64,000 bases of DNA from contig JAXCGZ010011625.1 in the NCBI GenBank assembly GCA_037179515.1, positions 1-64,000 on the forward strand, in the 5' to 3' direction. Below are positions 1 through 64,000 of this stretch, piece after piece. The notes beneath the pieces are model-generated. The model saw only the letters and a program-made list of their open reading frames with translations, was not told where the DNA came from and did no database searches. Position numbers and translations under genes: made by a program. Within the stretch, counting starts at the first letter, position 1. Every line of letters starts with the position of its first letter. This DNA is from Halocaridina rubra (Eukaryota; Arthropoda; Malacostraca; Decapoda; Atyidae).

Positions 1-29
1 ACAGTGTGGAATGCAGTGAATGCGCATTT

Positions 30-118
30 CTTAGCTCAGCCACCTCCCTTGCAAGGGGGAATGAGGCATGTGTATATGTATGCTTGAACAAGGAATTTTT
101 TGGTGTATGTTGAAGAAG
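30..118 (+). repeat. Fragment of a short interspersed repeat (GC-rich core family)
   Basis: A segment reading 'agctcagccacctccc' followed by 'gcaagggggaatgaggc' resembles segments near 22560, 24690 and (reverse strand) 9570, all with the pattern CAGCCAC-CCCCTT-GAGGGGGAA-TGGCT. It is a dispersed family of unknown class; only the 3' half is present here. Confidence 0.4.
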
Positions 119-276
119 ATGTATTTCTAGTTAATCTAACATCATTCCAAAAAGGACAGTATTATTTAGTCATGTCACTCTCCTTTGGTAGAAACTATCT
201 TGTCACTGTATATTATTTTATTCCATATTTTGGAGTTAATCATCATCCAGAAATGACACGTAAAGCAACATACTAA

Positions 277-1040
277 ACTGAAACACCATTTTGCAAGACA
301 TGGTATACCTGATACTGTAATTTCTGATAATGGTCCTCAATATTCATCCAGTGAATTCAGATGCTTTGCTAACATATGGCGCAGCAGAAGCCGCAGTGAA
401 AATTGCCAAAAATTTAATGAAGAAATGTTTTAAAGCAAAAGAAGATCCTTATCTTTGACTACTTAATTAAAGAAATACACCCCAAAAAGGCATGGAAACA
501 AGCCCAGTACAACGTCTCATGGGTAGACGTACTCTAAGAACAATTCCAACATTTATTGAACGCCTTATACCGTCGTATGTTCCTATTGAAAGTGAGCATA
601 AAAAGTTAGAAAATAAGCGTATTGATGTTGCTAATTTACATTCAAAGCGTATTCCTCTGAAACTTTTAGAAATTGGTGATACTGTATGAGTACAACGCAC
701 TGAAAAGGGAATACAAGAATGGAAAGAAGCTACTGTTAACAAAAGGCTTAGTAATAATAGATATGAAGTTGTCACTGATAATGGTAGAATATATAAAAGA
801 ACCGACAGTCTTTGAGAATGACTGTTAGTTCTAGTAAACCATATGAAAGAGTTCCTGTATGTATTTCAGATGATACAAATTTTAACTATGCTCAATCTAA
901 TATTAGTAGTTATGAAAATAGAATTCAAACTTTTACAGAAAATGTGGATGTACCTTCTTCTCATATCACGTCTGACACAACAGGTGTAAAAACTAGATCT
1001 GGTAGAACTCAAACCTGCTGAAAGATTGAATCTCTAGTTT
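277..1040 (+). pseudogene. Decayed Ty3/gypsy integrase C-terminal half
   Basis: Conceptual translation in shifting frames gives the integrase core segment HGIPDTVISDNGPQYSSSEF (the second catalytic Asp of DDE is in SDNG), then RNTPQKGMETSPVQRLMGRR, which is the usual gypsy 'RNTP..G.SP.QRLMGRR' block, and a C-terminal KTRSGRT tail. A TGA at about 687 replaces the Trp expected in 'GDTVWVQ'. Several other stops and shifts occur between 380 and 480, and a 1-nt shift separates KTRSGRT from the following KPAERL reading. Reverse transcriptase, protease and Gag would lie left of the window. Non-functional relic; family assignment secure, lineage unknown. Confidence 0.75.
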
Positions 1041-1077
1041 AAAATTATCCATTTACCCTGATTAGTATTTTGATTAA

Positions 1078-1252
<175 letters not shown>

Positions 1253-1305
1253 TTTATGTCAAAGTTCTCATTGAGTTCATTTTATTTTCTCTTCATTGAG
1301 GGGGA

Positions 1306-1628
<323 letters not shown>

Positions 1629-2439
1629 CAATTTTTTTGATATTATGCTTCCTACCCTGGGCACACAACAACGCCACTCTGCCAGAGTTGTCAATCCTCC
1701 GGATCTGCTTGATTTGTAGGGGGAGGGGTGTAATGGAGTGGTAATATTGTACACAGTGTATACTAATTCTAAGTTAGGTTCTACCGTACATGTTTTGTTG
1801 AGAAACATTATTCCTATTTTAATCTCATTCTAGTGAGTAGAAGAGTTATTTTCTCCCGCCGAAACTCTGAAAGATGTCCGACAACTGCATATAGCTCTAG
1901 GCATTTCCTACATATTACCTATCATTTTCCGATATCCTACCCTTACTAACATAACCCTAACCCTATTTTTAATGCTGCTAATTAATATATATCATAGATA
2001 TGAGTATGGTAATATATACGGTAAGTCAGGTATATAATGACCGGTTAGTTTTTGCTTGTTGAGCTGGTTTTAACTAATTACCGTCCATATTCTAAGCCAA
2101 TGCATCTGTGTTCATTCTTCTATTTGTTATTAGTGAAAGAATAAGATATATCTTGTTGTGGTACCACCTTGACATATTTTTCTAATCGATGAACTTAGCT
2201 GTCGTTGTAGCCAGTTCGAGCACTATAAATCAACTATGTATTCTACTGAATACAGATTTCCCATTTCCATGGTTACTTCATCCCAGTTATTATCAATTGG
2301 TTCCTGGTTCCTCGTACAATCCATTCTAGTACTTGATTTCAAATGCTCACCATCCAATCACAGTCCAATCTTAAATAAAGGAGAGTAATCGTCTTTTATA
2401 TAAGAAAGTAGTACTATATGATGTCAGTTGCTGTCATTG
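1629..2439. other. Intergenic; no gene seen
   Basis: AT-rich sequence with no supported coding region. A purine run followed by TGTAATGGAG at about 1716-1740 resembles another polypurine tract/LTR junction, but no partner was found. Confidence 0.5.
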
Positions 2440-3590
2440 TTACTAACCTAGTTTCTTTGATTCCAGGGATTATCCAGTCTGCTCTTAAAGGCACCTATTG
2501 ATGGAGCACTGACAACATATACATGGAGGTCATTCCAGGGACTTTCAACACGAATACTAAACGCATTTGCTCTCGTGACAGTTCTAACATGTTTTCTTTT
2601 CTTTAATTTGCAGGTATTCGTTCTTGTGTTATTGGTATTAAATTCAAAATAATAATTCATATTCTCATTCTCAAACCCATGGATGATCTTATACACTTCA
2701 ACCAGGTCTCCGCGAAATCTTCGTTACTGGAGTGATGTAGTTCCTACTTTTTTGCATCTTGTCTCACAGGGCAAATCCTTTAATTCGGGTACCAACTTTG
2801 TCATCCTCCTTTGGACTATTTCGAGTTCATCAATGTCCTTCTTAAAGTATGGTGATCAAGCCTGAACAGCATACTCAAGGTGCGGTCAAACCAAGGAACA
2901 GTATAGTATGCAACATATATCAATATCCATATAGGAAAAATTCCTATTAATCAATCCCACTACTCAATTAGCTTTGGCCACTATACTGCCAATATGTTGG
3001 GCTGGTTTTAAATCCTTTGCAATGAGAACTCCTAAGTCCTTTTCACTTTTATTTTTATTTGATTTCTCTTCCATTCAGTTGACGAGAAATTTCCGGGTTC
3101 CTATGTCCAATATACATTGTTGCACATTTGTCTGGATTCAATTCTAAGAACCATTCTCACTGTAAGTTTGAAGTTTTTGGAGGTCCCTTTTCATAGCCTG
3201 AATGTCTTCATCGGAGTTAATTCTAACAAAATTGTTTGCATAATTTGCAAACATCAAGGCAGGGCATTCAAGTTCCTCTACTAAATCATTCACAAAAATA
3301 GAAAAAAATAGTACTGGCCCAAGAACAGACCCCTGTGGCACTCCTGATATTACTGTTAAATTAGTGGAATGCCGATTCCTAACGTCAACAAACTGCTTTC
3401 TATCTGCACAAAAGCTCCTGATCCACTCCAACACACTGTCTCGAATACCATAACCATACAATTTAGTTAAAAGCCTTTTGTGTGGAACTATTTCAAAGGC
3501 CTCTCTACAGCCTAAATCGTTAACATCAACAGGAGTCTGCAAATCAACTGCCTTAGTCAGTGCTCCGGTTGTTGCCCATATAGGCAACCT
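2440..3590 (-). pseudogene. Truncated CR1-like LINE reverse transcriptase
   Basis: Reading the minus strand from 3587, the block FEIVPHKRLLTKL is followed by a [10 protein letters not shown] motif (RT box 4), then a box 5 reading FANYANNF in place of the catalytic FADDAK. The catalytic aspartates are therefore lost. The C-terminal end (2448-2696) is a separate frame ending FKSRLDNPWNQRN, the usual last block of this LINE group; 2700-3140 holds the thumb/connection region with several frame breaks. The endonuclease and the 5' half are missing, as in ordinary 5'-truncated insertions. It is more diverged than the young family at 29-62 kb and must be an older relative. Confidence 0.8.
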
Positions 3591-3599
3591 ATATAACTC

Positions 3600-5185
3600 T
3601 TAATGCATGGGAACCGAAATACCTAACCTATTACAGTTGGTGACTATGTCACAAATATAGTTGTTTAGGGAAAAATTTGTTGATAATTGGACTTCACTGA
3701 GCTAAGAAATATTAAATGTTAAATGCCTTCGAAGTAGTAAGAAAAGATATGATGATAATTAGTTAATAAACAATAATAAAAAAAAAGCAAAAGAAAGGTA
3801 GATACGAGCATAGTGCTCTTTCCTAATGGAAAATTTGGAATTTTCATTATAAAGAACACTGCCTTTTGTCAAATCCTGTTTCCCCAAAGACTATCAACCA
3901 ATTTCACTCAAATTGTCATTGGAATTGTGTTCAAGGTAATATTAACGTATTGATACAGGACAAAGTGTTCTGGATTTCTACAGTTTGCATACATTGTAAG
4001 AAAATCAGTTGAATGCCTCACTATATCATTTCCTCATTTACGGTATTTATTTTATTATTAATTTGCTTGTTTATTTATTTCTTAATTTATTTATTAATTT
4101 ATCTTTATCGTAAATGTGTCAGTGCTTTCATTTCTTGGAACAGTATAGATAGTACCAAAGATGAGATCTGATCAAGCATCGTGTCCTACATAGACCCAAA
4201 AGAAGAAGATTTTGTTTTGATTAGAATTCAGTTGTGACAGATCTGCAGTATTTCATAGATTTTTTGATCACGAAGAAAGTATTGTTTAATATTTTCTCAC
4301 TATCTTTGCAACTTCCCTTTGAACAGTTTAGGATAGGGGACATATGAGCTGATCAAGCTTCGTGTCCTGAACACATGGAAAGAAGAAGGAGGAGAATATT
4401 ATCTATATAGAATGCTGTTATTGTAACATTTCTTCCTATGCAAGATATGAAATAATGTTTCGTTAATATGTCATGAGGAACTGATTAAAGGTAATTGAAC
4501 ATTAATAAATATTTTCATTAAGCTTAACATTGTCTGTTGTTATGCATTAAATAATTGTTTTTCTAATTTCTGTACTTCTTTGGGGAAAGTGTATGCAAAT
4601 AAAATTGACTTCAGTTGCTCAAAATAAGTGTCGGATATTATCCTCATTGTACTAGGATACTAGAGAGGGTAAAGATTCGTATTATGTACCCCTTCTATTT
4701 TTGGTTAAGACTCGTTATATGTACCCATAAATACATCGTATTTACACTTCATCTTATAGTAATGCTTTGACAATTATGTATAAATCTCTCATCACACACT
4801 CCTGGAAAACTGTTACTTTGGCAAAAATCGCGCAAATAAATGTGTGGTCAATTTTTAAGTACTGTATAAGTAAAACCAGAGAGAGGTGAATGGTTACTCA
4901 AGATGCGGGTTAGCGCCCAATCTCAAAGTAAGCGACCTTTACTTGAGGTATAAGTACCCAAAATTACCCTATTACCAACCTAACCTAACCTTGGTCAGGT
5001 TCAGTTGGTAATTTACCTTAATGGGATAAATTTGAGTGTTTATGTGGGAGCGTGCCTCCCTAGAGAATTCGCAATTTCTCAGTGACCCCTCTGGTTTGCT
5101 TAGTTTTGATATTCGACCATATATTTATTTGCGTTATATTAACCAAAGTAACAGTTTTCCAGGAGTGCATGATATGAGTTTTAGA
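3600..5185. other. Intergenic with two diverged direct repeats
   Basis: No gene is supported. A block around 4139-4210 (gaacagtatagat ... gatctgatcaag ... agaagaaga) recurs in diverged form around 4320-4390, a head-to-tail duplication about 190 bp apart. A short stretch near 3808-3830 (agatacgagcatagtgctc) resembles the 3' UTR of the CR1-like family further right. Confidence 0.45.
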
Positions 5186-5284
5186 CAGTGTTCCCTCCCT
5201 TATCACGGTAGTTCGGTTCCAGGACCCGGCGCGAACCAGGAAAATCGCGAAGTAGGATCAGCCTTAAAAAAAAAAAAAAAAAAA

Positions 5285-5497
5285 ATTTAACATGATTATG
5301 ACACCAGGACAGGCCAAAAAATATAAAATAAAACGGCCTTTATCAGGCTGTAAAGAGAAACAGAGATGGAGAGTGTGATGACCTGTCAGATGTGAAGGGA
5401 TTATAAAAGATGTGTAATGAATATCCAGCTCTCTGCTGGGTTTACTATACCTCTGCATTACCTTCATGATGTCTATTCTAAAACTTCTCCTTAGATC

Positions 5498-5529
<32 letters not shown>

Positions 5530-5606
5530 AGTATTATTATTATTATTATTATATTATTATTATTATTATTGGCAACAATAATTTTCCTTTGATGATGATT
5601 GGGGAG

Positions 5607-5610
<4 letters not shown>
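5285..5610 (+). repeat. Left arm of the foldback inverted repeat
   Basis: This arm reads gacaccaggacaggcc ... gatgtgtaatgaatatccag ... gatgatgattggg. The reverse complement of about 6000-6345 gives the same order of blocks with scattered differences. The 'caccaggac...ggcc' block resembles the 3' UTR of the Jockey-like LINE at about 13410-13430, so the arms may derive from a captured LINE 3' end. Confidence 0.7.

Positions 5611-5665
<55 letters not shown>
5498..5665. repeat. (ATT)n microsatellite, two blocks
   Basis: ATT/TTA trinucleotide runs at about 5498-5570 and 5608-5665, interrupted by 'ggcaacaataattttcctttgatgatgattgg'-type sequence; a matching AAT run lies at about 6055-6115 in the opposite arm. 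Confidence 0.9.
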
Positions 5666-5741
5666 TACGAATTCGTAATTAAACCATTATTTTTACTATA
5701 AATAATGTAGTTTTGGTTGAATGAACAAGAGTTACTTAAAG

Positions 5742-5865
<124 letters not shown>

Positions 5866-5999
5866 ATTCTATTCTACCCAACCCCCCATACTCTCCTTAT
5901 TCCAGCCAACTAGGGAGGACCACTTTACACAGTTATTAAAAGTAAATAAACCAACAGATGTACAAACAATGATGAGCCCTTAATAATAATAATAATGAT

Positions 6000-6078
6000 G
6001 ATGATGATGATAATAATCTCCACAATCATCATCAAAGGAAAATTATTGTTGCCAATAATAATAATAATAATAATAATG

Positions 6079-6115
<37 letters not shown>

Positions 6116-6345
6116 GATCTAAGCAGAATTATTGCAATAGACATCATGAAAGTAATGCAGAGGTATATTAAAACCTAGCAGAGAGCTGGATATTCATTAC
6201 ACATCTTTTATAATCCCTTCACATCTGACAGGTCATTACACTCTCCATCTCTGTTTCTGTTTACAACCTGATATAGTCTGCTTTATTTTATCATTTTTGG
6301 CCCATCCTGGTGTCACAATAATCTTAATTAAAAAAAAAATAAATA
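6000..6345 (-). repeat. Right arm of the foldback inverted repeat
   Basis: Inverted partner of 5285-5610. Shared blocks include the reverse complements of gagagctggatattcattac and cacatctgacaggtcatta. Arms are separated by about 390 bp of microsatellite-rich loop. Confidence 0.7.
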
Positions 6346-6644
6346 AAAAAACGCGATACAGTGAGAACGCGAACCAAGAAACGCGAATAACTGGGGGAAC
6401 ACTGTATTCTCAAAGATTTACTAGTAGATGAGGTACAATGAAGAGTTGTGGGGAGATTTATAAAACTAATCTTAATACTTTTTTATTATAGGTTTTGTAT
6501 AAAATGAATCTTAACTCCATTTTTCTTATAGATTTTGATGTATTTGAATTAATCTGGTAATTGTTTTTCTCAGAAATCACTTTAAATTGTGACAGGGCTG
6601 ACATTGGTGGGTGGCGTTGGGTACTTAACTTCAGCCTACTCTAA

Positions 6645-6860
6645 AGGGGAGTTTACATGGGCAAACGGTTTGTCGAACGTGGTTCGACAGACAAGTGTTT
6701 GAAGTGATGTTCGAACGTGTGAACGGGGTATTTGGTTGTCGAACACGTTCGACAAACGTGTTCGACCAACCAAATACCCCGTTCACACATTCAAACATCA
6801 CTTCAAACACTTGTCTGTCGAACCGCGTTCGACAAACCGTTTGACCGTGTAAACCGCCCT
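6645..6860. mobile_element. Palindromic MITE, PIF/Harbinger-like
   Basis: The 216-bp element is almost one perfect inverted repeat: left arm AGGGGAGTTTACATGGGCAA..., right arm in reverse complement AGGGCGGTTTACACGGTCAA..., with identical inner blocks such as GACAGACAAGTGTTTGAAGT. The two arms of about 105 bp meet with almost no loop near 6752. A TAA trinucleotide flanks both ends (6642-6644 and 6861-6863), which suits a 3-bp PIF/Harbinger-type duplication. The superfamily call rests only on the duplication length and the GGG..GTTTACACG-style termini. Confidence 0.75.
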
Positions 6861-7081
6861 TAACTCAATGAACCTAATCCAATTCATACATGAAGAATTA
6901 CATGACTTGATAGGGTGAATATTGCTGCTTATGCAGCAGCATGGTACATTTCAGGAGTGGTTGGTAAGGCTAATCTCTCTATTTTATGCCTAGATAGAAC
7001 ACAGAATCCAGCTACTTTATTTATATGATTTCATTTGAATTTGTCAACTTTAGCACCACTAGAACGCGGAGAGTTCACTAC

Positions 7082-7435
7082 TTAATCTTGTTGGATTTGC
7101 AAAGCCTTAGTGCATATTATGACCTCGCTAATACTATCTCCAACCAGCTGTTCTTCATTTATCCACAGCAAGAATAACTTTTCTACCTCTTGTATTAACT
7201 GTGACCTTTTTTTCGTCAATATATTTATTCCCTTAGCCATGTCAACCGCCTTATAGATCTTTTTACTCTTTAAAATAGTACAGATAGTCGATTTCGCCAT
7301 GTTATACTGCGTGGCGAGATCAGACACACGAACACCATTTTCATGCTTAGAAATTATTTATTTCTTCATTTCTACTTATGCATCTAGGGTGTTTTACGCC
7401 ACTGTCACTAACGCTGTAACTTTCTTAGGAGCCAT
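7082..7435 (-). pseudogene. Tigger/pogo transposase N-terminus, broken
   Basis: On the minus strand an ATG at 7435 begins MAPKKVTALV, runs through two or three stops, and continues as ISKHENGVRVSDLATQYNMA and KSTICTILKSKKIYK, then a second helical block with KLFLLWINEEQLVGDSIS. This is the paired helix-turn-helix of Tigger transposases (psq-type HTH followed by a CENP-B-type DNA-binding domain). The DDE domain is absent. A matching terminal repeat lies at its 5' side, ending CACTG at 7642 and followed by TA (reverse complement CAGTGGTGACCCCAACCC). A relic of the 5' third of an element. Confidence 0.8.
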
Positions 7436-7642
7436 AATAAAGGTTATATGAAAGGCAAAACAATGGAAAATAAAGCAAGAACTACGAACAGATCGCGAAC
7501 AAACTAGACAGTGCAGAACTGAGAGCTGGCGAGTGGGAAACGTTGTCGCCTGGCTTACACGTGTGTTCGTGGGTTGGTTTTTGTTTGTGATTTGGGATCA
7601 AAATTTGTTCAAATATTTTTTCGTGGGTTGGGGTCACCACTG
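7436..7642 (-). mobile_element. 5' end and terminal repeat of the Tigger relic
   Basis: Non-coding leader between the transposase start and the outer terminal repeat. The outer end (CAGTGGTGACCCC in reverse complement) has the usual Tigger start and abuts TA at 7643-7644. No opposite terminal repeat was recognised to the left of 7080. Confidence 0.6.
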
Positions 7643-7652
7643 TACTATAGAC

Positions 7653-9426
7653 CTCTTCTTCTTCATCTTTTCCCACTTTTATGTGGGGTCGATATTTCTG
7701 GCCAGTGTTCTCCATATGCTCCTGTCCCATACCTCATCACCCAACAAACCTTTAGACCTCAGGTCGTCATTGATGTAATCCATCCACCTACGCTTTGGTC
7801 TCCCCCTCCCTCTCCTACCCTGCATATCCATTTCCATCACCCTCCTCCCAACATACTGTTCATCCCTTCTAACGACATGACCATACCACCTTAGTCTACT
7901 TTCTTGTATCTTATCTGATATTTCTCTAATTTTTGAGGTACCTCTAAGTACCTCGTTTCTTATCTTATCGCTTCTTGTCACCCCACACATCTATCTCAAC
8001 ATCCTCATCTCTGCCACATCCAGCTTTTTCTCTTGTGTCTTCTTTATTGCCCATCCCTCTGCTCCATACATCACCGCAGGTCTCACAACTGTCTTATGCA
8101 CTTTACCCTTCAACTTAATCCCTATTCTCCTGTCGCACAGCACCCCAGACACTTACTTCCAGTTCTTCCATCCCGCTTGTAGTCTGTGGGTTATTTCTGA
8201 CTAGGTCACCATCCTCTGCTACTGTTGAGCCCAAATACTTGAACTTTTCAACTCTTGTCAACTCCTCCCCCTGCAAATTGACCTCCCCATCCTCATCACC
8301 TATCAATCTCAAGTACTCTGTCTTCTTCCTGCTGATTCTCAGTCCTCTATCCTCAGTCACTCTTCTCCACTCTCAAGCTTCTACTCCACTACCTCTCGTC
8401 TGTTGCAACACAGTGCGATGTCACCTGCAAAAAGCATACACCATGGTGACTGATCTCTAATACCCTGGGTTACTTCATCCATGATCAGGTCAAATAGATA
8501 TGGGCTCAAAGTAGACCTTTGATGCAGACCAGCATTTACTGAGAGACTTTTCGTCATGCCCACACTGCTCTTAACATCTGCCTCTGCCCTCTCATATATA
8601 TCTTCGATGATTCTTACATATTTCTTGGGGGACTCCTTTTTCTCCAATACATCTCCATACATCTTGACATGGCACTCGATCATATGCCTTTTCCAGGTCA
8701 ATAAAGACCATATGCAGTTCTTTCTGTTTTTCCCGATGTTTTTCCATCATTTGTCTCAAGGCAAATATGGCATCCAATGTCCCTCTTCCAGGCATGAAGC
8801 CAAACTGTTCATCCCCAATTGTTGTTTCCTCTCTGAGTCTTCTCTCTATGATCTTCTCCCATATCTTTATAGTATGGCTTAACAACTTTATACCTCTATA
8901 GTTTCCACACTCCTGATTGTCCCCCTTCCCTTTATAGATTGGGATGATGAGGCTTCCTCTTCACTCCTCTGGCATTTTTTCCTGACTAAAGGTCTTTTGC
9001 AATAAGTCCCACAAGATATCTATGCCTCCCTCTCCAAGACTCTTCCATACCTCCACTGGCATCCTATCAGGTCCTGCTGCTTTTCCATTTTTCATTTTCC
9101 TTACTGCCCGCTCTACCTCTCTTCTAGTCACTGCTGTTGTAACTGCTTCATTTGGAAGTCCATCTTCAAATACTGCTCTTGGGTTCTCTTCATTCAGTAA
9201 TCCTTCAAAATGAGTTTCCCATCTGCTTTTTATTTCATCCTCTTCTGCTAGAACTACTCCATAGTTATCCTTTATTTGTCTTACTTGGGTCAAGTCCTTG
9301 GCTGCAGCATCTCGGCCTTGGCAATTCGCAATATTTTCTTCTCTCCTTCTGGTGTTTCCAGCTCTTCATAGACTTCATTCAATGTCTCTGCCTTTGCTTT
9401 TGCTACTGCTATCCTTGCCTGTACTA
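7653..9426 (-). pseudogene. 5'-truncated RTE-like LINE
   Basis: Minus-strand fragments, in order: MKNGKAAGPDRMPVEVWKSL (RT fingers), EQFGFMPGRGTLDAIFALRQ, VFIDLEKAYDRVP (RT box 3), LHQRSTLSPYLFDLIMDEV, then FAGDIALC at the catalytic FADD position (first Asp changed to Gly), KFKYLGSTVAEDGD, and the C-terminal WYGHVVRRDEQYVGRRV / RGRPKRRWMDYI block. Frames break at least five times. Identical TACTATAGAC at 7643-7652 and 9427-9436 is a 10-bp target-site duplication, and the 3' end is a GAA-rich tail at the left. The insertion landed at the terminal TA of the Tigger relic. The endonuclease is missing. The exact clade (RTE versus relatives) is not proven. Confidence 0.85.
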
Positions 9427-9563
9427 TACTATAGACTTAGATTTTCCATTTGGCATAAATTTAGTAATTACAGCACTAAAACAATTCTTGACATGTACAA
9501 CCTTGTCAGTGGAATGAGGTCAGACTTCACTCAACCCCTTGAAATTATTTATCTATATAAATA

Positions 9564-9705
9564 AGCCATTTTTCCCCTTATAATGTGAGTGGCTGAGTCA
9601 AAGCAAAATACTCTGACCTTTTGGGAAGAGAAAATACAAAGAATTAGATTTCCAGTCCCCTTAATTTACCCCAGGGGAATACGGAGGAAGTGTTCCAGCC
9701 CCCCT
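9564..9705 (-). repeat. Short interspersed repeat, reverse copy
   Basis: Reverse complement reads ...TTCTCTTCCCAAAAGG, GAGTATTTTGCTTTGACTC, AGCCACTC and AAGGGGAAAAATGGCT, matching the repeat at 24640-24715 block for block. Confidence 0.55.
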
Positions 9706-9823
9706 TCCTCAGTCTGTCAATAATCATGGTGGTCACTCGACAGAGTTAAAAATCAGTATACTATAATGTATTTAGAAATATTAAAGGAATCAATGATAAT
9801 GAATCATTACCAAACAATTACTA

Positions 9824-10142
9824 TAGGGGGTCCTCGGTTTACAGCATCCTTGTTATAATGTTTCATGGTTACAGCACATCTCTTTTATAATATTTTGCTT
9901 CTTTATTGATAATTTTTGGCCTGTTTATGTCTTCCAAGCATAAAGAAAAGTCTTCTGACGTCAAGAAAAGGAAAGCCATCACAATGGAAGTGAAATTAGA
10001 GATAGTAAAATTTCTGGAAAAGGGAAAAACTTTAATACTGCATTGGTATAGGTGCTTATTTAGGTGTGTTCTGACTCACACTGAAATTCGGGTTACATCA
10101 ATTTTCAGGAACGGAACCTTGATGTAATTAAAGGACCCCCTG
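9824..10142 (+). mobile_element. Short Tigger/pogo element with transposase start
   Basis: Terminal repeats: left TAGGGGGTCCTCGGTTTACA (first base C changed to T), right in reverse complement CAGGGGGTCCTTTAATTACA, with TA on both sides (9822-9823, 10143-10144). Inside, from ATG at 9927, MSSKHKEKSSDVKKRKAITM and EVKLEIVKFLEKGK form the first helices of the Tigger psq-type HTH. The frame then runs into the 3' terminal repeat, so most of the gene has been deleted. A non-autonomous 319-bp deletion derivative. Confidence 0.75.
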
Positions 10143-10301
10143 TACACTAGAAGCCTACAGTCAACCACAAGAGAAGTTATTTAGAGGCCTAAGCAATTTC
10201 TAGTAATTGTTGAAACTCAATAATTATTGGTGAATTAAATGCATTTGTACAGCTCTCTAAAGAAAGTATTTTTTTCAGTATGATTATATGATTAAGAAGT
10301 A

Positions 10302-11073
10302 CAGGAACTCCTCAACTTACGAACGAGTTTGGTTCCAGAAGTCCATTCGTAAGTAGTATTTAGGTTAAAAAAAAAAAAAAAAAAAAAAGTACGTTCAGTA
10401 CATACATATGTAGTACTCTACAGTACCTAGGCTATAGACATGTAACCACTACGTAAAACATAATATATATAGTATTAATGATAGAGGAATCTTCTCCCAA
10501 GGAGTTAACAGCTCTTCTCCAGAAATGTTTTCATCAATGAAGCACCTTTTGCCTTGGAATACTGACTATTGACACTTTTCCAGAAAAGTGCCTTCAGCAT
10601 AGATTGTTTTGTACTTGGTGTGCAACACTGATGCTTCACCAACATATGAAATATCCAGATTTTTTCACTCATTTAATTTTAATCAAACCTTGGAAAAGCA
10701 CCAAGGCATAGCAAGTACAGAATAATCTTTGCTGAAGACATTCTGGAAATAGATGATTGGACTTCTCTGGAAGTGGAACTTCCTGGTCTCCGTCCATGGC
10801 AGAAGAAACTCTCTATCAGTCTCTTCAGCAGGGATATCTGGAGCAATGCGTCCTGGAACCTTGTGTAATAATAACAGTCCTCTCTGATGCTTTTTAGCTA
10901 CTACATTAAACATAAAGTGTGCAGTAGTAATGAATTTTAATACTGTAATAACAATGTAATAATGCAGTGGAGTACAGTAATACATACACTATACATGATT
11001 AGATAATAATTAGGCTTTTAATCGTATCTGTGAATGTTCGTAATACAGTTGTTTGTGAGTAGAGGAGCTTCTG
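10302..11073. mobile_element. Non-autonomous TA-flanked DNA transposon
   Basis: The left end CAGGAACTCCTCAACTTACG and the right end in reverse complement CAGAAGCTCCTCTACTCACA pair over about 30 bp. TA flanks at 10300-10301 and 11074-11075. A poly-A run follows the left terminal repeat. A 100-codon minus-strand frame (10683-10985) shows no domain I recognise. Termini and TA duplication suit the Tc1/mariner-pogo assemblage. Confidence 0.65.
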
Positions 11074-11075
11074 TA

Positions 11076-11595
11076 TTCCATACTCACCTTTAGCTTTAAC
11101 CTAAATTATGTAAACATAAGGCAGTACACTTGGTAATTGCAATGACGTATCTTGGAAAACAGCCTCTTGCTGATTACCATATTTTGAAACTAAGTAACAC
11201 CATTTTCATAAATTCTCACTAAATAGGTTGCCCAGTAATAGGTAACCCATTTGAAAATTTGAAGATATTCTTGTTTCATAATTTAAATTTTCAATCATGA
11301 ATTACATAAAGAAACTTGCAGATACGAAGTACTTAAGACCAATAGCTATTGGTAATATAATGACTATATATAGTTGTGAACTTTAGGTCATTGGTATATC
11401 AGTTTTCAAATACAAAAATCTTTGCAGATTTTGGGCTTGTGGAAATATATGATATCCTGTGTATTATATATGGAATTAATTTGTGTTAATGGAGCTGGCT
11501 TATGTCTCCAGTGTATTGCAGTTTGTGAAAAAAATTAGTAAGTTTTGATTAAGTGTGATGTAGACTCATTATTTATTAATGTTTCTGGTCCTTAG
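11076..11595. other. Intergenic; nothing recognised
   Basis: AT-rich, no coding or repeat structure that I can support. Confidence 0.5.
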
Positions 11596-11599
11596 CCAA

Positions 11600-13440
11600 A
11601 AACCTCTCCAAAAACTTCTGTAACTCAAGCTTTCCCCCTCTCATTCATTTTGATGGTTCTATAGCTTGCTCTCCCACTGACAAAGCCACTCTTTGGTTCT
11701 CATTTTTCTGCCAACTCTTCCATAAACAGTTCCAGCACACATGTCCCTCAATCTTTACCCCTATTTAACCCTGTACCCTCCCTTATCCTTTGTTCACGCA
11801 TAGTTCATAAGGTTCTTCGCTCGCTAAAGACGAACCAGTCATCTGGTCCCAATGGTATCCCTGCAAGGTTCCTTAAGCAGTTTGCAGATGAACTGGCTCT
11901 CTTGCTTTGCTGTTTTATTCGCCTCATTCTGTCCACCAGTATCTATCCTTTATCTTGGAAGCATGATCTAGTGCAGCCTGTTCCTAAGAAGGGTGACCAC
12001 TCTATTCCTTCAAACTACTGACCTATTGCCCTAACCTCTTCTGTCGCTAAAATTTTCAAAACTTTGCTCAATGCTCACTTCTTGAAATGTCTTGAATCTA
12101 ACTACTTATCTCCGATCACCAGTTTGGCTTCTACAAGGCAAGATCCACTGGTGACCTTCTATCCTATCTTACTCATGTATGGTCATCTTCTCTGTGGAAC
12201 TATGGGGAATCCTTTGTTGTCGCCCTTGATATCTCTTAAGGCTTTTGACAGAGTCTGTCACAAGGCTCAGTTGGCCAAACTCCCTGCTTATGGCTTTACC
12301 CCTTCTCTCTGTTCTCTGATTTCCAGTTATCTTTCTGACCATTTTATATCTGTAGTTGTTGACAGTGCAACATTTGGCCCATTCCTTGTTACCAGTGGTG
12401 TTCCACACGGCTCTGTTCTTTCACCTACTCTATTCCTTCTCTTCATCAATGATCTTCTACAATCCCCATCTTCCTCGCTTCTTCACTCCTTTGCCAACGA
12501 TTCTATCCTTCACTTTTCCTCTGCATTTTCTTCACAACCTTCATCTGCTACTCGTAATCAGTCTCGTATCACTCTTTCTTCTACTCTCATCTCTGATTTG
12601 CAGAGAGTATCTGAGTGGGACACCCAAAATTTAGTTAAATTTAGTGCCTTCAAGACGCAGTTTCTGGCTATCTCTTCATCTTCTTCTCCTCCTGATAACC
12701 CAATTGTCTTCGAAACTAACGAAATTTATCCTCTTAATTCTATCAACATATTAGGAATCCATATAGCTTCTAACTTGTCTTGGAGGAATCACATAATCCA
12801 AATTTCTAAATCTGCATCCAAAAAATTGGGGGTTCTGTTTCGTTTTCGTCATTACTTTAACTCTTTACAGTTACTTAAAATATATAAAGGCCTTATCCGT
12901 CCCTGCTTAGAATACTGCTCTCACATACGGGATGCTTCTTCTTATACTTATCTCCTTGATAGGGTTGACTCTAAGGCAGTCAGACTCATTAATAACCCTT
13001 CTTTTAATTCTAATCTGGATTCTCTTTCTCTTTGCCATAAGGTATTATCCGTATCTCATTTCTATTGCTACTACTTCCATTGCTGCTCGCCAAGCATCGT
13101 CTCATAGGTATTGTGTGGAGATTTATAGCTCGAGGATTGGTCGGTCCAGTGACTTCTTCCCATCTACCTCCAGACTCTGGAACTCTTCCTCCTTCTGCCT
13201 TTCCTTATTCTTATAACCTATCTTCCTTCAAAAAGGGCTCTATCGTCATCCCAGGGCCTACTTCTGCCATACATACCTCTAGGTCCTCAGTACATTGACT
13301 ATTCTATGTGCATCATTACATCATCTCTGCCTTGTCCATAACCTTTTTCTTTTCCTTTGTCTTAATGTTGTCCTTGCATCCGGGCCGCTATTGATGAGGG
13401 CACTTTTTTTTGCCGGTCCTGGTGTCACACGTACAAACAG
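11600..13440 (+). pseudogene. Jockey-superfamily LINE reverse transcriptase
   Basis: Upstream of the long frame (12064-13107), a readable segment gives LRSLKTNQSSGPNGIPARFL, PLSWKHDLVQPVPKKGDHS and ALTSSVAKIFKTLLN (RT boxes 1-2) with one TGA at about 12021. The long frame has ISLKAFDRVCH (box 3; the expected Asp of 'D(I/L)SKAFDRV' is altered), SGVPHGSVLSPTLFLLFIND (box 4) and SFANDSILHF (box 5, FADD changed to FAND). The C-terminus LIRPCLEYCSHIRDASS then shifts frame to RTSSHLPPDSGTLPPSAFP and ...FKKGSIVIPGP. The 3' UTR ends near GGTCCTGGTGTCAC at about 13430. A reverse copy of this 3' end lies at 23470-23590. 5' truncated, catalytically dead. Confidence 0.8.
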
Positions 13441-14025
13441 TGTGATTTTATGCCAGATAGTTAGTTGAGCTTCGTGAAAGAATTAAGTCATCACACGGCA
13501 TTAGAAGAGGAAGAAGAACAACCGCTCAATTTACTCTCACCCGCCATATTGTTATTGTCCTCATCTACTCATTCGTTGGTTTTGCTTGTTATTGACCTTA
13601 CTGTGTCTCCTAAGCATAGTGGTGATATTTCTGATGGCAGTGCTGCGAAAAGAAAAGAAAGCCTTCATCATGGAACTTAAAGTTGAAATAGTAAAATGCT
13701 TGTAAGAGGGAGAAAATGGTACGAACATTGGCTGTTGACTGGGATTAGCCCATTCAAACATGGCAACGATCATTAAGGAGATAGTACTTTTACTATATTT
13801 ATGTCATAGATTACACAAGTAAAGGTAAGCAATACTGTATAGTGTAGTTTTGCTATTTTATGTCTTAGATTAAGAACTTAGATTATTTTTCTATGTTTTA
13901 GAGTATTTATTTTTAACATTGATGGGGTACCTAAGTTCAAGTTTAGGTGTTTTCCAACTCATGATGATTTTCGGGTTATGACAGCTATCAGGAACGGAAG
14001 CTTGTCATAAATTGGGGACCCCCTG
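13441..14025 (+). pseudogene. Tigger/pogo remnant with HTH start and 3' terminal repeat
   Basis: Around 13606-13780 a broken frame reads SPKHSGDISDGSAAKRKE, then MELKVEIVKCL-stop-EGEN and LGLAHSNMATIIKE, the Tigger psq-type HTH. It passes directly into the element's 3' non-coding end, which finishes GGGGACCCCCTG at 14025 followed by TA. The same 3' non-coding sequence recurs at about 24395-24590 and inverted at 36735-36950, so this is a multi-copy deletion family. No clear 5' terminal repeat was seen. Confidence 0.7.
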
Positions 14026-14027
14026 TA

Positions 14028-14660
14028 GTAATTTTGGGCACATTAATATGTGAACTATTGCATTTATTATCAGTTTAGATAAAAATTTAATCATTCACTT
14101 TTCTTTTGGTTCGTTAATCATGCATGCAAATGACAAAAGAGTGGCAGAATTGCTACTAGAAAGGTTTTTATATATTAATTTGTGTCCACAAGGAGGTTTA
14201 ATTTTTAGTAGATAATAATCATCCCTGAATATATGTTATCGAGATTCATTCCTGAATCATTGTAGAATATTAGCATGGATCTAGTTTAGTGTAACTTCAA
14301 GTAGCTTTTACTAGATCGTATATTTTTGTTTCATTTCCCAATATTTTTAGCTTTTATGTCTTTTGGAACTTTTTATTTATCCAGTGGAAGATTGCTGATT
14401 AACAGTTTTTTTGGTATGCCATTTAGCTTACTTCATTAGGATGGTGCAATTGTTAACTTAATAATTTATGATTATGAAGTGTTGTAAGCATAGTGTCATG
14501 TAACAGGGAAACAGAATTATATTTTTTTCTTATTCATAATTGCAGAATATTTATAATTCAAAAATGTAACCATCATTTACATCATGCTATTTTCAAGAAA
14601 AGAATGTCCAGTTGGAAGATGTATTTAATCTAATATTTTTTTCTCTATTCGTTTTTGCAG
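14028..14660. other. Upstream region of the zinc-finger gene
   Basis: No gene seen. AT-rich, probably intron or 5' flank of the gene beginning at 15006. Confidence 0.4.
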
Positions 14661-14723
14661 GCATAACATGCAATAGTGTAATTATCCGTGTCCATCAGCC
14701 AGTTCTTCAACATATGAAGAGAC
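14661..14723 (+). other. Possible 5' UTR exon of the zinc-finger gene
   Basis: A pyrimidine-rich acceptor (ttctctattcgtttttgcag) ends at 14660, and a donor-like GTATGT starts at 14724. A second acceptor-like TTTTATAGTGCAG ends at 14938, 67 bp before the coding ATG. Together they allow a 63-nt untranslated exon, but splice-like strings are common and there is no transcript evidence. Confidence 0.3.
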
Positions 14724-15005
14724 GTATGTAATGTTACATATTGAGATGTGTGCTTCTACTTACGCTATATTTGAGTTTTTGCTCATATATTACAGAAACC
14801 AATGGCATCAGATTCTTTCAAAAGTATAATTTCAAATTCTTTTTAAATAATGAGAAAGCTGTAATGTAAAAATCATAATATTTGACATATGAGACAATAT
14901 ATGATACATAATTTAATATAATTGATTTTATAGTGCAGTGTGTGGGAAGTCTGCACATATAGAGAAAATCTCACATCCCCCTTCTGACATTTAGTCAACA
15001 CTGTA

Positions 15006-16418
15006 ATGAACATGGAGGAAACAAGTGAGGGTAGTATTGTAGAGAATACTCCGTCTTTGGTTGTCTGTGTGAAATCTAAAGAAAAATCTTTTCTCTGTAC
15101 TGGAAGTGGCAAGATATTTGCTAATACAAGCACACTAGCAAAACACATTAGAGTGCACTCACAAGAAAAGCCATACACTTGCGGCATATGCGAAAAGAGT
15201 TTTAGTCAAAAGAAACATCTTATTCAACATATGAGGGTTCATACCAAAGAGAAGCCATTTATTTGTTCTGAATGCGGAAAGTGTTTTAATCGGAAAGATA
15301 ATCTGGAAGCTCATATGAGGGTTCACACTAAAGAGAAAAAATTTTTTTGTTCCGAGTGCAGAAAGGGTTTTAGTCGAAAAGACCGTCTCAATGCTCATAT
15401 AACAATCCATACAAAGAAAAAACCATTCATATGTAAGGTGTGTGGTAAAAGTTTCACACACACACATAGTCTTAGTCGTCATCTAGATACCCATCTTGAT
15501 ATAAAACCTTATTCTTGTCCTTTATGTGACCAAGGCTTTACTCAGTCAAGCCTTGTCACGAGCCACATGAGGGTACATACAAAAGAAAAACCCTTTAAAT
15601 GCATGGAATGTGGTCAAGGATTTGCCAGGAAATCTACTCTACATGATCATGTGAGAACACACACACTTGAAAAACCATACGCTTGTGCTGAATGTGGGAA
15701 GAGTTTTCGTGTGAAAAGTACTCTATCTGTCCATATGAGATCACATAAACAAGATGGACCTTATTCGTGTGGTGTATGTCGAATGAGTTTCCGCTTGAAA
15801 CGTGCACTCAGTACACACGCAAGAGTGCATGTGGAGGAGAGACCTTACTCATGTAGTATATGTGGTGCAAAATTTACACGATCTTTCCACCTAAATAGAC
15901 ACATGAAAATACATAATGAAGGTAATAGACTTGGTCTTCAAAAGAAATTGGATACACTGAACTTTGCATCTTCAGGTAATGATGAAGCTCCTGTTTTCAG
16001 TGCAATCCATAATAAGTGTTTAAGACATGATGAATCTTCAGATGCTTTTAAATCTCTAGGAAGTGATGAAACTAGCACATTATGTGTCCGAACTCTTAAA
16101 AATAATCCTGAAAATTTCTCAGATCTCTTTAGTAGTAGTCAGGAGAAAGAGGATGCAACAGATTTCATACAAAAGATAGATGTCTTAGATGAGTTCATTA
16201 GCGTTAAGGAGGAAGTAGTTTTACCTGATGATGAAGGTGATAAAAGAAATGACAATGTAAATGCCTTTGAAGGTGTTAATGACACCAAAGGGAACAACAG
16301 CCATAAAGGCTTAACTCCTGAACTACTGAATTTAAATTTTCCTCATGTTAAGATGGAAGATTTATCAGATAATGAAGGTGATGAAATTGGTGTCCAGGAT
16401 CCCTTGGGTGGTTTGTGA
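15006..16418 (+). CDS. C2H2 zinc-finger protein, 470 aa
   Basis: A single uninterrupted frame with nine canonical C2H2 fingers (about residues 58-305) joined by TKEKP/LEKP/EERP linkers, preceded by one degenerate finger (FLCTGSGKIF) that has lost a zinc-binding cysteine. Tandem fingers of this type normally bind DNA in the nucleus; the target cannot be read from the sequence. The 160-residue tail has no finger, is rich in Asp/Glu/Ser, and contains two sumoylation-type sites (SVKEE and HVKMED). No KRAB, BTB or ZAD domain is seen. An in-frame TGA at 14985 precedes the ATG, so the start is closed. A second ATG two codons in (AACATGG) has the better start context. It is the only intact non-mobile gene in the window and may have upstream non-coding exons. 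It could belong to a larger family of intron-poor fingers. Confidence 0.88.
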   Translation: MNMEETSEGSIVENTPSLVVCVKSKEKSFLCTGSGKIFANTSTLAKHIRVHSQEKPYTCGICEKSFSQKKHLIQHMRVHTKEKPFICSECGKCFNRKDNLEAHMRVHTKEKKFFCSECRKGFSRKDRLNAHITIHTKKKPFICKVCGKSFTHTHSLSRHLDTHLDIKPYSCPLCDQGFTQSSLVTSHMRVHTKEKPFKCMECGQGFARKSTLHDHVRTHTLEKPYACAECGKSFRVKSTLSVHMRSHKQDGPYSCGVCRMSFRLKRALSTHARVHVEERPYSCSICGAKFTRSFHLNRHMKIHNEGNRLGLQKKLDTLNFASSGNDEAPVFSAIHNKCLRHDESSDAFKSLGSDETSTLCVRTLKNNPENFSDLFSSSQEKEDATDFIQKIDVLDEFISVKEEVVLPDDEGDKRNDNVNAFEGVNDTKGNNSHKGLTPELLNLNFPHVKMEDLSDNEGDEIGVQDPLGGL

Positions 16419-16575
16419 GGCAACTATTCACCAGTTTTTTGTGATCCTGTATGTCACCTCGGGTATCTGAGTATGGTGTGCATGTGTGTTGGCTCATTTT
16501 AGGAGCAGTGTTCTCATGCTCATGCTTCAGTAAAGGCAATGACACATGATTGATCAACTTTTACCAAAGATTTAC

Positions 16576-16581
16576 AATAAA
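16576..16581 (+). terminator. Polyadenylation signal of the zinc-finger gene
   Basis: AATAAA about 158 nt after the stop codon, in the first plausible position for a 3' end. Confidence 0.5.
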
Positions 16582-17385
16582 AGACTTTGCTGTCATCGAG
16601 CTTTGCCTGGAAAGTTCTATTTTAGCAAAGCCTCTCTCTCGTCCCATCTTTGTAGCACTAAAAAAATACTTCATCAGCCTGATTTGTTCTCAAAGTGCCT
16701 TAAGGATGGTGCCCATGGTAATATTAATGAAACTTTAAGAGGAATGAGACAGCAATTCTGAATTCTCAAAGGAAGACTGTGTGTAAGTACCATCTTTAAA
16801 GGGTGTTTGTACTTCAAAAATAGTCTTTGGAAAATTTAATATAGGGAGTTCCCGTTGTTCGTCGCTAATCAGGACCATGAAAACATGACTAATAACAAAG
16901 CAAAGAACAACAAAACTATTTTTCCCATTAGCATCCATGTTAATAGGGTCTAATAAAAACTACCCATCCTATATCTGTGTATTCCTTTCAATTGCAAAAC
17001 ATTATAAAATGAGAAGCTATACATAAACATATATATATATAAAATAGAAATAGTAATAAGGAAAAAAAAGTAAATGAAATGAATAATAATATAATTAAAA
17101 GAAAAAGCATAGCTGACAACAGCGAGGCAGTAGACAATGATTGTGGGGATGAGGGGGTAGCCAAGCAGTGGAGAAGGATGGAGAAGCGGAAGAAGGGACT
17201 TCAAATCGGTCTTATGGGAACTGGCATTATCTAGCAACAACTAAATCTTAAAATTTAGGTTATTTTCTCAGCAATAATAATAATTATGATATTTTCATAG
17301 GTATGCATGTATGTATGTGTGTGTGTGTCTAATACACATATAGTTAACACACTGTGAGAAAAGGAGAGGCTTGGGCTACATGTAC
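16582..17385. other. Intergenic flank of the BEL/Pao element
   Basis: No gene supported. A segment starting TATAGGGAGTTCCCGTTGTT at about 16840 looks like a Tigger-style terminal repeat without an identified partner. A short GT run lies at about 17317-17327. TGTAC at 17381-17385 is the left target duplication of the following element. Confidence 0.45.
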
Positions 17386-17827
17386 TGTTACCGCCACCCA
17401 TGGCGGTAGAGAGAGGGAGAGAGAGAGAGCAGCAACACACATGTATGTGTGTATATGCAGACAGAGAGAGAGAGAGAGAAAGGGGCGCCAAGGAGTGTCA
17501 GGCAAGACACAACAGGCCCTTGTTCTTGCTTAGTAAGTATAATCCATATACAGTGTTACCTCCCTTATCGTGGTAGTTTGGTTCCGGGACCCGGCGCAAA
17601 CCAGGAAATCCGCGGAGTAGGATCACCCTATATGTACATAGATATTTTAATGTATTTTTACGTTTACACTGTATAAACCCTCCCTGTACTGTTAAAAAAA
17701 CACCCTTTACATTATAAATAACAGCAAGCAACGTAATTTTTTATGAAAGTGATAGGAATATTTACCGTGAATGAGGTGATGATGACTTGACATACATAGG
17801 TACAGTATTTTACAATAATTTTTACGT

Positions 17828-17977
17828 TTACGTCAAAGAGCGGCCGACATCCACACACATTTTTCCTTCTTTCAACATATCTAAGAGTTTCACTTTATCT
17901 ACAATGGTTAACATTTTCATTTGCTGCTTAGGCTCACTACAAGAAGCCTTAGAAGATGAAGGATGCTTGGGAGGCAT
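17828..17977 (-). pseudogene. Tigger transposase first-helix remnant, 49 aa
   Basis: From ATG at 17977 the minus strand reads MPPKHPSSSKASCSEPKQQM followed by KMLTIVDKVKLLDMLKEGK and a TAA at 17828. This is the N-terminal start of Tigger-family transposases (KR-rich leader plus first psq helix). The remaining HTH and DDE domains are absent. It classifies the enclosing element and, by shared ends, the foldback at 5.2-6.4 kb. Confidence 0.75.
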
Positions 17978-18010
17978 TGCAAAGGTTAAAATATGCGAGT
18001 AAAAAAATCA

Positions 18011-18565
18011 CAAGCAAAACATATTAATAATAATAAGCACAACGTGAATGGCGCACACGAGTGAGGCGAGACAATGGAAGATGGTGGAAGCCTTTGTCCG
18101 AAACGCTGATAGCGGTATTGTATTTTACATGTTGCAATACTGTTAGTATTTATGTTTTTTACTATTATTTACTGTTTTATTATTCTTAGGCTAAGAAATA
18201 CGTTTTTTTTATCAATAAAATCATGAAACTACTGGAAATATAAATATATATGCTAGCTCACGTAGCTGCGACCCCAATACATTGTACGCTATCGAACACA
18301 AGCAAAACGTTTAATAAGCACAACGTGAACGGCGCACACGTGAGTTAGACTGAACGAGTCTTTGTCTAAAATGCTGATAGCGGTATCATATTTTACATGT
18401 TGCAATACTGTTAGTATTTATGTTTTTTACTATTTTTTACTGTTTTAAAATTCTTAGGCTAATAAATACGTTTTTTTATCAATAAAATCATGAAACTACT
18501 GGAAATATAAATATATATGCTAGCTCACGTAGCTGCGACCCCAATACATTGTACGCTATCGAACA
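18011..18565. repeat. Tandem duplication inside the Tigger element
   Basis: Two units of about 287 and 268 bp (18011-18297, 18298-18565). Both begin acaagcaaaac, contain aagcacaacgtgaa(t/c)ggcgcac and end gtacgctatcgaaca. A third degraded piece lies at about 18805-18900. Confidence 0.85.
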
Positions 18566-18767
18566 CTATTTCGCATGATGCAATACTGTGAGTTATACTG
18601 TACGTACGTATATCATTCAGTTATTAGTACAATGTATATTAAATTAAAATTCATTTACTTATTTGATGATTGTACAAAATCTATTGTATTTATTCATTGT
18701 AATTTGGACCAAATATTCCTTTTGTAAAGATTATACTGTACTTTTCAAAAGAGGTGGTCAATAAACG

Positions 18768-18793
18768 TATCTATCTATCTATCTATCTATCTA
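18768..18793. repeat. (TATC)n microsatellite
   Basis: Six to seven TATC units directly after 'caataaacg', an arrangement like some LINE 3' tails. Confidence 0.85.
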
Positions 18794-19382
18794 AATTTAT
18801 GTATTTTGCTCTTTTTTACTGTTTTATTATTCGTAGGCTGGGAAATAATTTTTTTTTATCAATTAGATAATGAAATATGTTTTTTTCAATAAAAAAAATG
18901 AAAATACTGAGAATTTTTTTTTTTAAATATTTTAATATTTTTGCATATACCCATGAAATAAAATAATAATTTATCCAAACAAAATCCGCGATACAGTGAG
19001 AACGCGAACCAAGAAAAGCGAATAACCGGGGGAACACTGTACTGCCATACACCTCGAGAGGATAGGCAGACAGAAACTGAGTGGATCCGAGAGCTGATGT
19101 ATTATTCAGCGGATTTATTCTGGGCTCAATTACGTAAGTTATGAGAAGCTAACTGCATTAACCTATAATAATTAACATGTAGCATAAAATGATAAATAGA
19201 GAGTAAGGATGATGACATTACCTAAATACACTTTTGTAAGGTAGAATCATATACTGTATTCAATGATTAATAGTAGTTGTTTTATGGCTTCTAGGCAAAC
19301 CGTACCTATAAAAACGAGTCTGCGATATGGCCCTTTTCTTTATCACCTACTAATAAACTTGACTGCCTTAAAGGCGTCAATA

Positions 19383-19861
19383 ATTGCGTAAAGCCTTGAG
19401 GGAGATGATGAAGACCAGATACTGAGGTGACGACCGCTACGTCACAGTGGAGAGACTACGGCGACGAAGTAATCAGCTTAAATGAGTCAGAGTGAGGAGC
19501 GACCGTGAACGAAATATACTGGGGACGAGCAAATGAAAGAACTTCTGAGCGAGGATCGAAAATAGACGCAAAAGTCTACGGAGTGAAACACGAACTTTCA
19601 AATAATTTTTTTTTTTTTTGCATAATACAATTCAGCGGCTAATAGAGAGATGAGTCTCAGCCCAGGTAAGGCATAATTTAAGAACTGTGATAGACAGAGG
19701 ATCACCTGAGAGCTGGTGTATGGAGGAATAGATGAATACAGCATTGTAGAGAGTGTGCCGGTGGCAACAAAGGTGAATAATAAAGGTTGAAACATAGTGA
19801 TTACTGATTGAACATTGCTGTGGGTCGTCTTGAAGGTCTCAGCAGACCTAAGGGTTAATTA
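19383..19861. other. Non-coding internal region of the BEL element
   Basis: Between the 5' LTR and the Pol remnant. No clear primer-binding site follows the LTR, which would fit the internal deletion. A run of 13-14 T at about 19606-19619 and a G run near 19868 are the only notable strings. Confidence 0.4.
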
Positions 19862-21751
19862 TTGCAACGGGGGGAGTGTTTACAGCTAGAGGTCAAGCTT
19901 GACGACGTCGTGTACTGGACGGACAGTATGCTCGTGCTGCAGTACATCAGCAATCTTAGCAGGCGGTTCAAGACCTACGTTGCTAACAGGGTGGCGCAAT
20001 ACAGCGTCTGGCACCGATCCGACAATGGCGACACGTGCCCTCAGCACATAACCCAGCAGACGACGTATCGCGGGGCCTATCGAACCATGCCATGATGGTG
20101 AGGAGCAGGTGGACAAGTTGGCCGGACTTCCTAGGCTACCCAAGGAAGCATTGGCCTCCGGAAAACACTACGCCGGCAGGAGACACTGAAGACATGGAGC
20201 TGCGACCGCCCTTATCACTGACAGCGTTGGTAACTGAGACTCCACCTTCAGCATCTCAATGCCTCTGGAACCAGTTCTCTAGCTGGGATACATTACTGAG
20301 ATCGGTGGCCTGGCTATGGAGGTTCATCGGGTGGCGCTTTCCCAGGCTGGCCTCTCTGGTGAACAATCATAGCTACATTTCCGTGGACGAGTTACACATG
20401 GCTGAACATCAGGTTATTAAGGCCGTGCAAAAGGAGAGTTATGGGGAGGCAGTCAAGGCTCTCCGAAGTGGCAAGCCACCCACCAAGAGCTGTGGGATAT
20501 TCTTCTTTGAGCCACACCTAGATTCGAAAGGTTTAGTACGAGTGGGTGGTTGCCTACGTAAAGCCGTGGTGACACAGGACATACGTAACCCAATTCTCCT
20601 CCCTAAGGACCATCCAGTTACTACCCTCGTTATCCGACGCATCCACCAGGTAAATGCAGGACACATGGGGAGGGAGCTCACGATCGCCTCACTGAGAGAA
20701 GAGTACTGGGTCTCACAGGTGCGGCGACTGGTAGATAGATTGCTGAGACAGTGCGTCTTGTGCAAAAGGCAAAATGGGTAGCCGCAACCACAGAGACAGG
20801 CGGATCTTCCAGATGATAGAGTGGCATATGGACGACCCCCCTTTGAGGCCACAGGACTCGACTGCTTTGGCCACTTCATGGTTACCGTGAGACGTCGATG
20901 CGATAAGAGATGGGGCTGCCTCTTTACGTGCCTTAGCACCAGGGCGGTCCACCTGGAGACACTTACCAGGCTAGATGCTACAGACCTACTCTCGGCTATC
21001 TCTCGGTTCACGCGCAGGAGGGGCGTCAAGCCACGGCTGTTGCGATCGGATAATGGCACCAACATGGTACGGGCGTGCAAGGATCTCAAAGAGGCTGCGA
21101 AGTCCTGGGAGGCCGACCGAGTGTTACAAACAAGGCTGGCCGAGCGGGAAATACGTTGGATTTTCAACGCCCCCGGGGCTCCACACGCAGGAGGTGTCTG
21201 GGAGCAACAAATTCGCACTGTAAAGAAAACGCTCTATACTCTGATTGGAAATCAGGTGTTGGATGACGGCCGCCTGCAAACCTTATTCTGTGAGGTGGAG
21301 CGGATCGTCAATAATCGACCGTTAACTATGGCTTCACAGGAGCCAGGGGATGAGACGGTGCTTATGCCTGCTCACGCTCTATATGCCAGGGGGGGATCCC
21401 GGCCCTTTCCCGGGAGTATGGACTGCTGAAGATTGCATCCGACGCCGATGGTGGCACGCACAGCTGCTGGCTAATCAGTTCTGGAAGAGGTGGTTGAGGG
21501 AATATCTGCTGAGTTTGCGGAGCAGACAAAGGAAAGTCTGGGGGAGTCCAAATCTATCCGTTGGTGATGTGGTTCTCATCATGGATATGCCCACCCTTAG
21601 GAATCAGTGGCCACTAGCTAGGGTCATAAAAATCTTCCATAGTGACGATGGGATTGTTCGTTGGGTACGGGTCAGGACGCGCAAGGGGACACTGATGAGG
21701 GCACTGATTCATCTCTGCTTACTGGAGGGAGTGCACATTCCGGAGATGTAA
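19862..21751 (+). pseudogene. BEL/Pao Pol remnant: RNase H end and integrase
   Basis: The first frame (19862-20095) carries VVYWTDSMLVLQYISN and RRFKTYVANRV, the Pao RNase H end. A frameshift near 20035 leads to PSAHNPADDVSRGL and the long linker, then the zinc-binding HMGRELT...CVLCKRQNG. A single in-frame TAG at 20779-20781 interrupts. The same frame resumes with the integrase core GLDCFGHFMV, LLRSDNGTNM and PHAGGVWEQQIRTVKK (Pao DDE region; the Asp residues and the Glu of GGVWEQ are present). A further shift in a G run at about 21393 leads to the C-terminal RKVWGSPNLSVGDVVLIMD and NQWPLARVIKIF. Reverse transcriptase and Gag are gone. Inactive. Confidence 0.88.
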
Positions 21752-21803
21752 TATGCCCACGTGGGGCTTGGTTTCGGCAGCCGCTACTGCTCGACGGGGG
21801 GAG

Positions 21804-22302
21804 TGTTACGGCCACCCATGGCAGTAGAGAGAGAGAGAGAGCAGCAACACATATATGTGTATATATGCAGACAGAGAGAGAGAGAGAGAGAGGGGCGCCA
21901 AGGAGTGTCAGGAAAGACACAACATGCCCTTGGTCTTGCTTAGTAAGTATAATCCATATACTGCCATACACCTCGAGAGGATAGGCAGACAGAAACTGAG
22001 TGGATTCGAGAGCAGACGTATTATTCAGCGGATTTATTCTGGGCCTCAGTTATGTAAGTTATGAGAAGCTAACTGCATTAACCTATAATAATTAACATGT
22101 AGCATAAAATGATAAATAGAGAGTAAGGATGATGACATTAACTAAATACACTTGTGTAAGGTAGAATCATATATTGTATTCAATGATTAATAGTAGTTGT
22201 TTTATGGCTTCTAGGCAAACCGTACCTATAAAGACGAGTCTGGGATATGGCCCTTTTCTTATTCACCTACTAATAAACTTGACTGCCTTAAAGGCGTCAA
22301 TA
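21804..22302 (+). repeat. 3' LTR of the BEL/Pao element
   Basis: 499 bp, beginning TGTTACGGCCACCCATGG after the G-rich polypurine tract and ending AAAGGCGTCAATA before TGTAC. It is the uninterrupted counterpart of the 5' LTR. Confidence 0.92.
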
Positions 22303-22436
22303 TGTACCATCTTGGGAGAGGTAGATACCGACTTACATATTTTAGCAGTTGCTTTAAGTTTATGCTTTAGCTAATGAGCAATTTACATGCTATTTTATGA
22401 TTTTTGATATACAGTATTTTGTTACTTTTATTACTT

Positions 22437-22625
22437 ACCCCCGTCCCCTGAGGGAGGGGGTAAGACTACTTCCTGCGTGTCGTAAAAGCCTACTAAATGG
22501 GGCGGAGCGAGGGGCCTGGGAATCCCCTCCTTTGTATTAACTTCCCACAAAAGTCAAAGTATTTTCTTTGACCCAGCCACCCCCCTTATGAGGGGGAATA
22601 TGGCTTTGGTATATGGATGAATAGA
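22437..22625 (+). repeat. Short interspersed repeat, longest copy
   Basis: Starts ACCCCCGTCCCCTGAGGGAG, continues GTCGTAAAAGCCTACTAAAT and GGGGCGGAGCGAGGGG, and ends GAGGGGGAATATGGCT. It shares its 3' half with 24590-24720, 9564-9705 (reverse) and 30-118. I see no tRNA-like promoter boxes in it. Confidence 0.6.
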
Positions 22626-22869
22626 CTTAAAAAAAAATATATTGTGCTTTTTATATGCAGCTGAAGATTAAAATTATATGTAATCATGAGTAAATATGAA
22701 TACAGGGGTCCCTGGTATACGTGGTAGGCCCATAAATTATTAATAAATTATCAATAATTAAATTTTTCGACCAACCTTGCCTGTGTGGTCAATATAGATG
22801 TTGTGCTATGAACAGTTTGTGAGCGTGGTGGATGAATACACAGCTAGCAGCACTGTTCTTATATATTTA

Positions 22870-23700
22870 TATTGATTATCTGAAGGAATTAGATTGAATT
22901 TATTTTAAAAAAATTACCAAACACATAGCCGTGTATGATCGATCCATCAGTGTTTTTATGTTTATCTCATATTGTGTAGGCTTTTGTAAGTATAGTTTTA
23001 GTGAATACGACATTATTATTTTACATGTATCAGTGTAATATACTTTTGTAGATGAACACATTTGTTATCTATTTCTAAATAACAATTTTATATTTTATTG
23101 AATAATTATAATATGTCTATTCTAGAGTAGTAGAATTTTGATTTTTTTCTTGCAAACAATAATATAATTTTCATTTCAGTTTCTGTATATATCAAGTTAA
23201 TGGTTTTCTTTATATATTTGTTTATGTATTTGGTTATTTGAAGGAATTAGATTTAATATTTTTTTACAAAATTACCAAATGCATAGATGTAAATACGATC
23301 TTTATGCCAAAAAGTTTGTTGAGGTTGGCCTTTGGAATATGTTGTCACATGACATTGTTGCTTACGTATATATCAAGTTTATGGTTTCATTTATTTATTT
23401 GTTTATGTATTTGGTTATTTGAAGGAATTAGGTTTTATTTACAAAATTATCAAATGTATATATTTTTTTTACGAGTGTGACATTTGGACAGACAAAATTG
23501 CCCTCATCAATAAAGGCCGAGCACGAGAAAAGATAAAGGAAAAGAAAAAAAAAGTTAAAGATCAGGCAGAGATGACGTAATTTTACACAAAGGAAAACGA
23601 CAGACAGAAAAAATAGTCAAAGTACATAGCCATAAATACGATCTTAATGCGAAAAAGTTTGTTGAAGTTGGCCTTTGGAGTATGTCGTCAAATTTATAGA
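22870..23700. repeat. Diverged 180-190-bp direct repeats
   Basis: Blocks 'tttatgtatttggttatttg', 'aaggaattag', 'acaaaattaccaaat' and 'aaaaagtttgttga(g/a)gttggcctttgga' recur starting near 22877, 23217 and 23398. The last unit is split by about 150 bp that includes a reversed LINE 3' end and resumes at about 23622. Confidence 0.55.
23470..23590 (-). mobile_element. 3' end fragment of the Jockey-like LINE
   Basis: The reverse complement reads ACGTCATCTCTGCCT, TTTCTTTTCCTTTATCTTTTC, CGGCCTTTATTGATGAGGGC and ...TGTCACACTCGT. This matches the 3' UTR at about 13320-13435 block by block. An extreme 5' truncation of that family. Confidence 0.6.
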
Positions 23701-24390
23701 AGAAATCAGAGAAACGAACTTATGAAAAGAGTAATAGCCAAAATATGAAACATGAAAAAGGAATATTGGGTAATATCAACTAAAGTATTTGTGGCTAAAG
23801 TAAATATCACTTATAGTGAACTGAAATCTATTACGAAACAAGATATGAAAAGGAAAATTAAAAGCAATGATCTTAGCAATTGGATAAATGAAGTACAAGA
23901 AAAGTAAAGTTTAAAAATTAACCCCAAATGGGAACAAAAATGAAAAGTGAAGAAAAGTTATATGGCAATAGGCCAGCATCAGTTATATTTTACAAAACAA
24001 GACCAAACATACATTTTGGAGAAAGAGAGATACCAAAAGGACAGCACAATAAGAATGCATCTTTAACAGAAGTGCTGTTGTAAAGGCATTGCTTTTCAAC
24101 CTGACCCTGAATCTCTTGTTTGCCATATAGTTTATTGTGGTCATTCGCTGTGATTACATACATTGAACATAAGTAAATGATAGTAATCGTGCTTTGGCTG
24201 GATGACCAGCATTGACGGCATATCCCAGTAGCCTATTCTTGATTCAGGAGAAAGTAAAAAGATTGTTTAATGCTGTGAAAATGGGAAAGGGGGAAGAAGC
24301 GTTACCCACTTGTTCATGTGCTCTTTCGCTGGTGTTCAGCCGTTCGACCCTAAGTTGGATATGGGGCTGAAGTTATCCGGATGCAAGCCA
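23700..24390. other. Intergenic; nothing recognised
   Basis: No frame or repeat I can name with confidence. Confidence 0.4.
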
Positions 24391-24590
24391 TCACAGTAGT
24401 AAAGGTAAGCAATACTGTATTCTGTACTTTTACTATTTTTATGTCTTAGATTAAGAACTTAGATTATTTTTCTATGTTTTAGGGTATTTATTTTAAGCAT
24501 TGGTGGGGGACATAGGTTCGAATTTAGGTGTTTTTCAACTTACAATGAAATCTGGGTTATGGCAGCTGTCAGGAATGGAACCCTGTCGTA
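24391..24590 (+). mobile_element. Tigger 3' non-coding end fragment
   Basis: The stretch from gtagtaaaggtaagcaatactg through gaacttagattatttttc to ggcagctgtcaggaatgg matches 13810-14010. The outer terminal repeat is lost where the next repeat begins. Confidence 0.6.
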
Positions 24591-24725
24591 TAAGAGTCGA
24601 CTAAATGGAGCAGAGCGAGGGGACTGGGAATCCCTCCTATATATTTTCTCTTCCCAAAGAGTCAGAGTATTTTGCCTCGACTCAGCCACTCCCCTTATGA
24701 GGGGAAAAATGGCTCATGTATATGA
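24588..24725 (+). repeat. Short interspersed repeat copy
   Basis: GTCGTATAAGAGTCGACTAA, ATGGAGCAGAGCGAGGGGAC and CCACTCCCCTTATGAGGGG; same family as 22437-22625. Confidence 0.6.
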
Positions 24726-24859
24726 ATAATACTTGTGCAGAGAAATTAGTCAATAAAGGTACTGTAAATAGTGAGTCTAATAACCGGGAGTTTAAGGATA
24801 ATTACCATTTGGTAAAGAGACCAAATATTAACAAAAAGAAGTCACAAGAAGGGTAGGCA

Positions 24860-27830
24860 TAAAGAAAGTTTAAAGGTATATTATACAAATAGCCGTAGTT
24901 TAAGTAAAAAGATAGAGGAACTGAGAGCCACAGTAAGTAGTGAGGGACCAGATATAATATGCATTAGTGAAAGTTGAATTAATTTAGAGAGTAAACACCT
25001 TAAAGTTGAATACATAATTAATAGATGTAAGCTTTATAATGTGGATCGCAGTGCAAATAGAATAAAAAGAGGGGTAATCCTGTATATAAAAGACTGCCTC
25101 AGAAGTTGCATTAAGTCTGAAATAAAGACAAATCGAAATTCAATAACTTTATAGGTAGAGATTAAAAATAATTCAGAAAGTCTTGTTGTAGGAGTAGTCT
25201 ACAGACCACCGAATGTAGACAGTTTAAGTTCGTAAATTATATATGATGAGATTGTTGAAGTGTTCAGGTCAAATAGAATATGCATTGTAGGCAAGTTTAA
25301 TTTTAGTAATATATACTGGGAAACCATAACAGGTGATAGTGGCTCTAAGGAGTTTTTAGAAGTAGTAGAAGACAATTTCCTTTTTCAGCATGTACTAGAA
25401 GCAACACGGGGGATTAATATACTGGATTTAGTTCTCATTAATAGAGAAAATATGGTTACAAATTTAGAAACTGGTGAACCATTGGGTAACAGTAACCATA
25501 AATCCATTAGATTCAAGTTAATTTTCAAGGAAACTATTAAGGAAAATAAAGAGTATCGTTCCAAACTTTAGAGCAGGAGATTTTGAGGAGTTAAAAGCTA
25601 AACTAGCTAATTAGGTCTGCAAAGGGATTTCGGGAGTACAAAGGTGGACAGTTAATCCAGCAGGTCAGGTTGCAGGTAGTGTATTAGTCCAAGAAGGGGA
25701 TACCACAGGTCAAGGATTAGCACGAGATCAGTGCAGTAACTTCTCATAGGTAATAATAGCAGTCCGTCAGTTAATATAAATTTGGACGAAGAATATAACA
25801 ATTTTGTCACAATTCTTAAAAATAGAACAACTATATTCCCATGAAACAATTCAGATAAAGAAAAAATGACCCTAAATGGATGGACGACAGAATAAAGAAT
25901 CTTATAGGTAATAAAAAAGGAATATACAGGAGACTAAACATGGAAGTTAAAAGGAAAGAGAATTGAAAAGAAAATACAAAGTTAAAATAGCAGAAGCTAA
26001 AGAAAATCCTAAAGGTTTTTATCAACATTATCAGGCTAAATTTAAGGAAAAAGTTGGACAAGTTGAAGAAACCAACAGTCATATCACAGATGATGATAAA
26101 GAGATGTGTACATATTTAAATGGATATTTCTTATCTATATTTACCAATGAAATTCCGGTTTTACGTCACGGACTCCCTTTTCAACTAAGGGCTAGGACGG
26201 TTGCCTTCTTGCGAAGGACTTGTTTTGGCAGATGTAATCGTTACCCTGAGTGCATGCATTCCAGAATAGAATCTATATACCTAGACAGTCCCGATTATAT
26301 ACTTAGTACAATATATATTACGGGGGAGGATGTTATAAAAGAAGTAGATAAATTAAAGGCTCGTAAATATCCAGGACCTGATAACATATATGATTAAAGG
26401 AGTGCAAGGCAGAGCTTAATTGTCCACTAACTGCACTATTCAATAATCCAATAAAATTAGTATTGGTACCCATGGAGTGGAAAAAAGGAGAACGGGTTAA
26501 AAAGAAAACCTATAGACCTGTAAGTTTAACGTCAACAGTGGGTAAGATTCTAAAATCTACCATTGTAAATAAAATAAGGTAACATCCAGAATTACACAGA
26601 CTGATAAAACTCAAACAACACGGGTTTCTGAAGGGTTTTTGGTGTCTTTCAAACTTACTGTCTATTAACTCAAAAGTTTACGAGTCAGTAGATAGTGGCA
26701 AAGAATACAACACAGTATATATAGATTTTAGTAAAGCTTTTGATAGAGTTCCTCATGAAAGACTAGTTAAAAAGCTTGAAGCTCATGGTATAGGAGATGT
26801 TCTCAGAGGGATCAAAGAATGGTTCATGAACAGGAAATAAAGGGTTTGCATAAATGGAGAGATATCTGAGTGGGGCTCAGTTACTAGTGGGGAACCACAA
26901 GGCTTGGTACTTGGTCCTCTATTATTCATCATATAACTTGATGATCTGCATTCGGATATCAATAGTAAACTAAGTAAGTTTGTAGATGACACTAAAATAG
27001 GTCGAATTATAATGGAAAAGATATTAATGCTTTACAAGAAGATCTAAATACATTATTTGAATGGTCGGAGAAGTGGCAAATGGAAATTAATGTTGAAAAA
27101 TGTAAAGTAGTAAATATGGGTGGTATAATAGACAATACGAGTAATAAGCTAAATAACCATGAAATCCTGAGCTCTCACTGTGAGAGGGATTTTGGAGTTC
27201 TTGTGAGTAGTAATGTACTGCGGTCAGAAACAAAGCAAACAGAATTATAGATTTTATCTCAAGAAGTGTTAGCAATGAGAAGGAAAAGGTTATTTTACAG
27301 CTTTGTCTTGCATTAGTTAGGCCCCATCAGGATTATGCTGTGCAATTCTGGTCACCCTATTATAGGATGGAAATTGAGTCCTTTGAGAAAGTGCAGCGAA
27401 GAATGACCAAGGTGATACACAACATCAGAAATCTACCATATGAAAACAGGCTAAAATATACCTAATCTGCACTCTCTAGAGAGGCGCAGAGTTAGGGGGG
27501 ATATGATTGAGGTGTATATATGGTTTAAAGGGATTAACATGGTGATAGTAATAAAGTTTTAAAAATTCATGATCAAACCAGAACTCGAAATGGTGGGTTT
27601 AAGCTTGATAAATTTAGGTTCAGAAAGGAAATTAGTAAAAATTGGTTTGGTAGTAGAGTAGCTAATACACGGAACAGGCTTCCTAGTAGTATAATAAATG
27701 CCAATACCTTAGACACTTTCAAATGCAGGTTAAACAGGCATATGACTGATGAAGGGTGAGTATGAATAGGTTAGTGCTTTGTGCTTAGCGACCCCCGCAC
27801 CTACACCTGAGCCTAAGTACCTGAAGATCC
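24860..27830 (+). pseudogene. Older CR1-like LINE, endonuclease plus RT, heavily broken
   Basis: The endonuclease part (about 24880-25570) reads YTNSRSLSKKIEELRATVS, GPDIICISES, GVVYRPPN and, in the frame at 25260-25571, LDLVLINRENMV followed by GNSNHKS where SDH is expected. After 25570 stops are frequent. RT pieces are recognisable as KARKYPGPDNIYD (26350-26397), FSKAFDRVPHE (about 26735), GEPQG-like box 4 (26888) and VDDTKI where FADDTKI is expected (about 26980). The C-terminus resembles the young family at 29-62 kb. A SINE fragment (26153-26258) is inserted in it, so it is the older of the two. It ends in a 3' UTR near 27830. Confidence 0.8.
26153..26258 (-). repeat. tRNA-SINE 3' part inserted in the LINE
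   Basis: The reverse complement matches the body of the SINE at 63670-63862 (GAATGCATGCACTCAGGGTAA..., CAAGTCCTTCGCAAGAAGGC, TCCGTGACGTAAAACCGGAA) with about 6-8 differences by eye. The tRNA head is absent. Confidence 0.8.
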
Positions 27831-27995
27831 CCCTCTGACTGCTGTTATAGGTAGGACAGGAGGGTGTAACAAGTTCCCCCTCTGTCTGTGGCAAAAATTA
27901 GGCAGGGAGGACTAACACAATTAGACAATGATCCCAATGAAGTTTAGCAGTACCGAGGGCGTTTGTCGAACGGCAACCCCCCCCCCAATAAAATG

Positions 27996-28020
27996 TTCCG
28001 GTTTTACGTCACGGACTCCC
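27996..28020 (-). repeat. Short SINE 3' end fragment
   Basis: TTCCGGTTTTACGTCACGG is the same SINE end, lying between two copies of a C-run followed by 'aataaaat'. Confidence 0.5.
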
Positions 28021-28233
28021 CCCCCCCAATAAAATAAATAATGAAACTTATTAGTTGAGGAATCATGAAAAAAATAACAAAAATAGAGTAGAATAGAATA
28101 AGTTAGACATCTTAGATCATCAGTTAAATATGAAGCTGCCTCGTGTGTGCCAGTATACTGGTAGAGGAATAATTTGTCATCAAAATTAACCTCCTGAAAA
28201 ATCGATATTGCCTGATAAATTTTACCATTTGCT

Positions 28234-28899
<666 letters not shown>

Positions 28900-28944
28900 G
28901 CCTTGAAGGAAATTTAGAAGAGTTGCCAGAGGTGAAACCATCAC

Positions 28945-29022
28945 ATCACATTACCTAATTTTTTGTGTAAACTGGGGAAAGCTCTTAAGCCGTTTACCTG
29001 ATCCTGTGGTTCCATATATTGT
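28945..29022 (-). mobile_element. Diverged CR1-like LINE 3' tail fragment
   Basis: Reads CACATTACCTAATT, TGTGTAAACTGGGGAAAGCTC and CCTGATCCTGTGGTTCCAT. This parallels the reverse-strand 3' end of the young family (GATTACCTAATTGTGTTTAC, GGGAAAGAGC, CTCCTGATCGGTTCCAT) with clear divergence. Confidence 0.5.
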
Positions 29023-29592
29023 TAAAATCAGTATCCTTCCCATTTATATTAACTTGTTAGTTAGTTTGATACACGAAATAATTGAATAAGTAAAAAAAAA
29101 TAAATAAATATCCACCTGTCAACAGTACTGAGTTAAGTTGCCAAGTAGTACAGCAGCTGTCTTATTTTCTTCATTTTTTTTTTTGCTTTTCTTTTAGCTT
29201 TCTCTTTTACTATTTTGTTTTTATTTTGTATATATATTGAGTTAAATGTAAAGTCTAATCTTGTGATAACATACGTTGGTTAGCAAGTGAGTTTATCAGT
29301 TAGGAAGAATATATAGCAGAAACAGGTGGGTGCCTCGTCAGACACAGGTTCGAATTTTTCCTTCAGGTTTGACTTTTGTTTTGTTGCATTTTTTTCTTTT
29401 TATCCTTAAATTACCATGGTCAAGTTTTTAAGTTAAGATGTGTGTTACCAGAAAAGAGATAAACTGAGTCACTAAATAGCACTTATATGGAGATATAAAA
29501 ATTCGGTGTGAAAGTTAATTAAAAGTTTTTCTCTTTTTTTTTTTCCTCTTTCTCGTCTTCTTTCTATATTCTGCGAGAGGGAGAACATAAAA
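29023..29592 (+). other. Presumed 5' UTR of LINE copy A
   Basis: No ORF. The 5' border of the LINE cannot be set because no other copy in the window reaches this far. A string ACAGGTTCGAAT at about 29345-29356 resembles a pol III box B, but no well-spaced box A was found. Pyrimidine-rich tracts precede ORF1. Confidence 0.35.
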
Positions 29593-30672
29593 ATGACGCC
29601 ATCTCTGTCCCAAACCTCTCCCATCCATGGGTCGGTAGGAGGGGTAGCCATCAGGAGACTCAAACAGAAAATCAAGAATTTAGAGGAAATGGTTATAAGC
29701 CTTGATGATAAAATTCAGAATATGGATGGAGAAATGAAAGAGAATGAAACACTCAGAGAGCAAATAAGATCTTTGGAGGAAGCAAATAAAGCACAAGGGC
29801 AGGAGAGAAAGGAACTAGAAAAAAGAATAAAGAAGCTGGAAGGGGAAAAGAGTCAACTAGAATCTAGAGTTTCTAAACAAGAAGATAAAAACAAACAGCT
29901 GAATGACAACCTAAAGGAATTAGATGTTACTTCACTGCTCTCTTCTGAGAGAGACGAGATTGCTGCTTGGAATGTCCAGATTAAGGAAAACATTGAACAG
30001 TTCAGAAAAGAGTTCCAGGAGCTGAATATGGAAAATGATGCCATGAAAACTTCCTTTGCTGATGCACTAAAGGGGAATGTGGCAGTAAAAGAGGCTGTAA
30101 AGGTGGTGGCACTGGAAAACATACAAACAGTTGACTATAAAGAGACAGTAATCAAAAAAATGAAAGACGTTGTGATGGAAAGGGCAAACCCACTCATTAG
30201 ACAGGCACTTGATAAGGAGAAGACAGTGGTAATCTCAGGCATAAGCGAGTCCCAGGAGCCAACATGGCAGGGGAGACTTGAAGAAAATAAAGCTAGGGTT
30301 GTAGACCTGATAAGAAAGCTTGGAGTAGTATGTGGTCCTGAGGATATTGTAAACATACACCAACTAGGTAAATATTCGAGGGAAGGAAAGCCGAGACCAA
30401 CAAAAGTAACCTTTGAGAGAGGGGAAACATGTAGGGAAATATTGTTGAGAAAAAAAAGTCTAAAAGACCTTCAAGAATTCAAAGAAGTGTTCATTAGACA
30501 ATACAGAACACAGGAAGAGATGGGAAAGATCAAAAACTTGTTGCAAGAGGCAAGAAGGTTAAATGATGAAAGAAATGAAGAAGAGAAGAAAAATTTTCAT
30601 TACAGAGTTCTTCCGGACAAAGGGGAGATAAAGAAGATAATGACAGAAGATCAGGGGATGGGGCCTCATTAA
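29593..30672 (+). CDS. LINE ORF1 protein, 359 aa, coiled coil plus RRM-like
   Basis: An intact frame. Residues about 22-115 are a heptad-rich, highly charged coiled coil (KIKNLEEMVISLDDKIQN... KELEKRIKKLEGEKSQLES). Residues about 205-330 carry VVISGISESQEPTWQGRLEE, then GPEDIVNIHQLGKY and KPRPTKVTFERGE, followed by a helical RQYRTQEEMGKIKNLLQEAR segment. This order (coiled coil, RRM-like fold, basic C-terminal helices) is that of trimeric nucleic-acid chaperone ORF1 proteins of L1 and many CR1-like LINEs. Such proteins coat the LINE RNA. No CCHC knuckle or esterase domain is seen. The end overlaps the ORF2 frame by about 94 nt. Copies B, C, G and I keep only the last part of this ORF. Confidence 0.82.
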   Translation: MTPSLSQTSPIHGSVGGVAIRRLKQKIKNLEEMVISLDDKIQNMDGEMKENETLREQIRSLEEANKAQGQERKELEKRIKKLEGEKSQLESRVSKQEDKNKQLNDNLKELDVTSLLSSERDEIAAWNVQIKENIEQFRKEFQELNMENDAMKTSFADALKGNVAVKEAVKVVALENIQTVDYKETVIKKMKDVVMERANPLIRQALDKEKTVVISGISESQEPTWQGRLEENKARVVDLIRKLGVVCGPEDIVNIHQLGKYSREGKPRPTKVTFERGETCREILLRKKSLKDLQEFKEVFIRQYRTQEEMGKIKNLLQEARRLNDERNEEEKKNFHYRVLPDKGEIKKIMTEDQGMGPH

Positions 30673-30674
30673 GA

Positions 30675-33496
30675 TTGTTATACACAAATGCTGATGGATT
30701 AGCTGGTAAGGCAGTAGAATTAAAAGATAGGATTCACAACAGTAAGGCAGATATAGTAGCAATTACAGAGACTAAGTTGAGTGAGGACATAAACAGTGTC
30801 ACAGTTTTTCCTAAGGGTTTCAGAATACTAAGGGTTGAAAGATCTGAGAGGACTGGTGGAGGGATAGCACTGCTCATAAGTGAAAGGATTCAAGTCGAAG
30901 AAATAAACTTGGCTATAGAAAGTGAGTTCAAGGAATTTCTTGTTGCTCGCATAAATACTGGGTCAGAGAGCATTATAATAACTGTTGTATACAACCCACC
31001 AAGGAACCAAAATAGGCTTGAAGTTTATGAGGAAAGTCATATAGGTACTATTGAAGTCATAAACTCAGTTGTTAACATGGCACGGGAAAAAAATGTAGGA
31101 TTTTGATTATGGAAGACTTTAATCATAAAGATATAGATTGGATAAATCTTGACCCACACAGTGGTGAGGACTCATTCGGGGCAAGATTCCTAGATTGCGT
31201 ACAAGGGAATTTCCTACACCAACATGTAATGGAACCAACAAGGGCCAGGGGTGGGGATGAGCCGTCACTACTTGATCTAGTGTTCACAGATAATGGGCTG
31301 GATATTGAAAAAATTGAGTATGAACCACCAATTGGAAAGAGTGACCACTATGTGTTGTTGATGGAGTATATCATTGAAGATATTCTGTCTGAGAGTAGAG
31401 GCACTGAGGACATGAGGAGGAACTATCGGAAAGGAGATTACATCAAAATGAATGAGCTTTTTGCAGTTATTGACTGGAGAACCTTATTTTACAACAAATC
31501 TGTACAAGAAATGTATGACATCTTTTGTGAGAAATATGGGAAGATAGTAGATTGCTGCATACCTGTCACCAAAGTAGGTGTAATTCATGCCAGAGAGAAA
31601 TGGTTCGATAATGGGTGTAAAAGAGCTAAGGAGTGGAGAGACAAATGCTGGAAAAGGTATAGGAGGAGAAAAAACATAAATGCCTGGAAAACCTACAAAA
31701 GAGCAAGAAATGACTACCTAAGTAAAAGAAGAGAGGCAGAGAGAGACTATGAGAGGGACATCACCAGAAAGGCTAAAGAAAATCCCAAGCTTTTCCACAG
31801 CTTCATCAGAGGAAAACTGAAGGTAAAAGAACAGGTTTTAAGGCTAAAGAGAGCGGATGGAAGCATCACTGAGACGGATGAAGAGATCTACAAAGAATTG
31901 AACAAGGAGTTTCAGTCAGTATTTACAGTAGAAAATACCCCACCCCCTCAGATTGCAGTGATAGAAGCTCAAGGGCCGGTATTAGAGAACATCAACCTTA
32001 CAGCCACAGAGGTATGCAAAGCGCTGATGGATTTAGATGTTCATAAAGCTACAGGTCCTGATGACATATCCCCTCATGTGCTTAAAAAATGCGCAAACAC
32101 AATATCAGTGGCACTAAGTATCATATTTAAGGAGTCACTGGAGTCAGGGAAGATTCCAAGATGCTGGAAACAAGCAAATGTGATACCTATCTTCAAAAAG
32201 GGAAGGAGGGATATGGCTCTGAACTATAGACCAGTTTCCTTGACCAGCATAGTTTGCAAAGTTATGGAGAAACTACTAAGGAAACATATCTCTCTTCACT
32301 TGGAATCCTTCAACTTTTTGTCAGTGAGGCAACATGGCTTCAGAGAAGGTAGATCAACAGTAACAAACTTATTAGAATTTTATGATGAGGTAAGCCAAAT
32401 CTTACAGGAAAGAGAGGGCTGGGCAGATTGCATATTCCTAGACTTCCAGAAAGCGTTTGACACTGTTCCACATGGGAGACTTATTAGGAAGCTGCAATCA
32501 ATGGCTAGAATAGGTGGAAATGTTTTGGAATGGATAAAAACTTACTTAGAAGGAAGGGAACAGAGGGTTAGAGTAAGACACTCAGTGTCTGAATGGAGAA
32601 GAGTTAGTAGTGGAGTTCCACAGGGTTCAGTTTTAGGGCCACTTTTGTTCCTTGTATATGTAAATGACCTACCAGAGTCGGTAAATTCATTCATGAATAT
32701 GTTTGCAGATGATGCAAAGATTGTGAAGAAATTAAAAAACGAGAACAATGATAGAGAACTTCAGGAGGATCTAAATAATGTGCATGAGTGGTCAGAAAAG
32801 TGGCTAATGAAATTCAGTACTTCAAAATGTAAGGTAATGAGAATGGGTACAAGTGCAAGAAGGCCCAAGCTTGACTACTCGGTGGCTGGAGTACAACTTC
32901 AAGGGACAGAAAATTAGAGAGATCTAGGAGTAAACATACTGGCAGATTTGTCTCCAGAAATACATATAAATGGCATAGTAAGGGCAGCATATGCATTCTT
33001 ATCAAATGTAAGGGTAGCCTTCAGGCACATGGACAAGGAAATGTTCAGAAATATTTATGTAACGTATGTGAGACCAAAACTCGAATATGCAGCCCCCTTT
33101 TGGAATCCGCACTTGAAAAAGCACATAGCTAAGCTTGAAAAAGTTCAAAGACATGCCATGAAACTGGTGCCAGAGATACGCAATCTCAGTTATGATGAGA
33201 GGCTGAGAGAATTAGACTTACCATCACTCGAAGCTAGAAGAGTGAGGGGGGATATGGTGACAGTCTGTAAATTCCTTCATTGTTATGATAGAGTGGATAG
33301 GGATCGATATTTTGATATGGCTGGCTCTAGAACTAGAGGTCATAGTTTGAAGCTTCGTAAGAAAACTTCTTTGCAGGATGTAAGGAAATAGTTTTTCAGT
33401 GAAAGAGTAGTTGATAATTGGAATTGGCTAAGCGAGGAGGTAGTTAATGCTATCTCAATCCATAGTTTTAAGGACAGGTATGATAAATATCACTAA
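30675..33496 (+). pseudogene. LINE ORF2 (endonuclease-RT), copy A, three lesions
   Basis: The APE-type endonuclease starts LLYTNADGLAGKAVELKDRI and includes IVAITETKLSED, VVYNPPRNQNR, DFNHKDIDWIN and IGKSDHYVLLME. RT has [64 protein letters not shown] and FADDAK. Lesions: a one-A loss in an A run at about 31090 (shift after MAREK), a TAG at 32915-32917 (EN-stop-RDLG; Glu in sister copies) and a TAG at 33389-33391 (Tyr in sister copies). All catalytic motifs remain, so it is a recent casualty. No ATG occurs in the ORF2 frame before the endonuclease. Confidence 0.9.
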
Positions 33497-33585
33497 GTCT
33501 AAAATGGAACCGATCAGGAGACGGGAAGATACGAGCTTTGGGCTCTTTCCCGTAAACACAATTAGGTAATCACAATTAGGTAATC

Positions 33586-36500
33586 ACAAAAGTAACCTTT
33601 GAGAGAGGGGAAACATGTAGGGAAATATTGTTGAGAAAAAAAAAGTCTAATAGACCTTCAAGAATTCAAAGAAGTGTTCATTAGACGATACAGAACACAG
33701 GAAGAGATGGGAAAAATCAAAAACTTGTTGCATGAGGCAAGAAGGTTAAATGATGAAAGAAATGAAGAAGAGAAGAAAAATTTTCATTACAGAGTTCTTC
33801 CAGACAAAGGTGAGATAAAGAAGATAATGACAGAAGATCTGGGGATGGGGCCTCATTAAGATTGTAATACACAAATGCTGATGGATTAGCTGGTAAGGCA
33901 GTAGAATTTAAAGATAGGATTCACAACGGTAAGGCAGATATAGTAGCAATTACAGAGACTAAGTTGAGTGAGGACATAAACAGTGTCACAGTTTTTCCTA
34001 AGGGCTTCAGAATACTAAGGGTTGAAAGATCTGCGAGGACTGGTGGAGGGATAGCACTGCTCATAAGTGAAAGGATTTAAGTTGAAGAAATAAACTTGGC
34101 TATAGAAAGTAAGTTCAAGGAATTTCTTGTTGCTCGCATAAATACTGGGTCAGAGAGCATTATAATAACTGTTGTATACAACCCACCAAGGAACCAAAAT
34201 AGGCTTGAAGTTTATGAGGAAAGTCATATAGGTACTATTGAAGTCATAAACTCAGTTGTTAACATGGCACGGGAAAAAAAATGCAGGATTTTGATTATGG
34301 GAGACTTTAATCATAAAGAGACAGATTGGATAAATTTTGACCCACACAGTGGTGAGGACTCATTCGGGGCAAGATTCCTAGATTGCGTACAAGGGAATTT
34401 CCTACACCAACATGTAATGGAACCAACAAGGGCCAGGGGTGTGGATGAGCCATCACTACTTGATCTAGTGTCACAGATAATGTGTTGGATATAGAAAAAA
34501 TTGAGTATGTACCACCAATTGGAAAGAGTGACCACTGTGTGTTGTTGATGGAGTATATCATTGAAGATATTCTTCCTGAGAGTAGAGGCACTGAGGACAT
34601 GAGGAGGAACTATCCGAAAGGAGATTACATCAAAATGAATGAGCTTTTTGCAGTTATTGACTGGAGAACCTTATTTTACAACAAATCTGTACAAGAAATG
34701 TATGACATCTTTTGTGAGAAATATGGGAAGATAGTAGATTGCTGCATACCTTTCACCAAAGTAGGTGTAATTCATGCCAGAGAGAAATGGTTCGATAATG
34801 GGTGTAAAAGAGCTAAGGAGTGGAGAGACAAATGCTGGAAAAGGTATAGGAGGAGAAAAAACATAAATGCCTGGCAAACCTACAAAAGAGCAAGAAATGA
34901 CTACCTAAGTAAAAGGAGAGAGGCAGAGAGAGACTATGAGAGGGACATCACCAGGAAGGCTAAAGAAAATCCCAAGCTTTTCCACAGCTTTATCAGAGGA
35001 AAACTGAAGGTAAAAGAACAGGTTTTAAGGCTAAAGAGAGAGGATGGAAGCATCACTGAGACGGATGAAGAGATCTGCAAAGAATTGAACAAGGAGTTTC
35101 AGTCAGTATTTACAGTAGAAAATACCCCACCTCCTCAGATTGCAGTGATAGAATCTCAAGGGCCGGTATTAGAGAACATCAACCTTACAGCCACAGAGGT
35201 ATGAAAAGCGCTGAAGGATTTAGATGTTCATAAAGCTACAGGTCCTGATGACATATCCCCTCATGTGCTTAAAAACTGCGCAAACACAATATCAGTGGCA
35301 CTAAGTATCATATTTAAGGAGTCACTGGAGTCAGGGGAGATTCCAAGATGCTGGAAACAAGCAAATGTGATACCTATCTTCAAAAAGGGAAGGAGGGATA
35401 CGGCTCTGAACTATAGACCAGTTTCCTTGACCAGCATAGTTTGCAAAGTTATGGAGAAACTTCTAAGGAAACATATCTCTCTTCACTTGGAATCCTTCAA
35501 CTTTTTGTCAGTGAGGCAACATGGCTTAAGAGAAGGTAGATCAACAGTAACAAACTTATTAGAATTTTATGATGAGGTAAGCCAAATCTTACAGGAAAGA
35601 GAGGGCTGGGCAGATTGCATATTGCTAGACTTCCAGAAAGCGTTTGACACTGTTCCACATGGGAGACTTATTAGGAAGCTGCAATCAATGGCTAGAATAG
35701 GTGGAAATGTTTTGGAATGGATAAAAACTTACTTAGAAGGAAGGGAACAGAGGGTTAGAGTAATACACTCAGTGTCTGAATGGAGATGAGTTAGTAGTGG
35801 AGTTCCACAGGGTTCAGTTTTAGGGCCACTTTTGTTCCTTGTGTATGTAAATGACCTACCAGAGTCTGTAAATTCATTCATGAATATGTTTGCAGATGAT
35901 GTAAAGATTGTGAAGAACGTAAAAAACGAGAACAATGGTCAGAAAAGTGGCTAATGAAATTCAATACTTCAAAATGTAAGGTAATGAGAATGGGTACAAG
36001 TGCAAGAAGGCCCAAGCTTGACTACTCGGTGGCTGGAGTACAACTTCAAGAGACAGAAAATGAGAGAGATCTAGGAGTAAACATACTGGCAGATTTGTCT
36101 CCAGAAATACATATAAATGGCATAGTAAGGGCAGCATATGCATTCTTATCAAATGTAAGGGTAGCCTTCAGGCACATGGACAAGGAAATGTTCAGAAATA
36201 TTTATGTAACGTATGTGAGGCCAAAACTCGAATATGCAGCCCCCTTTTGGAATCCGCACTTGAAAAAGCACATAGCTAAGCTTGAAAAAGTTCAAAGACA
36301 TGCCACGAAACTGGTGCCAGAAATACACAATCTCAGTTATGATGAGAGGCTGAGGGAATTAGACTTACCATCACTCAAAGCTAGAAGAGTGAGGGGGGAT
36401 ATGGTGACAGTCTTTAAATTCCTTCATGGTTATGATAGAGTTGATAGGGATCGATATTTTGATATGGCTGGCTCTAGAACTAGAGGTCATAGTTTGAAGC

Positions 36501-36734
36501 TTCGTAAGAAAACTTGTTTGCAGGATGTAAGAAAATACTTTTTCAGTGTAAGAGTAGTTGATAATTGGAATTGGCTAAGCGAGGAGGTAGTTAATGCTAT
36601 CTTAATCCATAGTTTTAAGGACAGGTATGATAAGTATCACTAAGTCTAAAATGGAACCGATGAGGAGACGGGAAGATACGAGCTTGGGCTCTTTCCCGTA
36701 AACACAATTAGGTAATCACAATTAGGTAATCACA
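33586..36734 (+). mobile_element. CR1-like LINE copy B, 5' truncated
   Basis: Begins inside ORF1 at AAAAGTAACCTTTGAGAGAG, directly after the tail of copy A. ORF2 is broken by an early TAA at 33865, a TAA at about 34078 (CAA in A), a one-T loss near 34470, a TGA at 35202, a TGA at 35787 and a deletion of about 44 nt near 35938. The endonuclease A run here has eight A and keeps frame (MAREKKCRILIMGDFNHKE). RT motifs are otherwise present, with FADDVK at box 5. The 3' tail units end at 36734 beside a Tigger MITE. It is the right-hand member of a direct pair and the left arm of an inverted pair with copy C. Confidence 0.9.
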
Positions 36735-37085
36735 CAGTGGGCCCCCACATTACGTCATGGCTCCATTCCTTGACAGCTGACTTAAGTCAGATTTGTACTT
36801 AAGTCGGAACTCACCTATAATTCGAACCTAAGTTTCCCACCCATGCTAAAAACACCCTAAATCATAGAAAAATAATCAAAGTTCTCAATCTAGTACATAA
36901 AAATAGTTAAAGTACACTATACAGTATTGCTTACCTTTACCACTGTGAAGATTAAAATTATATGTAATCATGATTAGGTATGAATACATTGAGTCCCTGG
37001 ATGACTGGTATGTTGAAAAATGTATTTATTAATTATTTATTGGTCTCTTGTGTAACCTCGAAACAACTTAAAATGGGACCCACTG
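36735..37085. mobile_element. Tigger-family MITE at the apex of inverted LINEs
   Basis: The ends CAGTGGGCCCCCACATTACG and, in reverse complement, CAGTGGGTCCCATTTTAAGT pair imperfectly. The first 215 bp are the reverse complement of the Tigger 3' end at 13810-14010. The rest shares 'gaagattaaaattatatgtaatcatga' -type sequence with 22665-22705. LINE tails meet it directly on both sides (…AATCACA and TGTGATT…), so the expected flanking TA is not seen. Confidence 0.7.
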
Positions 37086-40000
37086 TGTGATTACCTAATT
37101 GTGTTTACGGGAAAGAGCCCAAAGCTCGTATCTTCCCGTCTCCAGATCTGTTCCATTTTAGACTTACTGATACTTATCATACCTGTCCTTAAAACTATGG
37201 ATTGAGATAGCATTAACTACCTCCTCGCTTAGCCAATTCCAATTATCAACTACTCTTACACTGAAAAACTATTTCCTTACATCCTGCAAACAAGTTTTCT
37301 TAAGAAGCTTCAAACTATGACCTCTAGTTCTAGAGCCAGCCATATCAAAATATCGATCCCTATCCACTCTATCATAACCATGAAGGAATTTAAAGACTGT
37401 CACCATATCCCCCCTCACTCTTCTAGCTTCGAGTGATGGTAAGTCTAATTCCCTCAGCCTCTCATCATAACTGAGATTGCGTATCTCTGGCACCAGTTTC
37501 GTGGCATGTCTTTGAACTTTTTCAAGCTTAGCTATGTGCTTTTTCAAGTGCGGATTCCAAAAGGGGGCTGCATATTCGAGTTTTGGCCTCACATACGTTA
37601 CATAAATATTTCTGAACATTTCCTTGTCCATGTGCCTGAAGGCTACCCTTACATTTGATAAGAATGCATATGCTGCCCTTACTATGCCATTTATATGTAT
37701 TTCTGGAGACAAATCTGCCAGTATGTTTTCTCCTAGATCTCTCTCATTTTCTGTCTCTTGAAGTTGTACTCCAGCCACCGAGTAGTCAAGCTTGGGCCTT
37801 CTTGCACTTGTACCCATTCTCATTACCTTACATTTTGAAGTATTGAATTTCATTGGCCACTTTTCTGACCACTCATGCAGATTATTTAGATCTTCCTGAA
37901 GTTCTCTACCATTGTTCACGTTTTTTACTTTCTTCGCAATCTTTGCATCATCTGCAAACATATTCATGAATGAATTTACAGACTCTGGTAGGTCATTTAC
38001 ATATACAAGGAACAAAAGTGGCCCTAAAACTGAACCCTGTGGAACTCCACTACTAACTCTTCTCCATTCAGACACTGAGTGTCTTACTCTAACCCTCTGT
38101 TCCCTTCTTTCTAAGTAAGTTTTTATCCATTCCAAAACATTTCCACCTATTCTAGCCATTGATTGCAGCTTCCTAATAAGTCTCCCATGTGGAACAGTGT
38201 CAAACGCTTTCTGGAAGTCTAGGAATATGCAATCTGCCCAGCCCCCTCTTTCCTGTAAGATTTGGCTTACCTCATCATAAAATTCTAATAAGTTTGTTAC
38301 TGTTGATCTGCCTTCTCTAAAGCCATGTTGCCTCACTGACAAAAAGTTGAAGGATTCCAAGTGAAGAGAGATATGTTTCCTTAGTAGTTTCTCCATAAGT
38401 TTGCAAACTATGCTGGTCAAGGAAACTGGTCTATAGTTCAGAGCCGTATCCCTCCTTCCCTTTTTGAAGATAGGTATCACATTTGCTTGTTTCCAGCATC
38501 TTGGAATCTCCACCGACTCCAGTGACTCCTTAAATATGATACTTAGTGCCACTGATATTGTGTTTGCGCAGTTTTTAAGCACATGAGGGGATATGTCATC
38601 AGGACCTGTAGCTTTATGAACATCTAAATCCATCAGCGCTTTGCATACCTCTGTGGCTGTAAGGTTGATGTTCTCTAATACCGGCCCTTGAGATTCTATC
38701 ACTGCAATCTGAGGGGGTGGGATATTTTCCACTGTAAATACTGACTGAAACTCCTTGTTCAATTCTTTGCAGATATCTTCATCCGTCTCAGTGATGCTCC
38801 CATCCACTCTCTTTAGCCTTAAAACCTGTTCTTTTACCTTCAGTTTTTCTCTGATAAAGCTGTGGAAAAGCTTGGGATTTTCTTTAGCCTTCCTGGTGAT
38901 GTCCCTCTCACAGTCTCTCTCTGCCTCTCTCCTTTTACTTAGGTAGTCATTTCTTGCTCTTTTGTAGGTTTGCCAGGCATTTATGTTGTTTCTCCTCCTA
39001 TACCTTTTCCAGCATTTGTCTCTCCACTCCTTAGCTCTTTTACACCCATTATCGAACCATTTATCTCTGGCATGAATTACACCTACTTTGGTGAAAGGTA
39101 TGCAGCAATCTACTATCTTCCCATATTTCTCACAAAAGATGTCATACATTTCTTGTACAGATTTGTTGTAAAATAAGGTTCTCCAGTCAATAACTGCAAA
39201 AAGCTCATTCATTTTGATGTAGTCTCCTTTCGGATAGTTCCTCCTCATGTCCTCAGTGCCTCTACTCTCAGGAAGAATATCTTCAATGATATACTCCATC
39301 AACAACACACAGTGGTCACTCTTTCCAATTGGTGGTTCATACTCAATTTTTTCAATATCCAACACATTATCTGTGAACACTATATCAAGTAGTGATGGCT
39401 CATCCCCACCCCTGGCCCTTGTTGGTTCCATTACATGTTGGTGTAGGAAATTCCCTTGTACGCAATCTAGGAATCTTGCCCCGAATGAGTCCTTACCACT
39501 GTGTGGGTCAAGATTTATCCAATCTATCTCTTTATGATTAAAGTCTCCCATAATCAAAATCCTACATTTTTTTCCCGTGCCATGTTAAAAACTGAGTTTA
39601 TGACTTCAATAGTACCTATATGACTTTCCTCATAAACTTCAAGCCTATTTTGGTTCCTTGGTGGGTTGTATACAACAGTTATTATAATGCTCTCTGACCC
39701 AGTATTTATGCGAGCAACAAGAAATTCCTTGAACTCACTTTCTATAGCCAAGTTTATTTCTTCAACTTGAATCCTTTCACTTATGAGCAGTGCTATCCCT
39801 CCACCAGTCCCCTCAGATCTTTCAACCCTTAGTATTCTGAAACCCTTAGGAAAAACTGTGACACTGTTTATGTCCTCACTCAACTTAGTCTCTGTAATTG
39901 CTACTATATCTGCCTTACTGTTGTGAATCCTATCTTTTAATTTTACTGCCTTACCAGCTAATCCATCAGCATTTGTGTATAATAATCTTAATGAGGCCCC

Positions 40001-40151
40001 ATCCCCAGATCTTCTGTCATTATCTTCTTTATCTCCCCTTTGTCTGGAAGAACTCTGTAACAAAAATTTTTCTTCTGTTCTTCATTTCTTTCCTCATTTA
40101 ACCTTCTTGTCTCTTGCAACAAGTTTTTGTTCTTTCCCATCTCTTCCTGTG
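37086..40151 (-). mobile_element. CR1-like LINE copy C, nearly whole ORF2
   Basis: Its largest frame (37269-39557, 762 codons) spans the endonuclease from MIMGDFNHKEIDWIN through all RT motifs, including FADD at about residues 534-537, to QDVRK before a TAG that also occurs in copy A. The upstream endonuclease half (39554-40063) lies in the next frame because of a seven-A run at the MAREK site. The 5' end is cut in the ORF1 end (reverse complement ACACAGGAAGAGATGGG) and joined to the tail of copy D. With one compensating shift the Pol would be almost complete, so this is among the best-preserved copies. Confidence 0.9.
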
Positions 40152-40875
40152 TGATTACCTAATTGTGATTACCTAATTGTGTTTACGGTAAAGAACCCAA
40201 AGCTTGTATCTTCCCGTCTCCTGATCGGTTCCATTTTATACTTAGTGATATTTATCATACCTGTCCTTAAAACTATGGATTGAGATAGCATTAACTACCT
40301 CCTCGCTTAGCGAATTCCAATTATCAACTACTCTTACACCGAAAAAGTATTTCCTTACATCCTGCAAAGAACTTTTCTTACGAAGCTTCAAACTATGACC
40401 TCTACTTCTAGAGCCAGCCATGTCAAAATATCGATCCCTATCCACTCTATCATAACCATGAAGGAATTTACAGACTGTCACCATATCCCCCTTCACTCTT
40501 CTAGCTTCGAGTGATGGTAAGTCTAATTCCCTCAGCCTCTCATCATAACTGAGATTGCGTATTTCTGGCACCAGTTTCGTGGCATGTCTTTGAACTTTTT
40601 CAAGCTTAGCTATGTGCTTTTTCAAGTGCGAATTCCAAAAGGGGGCTGCATATTCGAGTTTTGGCCTCACATACTTTACATAAATATTTCTGAACATTTC
40701 CTTGTCCATGTGTCTGAAGGCTACCCTTACATTTGATAAGAATGCATATGCTGCCCTTACTATGCCATTTATATGTATTTCTGGAGACAAATCTGCCAGT
40801 ATGTTTACTCTTAGATCTCTCTCATTTTCTGTCTCTTGAAGTTGTACTCTAGCCACCGAGTAGTCAAGCTTGGGG
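40152..40875 (-). mobile_element. CR1-like LINE copy D, 3' fragment
   Basis: Only the last part of ORF2 (40242-40856: LSPEIHINGIVRAAYAFLSN ... FKDRYDKYH) and the 3' UTR with tail. The frame is open to the natural stop. The 5' end (CCCAAGCTTGACTACTCGG) is joined to GGTAATCAC of the copy E tail. Confidence 0.9.
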
Positions 40876-43024
40876 TGATTACCTAATTGTGATTACCTAA
40901 TTGTGTTTACGGGAAAGAGCCCAAAGCTCGTATCTTCTCGTCTCCTCATCGGTTCCATTTTATACTTAGTGATACTTATCATACCTGTCCTTAAAACTAT
41001 GGATTGAGATAGCATTGACTACCTCCTCGCTTAGCCAATTCCAATTATCAACTACTCTTACACCGAAAAACTATTTCCTTATATCCTGCAAACAAGTTTT
41101 CTTACGAAGCTTCAAACTATGACCTCTAGTTCTAGAGCCAGCCATATCAAAATATCGATCCCTATCCACTCTATCATAACCATGAAGGAATTTAAAGACT
41201 GTCACCATATCCCCCCTCACTCTTCTAGCTTCGAGTGATGGTAAGTCTAATTCCCTCAGCCTCTCATCATAACTGAGATTGCGTATTTCTGGCACCAGTT
41301 TCGTGGCATGTCTTTGAACTTTTTCAAGCTTACCTATGTGCTTTTTCAAGTGCGGATTCCAAAAGGGTTCTGCATATTCGAGTTTTGGCCTCACATACGT
41401 TACATAAATATTTCTGAACATTTCCTTGTCCATGTGCCTGAAGGCTACCCTTACATTTAATAAGAATGCATATGCTGCCCTTACTATGCCATTTATATGT
41501 ATTTCTGGAGACAAATCTGCCAGTATGTTTACTCCTAGATCTCTCTCATTTTCTGTCTCTTGAAGTTGTACTCCAGCCACCGAGTAGTCAAGCTTGGGCC
41601 TTCTTGCACTTGTACCCATTCTCATTACCTTACATTTTGAAGTATTGAATTTTCATTAGCCACTTTTCTGACCACTCATGCAGATTATTTAGATCCTCCT
41701 GAAGTTCTCTACCATTGTTCTCGTTTTTTACTTTCTTCACAATCTTTGCATCATCTGCAAACATATTCATGAATGAATTTACCGACTCTGGTAGGTCATT
41801 TACATATACAAGGAACAAAAGTGGCCCTAAAACTGAACCCTGTGGAACTCCACTACTAACTCTTCTCCATTCAGACACTGAGTGTCTTACTCTAACCCTC
41901 TGTTCCCTTCCTTCTAAGTAAGTTTTTATCCATTCCAAAACATTTCCACCTATTCTAGCCATTGATTGCAGCTTCCTAATAAGTCTCCAATGTGGAACAG
42001 TGTCAAACGCTTTCTGGAAGTCTAGGAATATGCAATCTGCCCAGCCCTCTCTTTCCTGTAAGATTTGGCTTACCTCATCATAAAATTCTAATAAGTTTGT
42101 TACTGTTGATCTACCTTCTCTGAAGCCATGTTGCCTCACTGACAAAAAGTTGAAGGATTCCAAGTGAAGAGAGATGTTTCCTTAGTAGTTTCTCCATAAC
42201 TTTGCAAACTATGCTGGTCAAGGAAACTGGTCTATAGTTCAGAGCCGTATCCCTCCTTCCCTTTTTGAAGATAGGTATCACATTTGCTTGTTTCCAGCAT
42301 CTTGGAATCTCCCCCGACTCCAGTGACTCCTTAAATATGATACTTAGTGCCACTGATATTGTGTTTGCGCATTTTTTAAGCACATGAGGGGATCTGTCAT
42401 CAGGACCTGTAGCTTTATGAACATCTAAATCCGTCAGCGCTTTGCATACCTCTGTGGCTGTAAGGTTGATGTTCTCTAATACCAGCCCTTGAGCTTCTAT
42501 CACTGCAATCTGAGGGGGTGGGGTATTTTCTACTGTAAATACTGACTGAAACTCCTTGTTCAATTCTTTGCAGATCTCTTTATCCGTCTCAGTGATGCTT
42601 CCATCCGCTCTCTTTAGCCTTAAAACCTGTTCTTTTACCTTCAGTTTTCCTCTGATAAAGCTGTGGAAAAGCTTGGGATTTTCTTTAGCCTTCCTGGTGA
42701 TGTCCCTCTCATAGTCTCTCTCTGCCTGGCTCCTTTTACTTAGGTAGTCATTTCTTGCTCTTTTGTAGGTTTGCCAGGCATTTATGTTTTTTCTCCTCCT
42801 ATACCTTTTCCAGCATTTGTCTCTCCACTCCTTAGCTCTTTTACACCCATTATCGAACCATTTCTCTCTGGCATGAATTACACCTACTTTGGTGAAAGGT
42901 ATGCAGCAATCTACTATCTTCCCATATTTCTCACAAAAGATGTCATACATTTCTTGTACAGATTTGTTGTAAAATAAGGTTCTCCAGTCAATAACTGCAA
43001 AAAGCTCATTCATTTTGATGTAAT
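40876..43024 (-). mobile_element. CR1-like LINE copy E, 3' part
   Basis: ORF2 from 43024 down to 41071, with a 2-nt loss near 42172 (KHISLHLES region), a one-T gain near 41645 and a TAG at the QD(I)RK site. FADDAK is intact at about 41750. The copy is interrupted after GTAAT (43020-43024) by the LTR retrotransposon; its 5' part continues at 53962. Confidence 0.9.
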
Positions 43025-45045
43025 TGTGACAGAGTGTTTCGCTCAATGTCAACAGAGGCTGTTAGATGCTTTATTAATTAAATTAGTAACATAACTGTTA
43101 TTTTCTAACTAAAAAAATTAAAATAATTCCCTTTAATATAACTGTTATTTTCTAACTAAAAAAATTAATTCCCACTTCTTGACTTTCGCAGATTATGATT
43201 ATTTGCAATTTGTATTTTTGCTTATAGCTAATTTTAAATAGCTTAGTTACTCTTCCTGTACGTGTAGAAGTATAGCCCCAATATAAAGGCTGCCCCTATT
43301 TTTCTGCCTGCTCAGGGCCAAGAAAATTAAGAGAAGAAGAACCAGTAACCTAACTTTTCATTAGTATTCTCGTTTTATTTTATTTGCTTCCACTTGTTGC
43401 ACCTAAAAATACTGTCTCTCCCTTGCATCTCTGCTATAATTGCCTGCCAGGGACCACCACTAAAATAATCCTTAAAATGAAATCAGAGCCAATTACTGCT
43501 CTAGGAATGTCTCCTACAGATGACGTCACGAAGCACCACGAGGAGACGCTCTCTTTTGGCGCCGAGACTGCCCAGAGGCAACATCTCGCCTGGGTGGTCT
43601 AAGTTTATTTAAAATCATTTTACGTGGCATCTTCACAGGAATTCATCTAGCACAACAAGGAATTCATCTAGCACAACAAGGTGAGGGATAGTGTATGGTA
43701 AAGCTCGTGGGTCAAGCAAATTGGTTTATTTTCGAGAATTAGTTACATTCGTTACTGGATAAATCTTATGGATTTCTATTCTCAGATTCCATTCCCAGTC
43801 ACACGAAATTTTGTAGATTACCACACTGGAATCTCACATGCCAAAGTTAATTCCTTAACCTGTAAATTACAGCTGGTATATATTGCTGAGAAGTTTCTTT
43901 TCACTGAATGTGATAAACGAAAATCTCATCCTCTGAAGACTAAGTTATGAGCCCGTAAAAATCTATCTCTCTTCCTAATAAATTCTAATTTCATTTCACC
44001 CCTTTCTATCATCGTAAATAAAGTGTCTTTTACTTCAAAAACTCGTCAATAAAGCTATTTGCCAAAAAGCCAAATTGCAAATATTCAAAAGGTAATTTTT
44101 CCCAGTTGGCTATGCAAATATTTCTTGTTAACCACATTTTAATGAATGCATACCGTATTTATCTTGCTAATTCTTCATATGTTGGGGATAAAGTGTTTTG
44201 AGTTATAAGTTGCAAATACCTCAAAAGGTGGTTTTGCACCCTTTTTTTATTGCAAAGTTCTTGATAACTAAGAGTGAATGAATACTGTATTTATCTCGTA
44301 GATTCTTCCTTTACCCTAAATAGAGTGTTTTGCCATATTAATTTCATATCCGGAATAAGCATTGCAACTTTTGTGGTTGCCCACAATTTAAGGAATACAT
44401 ACAGTACTGTATTTGTCTTGCTTATTCTTCATTTATTGTGAATATATTATTTTCTTTAAAACCAGTAAAGAATTAATGTTTTGTATGCTATTATGGTAGC
44501 ATAAATATTTCTGGTTAGCTGTGAATAACCTATATATATTCATAAATATTTCTGGTTAGCTGTGAATAACCTATATATATTCATCCAGTAGAATGACATT
44601 GGAAACTCATTATATGTGTGCTCATGCTTTCAGTTTCCCATTATAAACTGTGTCATTTCTGTTTCTGAAATTGCAGTGTCCTGTATTCTACTCTGCCTGT
44701 GTGACAGAGGTAATCATCGAGTTGAGGCCAAAGTCTTGGCATACGTCCGTGGTGCCGGGAAACGAACTCATACTCACCTCCTCCGGGATTCGAGGCAGCA
44801 TTTCATAAAGTTTAATTTGAGAAATTTAATTCAATTCTTTTAATGTCATTGCATTTCCAAAATTAAAAGAAAGTTGAATTCTGAGTTTCATTTAACCGAC
44901 TAATGGTATTGAAGATAGGGTGTGCAAGTACAAATATCTGTCCTGTCTGTTTGTGAGCTCTTAACCGAGCTCGGTACTTTGAGTCCCCTTAGTAAAACAG
45001 AATCTTAACACTCTAGCATCATCATTTAAAATTAAAACCCCCACA
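43025..45045 (+). repeat. 5' LTR (2021 bp)
   Basis: TGTGAC...CCACA. It holds a TATAAAGG box at 43282-43289, which would start transcription about 30 nt later, and AATAAA signals including 44048-44053. A 40-bp direct repeat (taaatatttctggttagctg...) occurs twice at about 44501-44580. Very long for an arthropod gypsy LTR. Short frames inside are not conserved proteins that I recognise. Confidence 0.95.
43282..43289 (+). promoter_or_regulatory. TATA box of the LTR promoter
   Basis: TATAAAGG in a locally GC-richer setting (gcccca..gctgcccc). The same box is in the 3' LTR at about 52198. Position suggests U3/R boundary about 30 nt downstream. Confidence 0.55.
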
Positions 45046-45050
45046 TTAAT

Positions 45051-45068
45051 TGGCGCCCGAACAGGGAC
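45051..45068 (+). promoter_or_regulatory. Primer-binding site, tRNA-Lys type
   Basis: TGGCGCCCGAACAGGGAC lies 5 nt after the 5' LTR. It is complementary to the 3' end of the tRNA-Lys isoacceptor used as primer by lentiviruses and several gypsy groups, so minus-strand cDNA would be primed by host tRNA-Lys. Confidence 0.85.
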
Positions 45069-45731
45069 CCGAACAGACAGACTGATTTTATAAATTTATT
45101 TTTATTTTGCTTTTTAAGATTGCACATGAAACCCGATTACCATTGGCTCGATTATTGAAATGAATGAATTATAAGCTGCACACGAAAATTTTCGCGCTCG
45201 AAACGTTGCGGATAAGAAATTTTTCTTTGTTTTCAATATTGATTATGGTAACTAATATTTTCTTGTTTCCCATGTGGTAAACAATATTTCAGGAAATCTA
45301 CATGAGATTATGTGGTAACAGACTTAAGAAATTTTGCATGACGAGAAGACGTGTTATTTAAAATTTCATTTATTTGCGTGATAAGATTGAGTTTTAAAAC
45401 ATTCGTGTTTTATATATCCGTTAAAGGGTGATACTTGTTAGGAATTGTTTAATTTCCTTGGAATTAGGAATTGGGAGAAAGCATATTAAGTATTTTGCTT
45501 ATAATTGTGTTTTATATTCAAGCATTGACTGCTTATAGATTGGAAGAAAAACTTTGGTGTCATTTATCGAGCCTAGGCTAAGCCTTTCATGTGTCCGAGT
45601 TGTCACATGAAAATAAATTTTCTCATTACTAGTAGAAATGTGTAATCTGGCTGCCTAGTAAGCTGTTAGCTTATCGTTGGTGTATTTTGCATAGGATCTG
45701 TGCCCTTTTGGTAACACTTCAGAATTTTACA

Positions 45732-45893
45732 TACGACATTTTATTTGCGGGTACTGCCATATACGCGCTCATACGCAGGCACGACCGCGATACTGTACTT
45801 GTTCGTATTACTTACGACATTTTATTTGTGGGTACTGCCATATATGCGCTCATACGCAGGCACGACCACTATACTGTACTTGATTGTACTCTC
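45732..45893 (+). repeat. Leader tandem repeat A, 2 x 81 bp
   Basis: Two units (45732 and 45813) begin TACGACATTTTATTTG(C/T)GGG, continue TACTGCCATATA(C/T)GCGCTC and ATACGCAGGCACGACC. Non-coding leader of the LTR element. Confidence 0.85.
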
Positions 45894-45922
45894 AGGCACT
45901 GGGTGCTAGTCGGTAAAATTCG

Positions 45923-46333
45923 GTGTTGCTCATTCCTTTCATTTGCACCATAACTGCAGGTACTGCCACGTATTGCTGTTAAGCAGGCACGACTGCCATT
46001 CTGTATTACCAGTGTTTCATGCACTGTTTTGCAACATATTGTTGCTGTTGCACTTGATTGTGTTGCTCATTCCTTTCATTTGCATGATTACCGCAGGTAC
46101 TGCCACGTATTGCTGTTAAGCAGGCACGACTGCCATTCTGTATCACCAGTGTTTCATACACTGTTTTGCAACATATTGTTGCTGTTGCACTTGATTGTGT
46201 TGCTCATTCCTTTCATTTGCACAATAACCGCAGGTACTGCCACGTATTGCTGTTAAGCAGGCACGACTGCCATTCTGAATTACCAGTGTTTCATACACTG
46301 TTTTGCAACATATTGTTGCTGCTGCACTTGATT
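45923..46333 (+). repeat. Leader tandem repeat B, 3 x 137 bp
   Basis: Units start at 45923, 46060 and 46197 with GTGTTGCTCATTCCTTTCAT, then GCAGGTACTGCCACGTATTG, AAGCAGGCACGACTGCCATT and TTGCAACATATTGTTGCTG. They share GGTACTGCCA and GCAGGCACGAC with repeat A, so one motif occurs five times in 600 bp. Role unknown. Confidence 0.9.
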
Positions 46334-46502
46334 GAATTTTGAGTCACTTTTATGGTGAGATTTTGAGATCACTTTTACGTTTGAGTTTGAACTGTGGTGT
46401 TGTGTGGTTCTTTCATTTTTGTTTTCTACTACCGTATTGTAGAGATTTGTTTTTCTGTGTGGTTGTTTTGGCACTTCGTTATTGACTGTTTAGGAAACCA
46501 CC

Positions 46503-49500
46503 ATGGCAACCAGGCAGGCACAGGAAACAAACATGGAAACCATCCAAACATTCGATGAGGAGCGTTACCTAGACACAATGATTGCTAGGGGTGAGAGATA
46601 CGGTCTTTCCCCAGAGAAGAAGCTCTACGAATGGGCTCATGAGAGGATGGTTGAACGCCGAGATAAGCTGGAGGCACAAGCACGTGAGGAGGCACAGGCG
46701 CAAGCAAAACGTGAGGAGGCACAAGCACAACGTGAGGAGGCACAAGCACAACGTGAACATGAGCTTGCGCTTGCTCGGCTTCGAGCGGAAATCCCAGACA
46801 GTGGTCTTTCAACCGGAAATGGGAACCAGCCTCGGGAGAGGCCCTCCCCAATACCAAAGTACGAGGACGACGGCGGGCAACCGCTTGATTCTTACATCCG
46901 CTCTTTCGAAAGTCTTGCGGCAGTTAACGAAGGCACAGAGTTTGAGAAGAGTCGTTGGCTGCTAACCTCCATGCCACCCCGTCTGCTCTCCCTGGTCAGT
47001 GAACTCGACCAAATGCAACTGAGGGACTATGAGAAAGTTAAAAGCACACTCCTGGCCTCACAGTACCTTTCACCAGCTGAGTGTCGTGCTAGGTATCTTT
47101 CTGCTTTCCCATTGAAGGAGGAGAACTGTAGTACCTTTGGCAAACGCAAGGCTCGCCTCTTTAATGATTGGTTACGGGTTGCAAAGTGTCCTCGTGAGAA
47201 GTTGTATGCGTTCTTGATGTTTGATGCAATTGCCAATGAACTTCCTCCAGAGGTTGTTGCATATGTAAGGACTCAGCTTAAGGATGAGATCGACTACGAG
47301 AAAAGTCTAGCTGCTGTGGACGAGTACCTCCAGCACAACCAGCCCGGAGTACGCCTCTGTGATGTTTTGAGGGCAAGGAGGGCCGATTCCAAGGTTCGTC
47401 CTCAGAGTTGTATCTCCCCCGCAGCAAGCCATGATTCTCACCGGAAAGGAGAACATAGGAACGGGAAGCACAAGGGCCCCTCGCAGAACTCACATCGTCC
47501 AGCACATCTTCCTTACACTCCAAAGCCTTATCACGGCAATGCACCCACACTCAAGAAGGATAACTCAGTAAGAACTAAGCCTCAGCAGTTCAGAGGCAAA
47601 GGCCATTACTCTGCTCCTCCTTCCCAGGGTTTTCAGCAAAACTCTAAGAGCCACCACGCTCCCTCACACAGTGGCGGCCCACAAAGCCGTCCAGCCACGC
47701 ACGTGGCCCATGCTGTAGAAATAAGGCCAGAAAGGGCCACTGGGGATAACGCCGAGGAACCTACGTATAAACTTGCCAATGTGGAACTCACCGGATGGGG
47801 TAATCCGCAGGTGATCCCAAAATGTCTAGGAACTATAAATGGTGTGGAAGTTGAGATAGCCCTCGACACAGGGGCCAATGGCATATTTGTTGACGAGAGA
47901 TTCGTCAGGGATGAAGATTATACCGGCGAAGTCGTTCGTGTGCGGGTTGCTGAAGGAACACCCCAAATACGACGCTGCTGTGTCATTAACCTGGATTGCA
48001 AATACTACAAGGGAAAAGCCCCAGCTGTGGCAATGATTGGGCTTATGTACCCTGTCTTGATGGGTCGTGCACTGAACCTAGTTCCTACTTTCCAGGCCGA
48101 CCTCTACCATAAGGACATTTCTCGTTATAACTTCCCTCAGGGGGAGTCACATGAAGCCATTTCAGCAGCGACTCCTGGCATCGATGCCAAGAATATGGAC
48201 GATTCTCCGACTGACTCCGTTGAGTCTGCCGCAGTTAGTAAACGTAATGTGGAACACAGAGAGTTTACCCCTCCTTTACCAGATGATGCACCTCTAGAGC
48301 CATTGAAGTCCCGTCCAGACTTTGCCAAATTGCAGCAAGACTGCCCCAGCCTCAAACGCTGGATGCAGCAGGCCACCGAGGGAAGGACCTTCACGGTGAG
48401 AGGAGGAGGCCAGATCACTTACGTCTTTGAAGATGGAGTACTTCGTAGGCATGTGACTAAAGGTGGCCACACCTTTAAACAGTTGGTGGTGCCCGCTTCG
48501 TTGCGCCGCCAGGCTATGTATGTGGCACACCATTTACCTCTGAGTGGACACAGAGGCAAAGCAAAAACTCGGCATGTCCTTCAGAAGGCTTTTGCATGGC
48601 CAAACATGTACGCCGAGGTAGACAGATATGTAGGTTCCTGCCCTGTCTGTCAATCCACCTCAACGGCACCAGTACCGAAAGTTCCCATGGGGATAACTAA
48701 GCTCTCAATGGAGCCAATTTTAAATGTCGCTGTTGACATACTAGGTCCTATTAATCCAACTTTGTCCACGGGGAAACAATTCCTCCTGGTATATGCTGAC
48801 CTGGCAACAAGGTACCCAGATGCAGTGCCACTGTCTTCTATCACAACTGAAGCAGTCGCTCAAGCCCTATTTGAAATGTGCTCCAGGGTTGGCTTTCCTG
48901 AGCAGGTCACTTCTGACAATGGAAGCCAGTTTACAAGTAGGCACTTTGAGGCTTTCTGTAACCTTTTAGAAATCAAGCACATTCGTACGAGTGTCTATCA
49001 TGCCCAATCAAATGGAGCATGCGAACGCTATAACGGGACATTGAAGCGATGTTTGCGCAAGCTAGTGATAGATATGCCTAGGCAGTGGGACAAGTACGTC
49101 CCTGCTGCACTTTTCTCCTTCAGAGACACGCCCCACGACACTACTGGATACTCGCCTTTCGAGATGATTTATGGTCATAAGGTCAGAGGCCCAGTAGAAT
49201 TCTTGGCAGAATGTTGGGATTCACCTACCATTGAAGATGACGATAGGGACGTTCATGAGTATATTTTGAAGTTTTCGTCTCACCTCAAAAAGGCTTGGAA
49301 AACTGCACAATTAGCCATTAAGGGTCACCAGCAGACTGCCAAGCTCCTCTTTGACAAGCGTGCGCGGCGTCGTGCCCTGACACCCGGAGATCGAGCTCTG
49401 TTACTTCTTCCAACAGATACCCGCAAGCTAATGCTACGCTGGAAAGGACCGTACACTGTGGTACACCGGGTGACCCCTGACAACTATGTGCTAAATGTTG

Positions 49501-51302
49501 ATGGCATTAACCGGAAATACCACATTAACCAGCTGAAGCTTTATTGTGAGGACCCGGAGGCCCACAGGGATCCTGCGCTGGCGCTCCCAGCAACCCCTAT
49601 AGATGCCTCAAGCATCAACAGAACCTCCGAGGCTGCAGCAACACAGGTGCTCCATTATAGCCACCCCTTACTTCCTATATTGGAATACTCCACCCTTGCA
49701 GTGGAGACAGACTTACGGGAGTGGAGTTTTTCTGAAGAAGCCCCTCTGGCTGCAGCCACCGCTCTTGCAATTGAAGACATAAGCTTAGCTTTTGATGATG
49801 GTAAGGATCCTGCCATTCCCACACACCGAAAAGAAAGTGTGAGTAATTGTATTATTAACTCCAGACTGCAACCGAGTCAACGGGAACAGCTGAACAAGCT
49901 ATTTGAGGACTATGAGAACGTCTTCAACGACCTCCCAGGCATTACCACTACCCTTGAGCATCATGTCAGACTGACTGACCCAGAGCCATTTCGGCATTCC
50001 TATGGTCTTCCCCACCAGCTGTCCTTACGGCTGAAGGAAGATCTTGACACTTGGGTCCGCCTCGGAATAGTTGAAAAGAGCATTTCGCCTTGGTGTTCGC
50101 CGTTACTGGCAGTGCGTAAGCGAGATGGCAGTCACAGGTTCTGCCTTGACTGTCGTAAGCTTAACTCCTGTACCATCTTTGATGGAGAGCCCATTGCTGA
50201 CGCCGAGCATATTTTCTCGTTGCTTTCTCAAGCCCGTTACCTGTCCAAGTTGGATTTGGCCAGTGGATTTTGGCAAGTCCCGTTGAGCGAGACTACCAAG
50301 CCTCTTACAGCTTTTTCCACAAGATATGGTCTATACCAGTTCAGGGTCATGCCTTTTGGTATGGTAAATGCCCCTGGCTGCTTCAGCAGACTCATGAGGA
50401 TAGTACTACAAGATCTCGACAATGTTTCATGCTTTATAGACGACATCCTGGTGCATTCTCAGGATTGGTCATCGCACCTCGAGACTCTCCGCAGAGTTCT
50501 CACTCGTCTGAACCAGCATGGACTTCACTTAAAGCCTTCCAAATGTGAGATTGGTTTCACACAATTGCAGTATCTCGGCCACGTGGTTGGAGAAGGAGTT
50601 ATGTCCCCTATACATGACAGGGTACAAGCTATTAAGGATATGGAGAAACCTGCTACTGTCACTCAACTGAGATCATTCCTGGGTAGTGTCGGCTACTACC
50701 AACGGTTCATTCCACACTTTAATACTATCGCTGCCCCTTTGCAGCAACTGACCTCCTCGAAGCAAAGTAAATCCTCCCCTGTCAAATGGACAGATGAAGC
50801 GGAGAGAGCATTTTTCAAGCTCCGAGAAGCATTGGCAGGTGAGCCAGTATTACAACTGGTAAACCCTGATTTTCCATTTATCTTGCAGACCGACGCCTCA
50901 GGCGAAGGCCTGGGTGCCGTGCTCTTGCAAGCCCGATCAGACAACTCAGCAGAAGTAGCTCCAGTGCGATATGCAAGCCGCAGGCTTCGCCCTGCAGAGC
51001 GAAATTACTCCACCGTGGAGAAGGAAGCTCTAGCTGCATATTGGGCCATAAAGAAATTTGAAGTCCATCTGTATGGCCAACATTTTACACTGAGAACCGA
51101 CCACCGACCTCTCCTATATTTACAGACTGCAGACAAGCTAAATCCTCGTCTGAAAAGGTGGGCACTTTACCTGAATCTTTTTAAATTCACTGCCCAACAT
51201 GTTCATGGCAAGGACAATGACCTTGCTGATCTACTAAGTCGACGGTCGTTACCCTCAAATGAGGAAGCTGGTGCTGTTAGCCTAAATTTGGCTAGTCAGT
51301 AA
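46503..51302 (+). CDS. Gag-Pol polyprotein, 1599 aa, integrase before RT
   Basis: One unbroken frame with an optimal start context (ACCACCATGG). Gag: Glu/Ala/Gln/Arg repeats at about 57-90, a capsid-like helical region at about 115-290 (QPLDSYIRSFES ... LAAVDEYLQ), then a basic His/Lys/Arg tail at about 300-410 with no CCHC knuckle. Protease: LDTGANG with Asp455. Integrase: zinc site H676, H683, C713, C716; catalytic D745, D805, E841 (35 residues between the last two); GPY/F motif at 982-984. RT: LDLASGFWQVPL with D1251 and FIDD with D1313/D1314. RNase H: D1464, the EKEALA block at about 1506 and D1533, ending DNDLADLLSRR. Domain sequence is Ty3/gypsy-like, but integrase precedes RT, as in the Gmr1 group. 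All catalytic residues are present, so it may be functional. Gag and Pol share one frame without a shift. Confidence 0.95.
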   Translation: MATRQAQETNMETIQTFDEERYLDTMIARGERYGLSPEKKLYEWAHERMVERRDKLEAQAREEAQAQAKREEAQAQREEAQAQREHELALARLRAEIPDSGLSTGNGNQPRERPSPIPKYEDDGGQPLDSYIRSFESLAAVNEGTEFEKSRWLLTSMPPRLLSLVSELDQMQLRDYEKVKSTLLASQYLSPAECRARYLSAFPLKEENCSTFGKRKARLFNDWLRVAKCPREKLYAFLMFDAIANELPPEVVAYVRTQLKDEIDYEKSLAAVDEYLQHNQPGVRLCDVLRARRADSKVRPQSCISPAASHDSHRKGEHRNGKHKGPSQNSHRPAHLPYTPKPYHGNAPTLKKDNSVRTKPQQFRGKGHYSAPPSQGFQQNSKSHHAPSHSGGPQSRPATHVAHAVEIRPERATGDNAEEPTYKLANVELTGWGNPQVIPKCLGTINGVEVEIALDTGANGIFVDERFVRDEDYTGEVVRVRVAEGTPQIRRCCVINLDCKYYKGKAPAVAMIGLMYPVLMGRALNLVPTFQADLYHKDISRYNFPQGESHEAISAATPGIDAKNMDDSPTDSVESAAVSKRNVEHREFTPPLPDDAPLEPLKSRPDFAKLQQDCPSLKRWMQQATEGRTFTVRGGGQITYVFEDGVLRRHVTKGGHTFKQLVVPASLRRQAMYVAHHLPLSGHRGKAKTRHVLQKAFAWPNMYAEVDRYVGSCPVCQSTSTAPVPKVPMGITKLSMEPILNVAVDILGPINPTLSTGKQFLLVYADLATRYPDAVPLSSITTEAVAQALFEMCSRVGFPEQVTSDNGSQFTSRHFEAFCNLLEIKHIRTSVYHAQSNGACERYNGTLKRCLRKLVIDMPRQWDKYVPAALFSFRDTPHDTTGYSPFEMIYGHKVRGPVEFLAECWDSPTIEDDDRDVHEYILKFSSHLKKAWKTAQLAIKGHQQTAKLLFDKRARRRALTPGDRALLLLPTDTRKLMLRWKGPYTVVHRVTPDNYVLNVDGINRKYHINQLKLYCEDPEAHRDPALALPATPIDASSINRTSEAAATQVLHYSHPLLPILEYSTLAVETDLREWSFSEEAPLAAATALAIEDISLAFDDGKDPAIPTHRKESVSNCIINSRLQPSQREQLNKLFEDYENVFNDLPGITTTLEHHVRLTDPEPFRHSYGLPHQLSLRLKEDLDTWVRLGIVEKSISPWCSPLLAVRKRDGSHRFCLDCRKLNSCTIFDGEPIADAEHIFSLLSQARYLSKLDLASGFWQVPLSETTKPLTAFSTRYGLYQFRVMPFGMVNAPGCFSRLMRIVLQDLDNVSCFIDDILVHSQDWSSHLETLRRVLTRLNQHGLHLKPSKCEIGFTQLQYLGHVVGEGVMSPIHDRVQAIKDMEKPATVTQLRSFLGSVGYYQRFIPHFNTIAAPLQQLTSSKQSKSSPVKWTDEAERAFFKLREALAGEPVLQLVNPDFPFILQTDASGEGLGAVLLQARSDNSAEVAPVRYASRRLRPAERNYSTVEKEALAAYWAIKKFEVHLYGQHFTLRTDHRPLLYLQTADKLNPRLKRWALYLNLFKFTAQHVHGKDNDLADLLSRRSLPSNEEAGAVSLNLASQ

Positions 51303-51940
51303 AGATTACTTCTCTAATGTGTTGTTTATTTTTATGTTTATCTTTTATGTCTTTAATACTGTACTGTACTTGTTTACTTTAGCGTACAAACGTTATTCCT
51401 AATGGGAAAACGAAAAAGGTGAAGAATAATTTTTTGATCGTAGTTTTATGTTTCCCTTTGTGGGACTTTGAAAGCCAGAACTTGGCAGAAACATTTTAGT
51501 TTAGTGTTGAATAGCTGAAACTGTTTTAAATCCAGTCGCCAATGTTAGTGACGACGTGGTTCAAATGTTTAATTTGCGTATACTGTATTTTATTTTGTAT
51601 ATTATATTATTGCCTTCTTGCATGTGAAGCATTCATAAACTTAAATATTGATATTTACTGATATCTAATTGTGATTTAATTGTCTTGAAATTTGAATTTG
51701 ATCACATTTCTTTTATGTTTTGCATGTCATTTAATGTTTTGTTTACAAGACTTGTTTACTTTTACTAATAGTATGATATGTTCCAGTGGTGGATCCCATT
51801 CTTATTATTCATTTGTCCTTTTCCATGAGAAGGATATCTCATCCCTCATAATAACACTGAAGTCACCGTAACTTCCTCTGTTCTTTTTTCGCCTTCTGTA
51901 GTAGAATTTTGCTAAATCAATATTCTCTAGAAAGGGCCTT
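51303..51940 (+). other. 3' untranslated region of the LTR element
   Basis: 638 bp with no env-like or other ORF. A purine-rich AGAAAGGGCCTT (51929-51940) directly before the 3' LTR is the likely polypurine tract. Confidence 0.7.
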
Positions 51941-53961
51941 TGTGACAGAGTGTTTCGCTCAATGTCAACAGAGGCTGTTAGATGCTTTATTAATTAAATT
52001 AGTAACATAACTGTTATTTTCTAACTAAAAAAATTAAAATAATTCCCTTTAATATAACTGTTATTTTCTAACTAAAAAAATTAATTCCCACTTCTTGACT
52101 TTCGCAGATTATGATTATTTGCAATTTGTATTTTTGCTTATAGCTAATTTTAAATAGCTTAGTTACTCTTCCTGTACGTGTAGAAGTATAGCCCCAATAT
52201 AAAGGCTGCCCCTATTTTTCTGCCTGCTCAGGGCCAAGAAAATTAAGAGAAGAAGAACCAGTAACCTAACTTTTCATTAGTATTCTCGTTTTATTTTATT
52301 TGCTTCCACTTGTTGCACCTAAAAATACTGTCTCTCCCTTGCATCTCTGCTATAATTGCCTGCCAGGGACCACCACTAAAATAATCCTTAAAATGAAATC
52401 AGAGCCAATTACTGCTCTAGGAATGTCTCCTACAGATGACGTCACGAAGCACCACGAGGAGACGCTCTCTTTTGGCGCCGAGACTGCCCAGAGGCAACAT
52501 CTCGCCTGGGTGGTCTAAGTTTATTTAAAATCATTTTACGTGGCATCTTCACAGGAATTCATCTAGCACAACAAGGAATTCATCTAGCACAACAAGGTGA
52601 GGGATAGTGTATGGTAAAGCTCGTGGGTCAAGCAAATTGGTTTATTTTCGAGAATTAGTTACATTCGTTACTGGATAAATCTTATGGATTTCTATTCTCA
52701 GATTCCATTCCCAGTCACACGAAATTTTGTAGATTACCACACTGGAATCTCACATGCCAAAGTTAATTCCTTAACCTGTAAATTACAGCTGGTATATATT
52801 GCTGAGAAGTTTCTTTTCACTGAATGTGATAAACGAAAATCTCATCCTCTGAAGACTAAGTTATGAGCCCGTAAAAATCTATCTCTCTTCCTAATAAATT
52901 CTAATTTCATTTCACCCCTTTCTATCATCGTAAATAAAGTGTCTTTTACTTCAAAAACTCGTCAATAAAGCTATTTGCCAAAAAGCCAAATTGCAAATAT
53001 TCAAAAGGTAATTTTTCCCAGTTGGCTATGCAAATATTTCTTGTTAACCACATTTTAATGAATGCATACCGTATTTATCTTGCTAATTCTTCATATGTTG
53101 GGGATAAAGTGTTTTGAGTTATAAGTTGCAAATACCTCAAAAGGTGGTTTTGCACCCTTTTTTTATTGCAAAGTTCTTGATAACTAAGAGTGAATGAATA
53201 CTGTATTTATCTCGTAGATTCTTCCTTTACCCTAAATAGAGTGTTTTACCATATTAATTTCATATCCGGAATAAGCATTGCAACTTTTGTGGTTGCCCAC
53301 AATTTAAGGAATACATACAGTACTGTATTTGTCTTGCTTATTCTTCATTTATTGTGAATATATTATTTTCTTTAAAACCAGTAAAGAATTAATGTTTTGT
53401 ATGCTATTATGGTAGCATAAATATTTCTGGTTAGCTGTGAATAACCTATATATATTCATAAATATTTCTGGTTAGCTGTGAATAACCTATATATATTCAT
53501 CCAGTAGAATGACATTGGAAACTCATTATATGTGTGCTCATGCTTTCAGTTTCCCATTATAAACTGTGTCATTTCTGTTTCTGAAATTGCAGTGTCCTGT
53601 ATTCTACTCTGCCTGTGTGACAGAGGTAATCATCGAGTTGAGGCCAAAGTCTTGGCATACGTCCGTGGTGCCGGGAAACGAACTCATACTCACCTCCTCC
53701 GGGATTCGAGGCAGCATTTCATAAAGTTTAATTTGAGAAATTTAATTCAATTCTTTTAATGTCATTGCATTTCCAAAATTAAAAGAAAGTTGAATTCTGA
53801 GTTTCATTTAACCGACTAATGGTATTGAAGATAGGGTGTGCAAGTACAAATATCTGTCCTGTCTGTTTGTGAGCTCTTAACCGAGCTCGGTACTTTGAGT
53901 CCCCTTAGTAAAACAGAATCTTAACACTCTAGCATCATCATTTAAAATTAAAACCCCCACA
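51941..53961 (+). repeat. 3' LTR (2021 bp)
   Basis: Same length and, apart from one substitution seen at about 53248, the same sequence as the 5' LTR. It is followed by the GTAAT duplication and the rest of LINE copy E. Confidence 0.95.
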
Positions 53962-54720
53962 GTAATCTCCTTTCGAATAGTTCCTCCTCATGTCCTCAGT
54001 GCCTCTACTCTCAGGAAGAATATCTTCAATGATATACTCCATCAACAACACACAGTGGTCACTCTTTCCAATTGGTGGTTCATACTCAATTTTTTCAATA
54101 TCCAACACATTATCTGTGAACACTAGATCAAGTAGTGATGGCTCATCCCCACCTCTGGCCCTTGTTGGTTCCATTACATGTTGGTGTAGGAAATTCCCTT
54201 GTACGCAATCTAGGAATCTTGCCCCGAATGAGTCCTCACCACTGTGTGGGTCAAGATTTATCCAATCTATCTCTTTATGATTAAAGTCTCCCATAATCAA
54301 AATCCTACATTTTTTTCCCGTGCCATGTTAACAACTGAGTTTATGACTTCAATAGTACCTATATGACTTTCCTCATAAACTTCAAGCCTATTTTGGTTCC
54401 TTGGTGGGTTGTATACAACAGTTATTATAATGCTCTCTGACCCAGTATTTATACGAGCAACAAGAAATTCCTTGAACTCACTTTCTATAGCCAAGTTTAT
54501 TTCTTCAACTTGAATCCTTTCACTTATGAGCAGTGCTATCCCTCCACCAGTCCTCTCAGATCTTTCAACCCTTAGTATTCTGAAGCCCTTAGGAAAAACT
54601 GTGACACTGTTTATGTCCTCACTCAACTTAGTCTCTGTAATTGCTACTATATCTGCCTTACCGTTGTGAATCCTATCTTTTAATTCTACTGCCTTACCAG
54701 CTAATCCGTCAGCATTTGTG
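53962..54720 (-). mobile_element. CR1-like LINE copy E, 5' part
   Basis: Endonuclease half of copy E: KLSEDINSVTVFPKGF ... VVNMAREKNVGF (54297-54626), then a frame change at a seven-A run, then IMGDFNHKEIDWIN ... MRRNYSKGDY. The 5' end (ACACAAATGCTGACGG in reverse complement) joins the tail of copy F. Confidence 0.9.
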
Positions 54721-56403
54721 TGATTACCTAATTGTGGTTACCTAATTGTGTTTACGGGAGAGAGCCCAAAGCTCGTATCTTCCCGTCTCCTCATCGGTTC
54801 CATTTTATACTTAGTGATACTTATCATACCTGTCCTTAAAACTATGGATTGAGATAGCATTAACTACCTCCTCGCTTAGCGAATTCCAATTATCAACTAC
54901 TCTTACACTGAAAAAGTATTTCCTTACATCCTGCAAAGAACTTTTCTTACGAAGCTTCAAACTATGACCTCTAATTCTAGAGCCAGCCATATCAAAATAT
55001 CGATCCCTATCCACTCTATCATAACCATGAAGGAATTTAAAGACTGTCACCATATCCCCCCTCACTCTTCTAGCTTCGAGTGATGGCAAGTCTAATTCCC
55101 TCAGCCTCTCATCATAACTGAGATTGCATATTTCTGGCACCAGTTTCGTGGCATGTCTTTGAACTTTTTCAAGCTTAGCTATGTGCTTTTTCAAGTGCAG
55201 ATTCCAAAAGGGGGCTGCATATTCGAGTTTTGGCCTCACATAGGTTACATAAATATTTCTGAACATTTCCTTGTCCATGTGCCTGAAGGCTACCCTTACA
55301 TTTGATAAGAATGCATATGCTGCCCTTACTGTGCCATTTATATGTATTTCTGGAGACAAATCTGCCAGTATGTTTACTCCTAGATCTCTCTCATTTTCTG
55401 TCTCTTGAAGTTGTACTCCAGCCACCGAGTAGTCAAGCTTGGGCCTTCTTGCACTTGTACCCATTCTCATTACCTTACATTTTGAAGTATTGAATTTCAT
55501 TAACCACTTTTCTGACCACTCATGCAGATTATTTAGATCCTCCTGAAGTTCTCTACCATTGTTCTCGTTTTTTACTTTCTTCACAATGTTTGCATCATCT
55601 GCAAACATATGCATGAATGAATTTACAGACTCTGGTAGGTCATTTACATATACAAGGAACAAAAGTGGCCCTAAAACTGAACCCTGTGGAACTCCACTAC
55701 TAACTCTTCTCCATTCAGACACTGAGTGTCTTACTCTAACCCTCTGTTCCCTTCCTTCTAAGTAAGTTTTTATCTATTCCAAAACATTTCCACCTATTCT
55801 AGCCATTGATTGCAGCTTCCTAATAAGTCTCCCATGTGGAACAGTGTCAAACGCTTTCTGGAAGTCTAGGAATATGCAATCTGCCCAGCCCTCTCTTTCC
55901 TGTAAGATTTGGCTTACCTCATCATAAAATTCTATTAAGTTTGTTACTGTTGATCTACCTTCTCTGAAGCCATGTTGCCTCACTGACAAAAAGTTGAAGG
56001 ATTCCAAGTGAAGAGAGATATGTTTCCTTAGTAGTTTCTCCATAACTTTGCAAACTATGCTGGTCAAGGAAACTGGTCTATAGTTTAGAGCCGTATCCCT
56101 CCTTCCCTTTTTGAAGATAGGTATCACATTTGCTTGTTTCCAGCATCTTGGAATCTCCCCCGACTCCAGTGACTCCTTAAATATGATACTTAGTGCCACT
56201 GATATTGTGTTTGCGCATTTTTAAGCACATGAGGGGATATGTCATCAGGACCTGTAGCTTTATGAACATCTAAATCCATCAGCGCTTTGCATACCTCTGT
56301 GGCTGTAAGGTTGATGTTCTCTAATACTGGCCCTTTAGCTTCTGTCACTGCAATCTGAGGGGGTGGGGTATTTTCTACTGTAAATACTGACTGAAACTCC
56401 TTG
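54721..56403 (-). mobile_element. CR1-like LINE copy F
   Basis: ORF2 pieces 54811-55722 (box 4 to the natural C-terminus FKDRYDKYH), 55774-56199 and 56190-56400. A TAG near 55773 (IE-stop where IKTYLEG begins) and a shift near 56217 break it. FADDANIVKK is at box 5. The 5' end is cut at KEFQSVFTVEN and fused to the truncated 3' end of copy G, with no tail between them. Confidence 0.9.
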
Positions 56404-59111
56404 GATTGAGATAGCATTGACTACCTCCTTGCTTAGGCAATTCCAATTATCAACTACTCTTACACTGAAAAAGTATTTCCTTACATCCTGCAAAGACGTT
56501 TTCTTACCAAGCTTCAAACTATGACCTCTAGTTCTAGAGCCAGCCATATCAAAATATCGATCCCTATCCACTCTATCATAACCATGAAGGAATTTAAAGA
56601 CTGTCACCATATCCCCCTTCAATCTTCTAGCTTCGAGTGATGGTAAGTCTAAATCCCTCAGCCTCTCATCATAACTGAGATTGTGTATTTCTGGCACCAG
56701 TTTCGTGGCATGTCTTTGAACTTTTTCAAGCTTACCTATGTGCTTTTTCAATTGTGGATTTCAAAAGGAGGCTGCATATTCGACTTTTTGGCCTCACATA
56801 GGTTACATAAATTTCTGAACATATCCTTGTCCATGTTCCTGAAGGCTACCCTTACATTTGATAAGAATGCATATGCTGCCCTTACTATGCCATTTATATG
56901 TATTTCTGGAGACAAATCTGCCAGTATGTTTACTCCAAGATCTCTCTCATTTTCTGTCTCTTGAAGTTGTACTCCAGCCACCGAGTAGTCAAGCTTGGGC
57001 CTTCTTGCACTTGTACCCATTCTCATTACCTTACATTTTGAAGTATTGAATTTCACTAGCCACTTTTCTGACCACTCGTGCAGACTATTTAGATCTTCCT
57101 GAAGTTCTCTACCATTGTTCTCGTTTTTTACTTTCCTAATAAGTCTCCCATGTGGAACAGTGTCAAATGCTTTCTGGAAGTCTAGGAATATGCAATCTGC
57201 CCAGCCCTCTCTTTCCTGTAAGATTTGGCTTACCTCATCATAAAATTCTAATAAGTTTGTTACTGTTGATCTACCTTCTCTGAAGCCATGTTGCCTCACT
57301 GACAAAAAGTTGAAGGATTCCAAGTGAAGAGAGATATGTTTCCTTAGTAGTTTCTCCATAACTTTGCAAACTATGCTGGTCAAGGAAACTGGTCTATAGT
57401 TCAGAGCCGTATCCCTCCATCCCTTTTTGAAGATAGGTATCACGTTTGCTTGTTTCCAGCATTTTGGAATCTCCCCTGACTCCAGTGACTTTTTAAATAT
57501 GATACTTAGTGCCACTGATATTGAGTTTGTGCATTTTTTAAGTACATGATGGGATATGTCATCAGGACCTGTAGCTTTATGAACATCTAACTCCATCAGC
57601 GCATTGCATACCTCTGTGGCTGTAAGGTTGATGTTCTCTAATACCAGCCCTTGAGCTTCTATCTCTGCAATCTGAGGGGGTGGGGTATTTTCTACTTTAA
57701 ATACTGACTGAAACTCCTTCTTCAAATCTTTGCAGATCTCTTCATCTGTCTCAGTGATGCTTCCATCCGCTCTCTTTAGCCTTAAAACCTGTTCTTTTAC
57801 CTTCAGTTTTCCTCTGAAAAAGCTGTGGAAAAGCTTGGGATTTTCTTTTGCCTTTCTGGTGATGTCCCTCTCATAGTCTTTCTCTGCCTCTCTTCTTTTA
57901 TTAGGTAGTAATTTCTTGCTCTTTTGTAAGTTTGCCAAGCATTTATGTTTTTTCTCCTCCTATACCTTTTCCAGCATTTGTCTCTCCACTCCTTAGCTCT
58001 TTTACGCTCATTATTGAACCATTTCTCTCTGGCATGAATTACACCTACTTTGGTGAAAGGTATGCAGCAATCTATTATCTTCCCATATTTCTCACAAAAG
58101 ATGTCATACATTTATTGTACAGATTTGTTGTAAAATAAGGTTCTCCAGTCAATAACTGCAAAAAGCTCATTCATTTTGATGTAATCTCCTTTCGGATAGT
58201 TCCTCTTCATGTCCTCAGTGCCTCTTCTCTCAGGCAGAATATCTTCAATGATATACTCCATCCACAACACACAGTGGTCACTCTTTCCAATTGGTGGTTC
58301 ATATTAAATTTTTTCAATATCCAACACATTATCTGTGAATACTAGATCAACTAGTTATGGCTTAACCCCACCCCTGGCCCTCGTTGGTTCCATTACATGT
58401 TGGTGTAGGAAATTCCCTTGTACGCAATCTAGGAATCTTGCCCCGAATGAGTCCTCACCACTGTGTGGGTCAAGATTTATCCAATCTATCTCTTTATGAT
58501 TAAAATCTCCCATAATCAAAATCCTACATTTTTTTTCCCGTGCCATGTTAAAAACTGAGTTTATGACTTCAATAGTACCTATATGACTTTCCTCATAAAC
58601 TTCTAGCCTATTCTGGTTCCTTGGTGGGTTATTATAATGCTCTCTGACTCAGTATTTATGCGAACAACAAGAAATTCCTTGAACTTACTTTCTATAGCCA
58701 AGTTTATTTCTTCAACTTGAATCCTTTCACTTATGAGCAGGGCTATCCCTCCACCAGTCCTCTCAGATCTTTCAACCCTTAATATTCTGAAGCCCTTAGG
58801 AAAAACTGTGACACTGTTTATGTCCTCACTCAACTTAGTCTCTGTAATTGCTACTATATCTGCCTTACAGTTGTGAATCCGATCTTTTAATTCTACTGCC
58901 TTACCAGCTAATGCATCAGCATTTGTGTATAACAATCTTAATGAGGCCCCATCCCCTGATCTTTTGTCATTATCTTCATTATCTCCCCTTTGTCTGGAAG
59001 AACTCTGAAATGAAAATTTTTCTTCTCTTCTTCATTTCTTTCCTCATTTAACCTTGTTGCCTCTTCCAACAAGTTTTTGATCTTTCCCATCTCTTCCTGT
59101 GTGTGTGTGTG
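56404..59111 (-). mobile_element. CR1-like LINE copy G, RT-deleted
   Basis: Lacks the last ~200 nt and the tail at its 3' end. ORF2 frames 56748-57938, 57803-58111, 58355-58546 and 58603-58935 carry endonuclease and RT fingers, but a deletion near 57135 joins PHGRLIRK directly to VKNENNGREL, removing RT boxes 4 and 5 with the catalytic FADD. Several other shifts occur. The 5' cut is at the same ACACAGGAAGAG site as copy C, followed by a (GT)n run and the tail of copy H. Confidence 0.88.
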
Positions 59112-59597
59112 TGATTACCTAATTGTGATTACCTAATTGTGTTTACGGGAAAGAGCCCAAAGCTTGTATCTTCCCGTCTCCTGATCGGTTCCATTTTAGA
59201 CTTAGTGATACTTATCATACCTGTCCTTAAAACTATGGATTGAGATAGCATTAACTACCTCCTCGCTTAGCGAATTCCAATTATCAACTACTCTTACACT
59301 GAAAAAGTATTTCCTTACATCCTGCAAAGAACTTTTCTTACGAAGCTTCAAACTATGACTTCTAGTTCTAGAGCCAGCCATATCGAAATATCGATCCCTA
59401 TCCACTCTATCATAACCATGAAGGAATTTAAAGACTGTCACCATATCCCCCCTTACTCTTCTAGCTTCGAGTGATGGTAAGTCTAATTCCCTCAGCCTCT
59501 CATCATAACTGAGATTGCGTATTTCTGGCACCAGTTTCGTGGCATGTCTTTGAACTTTTTCAAGCTTAGCTATGTGCTTTTTCAAGTGCAGATTCCA
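59112..59597 (-). mobile_element. CR1-like LINE copy H, 3' fragment
   Basis: Open C-terminal frame of 134 codons (59202-59606) from NLHLKKHIAKLEKVQRHATK to FKDRYDKYH, plus the 3' UTR and tail. Fused at its 5' end to the 3' UTR of copy I. Confidence 0.88.
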
Positions 59598-62572
59598 AGA
59601 GCCCAAAGCTCGTATCGTCCCGTCTCCTGATCGGTTCCATTTTATACTAAGTGGTACTTATCATACCTGTCCTTAAAACTATGGATTAAGATAGCATCAA
59701 CTGCCTCCTCGCTTAGCCAGTTCCAATTATCAACTACTCTTACACTGAAAAAGTATTTCCTTACATCCTGCAAAGAAGTTTTCTTACGAAGCTTCAAACT
59801 ATGACCTCTAGTTCTAGTCTGCCATATCAAAATATCGATCCCTATCCACTCTATCATAACCATGAAGGAATTTAAAGACTGTCACCATATCCCCCTCAAT
59901 CTTCTAGTTTCGAGTGATGGTAAGTCTAAATCCCTCAGCCTCTCATCATACCTGAGATTGCGTATTTCTGGCACCAGTTTCGTGGCATGTCTTTGAACTT
60001 TTTCAAGCTTACCTGTGTGCTTTTTCAAGTGTGGATTCCAAAAGGGGGCTGCATATTCGAGTTTTGGCCTCACATTGGTTACATAAATATTTCTGAGCAT
60101 TTCCTTGTCCATGTGCCTGAAGGCTACCCTTACATTTGATAAGAATGCATATGCTGCCCTTACTATTCCATTTATATGTATTTCTGGAGACAAATCTGCT
60201 AGTATGTTTACTCCAAGATCTCTCTCATTTTCTATCTCTTGAAGTTGTACTCCAGCCACCAAGTAGTCAAGCTTGGGCCTTCTTGCACTTGTACCCATTC
60301 TCATTACCTTACATTTTGAAGTATTGAATTTCATTAGCCACTTTTCTGACCACTCATGCAGACTATTTAGATCTTAAAGAAGTTCTCTACCATTGTTCTC
60401 GTTTTTTACTTTTTTCACAATCTTTGCATCATCTGCAAACATATTCATGAATGAATTTACAGACTCTGGTAGGTCATTTACATATACAAGGAACAAAAGT
60501 GGCCCTAAAACTGAACCCTGTGGAACTCCACTACTAACTCTTCTCCATTCAGATACTGAGTGTCTTACTCTAACCCTCTGTTTCCTTCCTTCTAAGTAAG
60601 TTTTTATCCATTCCAAGACATTTCCACCTATTCTAGCCATTGCTTGCAGCTTCCTAATAAGTCTCCCATGTGGAACAGTGTCAAATGCATGCTGGAAGTC
60701 TAGGAATATGCAATCTGCCCAGCCCTCTCTTTCCTGTAAGATTCGGCTTACCTCATCATAAAATTCTAATAAGTTTGTTACCGTTGATCTACCTTCTCTG
60801 AAGCCATGTTGCCTCACTGACAAAACGTTGAAGGATTCCAAGTGAAGAGAGATATGTTTCCTTAGTAGTTTCTCCATAACTTTGCAAACTATGCTGGTCA
60901 AGAAAACTGGTCTATAGTTCAGAGCCGTATCCCTCCTTCCCTTTTTGAAGATAGGTATCACATTTGCTTGTTTCCAGCATCTTGGAATCTCCCCTGACTG
61001 CAGTGCCTTTTTAAATATAATACCTAGTGCCACTGATATTGAGTTTGCGCATTTTTTAAGTATATGAAGGGATATGTCATCAGGACCTGTAGCTTTATGA
61101 ACATCTAAATCCATCAGCGCTTTGCATACCTTTGTGGCTGTAAGGTTGATGTTCTCTAATACCAGACCTTGACCTTCTATTTCTGCAATCTGAGGGGGTG
61201 GAGTATTTTCTTCTGTAAATACTGACTGATACTCCTTGTTCAATTCTTTGCAGATCTCTTCATCCGTCTCAGTGATGCTTCCATATTCTCTCTTTAGCCT
61301 TAAAACCTGTTCTTTTTCCTTCAATTTTCCTCTGATAAAGCTGTGGAAAAGCTTGGGATTTTCTTTAGCCTTCCTGGTGATGTCCCTCTCATAGTCTCTC
61401 TCTGCCTTTCTCCTTTTACTGAGGTAGTCATTTCTTGCTCTTTTGTAGGTTTGCCAAGCATTTATGTTTTTTCTCCTCCTATTCCTTTTCCAGCATTTGT
61501 CTCTCCACTCCTTAGCTCTTTTACACTCATTATCAAACCATTTCTCTCTGGCATGAATTACACCTACTTTGGTGACAGGTATGCAGCAATCTACTATCTT
61601 CCCATATTTCTCACAAAAGATGTCATACATTTCTTGTACAGATTTGTTGTAAAATAAAGTTCTCCAGTCAATAACTGCAAAAAGCTCATTCATTTTGATG
61701 TAATCTCCTTTCGGATAGTTCCTCTTTATGTCCTCAGTGCCTCTACTCTCAGGAAGAATATCTTCAATGATATACTCCATCAACAACACACAGTGGTCAC
61801 TCTTTCCAATTGGTGGTTCATACTCATTTTTTTCAATATCCAACACATTATCTGTGAATACTAGATCAAGTAGTGATGGCTCATCCCCACCCCTGGCCCT
61901 CGTTGGTTCCATTACATGTTGGTGTAGGAAATTCCCTTGTACGCAATCTAGGAATCTTGCCTCGAATGAGTCCTTACCACTGTGTGGGTCAAAATTTATC
62001 GAATCTATCTCTTCAGGATTAAAATCTCCCATAACTAAAATCCTACATTTTTTCTCCTGTGCCATGTTAACAACTGAGTTTATGACTTCAATAGTACCTA
62101 TATGACTTTCCTCATAAACTTCTAGCCTATTCTGGTTCCTTGGTGGGTTATATACTACAGATATTATTATGCTCTCTTACCCAGTATTTATGCGAGCAAC
62201 AAGAAATTCCTTGAACTCACTTTCTATAGCCAAGTTTATTTCTTCAACTTGAATCCTTTCACTTATGAGCAGTGCCATCCCTCCACTAGTCCTCTCAGAT
62301 CTTTCAACCCTTAATATTCTGAAGCCCTTAGGAAAAACTGTGACACTGTTTATGTCCTCACTCAACTTAGTCTCTGTAATTGCTACTATATCTGCCTTAC
62401 TGTTGTGAATCCTATCTTTTAATTCTACTGCCTTACCAGCTAATCCATCAGCATTTGTGTATAACAATCTTAATGAGGCCCCATCCCCTGATCTTCTGTC
62501 ATTATCTTTTTTATCTTCCCATTGTCTGGAAGAACTCTGAAATGAAATTTTTCTTTTCTTCTTCATTCCTTT
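59598..62572 (-). mobile_element. CR1-like LINE copy I
   Basis: The most leftward-diverged member: ORF2 frame 60374-62065 (563 codons) runs from MAQEKKCRILVMGDFNPEEI across the endonuclease/RT A-run site in frame to FADDAKIVKKVKNENNGREL, where a stop falls. Further frames 59882-60334 and 59642-59863 continue the C-terminus. The N-terminal endonuclease (62177-62530) is in frame with the ORF1-overlap region QSSSRQWEDKKDNDRRSG. The 3' UTR lacks the tail units. The 5' end passes into a GT run and ATT microsatellite. Confidence 0.88.
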
Positions 62573-62628
62573 GTGTGTGTCTGTGTGTGTAGCTTTATTA
62601 TTTTTATTATCATTATTGTTGTTGTTTG

Positions 62629-62734
<106 letters not shown>

Positions 62735-62763
62735 ATTAAACACAAAGAAGACATTACCCTAAG

Positions 62764-62765
<2 letters not shown>

Positions 62766-62848
<83 letters not shown>
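62766..62848. repeat. (TC)n microsatellite
   Basis: About 83 bp of TC dinucleotides, 30 bp from the ATT array. Confidence 0.96.
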
Positions 62849-62851
<3 letters not shown>

Positions 62852-63030
62852 GTATAATAATAATATTATTAGTATTAACTTATTGTGATACACTGGGTAG
62901 ATGATAGCCCAAAATTTTCATCTCTTCCTTTCACTATGTTATTCAAAATACACCTGAAATAAGGCAAAGCAGCACACAACTAGCAGAAATTACAGCTAAC
63001 TGATATCGGCAGTAGAAAAACTACACTAGC
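62849..63030. other. Intergenic; nothing recognised
   Basis: No supported feature. Confidence 0.4.
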
Positions 63031-63039
63031 GCCATCTGT

Positions 63040-63153
63040 TGACGAAAAAAGTAAACCGTGGAAATTTATCGTCATTGCCTCAAACTTTTGATGACAAAAG
63101 AGTGAAACGAGTCATACGACGAACATCGTGACGTTGAGAAATGGGACCCCCTA
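63040..63153 (+). mobile_element. Probable Tigger 3' end fragment
   Basis: Ends GTTGAGAAATGGGACCCCCTA followed by TA, with upstream TACGACGAACATCGTGACG, the style of other Tigger 3' terminal repeats here (14005-14025). No transposase or left end seen. Confidence 0.45.
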
Positions 63154-63155
63154 TA

Positions 63156-63665
63156 GCTGTTCAGGCCCTCTAACCCTTCCTAGAAAGGGTAATCATTACT
63201 GATATAGATTACGTAAGTAACTACAAGACTTGTTCACCTTCAGTTAGCAAAGACTATGCCTACTGTTAATTTTATGTCGTTATTCAGGAAGTTCATACAA
63301 CACATTCATATCCATAGTTGTTTTTGTCAGATAATCCTACAGACTTCACTGTTACCTCTAGGTCTTTTGAAGGATGTAACATCCATCTATTCATGATTTC
63401 ATGCACATAAGCACAAGGATGGAGAATCATTGTTCCTAGAGCACCCCAGAACATGAATGACTCGTTTAAATTTCAGTGTGTATTGCACAGTGTTATTCCA
63501 GTGTAGAATTTCTTTTGATGAGCTTGATACAGTGAATAATAGATCTCTCTGATATAGTATCCTTACCTTCTACAATTTTTCTGTAACCAAGAAATATTTA
63601 GATATTAACATCTCATTTACATTCTTACATTCTGATCCACAGAATGTAACTTTTATTCATTCAAT
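63156..63665. other. Intergenic; nothing recognised
   Basis: AT-rich, no coding frame or repeat I can support. Confidence 0.4.
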
Positions 63666-63669
63666 TACA

Positions 63670-63862
63670 GATGGCTCAAGCGGTAGGGTCCGCAACTCTG
63701 AGGCTTCAGGTCGTGGGTTCGCACCCCGTCACGGTCTGAGGTTAGTAAGGGCATGCACTCGGGGTAATGATTACATCTGCCAAAACAAGTCCTTCGCAAG
63801 AAGGCAACCGTCCTAGCCCTTGGTAGAGAAGGGAATCCGTGACGTAAAACTGGAACGAACGA
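63670..63862 (+). repeat. tRNA-derived SINE
   Basis: The head has a pol III box A-like TGGCTCAAGCGGTAGGG (about 63672-63688) and box B GGTTCGCACCC (63716-63726), 28 bp apart, as in a tRNA gene. A tRNA-unrelated body follows (GCATGCACTCGGGGTAATGA ... CAAGTCCTTCGCAAGAAGGC) and ends TGACGTAAAACTGGAAC. The body recurs at 26153-26258 and 27996-28020 in reverse. It would be transcribed by RNA polymerase III and mobilised by a partner LINE that is not identified. Confidence 0.82.
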
Positions 63863-64000
63863 ACAGAGGACTATGTTAGAACTAGATAAAACATGGCTAT
63901 GTATTAATGACTCGTAAGAAGAGTTTTATTTTTTATTGCTTCCTTCTTGCATAAGATCAGTTGAAGTTTAGTAAAGACTTAAACCATACCAAAAACTATT
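63863..64000. other. Intergenic; nothing recognised
   Basis: No supported feature to the window end. Confidence 0.4.

What the first reader, a model, noticed from the sequence alone, without database searches (positions are those of the whole stretch)
43025..53961. Young, apparently intact gypsy-type element with copia-like pol order (Gmr1-like)
Seen: one 1599-codon ORF with protease (D455), integrase zinc site and D745/D805/E841, then RT (D1251, FIDD at 1311-1314) and RNase H (D1464). The integrase has a GPY/F motif and the RT/RNase H are Ty3/gypsy-like, yet integrase comes before RT. Known: this order defines Ty1/copia, and among Ty3/gypsy elements it is the hallmark of the Gmr1 group described from deuterostomes. 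Inference: an intact copy in what looks like an arthropod genome either extends the group or reflects an independent rearrangement. Near-identical 2021-bp LTRs and a clean GTAAT duplication argue it moved recently.
Basis: partly seen in the sequence, partly recalled or inferred. Interest (0 to 1): 0.88.

Follow-up and report, generated by a model that had tools for sequence, protein, structure and literature searches.

The report
Gmr1-type retrotransposon and its capsid-less relatives
This is a young, intact jumping gene of the already known Gmr1 group, whose enzymes come in an unusual order; the surprise is that the same genome holds many copies that have lost the shell protein and probably borrow it from copies like this one.

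Summary
Window 43025-53961 is a complete LTR retrotransposon: two 2021-bp LTRs differing at one base, GTAAT duplication, and one 1599-codon ORF in the order gag-PR-IN-RT-RNase H. It split a LINE; five other LINE copies in the window show the empty site. Separate IN and RT trees both place it in one clade of IN-before-RT gypsy elements, so it is neither a chimera nor, on this sample, an independent rearrangement. Its capsid is SCAN-like, as in Gmr1 elements. The deuterostome premise is out of date: Gmr1-like elements were reported from decapods in 2013 and from an annelid. So: a new member of a known kind. The surprise lies in the host genome: one in-frame 627-nt deletion removes the capsid, and this capsid-less form outnumbers the capsid-bearing one (675 against 360 sites, unequal thresholds). 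It inserted recently and recombines with the full form. Its pol looks constrained in top-ranked copies, but 3 of 6 copies taken without that ranking are broken. The likeliest reading is a BARE2-like parasite of capsid-bearing copies.

The parts
43020..43024 (.). left target-site duplication GTAAT
43025..45045 (+). 5' LTR, 2021 bp
   Evidence: 1 mismatch to the 3' LTR
45051..45068 (+). primer binding site TGGCGCCCGAACAGGGAC (tRNA-Lys3 type; the tRNA name is recalled), 5 nt after the LTR
   Evidence: exact in 17, with one mismatch in 2 and not found in 1 of 20 other copies
45727..46334 (+). untranslated leader with tandem repeats 81 bp x2 and 137 bp x3
46503..51302 (+). single gag-pol ORF, 1599 codons
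46682..46763 (+). 21-bp repeats coding EEAQAQR-like heptads in the gag N-terminus; number varies between copies
46813..47447 (+). stretch between two CCGGAAA words (starting at 46813 and 47441); net 627 nt are missing in the capsid-less copies
46845..47384 (+). capsid domain (residues 115-294), predicted all helical
   Evidence: a profile of 13 such pieces hits 92 of 92 IN-before-RT relatives over 1350 aa, 12 of which supplied pieces to it
47118..47330 (+). SCAN-like C-terminal part of the capsid (residues 206-276)
   Evidence: PF02023 E 0.0064 for the 180-aa window piece, below Pfam's cut-off; 10 of 13 pieces at E up to 1; the profile hits five SCAN structures; no SCAN hit when the first 466 residues were scanned
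47829..47984 (+). aspartic protease, DTGA at residue 455
48423..49217 (+). integrase (residues 641-905): HHCC within 676-716, D745, D805, E841
49446..49454 (+). GPY of the GPY/F module (residue 982)
50112..50585 (+). reverse transcriptase (residues 1204-1361)
50787..51176 (+). RNase H (residues 1429-1558)
51929..51940 (+). polypurine tract region AGAAAGGGCCTT before the 3' LTR
   Evidence: found in 20 of 20 other copies, one of them with a mismatch
51941..53961 (+). 3' LTR, 2021 bp
53962..53966 (.). right target-site duplication GTAAT

Best explanation
The feature is an intact, recently inserted Ty3/gypsy LTR retrotransposon of the Gmr1 group in what is probably a crustacean genome. Shown: structure, order, near-identical LTRs, target duplication, one common origin of the order with the other IN-before-RT gypsy elements sampled, SCAN-like capsid, about a thousand related sites in the genome. 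Inferred from general retrotransposon biology: one gag-pol polyprotein is made, PR cuts it, the capsid forms a particle, RT primed by a Lys3-type tRNA copies the RNA, and the GPY/F integrase inserts it with a 5-bp duplication. In the same genome a capsid-deleted sister form, with the same LTR ends, primer site and pol, has multiplied beyond the capsid-bearing form; most likely its RNA is packaged by capsid made by copies of the window's type.
For: Structure. Trees: 41 IN-before-RT rows form one clade against 23 canonical rows in IN (100/98) and RT (100/100), Patiria and Holothuria rows among the 41. SCAN-like capsid; capsid fold. Sites in the genome: RT word 1173, capsid-deletion junction 675, capsid word 360, each with zero hits of the reversed pattern. 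Five capsid-less copies with clean 5-bp duplications and 0 to 12 LTR mismatches per about 2 kb. Two copies with crossovers between the classes at 62 diagnostic sites.
Against: No named Gmr1 reference sequence was held, so membership rests on order, trees with deuterostome relatives and the SCAN-like capsid. The SCAN match of the window's own sequence is weak (E 0.0064) and was absent from the scans of the whole ORF and of its first 466 residues. Activity is inferred from sequence alone; no transcript or particle was seen. The gag zinc knuckle is absent. Of six capsid-less copies taken without regard to pol quality, three had an open RT-RNase H piece and three were broken.
Confidence: 0.9

Rival explanations
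1. A chimera: a copia-type pol arrangement or a copia integrase joined to a gypsy RT, by recombination or a misassembly.
For: The order is that of Ty1/copia.
Against: IN and RT both fall in the IN-before-RT clade with the same nearest relatives (P0001-P0003, then P0007) in separate trees; 20 of 20 other copies read carry the same open pol piece, though these were chosen among top-scoring copies; no copia-type RVT_2 hit up to E 0.01.
Confidence: 0.02
2. An independent rearrangement in this lineage that only looks like Gmr1.
For: No named Gmr1 sequence could be included; the canonical rows come mostly from one genome.
Against: One change of order suffices on both careful trees and on all 200 bootstrap trees of each; the capsid profile, built partly from these proteins, hits 92 of 92 long IN-before-RT proteins.
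Confidence: 0.05
3. The capsid-less copies are dead by-products: deletion copies that spread by segmental duplication or were carried along by chance, not a lineage maintained by borrowing capsid.
For: 3 of 6 capsid-less copies taken without regard to pol had broken RT-RNase H pieces; pN/pS was measured on copies ranked by similarity to the window's RT, which favours intact ones; changes seen in one capsid-less copy only are 68 nonsynonymous to 33 synonymous, not far from neutral.
Against: One shared junction in the 12 capsid-less copies read and 675 matches at up to 2 mismatches, different 5-bp duplications and young LTR pairs in five, crossovers with the full form, changes shared by capsid-less copies 16 nonsynonymous to 23 synonymous.
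Confidence: 0.25
4. Capsid-less copies are packaged by the capsid of some other retrotransposon family, or use no capsid at all.
For: No packaging data exist.
Against: Same primer site, polypurine tract and LTR termini as the capsid-bearing copies and crossovers with them point to shared particles.
Confidence: 0.1

Closest known systems
Gmr1 group of Ty3/gypsy (Goodwin and Poulter 2002, recalled; seen here only as a reference in PMC3587641)
   Same: IN upstream of RT, gypsy-type IN with GPY/F and gypsy-type RT-RNase H, SCAN-like capsid
   Different: Host probably outside deuterostomes; gag of this sub-lineage has no CX2CX4HX4C knuckle
Decapod Gmr1-like elements GyRex4/5, Gychoro2, GyMaja1, GyLiva4 (PMC3587641, passages)
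   Same: Probably the same group in a related host
   Different: GyRex4 (RT/RNase H) and GyRex5 (IN) were non-overlapping fragments; here the order is read directly in an intact copy.
Ty3 (PDB 7q5b)
   Same: Closest solved relative (E 5.8e-102)
   Different: RT before IN
BARE1/BARE2 pair of barley (PMC3735527, abstract and passages)
   Same: One-ORF element plus a Gag-deficient subfamily that keeps pol and LTRs and is commoner than its helper
   Different: Copia superfamily (recalled) in a plant; BARE2 lost the gag start codon by an 8-bp deletion, here the capsid domain is cut out in frame and the polyprotein continues

Membership tests
Gmr1 group | integrase encoded upstream of RT | tested here: met
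   Pfam order and motif positions
Gmr1 group | RT-RNase H of Ty3/gypsy type in one clade with other IN-before-RT elements, deuterostome ones included | tested here: met
   100/100, 41 against 23 rows; the drawn quick tree shows Patiria and Holothuria inside
Gmr1 group | integrase of Ty3/gypsy type in the same clade | tested here: met
   100/98
Gmr1 group | direct grouping with named Gmr1, Saugg1 or GyRex sequences | not testable with these tools
   none of these sequences was among the hits; none was written from memory
Gmr1 group | SCAN-type capsid (PMC3406341 passage, citing Emerson and Thomas 2011, which is not held) | tested here: met
   PF02023 E 0.0064 for the 180-aa window piece, below Pfam's cut-off, and 10 of 13 pieces at E up to 1; 17 of 29 whole relatives at E up to 0.01; profile to ZNF174 SCAN 8.8e-5. 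Against: no hit for the window
Ty1/copia | copia-type RT and integrase | tested here: not met
   RVT_1, RT_RNaseH_2, Integrase_H2C2, no RVT_2 up to E 0.01; Ty3 is the best solved relative
Errantivirus or retrovirus (env-bearing) | env ORF between pol and the 3' LTR | tested here: not met
   no ORF of 100 aa or more between 51302 and 51941, 638 nt in all; a short or spliced env was not looked for
BARE2-like Gag-deficient parasite (for the capsid-less copies) | capsid lost, pol and cis-acting sites kept | tested here: met
   for 12 copies; but 3 of 6 copies taken without regard to pol have a broken RT-RNase H piece
BARE2-like Gag-deficient parasite (for the capsid-less copies) | capsid-bearing partner in the same genome | tested here: met
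   360 capsid sites; 8 capsid-bearing copies read besides the window
BARE2-like Gag-deficient parasite (for the capsid-less copies) | RNA packaged in the partner's particles | not testable with these tools
   only indirect: crossovers between the classes

The most novel reading that the evidence does not exclude
In this animal genome the window-type element is the helper of a parasite of its own: a capsid-less derivative born from one deletion between two 7-nt words (CCGGAAA) that keeps the coiled-coil-like gag start, the basic linker and all pol enzymes in one frame, is packaged into the helper's capsids, exchanges sequence with it by template switching, and by the counts here outnumbers it nearly two to one. 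It would be an animal, gypsy-superfamily counterpart of BARE2, with a capsid cut out inside a continuing polyprotein rather than Gag lost altogether.
Probability: 0.55. Interest if true: 0.6.

Novelty: new member of a known kind. Interest (0 to 1): 0.4.

Why it matters
The element itself adds an intact copy to a group already known from crustaceans and shows its order directly. If the capsid-less form is a parasite, the genome offers about a thousand datable copies of helper and parasite side by side, with recombinants. Whether parasites of selfish elements limit or drown their helpers could then be read from sequence in an animal; the worked example that I know of is BARE1/BARE2 in barley.

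Tried and rejected
Considered and rejected: copia membership, chimera, env-bearing element (see membership table and rivals). The ratio of 8 long to 12 capsid-less among the 20 copies fetched first is not a genome ratio: I picked those 20 of the 149 other scored hits by hand to mix ORF lengths. The open frame in 20 of 20 pol pieces is biased too, since ranks by similarity to the window's RT; one search gives 3 of 6 open. Those six were the first six of a one-in-five pick from the 100 listed places of 675, all with an exact junction. The long-form breakpoint pattern gave only 81 sites at up to 2 mismatches because the site varies; the capsid word (360 at up to 3) is the better count. Capsid-less junctions were counted at up to 2 mismatches only; the count at 3 did not complete.

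Rows dropped: P0043_1233 after the first RT tree (in one search the IN-RT label therefore needed 2 changes), and seven Cordylochernes pairs read as IN-RT before any tree; I took these as tandem-fused proteins in which the IN of one element precedes the RT of the next, without a further test. Trees used 42 of 118 IN-RT pairs (41 after the drop) and 22 of 126 RT-IN pairs plus Ty3: named rows, close rows and the first cluster representatives. Of the 22, 20 come from one pseudoscorpion genome and 2 from fish; several have long branches that warns about. Copy 11 was left out of pN/pS because it differs from its nearest copy at 1180 places, which I read as an indel that shifts the register; with it short-short was 0.809. 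Of 20 copies, 5 had no complete LTR pair and 7 of the 15 pairs had ends that my script placed badly or no matching duplication, with up to 22 mismatches.
Full report
WHAT IS THERE. The coordinates are exact. The element spans 43025-53961 (10,937 bp) with LTRs of 2021 bp that differ at one base, flanked by GTAAT. The primer site TGGCGCCCGAACAGGGAC at 45051-45068 is the sequence that I recall as complementary to tRNA-Lys3; it follows the 5' LTR after 5 nt. A single ORF at 46503-51302 codes 1599 residues. Pfam gives, in order, protease (weak), integrase zinc site, integrase core, RT and RNase H. The catalytic residues named in the finding are present. No ORF of 100 aa or more lies between pol and the 3' LTR, so there is no sign of env. 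The element sits inside a minus-strand LINE: the two flanks put together match five other LINE copies in the window over the whole 1195 nt, at 94.8-98.1% identity, with one copy of the duplicated bases.

WHICH GROUP. Of the 120 best database hits (of 2161 with E up to 1e-20), 115 have IN before RT and 5 have RT before IN; since the query was the IN-RT region, the list favours that order. Named sources of IN-before-RT proteins include Penaeus vannamei, P. japonicus, Macrobrachium nipponense, scallops, Crassostrea, Pinctada, Dreissena, Biomphalaria, Elysia, Patella, Patiria and Holothuria. Separate trees of IN and RT, rooted on Ty3, put 41 IN-before-RT rows in one clade against 23 canonical rows, with support 100/98 (IN) and 100/100 (RT). 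The window's nearest rows are the same in both (P0001-P0003, then P0007). The order therefore arose once in this sample and the element is not a chimera. Caveats: 20 of the 23 canonical rows come from one pseudoscorpion genome and 2 from fish, and some have long branches; no named Gmr1 sequence was available.

CAPSID. Residues 115-294 align with gag of relatives. The SCAN family of Pfam matches the window piece at E 0.0064, below its curated cut-off, and 10 of 13 pieces at E up to 1, and 17 of 29 whole relatives at E up to 0.01. It was not reported for the window's whole ORF or its first 466 residues. A profile of the 13 pieces matches five SCAN-domain structures, best ZNF174 at 8.8e-5. The predicted model (pLDDT 89) is all helical and resembles PNMA2, Arc, copia and retroviral capsids, with modest scores. 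That SCAN domains derive from a Gmr1-like capsid is stated in PMC3406341 (passages). The capsid profile hits 92 of 92 IN-before-RT proteins longer than 1350 aa, 12 of which had supplied pieces to it. The zinc knuckle CX2CX4HX4C occurs in 59 of 115 IN-before-RT proteins, but in none of the 44 among P0001-P0046, some of which are short and may lack gag, and not in the window: the window's sub-lineage seems to have lost it and has a His- and Lys-rich tract instead.

PRIOR ART. [quoted passage not shown] PMC8220671 (passages) reports a Gmr1 family in an annelid; PMC8556966 (passages) lists Gmr1 among clades present in several phyla; PMC6238403 (passage) and PMC2774666 (passage) describe the order. 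The finding's main claim of interest is thus known.

COPIES IN THE HOST. The window's assembly has 1.18 Gb in 21,031 contigs. A 250-residue RT query gave 6482 first-look candidates, of which 150 were scored, all 98-100% identical. I fetched pieces of 20 copies. Eight are like the window; twelve lack gag residues of about 105-313. All twelve share one junction. In the window two CCGGAAA words start 628 nt apart at the two edges; the capsid-less copies have one extra base just after the word, so the net loss is 627 nt, in frame. Since the long relatives have the capsid, this is a loss. Primer site and polypurine tract are retained, and leader and 3' region match in the copies read, except that copy 13 lacks the 5' LTR and the first 180 nt of the leader.

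HOW MANY. Counts of 36-mers in the assembly: deletion junction 338+337 at up to 2 mismatches; capsid word 184+176 at up to 3; RT word 601+572 at up to 3; all reversed controls zero. Thresholds differ, so the ratio of about 1.9 to 1 is approximate; 675 and 360 sum to 1035, against 1173 RT sites.

HOW YOUNG, AND DO THEY MIX. Of 20 copies, 15 had both LTRs delimited; eight had clean termini and matching 5-bp duplications, three long and five capsid-less, with LTR mismatches from 0/2023 (capsid-less copy 8, ACCTT) to 12/2018. In pol, pN/pS is 0.339 among long copies and the window (36 pairs) and 0.367 among capsid-less copies (55 pairs, copy 11 left out). Changes shared by two or more capsid-less copies are 16 nonsynonymous to 23 synonymous, those in one copy only 68 to 33, where 3.28 to 1 is the ratio of sites; for the long copies the numbers are 27 to 26 and 32 to 24. 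That is the pattern of a constrained pol that decays after insertion, but these copies were ranked by RT similarity, which inflates constraint. In six capsid-less copies taken from the junction list without that ranking, three have an open RT-RNase H piece, two are broken and one has a deletion. At 62 diagnostic sites in the gag-PR linker the classes are split, with single exceptions, apart from copy 17 (long, switching to the capsid-less type) and copy 1 (capsid-less, switching to the long type and back at the last two sites). Crossovers of this kind are expected when two RNAs share a particle, though gene conversion between DNA copies cannot be excluded.

READING. The window copy is an ordinary young Gmr1-type element. 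The capsid-less lineage is best explained as BARE2-like: BARE2 cannot make Gag, is packaged in BARE1 particles and predominates in barley (PMC3735527, abstract and passages). Shown here: loss, one junction, spread, cis-site retention, mixing. Inferred: packaging in capsids of window-type copies. Not shown: transcripts, particles, host name.

Noticed in passing
29593-62743: About eight copies or pieces of a LINE (endonuclease plus RT) in both orientations, with short arrays of a 14-bp unit (TGTGATTACCTAAT) near several of them; the retrotransposon sits in one of them.
   Followed up: partly
20035-21429: GC-rich (54%) stretch with an integrase zinc site and a weak rve core in two ORFs, perhaps a BEL/Pao-type remnant (family name recalled).
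   Followed up: partly
15006-16418: Open 470-aa C2H2 zinc-finger protein with about nine fingers.
   Followed up: partly
45727-45888: The 81-bp leader repeat seems to vary in number between genomic copies.
   Followed up: no
46682-46763: The number of 7-residue repeats EEAQAQR in the gag N-terminus varies between copies; looks like a coiled coil.
   Followed up: no
L035 (G000:C11387:154568-157779): The 3' LTR of this copy is followed directly by another leader, so two elements seem to share an LTR in tandem.
   Followed up: no
protein hits P0001-P0046: The IN-before-RT proteins closest to the window show no gag zinc knuckle, which 59 of 115 in all keep.
   Followed up: partly
P0118, P0196: An IN-before-RT retrotransposon protein (P0118) and a LINE protein (P0196) are filed under a bacterial and an archaeal metagenome bin, probably animal DNA in the bins.
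   Followed up: no
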